Source: Gemmatimonadota bacterium
GTDB taxonomy: Bacteria; JBHIER01; G020348925
Direction of reading: 5' to 3'
Length of the DNA: 8,865 nucleotides
Assembly (NCBI GenBank): GCA_020348925.1
Contig: CP070758.1
Coordinates: 844,884-853,748 of the forward strand
The notes under the pieces are model-generated. The model was not told the origin of the DNA. It saw nothing but the letters and a program-made list of their open reading frames with translations, and searched no databases. Within the stretch, counting starts at the first letter, position 1; each line of letters begins with the position of its first letter. Positions 1 through 8,865 of the stretch are shown here, one piece after another. Position numbers and translations under genes: made by a program.

Positions 1-1
1 A

Positions 2-9
2 AAAATTTT
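2..9. repeat. Probable 8-bp target-site duplication, left copy (AAAATTTT)
   Basis: Identical to 1253-1260. Because the octamer is its own reverse complement, it could equally be the outermost 8 bp of a 28-bp inverted repeat; the sequence alone cannot decide. Confidence 0.6.
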
Positions 10-29
10 GGTGGCGTCCTAAAAATGGT
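10..29 (+). repeat. Left terminal inverted repeat of the IS
   Basis: Pairs with 1233-1252 at 19 of 20 positions. A TATAAT hexamer sits just inside it at 34-39, but no good -35 element lies at proper spacing, so an internal promoter is uncertain. Confidence 0.88.
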
Positions 30-133
30 TGCTTATAATGTTCTTTGACATATTGTAAGGTTTTGTAATTCCAAGTACTTTCCATAAGGTATTGGTCAAA
101 ATAACCGGTTATTTGCCTCATGGGAGTCTTGGA

Positions 134-1243
134 ATGCAAAAAATCAAGCGGCATTTTCGGTGTCCACGATGTTTCAGTTTGAACACAAAACGTCATGGCA
201 AAAGATCGAATAAGCAAGGGAAAACAGTTTCTCGAAAGCAGCGATGGCGCTGTAAAACCTGTCATCATGTTTTTACACCTTCTGAACAACCGAAAAGCTC
301 TCTTCGCCGAAAGGCAACAGAACTGTACTTTGATTCAGGAGCGTCCTATCGCGCCGTGGCTCGACATTTGGGTCTTCATAAAATGACTGCCTATGGTTAC
401 ATCCAAGAGCTTGCCTCCAATTGTAAAGAGCCTTGGGAAACCAGTAAGGAGCTCTCACCCCAATGGGAAGGATTTTTGGTCATTGATGGAGATTTCCTAC
501 GTGTGGCCAAGCGTCGCTATTCCTTGCTGATTGGAGTAGATGCAAAAACACAGGATATTCCCGATGCATTATTAGCTCCCCATGAGGATGCAAGACACTG
601 GATACGTTTCCTCAACTCCCTGGATCGTATTGAGTATCCAGTCAAAGGAATCACAAGTGATGCGGATCCTGCAATACAAGCCGCTGTGCGAGCAGTACTT
701 CCTCATGTACCGTACCAGTTGTGTGTTAGACATTTTTTCAAAGGTCTCATCCACACACTTCGCTACCGGTTGACGCAAAAACGTGGCTATTGGCGTGAGA
801 ACGATCGATTATTAGAGGCTGCTCATCAAATGTTGTATGCACACTCTTTCGCGCAGGCAAAACAATATCTGACTGCTATCTGTATTGATCCTGGCTTTAA
901 GAAAGCGGGGCTATTCCCACTCATAGAACATATCGAAGCCCACTTCTCACAATTGACTCAACATCATTTCTATCCAGGAATGCCTCGGACCAATAACATC
1001 GCTGAAGGCGTAATCAGCCGACTTGATGCGAAGATCAATCGAACAGGAGGATTCGAATTTCAAAGAACAGCATGGGCAACGCTTAAGATGTTAATCATGT
1101 GGTATCGATTTAAAAAATTCACCGATTGCCGTAAGCCAAACAAACAAAACAATGGCAAATGCCCATTAGAAATTGCCAAAGTAGATGCTTCCAATATCGA
1201 TTGGATAACATTTAGTCAGAAATCTATTAGACACCATTTTTAG
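134..1243 (+). CDS. IS256/IS1249-like transposase with N-terminal zinc ribbon
   Basis: A DDE transposase of 369 residues that would bind the IS ends and carry out cut-and-paste or copy-out transposition. Numbering from the ATG at 134, a zinc ribbon uses C10-x2-C13 and C40-x2-C43. A helix-turn-helix lies at about 57-90. The RNase-H-like core shows D118 (in IDGD), D176 (in TSD) and E291 (in NNIAE), with the C197/H200 pair (CVRH) typical of MULE/IS256-type enzymes after the second Asp. The ATG at 134 was chosen because GGGAG at 122-126 lies 7 nt upstream; an in-frame TTG at 92 would add 14 residues but has its AAGG only 2 nt away. No frameshift or internal stop is seen. The fold class is secure; the exact family name is less so, and ISL3-like is the main alternative. 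Confidence 0.92.
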   Translation: MQKIKRHFRCPRCFSLNTKRHGKRSNKQGKTVSRKQRWRCKTCHHVFTPSEQPKSSLRRKATELYFDSGASYRAVARHLGLHKMTAYGYIQELASNCKEPWETSKELSPQWEGFLVIDGDFLRVAKRRYSLLIGVDAKTQDIPDALLAPHEDARHWIRFLNSLDRIEYPVKGITSDADPAIQAAVRAVLPHVPYQLCVRHFFKGLIHTLRYRLTQKRGYWRENDRLLEAAHQMLYAHSFAQAKQYLTAICIDPGFKKAGLFPLIEHIEAHFSQLTQHHFYPGMPRTNNIAEGVISRLDAKINRTGGFEFQRTAWATLKMLIMWYRFKKFTDCRKPNKQNNGKCPLEIAKVDASNIDWITFSQKSIRHHF

Positions 1244-1252
1244 GACGCTACC
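1233..1252 (-). repeat. Right terminal inverted repeat of the IS
   Basis: Reverse complement of the left end with one mismatch. It overlaps the last codons and stop of the transposase. Confidence 0.88.
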
Positions 1253-1260
1253 AAAATTTT
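1253..1260. repeat. Probable 8-bp target-site duplication, right copy (AAAATTTT)
   Basis: Second copy of the palindromic octamer directly outside the right IS end. It carries the same ambiguity between target duplication and repeat extension as the left copy. Confidence 0.6.
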
Positions 1261-1277
1261 GAATAGATATACTTAAA

Positions 1278-1309
1278 ACATCTCGGAAATTCTAAGATTT
1301 TCGAGATGT
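1278..1309 (+). repeat. Strong hairpin just outside the IS
   Basis: ACATCTCG (1278-1285) pairs perfectly with CGAGATGT (1302-1309). The helix continues through a G-T wobble, AAA/TTT and a T-A pair to a short loop, about 13 pairs in all. No T-run follows, so it is not a classical intrinsic terminator. Confidence 0.6.
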
Positions 1310-1319
1310 ATCAGGGGGT

Positions 1320-1347
1320 TTGGGGGAAAGGATGCACTTTCCCCCAA
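1320..1347 (+). repeat. Perfect 11-bp GC-rich hairpin
   Basis: GGGGGAAAG (1322-1330) and CTTTCCCCC (1337-1345) are exact reverse complements around the 6-nt loop GATGCA. Two further T-A pairs extend the stem outward. It sits about 115 nt upstream of the hydrolase start. No U-tract follows on the + strand, so its role may be structural or attenuator-like rather than simple termination. Confidence 0.6.
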
Positions 1348-1356
1348 GAGGTAACA

Positions 1357-1440
1357 GGATTTCGATGTGAGCTGGAGGATCAGCGAAATCCGCCATAGGG
1401 GCGAGAACCCCTTGGGAACGTTGCGAGCGAAGCGAGCGAA
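1357..1440 (+). other. Structured leader: 8-bp stem, GGGG/CCCC hairpin and tandem 9-mer
   Basis: GGATTTCG (1357-1364) pairs with CGAAATCC (1384-1391). AGGGG (1397-1401) pairs with CCCCT (1408-1412). GCGAGCGAA is then repeated exactly in tandem (1423-1431 and 1432-1440). With the two upstream hairpins, this fills most of the 200 nt between the IS and the hydrolase gene. No protein-like reading frame is convincing here; a 61-codon open frame starting at 1367 overlaps the hydrolase start and looks accidental. The block may be a repeat element or an untranslated regulatory leader. Confidence 0.4.
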
Positions 1441-1460
1441 GTTCAATACGGAGGTGCGAA

Positions 1461-2663
1461 ATGAGAAAATATTATTTTACGTGCTTGGTATTAGGATTTT
1501 TAATTATTCATACCGCTGCAGGCCAACAGGATTCCATCGTTACAGGTTATAAAAATGTAAAAGACGGCGAACTTTACTATGAAACGCTTGGACATGGGGA
1601 CGAAACCATAGTATTTATCCATGATGGTTTGGTACATGGGGAAGTATGGGACGATCAGTTTTCAAATTTTTCCGAAAAATTTCGTGTTGTTCGTTACGAC
1701 CGTCGAGGGTATGGACGTTCGCCACAACCCGAGAAAAACTATTCCAATATCGAAGATCTTCACCAGGTTTTCACGTTTCTAAAAATTGATAGAGCAATTC
1801 TCATTGGAATGTCTGCAGGCGGTGGCCTCGCCATTGATTTTACGCTTGCCCATCCCGATAAAGTCGCATCACTCATTGTCGTCGGTGCGGTCGTGAGCGG
1901 ATTTGGGTATTCGGATCATTTCCTGACGAGAGGAGGACGTCTGACAGCAGCGGACTATGCCAATCCCGAAAAACTATTACAATATTTTGTGAAAGAGGAT
2001 CCCTATGAAATTGCCCCTCACAATAAAGATATAAAAGAAAAACTTTGGCATCTTATGGAGGCATTTCCTCAGAATATCGATTTTTCAAAAAACCGGTTGG
2101 CAGTTCCACCGGAACGTCCGGCCATTGGTAGATTGAACGAAATTCAAATCCCTACTCTGATCGTCATCGGAGAATATGATATACCCGATGTTTTCGTCCA
2201 TGCGGGGGCCATTGAATCGGGTATTCCATTTGCACAAAAGGTGATTATACGAAACGCGGGACATCTGGTACCATTGGAACAGCCAAAAATATTCAACGAA
2301 CAGGTTCAAGATTTTCTGAATGGTGCGGAGTTCTTCCAGATATTAAACACCAAGGGTGTTACAGAAGCAGTTGAGATGTTTCATAAGAAACGGAAAGAAG
2401 ATACTAAGTGGATTCCTTTTAGCGAAACACACATGAATGCTTTAGGGTATCAATTTCTGCAATCCGGTCAAACAAAGGAAGCAATTGAGTTATTCAAACT
2501 GAATGTGTTGGCATATCCTGAATCAGCAAACACGTATGACAGTCTGGGCGAAGCGTATATGGTTGATGGCGACAAGGAATTAGCGATCCAAAATTATAAC
2601 AAATCTCTCGAACTTGATCCGAACAACAAAAATGCAATAGAAAAGTTGAAACAGTTGAAATAA
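1461..2663 (+). CDS. Exported alpha/beta hydrolase with C-terminal TPR repeats
   Basis: A 400-residue predicted secreted esterase/lipase-type enzyme; the substrate cannot be told. Residues 1-20 form a signal peptide (RK, hydrophobic core, Ala-rich end before GQQ). The hydrolase domain spans about 30-287: oxyanion HDG at 54-56, nucleophile elbow G-M-S-A-G-G with Ser118, acid Asp240 (GEYD) and His268 (NAGH), so the triad is complete. A linker (about 288-324) leads to two TPR-like units at about 325-395, including SLGEAYMVDGDKELAIQNY. This linker-plus-TPR tail is one I associate with secreted serine hydrolases, so its attachment to an alpha/beta hydrolase suggests a modular add-on. GGAGG at 1450-1454 lies 6 nt before the ATG. 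It appears monocistronic, with an imperfect hairpin just after the stop. Confidence 0.9.
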   Translation: MRKYYFTCLVLGFLIIHTAAGQQDSIVTGYKNVKDGELYYETLGHGDETIVFIHDGLVHGEVWDDQFSNFSEKFRVVRYDRRGYGRSPQPEKNYSNIEDLHQVFTFLKIDRAILIGMSAGGGLAIDFTLAHPDKVASLIVVGAVVSGFGYSDHFLTRGGRLTAADYANPEKLLQYFVKEDPYEIAPHNKDIKEKLWHLMEAFPQNIDFSKNRLAVPPERPAIGRLNEIQIPTLIVIGEYDIPDVFVHAGAIESGIPFAQKVIIRNAGHLVPLEQPKIFNEQVQDFLNGAEFFQILNTKGVTEAVEMFHKKRKEDTKWIPFSETHMNALGYQFLQSGQTKEAIELFKLNVLAYPESANTYDSLGEAYMVDGDKELAIQNYNKSLELDPNNKNAIEKLKQLK

Positions 2664-2670
2664 TTTTCGT

Positions 2671-2694
2671 TTCTTCACCAATTCGGTTGAAGAA
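2671..2694 (+). terminator. Possible weak terminator hairpin after the hydrolase gene
   Basis: TTCTTCA (2671-2677) pairs with TGAAGAA (2688-2694). CC/GG extends the helix with one bulged T and a short A/T loop. It starts 8 nt after the stop codon, but no downstream T-run is present, so termination is only suggested by position. Confidence 0.3.
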
Positions 2695-2761
2695 TATGGC
2701 TCAAACAATAAAAACGTCTTGTAAATAAAGAAAAGTTGATGCCGAATGATCGAGATGACTT

Positions 2762-2993
2762 CCTTTCTTTTTCTTTGCTGGCCAAAGAAAAAGAAGCAAA
2801 AAGAAAGGCCAGCCCCAAGACTTCGCCGGGACCATCTGCGGCTCGCTTCGCTGCTTTTCCGGAACTCATCCCTACTTTCGCAGGGATTCAGACAGCCGGA
2901 AAAAACACGCTCCGCTTGCCGGATGGTCCAGCGGCTCAGGCTTCAGGGCATCTGCTCTGTATCCTTCAGCGGGAAGAGGTGTGACCTGAGCCG
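2762..2993 (+). repeat. Multi-hairpin structured intergenic element
   Basis: Seven exact stems pack into 232 nt. The pyrimidine/purine part can form either a 13-bp stem (2765-2777 with 2783-2795, loop CTGGC) or, using the same bases, an 11-bp stem (2762-2772 with 2798-2808) or a 7-bp stem (2777-2783 with 2807-2813). Next is a three-tier nested structure: GGACCATC (2829-2836)/GATGGTCC (2922-2929), TTTTCCGG (2855-2862)/CCGGAAAA (2896-2903) and ATCCCT (2868-2873)/AGGGAT (2882-2887). A 9-bp stem, CGGCTCAGG (2932-2940) with CCTGAGCCG (2985-2993), closes it. Open frames crossing it on both strands are driven by the palindromes and look non-coding. I believe similar intergenic sequences recur in some bacterial genomes, but cannot confirm that here. 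It may be a REP-like dispersed element or a structured RNA. Confidence 0.6.
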
Positions 2994-3287
2994 AAAAGTC
3001 GAAAGGGGCTTGGTCATCGTTATCAATGCTACGGCCATTTCAGGACCATGTTTGTCATCAGTACAGAGAATAGTGAATTCATCAACAACATTGGAGATGA
3101 TCCAAATTCTTATCCGTTTGGGAATTTTTCTCAATACACTGTGTTGTTTCTTTTTCAGTAATGAAAAAAGCGTAAAAGGAACAAGGAATTTATCCACGAG
3201 GGTCAGGGCTTAAATTTTAAATTATATTAGAGTAGAGAGTACACTCCTTGTATCAGAGGGAGAGGAGTCATCTCTTTGAGTTTGAGT
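2994..3287. other. Non-coding stretch, nothing supportable
   Basis: No open frame here has a convincing start, ribosome site and protein-like content on either strand. A 37-codon frame at 3048-3161 has protein-like composition but no usable ribosome site, and may be a gene remnant. The stretch becomes AT-rich toward the promoter of the downstream oxidoreductase. Confidence 0.4.
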
Positions 3288-3317
3288 TTTACAGAATAAT
3301 TTTTTTGAAATAATAAT
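3288..3317 (+). promoter_or_regulatory. Candidate sigma70-type promoter for the first oxidoreductase
   Basis: TTTACA (3288-3293, 5 of 6 to the -35 consensus) and AATAAT (3312-3317, 5 of 6 to the -10 consensus) are separated by 18 AT-rich bases. They lie about 55 nt before the start codon. In an AT-rich stretch this could arise by chance. Confidence 0.35.
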
Positions 3318-3370
3318 CCCATGAAGAGTGAAGAGAAAATTTGCTTTTGAAGAGGTGACCAGAAGGTGCC

Positions 3371-4357
3371 ATGAAAGCGATTGTCTACACAAAATACGGA
3401 CTGCCGGATGTCCTTCAACTCAAAGAGGTGGAGAAGCCGGTCCCCAAGGATAACGAAGTATTGATTAAAATTCAAGCGGCATCCATAAATTATATGGATT
3501 GGGGTTTTGTTCGAGGTGAACCGTACATCGTTCGCCTCTGGTCCGGGTTTTTTAAACCAAAAAACAAGATACCCGGAGCTGACATAGCAGGACGGATTGA
3601 AGCGGTTGGTGAAAAGGTAAAAGAGTTTCAGCCTGGTTGTGAGGTATTCGGAGATATATCGAGTTGTGGACATGGCGGTTTTGCCGAATATGCGGCCGTT
3701 CCTGAGAATCTCCTGGTATTAAAGCCTGCAGGTATTTCATTTGAAGAAGCAGCGGCTGTACCTGTCGCAGGGATCACCGCTTTGCAGGGAATTCGCAAAG
3801 GAGGGATACAACCAGGACATAAGGTATTGATTCAAGGAGCATCCGGCGGTGTTGGAACATTTGCAGTCCAGATTGCCAAATCGTTCGGTAGTGAGGTGAC
3901 TGCTGTGTGCAGCACAACGAAATTGGACATGGTACGATCGATTGGTGCAGACTTTTGTATTGACTACACGAAGGAGGATTTTACCCAAAATGGACAGTGT
4001 TATGATCTTATTATTGCTGCTAATGGGTATCATTCGATCTCAGATTATAAACGAGCATTAACACCCAAAGGGACTCTCGTTGTCACCGGAGGCTCCATGG
4101 CTCAAGTTTTCCAGTCGATGTTTCTCGGACCATTGATTTCATTGATGGGGAGTAAAAAAATAATGAACATGGGGGTTGCCGAATCAAATAAAAAGGATTT
4201 GACTTTCTTAGGAGCACTTCTTGAAGCAGGCAAGGTAAAACCTGTGTTGGACAGATGTTACACCTTAAGTGAGGTCCCTGATGCTCTCCTCTATTTTGGA
4301 GAAGGACATGCCCGAGGAAAAGTAGTCATAAGTGTGGAACATAGTAACAAAACCTAA
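3371..4357 (+). CDS. Zinc-independent MDR family NAD(P)H-dependent oxidoreductase (quinone oxidoreductase-like), copy 1
   Basis: A 328-residue cytosolic medium-chain dehydrogenase/reductase, probably reducing quinones or alpha,beta-unsaturated carbonyls with NADPH. The N-terminal GroES-like domain is at about 1-120. The Rossmann domain follows with the nucleotide-binding GASGGVG at 156-162, which is the quinone-oxidoreductase version of the motif. The catalytic zinc ligands of classical alcohol dehydrogenases and the four-cysteine structural zinc lobe are absent, so alcohol dehydrogenase activity is unlikely. Length is normal for the family. AGAAGG (3361-3366) lies 4 nt before the ATG, rather close. 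It is a paralog of the next gene: 30 of the first 34 residues are identical. The TAA stop lies inside the left box of a 72-bp attC-like palindrome. The true substrate is unknown. Confidence 0.92.
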   Translation: MKAIVYTKYGLPDVLQLKEVEKPVPKDNEVLIKIQAASINYMDWGFVRGEPYIVRLWSGFFKPKNKIPGADIAGRIEAVGEKVKEFQPGCEVFGDISSCGHGGFAEYAAVPENLLVLKPAGISFEEAAAVPVAGITALQGIRKGGIQPGHKVLIQGASGGVGTFAVQIAKSFGSEVTAVCSTTKLDMVRSIGADFCIDYTKEDFTQNGQCYDLIIAANGYHSISDYKRALTPKGTLVVTGGSMAQVFQSMFLGPLISLMGSKKIMNMGVAESNKKDLTFLGALLEAGKVKPVLDRCYTLSEVPDALLYFGEGHARGKVVISVEHSNKT

Positions 4358-4423
4358 AAAGACACTGCACCGGCCCGCTAATTCGCTGTGCTTTAAAGCG
4401 GAAGGTGAGCTTGGTCGTTCGGC
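4352..4423 (+). repeat. attC-like imperfect palindrome after oxidoreductase 1
   Basis: The left box ACCTAAA (6 of 7 to RYYYAAC) and right box GTTCGGC (6 of 7 to GTTRRRY) bound 72 bp. The interior folds as an imperfect hairpin: GAC...GTC, CACC...GGTG and CCGCT (4375-4379) with AGCGG, around an A/T-rich loop. The gene's stop codon occupies positions 4-6 of the left box, and the next gene starts 34 nt after the right box. Length and register are the same as in the site at 5405-5476. The boxes are imperfect, so it may be a degenerate cassette recombination site, or a terminator-like hairpin. Confidence 0.4.
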
Positions 4424-4456
4424 TTATTAATTTTTATACTCTTGGCGAGAGAACAC

Positions 4457-5410
4457 ATGAAAGCAATTGTCTGCACGAAATATGGACCACCAGAAGTTCT
4501 TCAGCTTAAAGAGGTGGAGAAACCGGTTCCGAAAGATAACGAAGTGCTGATAAAGGTTCATGCGACGACCTGTCACATTGGGGACACGAGAGTTCGAAGT
4601 TTTAATGTCCCTTTCTGGCAGATGATCCCATTTCGAATTTTTTTGGGTATCAGAAAGCCAAAAAGAAGTATACTTGGAATGGAGTTAGCCGGGCAGGTTG
4701 AAGCTGTAGGCAAGGGCGTAAAACGATTCAAAAAAGATGACCAGGTTTTTGCATCAACCGGTTTTGTTTTTGGTGCATATGCTGAATATATCTGCTTGCC
4801 TGAAGACAGCACAAATGTAGCTCAAGGGTTAGTGGCGCTAAAGCCAGCCAATATGACCTATGAGGAAGCTGCTGCCGGTGCGGCTTCTGGAGGACTAACA
4901 GCATTGTCTGTTCTTCGCAAGGCAAATATCCGTAATGGACAGAATGTCCTTATCTATGGAGCCTCAGGAAGTGTGGGGGTATTTGCAGTACAACTTGCCA
5001 AATATTTTGAGGCGGAAGTTACTGGAGTATGCAGTACCGCGAACGTGGACTGGGTGAAATCGCTGGGCGCCGATACGGTTATTGATTATACCAAAGAAAA
5101 TTTTACAGAACGCGGAGTAACCTACGATGTTATTTTCGATGCGGTGGACAAGATATCGTCTTCACGAGGTAAGAAGGCTCTCAAAAAGAATGGAATCTAC
5201 CTTAACGTTATTAAGCATTCCGGTCGTGGGGATGACATAAAAACTGAAGATTTGATCTTTCTCAAAGACCTTATTGAAGCGGGAAAACTAAAGACGGTCA
5301 TAGATAGATGCTATCCGTTGGAACAAATGGTCGAGGCTCACAGGTATGTTGAAAAAGGACACAAAAAGGGACATGTCGTCATAACTGTTGAACATGCGGA
5401 GAAAACTTAA
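4457..5410 (+). CDS. Zinc-independent MDR family NAD(P)H-dependent oxidoreductase (quinone oxidoreductase-like), copy 2
   Basis: A 317-residue tandem paralog of the preceding gene with the same overall role: NAD(P)H-dependent reduction of a quinone or enone, substrate unknown. The GroES-like domain comes first, then a Rossmann domain with GASGSVG at 168-174 and the conserved IDYTKENFT that precedes the dehydrogenase core strand. Zinc-binding residues are missing, as in copy 1. The ATG at 4457 is preferred because it aligns with the start of copy 1; an in-frame TTG at 4442 would add five residues. The ribosome site is weak (GAGAG about 6 nt upstream). The copies match best over the first 34 and the last residues (both end in KT) and differ at the presumed substrate-pocket segment around residues 35-75, suggesting different substrates. 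The stop lies inside an attC-like palindrome. Confidence 0.92.
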
Positions 5411-5476
5411 CAAAGCGCTGAAGCTGACTGGCCGCACGCGCCTATGTGGGCCTGCAACTGAACGCGGACGTTAGCC
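5405..5476 (+). repeat. attC-like integron recombination site after oxidoreductase 2
   Basis: The left box ACTTAAC matches RYYYAAC fully and the right box GTTAGCC matches GTTRRRY at 6 of 7. Inside, AAAGCGCTGAAGCTGACTGG and the reverse complement of the right arm (GTCCGCGTTCAGTTGCAGG) align as an imperfect stem with one unpaired base in the left arm, as in attC L''/L' pairs; GGCC/GGCC then closes toward a loop holding CCTATG. The 72-bp length is within the attC range. The TAA stop sits in the left box, and a small gene starts 25 nt past the right box. No integrase is in the window. This is the best attC candidate here. Confidence 0.6.
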
Positions 5477-5500
5477 TGCCCACAAGTAATGAGGATGGAC

Positions 5501-5650
5501 ATGCAGAAGTCCCGGTTCATTGTCGGCTTAATTCTAATTGCCGCCGCAGCCCTACTGTTCGTGTTTGGTAAAGGAAGCTATTCTGTTGCTGGTGTGATAG
5601 CCCTTGGAGTGCTTGGTCTGGTGTCAATTGCGATCTCTCGAAGGAAGTAG
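5501..5650 (+). CDS. Small two-helix membrane protein, function unknown
   Basis: A 49-residue protein starting MQKSRFIVGL and ending SRRK. Two hydrophobic segments, at about residues 6-22 and 29-44, are separated by a short GKGSY turn, with positive residues at both ends; it is probably a hairpin in the inner membrane with both termini in the cytoplasm. GAGG at 5491-5494 lies 6 nt before the chosen ATG. Two further in-frame ATGs, at 5489 and 5495, would add four or two residues but overlap that ribosome site. GC is higher than in the neighbouring oxidoreductase, which fits separate origin. Its start closely follows an attC-like right box, as in a gene cassette, but no matching site is seen after its stop. 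No function can be assigned. Confidence 0.7.
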   Translation: MQKSRFIVGLILIAAAALLFVFGKGSYSVAGVIALGVLGLVSIAISRRK

Positions 5651-6492
5651 CCCGTGCAGTGTATAGCGAGGGGGTAGGCCGGCATTCGCACTATCTCTTC
5701 TATGTCGGTTCTGTAAAAGGAAGCCCACAAGACCGTCCCCCGCGCTCCCTCATCCCTCCTCCTATGAAACGCACCGGAGATCCAGGAAATCTTCCGGGAT
5801 GTCTGTCTCATGTCTCGTGAGAATGAGAACAGGGGGACGTATTCAGGAGAGGCTGTTGTGCTTCAGTTGTGATAGTATTGGAGACACCAAGACCGGAACA
5901 GGTGAGTCCCTGGCAAGGGGGAAAACTCTTATGTAAAAGGGGACACTCTTGGGTATACATTTTTCCACATAAGCTCATGTATCTATTTCTTTCAGCAAAG
6001 AGGTCGACCATTTCTCCGGATAGGCGCGGTTCAAGAGTAATCATAAAAGATCGTTGTGACTTGAAATCGTCTGTTTTTATCATACGCTCTGCATACAAGA
6101 AAAAAATGAATGCATTATTTCTTGTGCCGTAGTTGGTTGCAAGAAATATTCCGCCGTCAACCCCGTCTCTTTGAGCGTTGGAGCCGCAGCGTGTTTCCAA
6201 ATACGTTTCTTCATGGTGAAACATTTCCGTGTTTCATTCCGTCCTCTCTACGTGCATGCGCCAAAAAATAGCAGAAGATTTTGAGATGCTGTTGAGCAAA
6301 AGAAGAGCGAATCCTTCCTCATCATAGTCGTCTTAATACTCATGGTTTCGGGGTTTGGATCGGCTCGGATGGGATCGTTGACTCGAAGTTTCAACAGCCT
6401 TCTGCTTCGGACCCGGTGTATAGACACCATTGCAGAGTTCGATAGAAGTGCGAGATCTGAGTGGGGCATAGTCCCCAGGAAACCTTTTTCTC
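5651..6492. other. Gene-poor, probably decayed region
   Basis: About 840 nt without a convincing gene. The longest frame, on the - strand at 5808-6224 (138 codons, frame starting MFHHEETYLETRCG), has no recognisable domain and no strong ribosome site. An overlapping - strand frame shows a gene-like start (MKKRIWKHAAAPTLKETGLT, ATG at about 6192 reading leftward) but is broken by stops at roughly codons 45-46. On the + strand, a segment around 6310-6490 encodes a hydrophobic run (SFLIIVVLILMVSGFG) with no start. CTTATGT (5928-5934) has its inverse ACATAAG near 5970. The mix of short protein-like pieces interrupted by stops suggests eroded genes of unknown identity. Confidence 0.4.
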
Positions 6493-6636
6493 ATGGTCCA
6501 CTATGGCGATCGTGAGAACCTCTTTCAAAAGGTAGACCGGGATCCAGATGAAGATTCTACAGGGAAACCAGTGTTTTACGGTAGTTCATATTGTCGTTTC
6601 CTTGGGAATTACGAATGTCAACTCTTAGCAAAGTAA
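6493..6636 (+). CDS. Possible small ORF or 3' gene fragment upstream of the serine hydrolase
   Basis: A 47-codon frame beginning MVHYGDRENLFQKVDRDPDE. Its hydrophilic, protein-like composition contrasts with the surrounding frames. AGGA lies 11 nt upstream, which is weak, and a stop is close before it in frame. Its TAA (6634-6636) abuts the AAGGAG of the next gene, so it could be a leader peptide, a short upstream gene, or the tail of a decayed gene. No family is recognised. Confidence 0.25.
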   Translation: MVHYGDRENLFQKVDRDPDEDSTGKPVFYGSSYCRFLGNYECQLLAK

Positions 6637-6646
6637 GGAGAACATC

Positions 6647-7807
6647 ATGAAACATCGACAATCAAAAATGAATATCTTTGTCGTACTCTTGTATGCAATC
6701 CTTATGATAGGATGCAAATCCTGTGAAAAACAAATGGATGCGAATGAACTGAGTAGTAAGCTTCAAGCCATAGTAGACAGTGTTATTTGTGTCGAAAGCG
6801 AGGATCCAATACACAGCGCTGTGTTGCTCGTCGAATGTCCTGGATTTCAATGGAAGGGTGCTGCCGGTATGGCAGACGGCAAGAATGAAACGATGACTGC
6901 GGATCACAAGATTAAGATTGCCAGTATCGGAAAGAGTTTCACGGCGACACTTATTTTACAGTTGATGGAGGACGGATACCTTCATCTGGATGACACCATT
7001 GACAAGTTTTTAGATAATCCTGTCGTCAAGCTGGACAGCTTGCATATCTATGAAGGGGTTGCGTACGGTCGTCAGATTACCGTGGAACAGCTGCTCCATC
7101 ATACGAGTGGAATAAAAGATTATATGGAAGATCCTCGATTTATTCCCAGGCTTTTGGAATACCCCCAAACGCAGTACAGCCCGGCTAAGATTCTCAATAT
7201 GTATTATGAGTTTGGAACAAACCGTAAAGCGGTATTTCCGCCCGGGAAAGGTTTTTCCTACAGTGACCCTAACTATGTGCTCCTGGCAATGATCGTTGAA
7301 CACGTTACAGGTCGGACCTATCACGCAATGTTGAAAGAGCGTATATTTGAGCCATTGGGAATGGAGAACAGTTATCTGGAATACTATGAGGAACCGAGAG
7401 GGGACAAGCCTTTATCGCATGCTTTCGCGAGCACAATAGATTTAATTACCGACCTCAATACCTCCTGTGATTGGGGTGGAGGTGGAATCGTGTCTACCTG
7501 TGAAGAACTGAATAGGTTTTTCAGAGCATTGATTGGAGGGAAACTGTTTGACAAGGATTCAACTCTAAAACTGATGCTCTCCGCAGCCGACGAAGGCCGA
7601 GGTGTCAAGGATGTTTATGATTATGGTTTGGGTATAATGAAGAGATCCATTCATGGACTCACTTTTTACGGTCACGGCGGGGCCTATGACTGCGATGCTT
7701 TTTACTGTCCCGTAAAGGATATCAGTGTTTGCATGAGTTTGAACCAGACGAACACACATGGTAAGAGGAATAAATTTTTGCGGCAAGCTGTGATGCTCAT
7801 AATGTGA
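6647..7807 (+). CDS. Serine hydrolase lipoprotein, beta-lactamase family (class C/PBP-like fold)
   Basis: A 386-residue enzyme anchored in the cell envelope. The signal peptide ends in the lipobox L-M-I-G-C with Cys23 as the lipidation site, so it is probably a periplasm- or surface-facing lipoprotein. The catalytic domain carries S93-x-x-K96 (in ASIGKSFTA), Y205-S-D (YSDPNY, the YxN-like motif) and H343-G-G (YGHGGAYD, taking the place of KTG). LLHHTSGI and EPLGMENS are further family signatures. Members act as esterases, peptidases or D-aminopeptidases rather than true beta-lactamases; the substrate is unknown. AAGGAG at 6635-6640 lies 6 nt before the ATG. The final part is short, ending in AVMLIM, and lacks the extra C-terminal domain many relatives have. 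Transcription appears independent, and a gene-poor stretch follows. Confidence 0.92.
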   Translation: MKHRQSKMNIFVVLLYAILMIGCKSCEKQMDANELSSKLQAIVDSVICVESEDPIHSAVLLVECPGFQWKGAAGMADGKNETMTADHKIKIASIGKSFTATLILQLMEDGYLHLDDTIDKFLDNPVVKLDSLHIYEGVAYGRQITVEQLLHHTSGIKDYMEDPRFIPRLLEYPQTQYSPAKILNMYYEFGTNRKAVFPPGKGFSYSDPNYVLLAMIVEHVTGRTYHAMLKERIFEPLGMENSYLEYYEEPRGDKPLSHAFASTIDLITDLNTSCDWGGGGIVSTCEELNRFFRALIGGKLFDKDSTLKLMLSAADEGRGVKDVYDYGLGIMKRSIHGLTFYGHGGAYDCDAFYCPVKDISVCMSLNQTNTHGKRNKFLRQAVMLIM

Positions 7808-8044
7808 TATATATTGTGTGTCAAGCTGTATGACAATCGCTGCACTGCGACAGCGGGGGCTGGCGTTCTGGGTGCGTTCTCAAAGTTATCTCTTTTGAAG
7901 AGATACTCCATGCATAACAGTTCCGTCGCACATAAAGCGGAGTTTATACGGTTTGGGATCTCTAAGAATAGGAATCGCGTTCGTGATTTCATCGAATGAA
8001 ACTATCTTGTCTTAAGAGGAATACTGTCACATTACTGAAATATT
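7808..8044. other. Non-coding spacer
   Basis: No gene is supported on either strand. Short frames here (for example about 61 codons from 7814) lack ribosome sites and recognisable content. Apart from the hairpin at 7887-7905 I see no clear signal. Confidence 0.4.
7887..7905 (+). terminator. Perfect 8-bp hairpin downstream of the serine hydrolase
   Basis: TATCTCTT and AAGAGATA pair around the loop TTG, 80 nt after the stop codon. No T-run follows, so termination is possible but unproven. Confidence 0.25.
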
Positions 8045-8203
8045 TTGAGAAAATATGATGAACCGATTATTGTGAAACAAACATTTCACACATCAATTGA
8101 TACGGTTTGGAATTCCATGACCGAGAATACCCAAATGCTTCAATAGTATTTTGAGAATATCCTGTCATTGAAACCTGTAGTTGGATTTGAGACTCAATTT
8201 TAA
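8045..8203 (+). pseudogene. Remnant of an SRPBCC/AHSA1-family gene
   Basis: Read from a TTG at 8045, the frame gives KYDEPIIVKQTFHTS, then IDTVWNSMTENTQMLQ, a stop at 8144-8146, YFENILSLKPVVGFETQF, and a second stop at 8201-8203. This is the N-terminal signature of the START-like AHSA1 family: a first strand, the VW..(I/M)T motif, a W-Y-F segment and a VGFE.QF strand. The first stop is TAG exactly where the family has Trp (TGG), so a single base change explains it. After 8203 the resemblance fades, so only about the first third of the gene remains. AHSA1-like proteins bind hydrophobic ligands and are often encoded beside ArsR regulators; none is seen here. The loss of start, frame and 3' end marks it as dead. 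Confidence 0.7.
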
Positions 8204-8431
8204 TCGGGAACGCTATGAAATAGCGGCATGAAATATGACATCCGCAAAGATCTTTTCGGTGCAAAAAGTCTTATTGTAGTAACCCATTACAAGTGTCCGT
8301 TTCAGTATTCAAAAAAAACAGGTATCATTTGTTTTAAAAATAGTCTATATTAAAGTCAAGGCGACGGATGAAATGCACATGGCATTATTCAAGCGTCTTC
8401 GTTCGAGATAATATTAGGCGTAATTGAGTTT
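8204..8431. other. AT-rich non-coding stretch
   Basis: This follows the SRPBCC remnant and may hold its eroded 3' part, but I cannot align it to the family. It contains an A-run near 8310 and no open frame worth calling. Confidence 0.4.
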
Positions 8432-8444
8432 GGAGGGAGCAAGG

Positions 8445-8786
8445 TTGTTTAAAACCTTGAGCAGTCCTTTTCAGGTAACTTCGTATCCAACATTGCGGTT
8501 CACTTCCGGATACTATGCGAAGCGTTTGGCGGCTGCCGCATGCATCATGGGACAATATGGCTGGAGCCGGACGGAAAGGAAGAGGAAGGCCACACATGTC
8601 TTGACATTTACGCTGTTCATTATCACGATGTTCTTAACCTGCTGGCAGTCGATCCAAGGGGACAAGGTGCGCAGCGAAGAAGAGGACCGCGCTGTCAGGA
8701 TTCTCAGTTCCCTATTTCCCCGAACACCTGTTGACGGTGGTGTCTCGCGCCTGTGCGACCGGGCTGCCGCCTATGCGGCTGTTTGA
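8445..8786 (+). CDS. Doubtful small membrane protein ORF
   Basis: A 113-codon frame from a TTG that follows a good GGAGGGAG (8432-8439) by 5 nt. It encodes one clear hydrophobic segment (VLTFTLFIITMFLTCW, about residues 52-67) preceded by the basic run RTERKRK, which predicts a cytoplasmic N-terminus. The C-terminal part is Arg/Ala-rich and reads like GC-rich non-coding DNA. A 64-codon frame overlaps it at 8540-8734 with equal plausibility. GC rises sharply here compared with 8000-8400. No family is recognised; it may be chance or decayed. Confidence 0.3.
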   Translation: MFKTLSSPFQVTSYPTLRFTSGYYAKRLAAAACIMGQYGWSRTERKRKATHVLTFTLFIITMFLTCWQSIQGDKVRSEEEDRAVRILSSLFPRTPVDGGVSRLCDRAAAYAAV

Positions 8787-8826
8787 AGCAGTCCTTGGCA
8801 CGTAGTTGAGCGCCGGAGCGTTATGC
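8763..8826 (+). repeat. Possible attC-like right half-site before the last gene
   Basis: TTGAGCGCCGGAGCGTTATGC (ending at 8826) resembles an attC right arm: an L'-like block, then the core box GTTATGC (6 of 7 to GTTRRRY). Upstream, GCCGC (8766-8770) and GCGGC around CTAT make a tight hairpin, and its CCTATG also occurs in the loop of the site at 5405-5476. I cannot find a matching left arm, so only a half-site is supported. A start codon follows 16 nt after the core. Confidence 0.25.
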
Positions 8827-8841
8827 ATATGGAGGAAAGAA

Positions 8842-8865
8842 ATGACAAAAGTAGTGAATATCGAA
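8842..8865 (+). CDS. Start of a gene running off the window (MTKVVNIE...)
   Basis: Eight codons are visible. GGAGG at 8831-8835 is 6 nt before the ATG, an excellent ribosome site. An ATG at 8829 in another frame lacks one and is less likely. Too little is present to identify the product. Its position just after an attC-like core fits a cassette gene. Confidence 0.6.

Follow-up and report, generated by a model that had tools for sequence, protein, structure and literature searches.

A structurally weakened attC site behind an alcohol dehydrogenase gene in a Gemmatimonadota genome with fragmented integron integrases

The element at positions 5405-5476 of the window, the 8,865-nucleotide stretch of Gemmatimonadota DNA analysed here, is a genuine integron attC site. 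Very probably it is the attC of the cassette carrying ADH2, a zinc-type alcohol dehydrogenase (ADH) gene that would have been captured beside the related gene ADH1, and it has since been stranded and set drifting by the breakdown of the integrase. The coordinates of the features are collected in Table 1.

Table 1. Features of the ADH locus (window positions) and of the two integron platforms elsewhere in the host genome
Feature	Position	Strand	Remarks
ADH1, alcohol dehydrogenase gene related to ADH2; probably carried by the preceding cassette	3371..4357	+	Pfam; decayed attC next
Decayed attC of the ADH1 cassette	4352..4423	+	R'' ACCTAAA (AAC lost); R' GTTCGGC (6/7)
ADH2 cassette, putative extent	4418..5470	+	From the upstream R' G/TT cut to its own R' G/TT cut
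ADH2, zinc-type alcohol dehydrogenase family gene, cassette cargo	4457..5410	+	Pfam PF13602/PF08240; stop within R''
attC of the ADH2 cassette	5405..5476	+	R'' 5405-5411, R' 5470-5476; structurally weakened; R1 25.0 bits
49-aa hydrophobic ORF	5501..5650	+	Two probable membrane helices (by eye)
Integron platform: intI as N- and C-terminal pieces, attI-like core, three attCs	G000:C1:1426329-1429861 (L103 18330 to L104 1962)		
Second platform: intI remnant, attI-like core, deaminase-like gene, attC, ABC-transporter genes, weaker attC	G000:C1:1020731-1024830 (L105)	minus	

The left box of the site, R'', reads ACTTAAC and matches RYYYAAC in all seven positions, with the TAA stop codon of ADH2 (5408-5410) falling inside it; the right box, R', reads GTTAGCC, in 6/7 agreement with GTTRRRY, and the R''-to-R' span is 72 bp, all as described in the initial annotation. 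Furthermore, the leftmost 24 nucleotides align without gaps to the consensus of known attC sites, and the invariant GAC at positions 22-24 is kept. The boxes by themselves would not be significant in the window, across which a box-pair finder returns at least three pairs of the R''/R' type. Box-pattern searches yielded few sites, with similar counts in the controls, the window has no match in Rfam, and when the site was folded together with its flanks, neither strand gave a signal. Because box pairs are frequent by chance, a covariance model, R1, was built from 11 attC sites, all from other organisms: plasmid class 1 integrons supplied eight of them, and IntI-bearing genomes the other three. 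Its hairpin was entered by hand with the extrahelical positions, and no site from the host genome was included. In the window, with filters off, R1 scores the element at 25.0 bits (E=2.4e-5), the second-best place reaching only 5.4 bits; over 68.6 kb the E-value is 1.8e-4, and across 1.6 Mb of the host genome (80 stretches of 20 kb) there are zero matches at E<=5. As a positive control, R1 finds matches in 17 of 30 IntI-bearing genomes, with up to 59 per genome; three of these genomes, for instance, give arrays of 59, 42 and 41 matches. The covariance-model check proposed in the initial annotation, made here with our own model, upholds the attC identity claimed there, on sequence and structure together.

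In integrons, an attC marks the end of a cassette and goes with the gene in front of it, so the site at 5405-5476 belongs to ADH2, an open reading frame that ends in its own attC. The ends of the cassette are placed at the standard integron cut positions on both attC sites, the upstream core being that of the decayed ADH1 attC, which is recognised through alignment only: R1 scores no site at 4352-4423 in the window scan. This upstream sequence aligns with the attC sites behind ADH relatives of Anaerolineae, Aminicenantes and SAR324, with the AAC of R'' changed to AAA, and for this reason ADH1 is probably a cassette gene too. The initial annotation had instead taken the small gene at 5501 for the inserted cassette, which is unlikely. 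Its open reading frame does begin 25 bases past R', a distance typical of cassette genes, and cassettes do include short membrane-protein genes; however, R1 detects no attC behind it in the window, and no relatives turned up in the genome contigs, among plasmids and viral contigs, or in a sample of 386 genomes. What remains of the earlier interpretation is an integron attC without a nearby integrase, with ADH2 as the cargo gene of its cassette.

Regarding the hairpin, the bottom strand of the window 72-mer folds no better than shuffled sequences under DNA parameters (z=+0.3), and the minimum obtained is not the canonical structure. Under RNA parameters, the bottom strand alone has the canonical hairpin, in full, as its minimum (-24.5 kcal/mol, against -19.1 for the top strand; z=-1.1). 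The suggested bottom-strand fold check yields the canonical hairpin as the minimum with RNA parameters and does not with DNA parameters. Most of the comparison attC sites folded in the same way give z values from -4.6 to -5.6: the standard aadA1 attC and one site each from the 1.43 and 1.02 Mb platforms lie between -4.6 and -4.9, and the Anaerolineae site (L128) is at -5.6. Two are weaker, namely the site at 108 kb, where the canonical hairpin forms weakly (z=-0.8), and that of SAR324 (z=-1.2). Taking into account this poor fold relative to the platform sites, 5405-5476 is probably a decaying, immobile remnant that is no longer active, and from the same fold we infer that its decay followed the loss of the integrase.

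The search of the wider genome recommended in the initial annotation revealed further attC sites at 108 kb, 1.02 Mb and 1.43 Mb. Over the query end, ADH2 and its 108 kb paralogue share 84% identity; the similarity stops inside the left end of the attC, and the paralogue is closed by an attC of its own, different in sequence (67 bp, 39.3 bits). The 1.43 Mb platform carries attC sites of 33.1, 28.1 and 46.6 bits between its cassettes, and the 1.02 Mb platform has two, of 45.7 and 18.7 bits. The whole-genome R1 search was lossy, with 138 of 1372 host-genome candidates scored and the locally found 46.6- and 28.1-bit sites missing from its output, and the census of attC sites in the host is therefore incomplete.

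For the integrase, a TIGR02249 search of the assembly gave no IntI above the cut-off, and a profile built from 28 IntI proteins, with which remnants were sought, found those of at least two intI genes; the earlier statement that no integrase is in sight holds, with broken pieces as the only yield of the intI search. The 28-protein profile places two pieces directly before the 1.43 Mb array, an N-terminal one (E=6e-11) and a C-terminal one that reads THVLNRGGKGVKSPMD; the C-terminal piece at 1.02 Mb reads YTHVLNRGGKSIRSPV. Behind each remnant stand the identical 20 bases, TATATTCATTGTTGGGCAAC, likely the attI core, and after them cassettes in the same orientation. The 1.02 and 1.43 Mb platforms keep this attI-like core and canonical attC sites, but with only intI fragments beside the core they fall short of complete integrons. 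Fainter intI traces occur at 1.993 and 2.905 Mb, with a 5' piece at 2.529 Mb. 

Beyond the two platforms, intI or the sequence around its start is faintly recognisable at L246 12954-13100 (minus), L260 10072-10200 and L255 13700-13780 (minus), the first of them with an attI-like core carrying three mismatches. The two larger integrase-like matches, at 2361 and 928 kb, are judged not to be IntI: they are below the cut-off, have a gap in mid-match, and come from a search that was positive in 14 of 14 control genomes, as XerC/XerD would be expected to make it. A possible match to the intI remnant at 737 kb showed nothing convincing. A promoter-like pattern sought before the intI remnants matched reversed sequence as often as the real one, and is consequently not claimed.

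These observations bear on whether 5405-5476 still works, with ADH2 mobile through an integrase that is absent from the assembly (for example in a scaffold gap) or acts in trans. Both boxes and the R''-L'' register of the site are intact, and runs of 100 N are present in the assembly, one directly after the window and another directly after the 1.43 Mb array. This is nevertheless quite improbable, given the poor DNA fold of the site, the lack of any assembly IntI above the cut-off and the broken state of the intI copies that were observed.

The association of the ADH gene with an attC recurs in unrelated genomes. Relatives of ADH2, 61-82% identical, are distributed across many bacterial and archaeal phyla, including Chromatiales, Neomarinimicrobiota, Aminicenantes, Chloroflexota, Calditrichota, Bacteroidota, Bacillota, Asgard archaea and others. 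In three groups R1 places an attC at the stop codon or at most 6 bases from it: SAR324 (L153, 37.2 bits), Bacteroidota (the near-identical loci L167 and L169, 33.3 bits) and Chromatiales (L122, 23.5 bits). In two more, Anaerolineae (L128) and Aminicenantes (L140), a homologous hairpin behind the gene is recognised by eye and by alignment. Most of the 80 relatives scanned, the Bacillota copies included, have no R1 attC, which indicates that the family is not always cassette-borne. Some archaeal copies have a short attC-like 3' end (L133, L146); as R1 passed none of the archaeal copies, the archaeal link consists of gene similarity and a short motif only. Mapping the phylum labels onto the ADH tree takes 30 changes, compared with a minimum of 16 and with 43.7 for shuffled labels, so that phyla are partly clustered and clearly mixed; part of this mixing may come from paralogy and mis-binned contigs. 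The tree neighbours of ADH2 are rows from Chromatiales, Calditrichota, Fidelibacterota and Aminicenantes. Tandem ADH paralogues are frequent in other phyla (flanks of L125, L126, L138, L152 and L180), and at L125 a truncated attC separates them.

That 5405-5476 is a chance resemblance, or the stem-loop terminator of an ordinary chromosomal gene, would agree with its poor fold score and with the abundance of chance box pairs, but is scarcely credible against an R1 score without equal in 1.6 Mb, the aligned GAC and L'' register, and the attC sites that follow both the 108 kb paralogue and relatives from unrelated phyla.

The preferred reading, a stranded ADH2 cassette, implies the following course. 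ADH2 would have been captured as a circular cassette, IntI recombining the folded single-stranded attC with an integron site. This capture would have placed it next to the related ADH1 cassette, whose attC would have decayed later. The host would formerly have possessed integron platforms, of which the findable integrase genes are now gutted; with these genes lost, the cassettes would have been left as stranded chromosomal genes, and 5405-5476 would be drifting away from a foldable hairpin. A wider proposal can be put forward tentatively, at somewhat less than even confidence: the family of ADH1 and ADH2 may have spread largely as integron cassettes through many bacterial phyla and Archaea, including Asgard, and the host genome may be a graveyard of several gutted platforms whose cassettes were retained as ordinary genes.

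Several further elements were noted in the window and in other stretches. At window positions 8789-8826, an attC-like 3' half precedes an ATG near 8842, and at L010 206-275 an imperfect inverted repeat, GCCTAAAG...GCGTTAGGT, lies before a phosphotriesterase-like gene; both fail R1. Window positions 4404-4419 read GGTGAGCTTGGTCGTT, the 3' end of an ADH-type attC, which is found again at L010 4518-4538, after a GNAT gene, where the left half is unclear. An insertion sequence occupies positions 1-1260 of the window; its transposase is of the MULE/Mutator type, and its terminal inverted repeats are of the CAAAATTTTGGTRGCGTCCTAAAAATGG type. Two dispersed intergenic repeats were recognised by eye, one at window 3205-3340 and L010 2230-2370, the other at window 2761-2820 and L105 11290-11345.

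Among known systems, the closest to this locus are the CALINs, clusters of attC sites lacking an integron integrase, for which IntegronFinder requires two or more attC sites by default and which have been proposed to be degraded integrons (PMC9024848). As in a CALIN, the attC-terminated genes of the window share one strand, lack an integrase in their vicinity, and are seemingly degraded. Unlike a CALIN by that default, the window holds a single attC that passes the model, the ADH1 site being decayed, and a count of two is reached only when the latter is included. In the atypical chromosomal integrons of Treponema, intI is oriented in the same way as the cassettes, and in T. phagedenis intI is reported to have been lost and the attC sites left behind (PMC3607928). 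The intI remnants of both host platforms are likewise oriented like their cassettes; in contrast, fragments of the host intI genes can still be recognised. Integrons are also present in Archaea, and cassettes are common to Bacteria and Archaea (PMC9668308). The ADH family similarly occurs in Asgard and other archaea, in some cases with an attC-like 3' end, although none of the archaeal copies here passes the attC model. Collectively, the locus is thus a further case of a known integron-derived type, and the cassette family that comes with it is useful. A lineage without a phylum-mate among the genomes compared gains such a locus, which offers an example of a cassette gene retained after the death of the integrase. 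The ADH family, for its part, is a traceable cassette-borne enzyme in many phyla, which makes the integron carriage of ordinary metabolic genes across phyla and domains testable on a single family.
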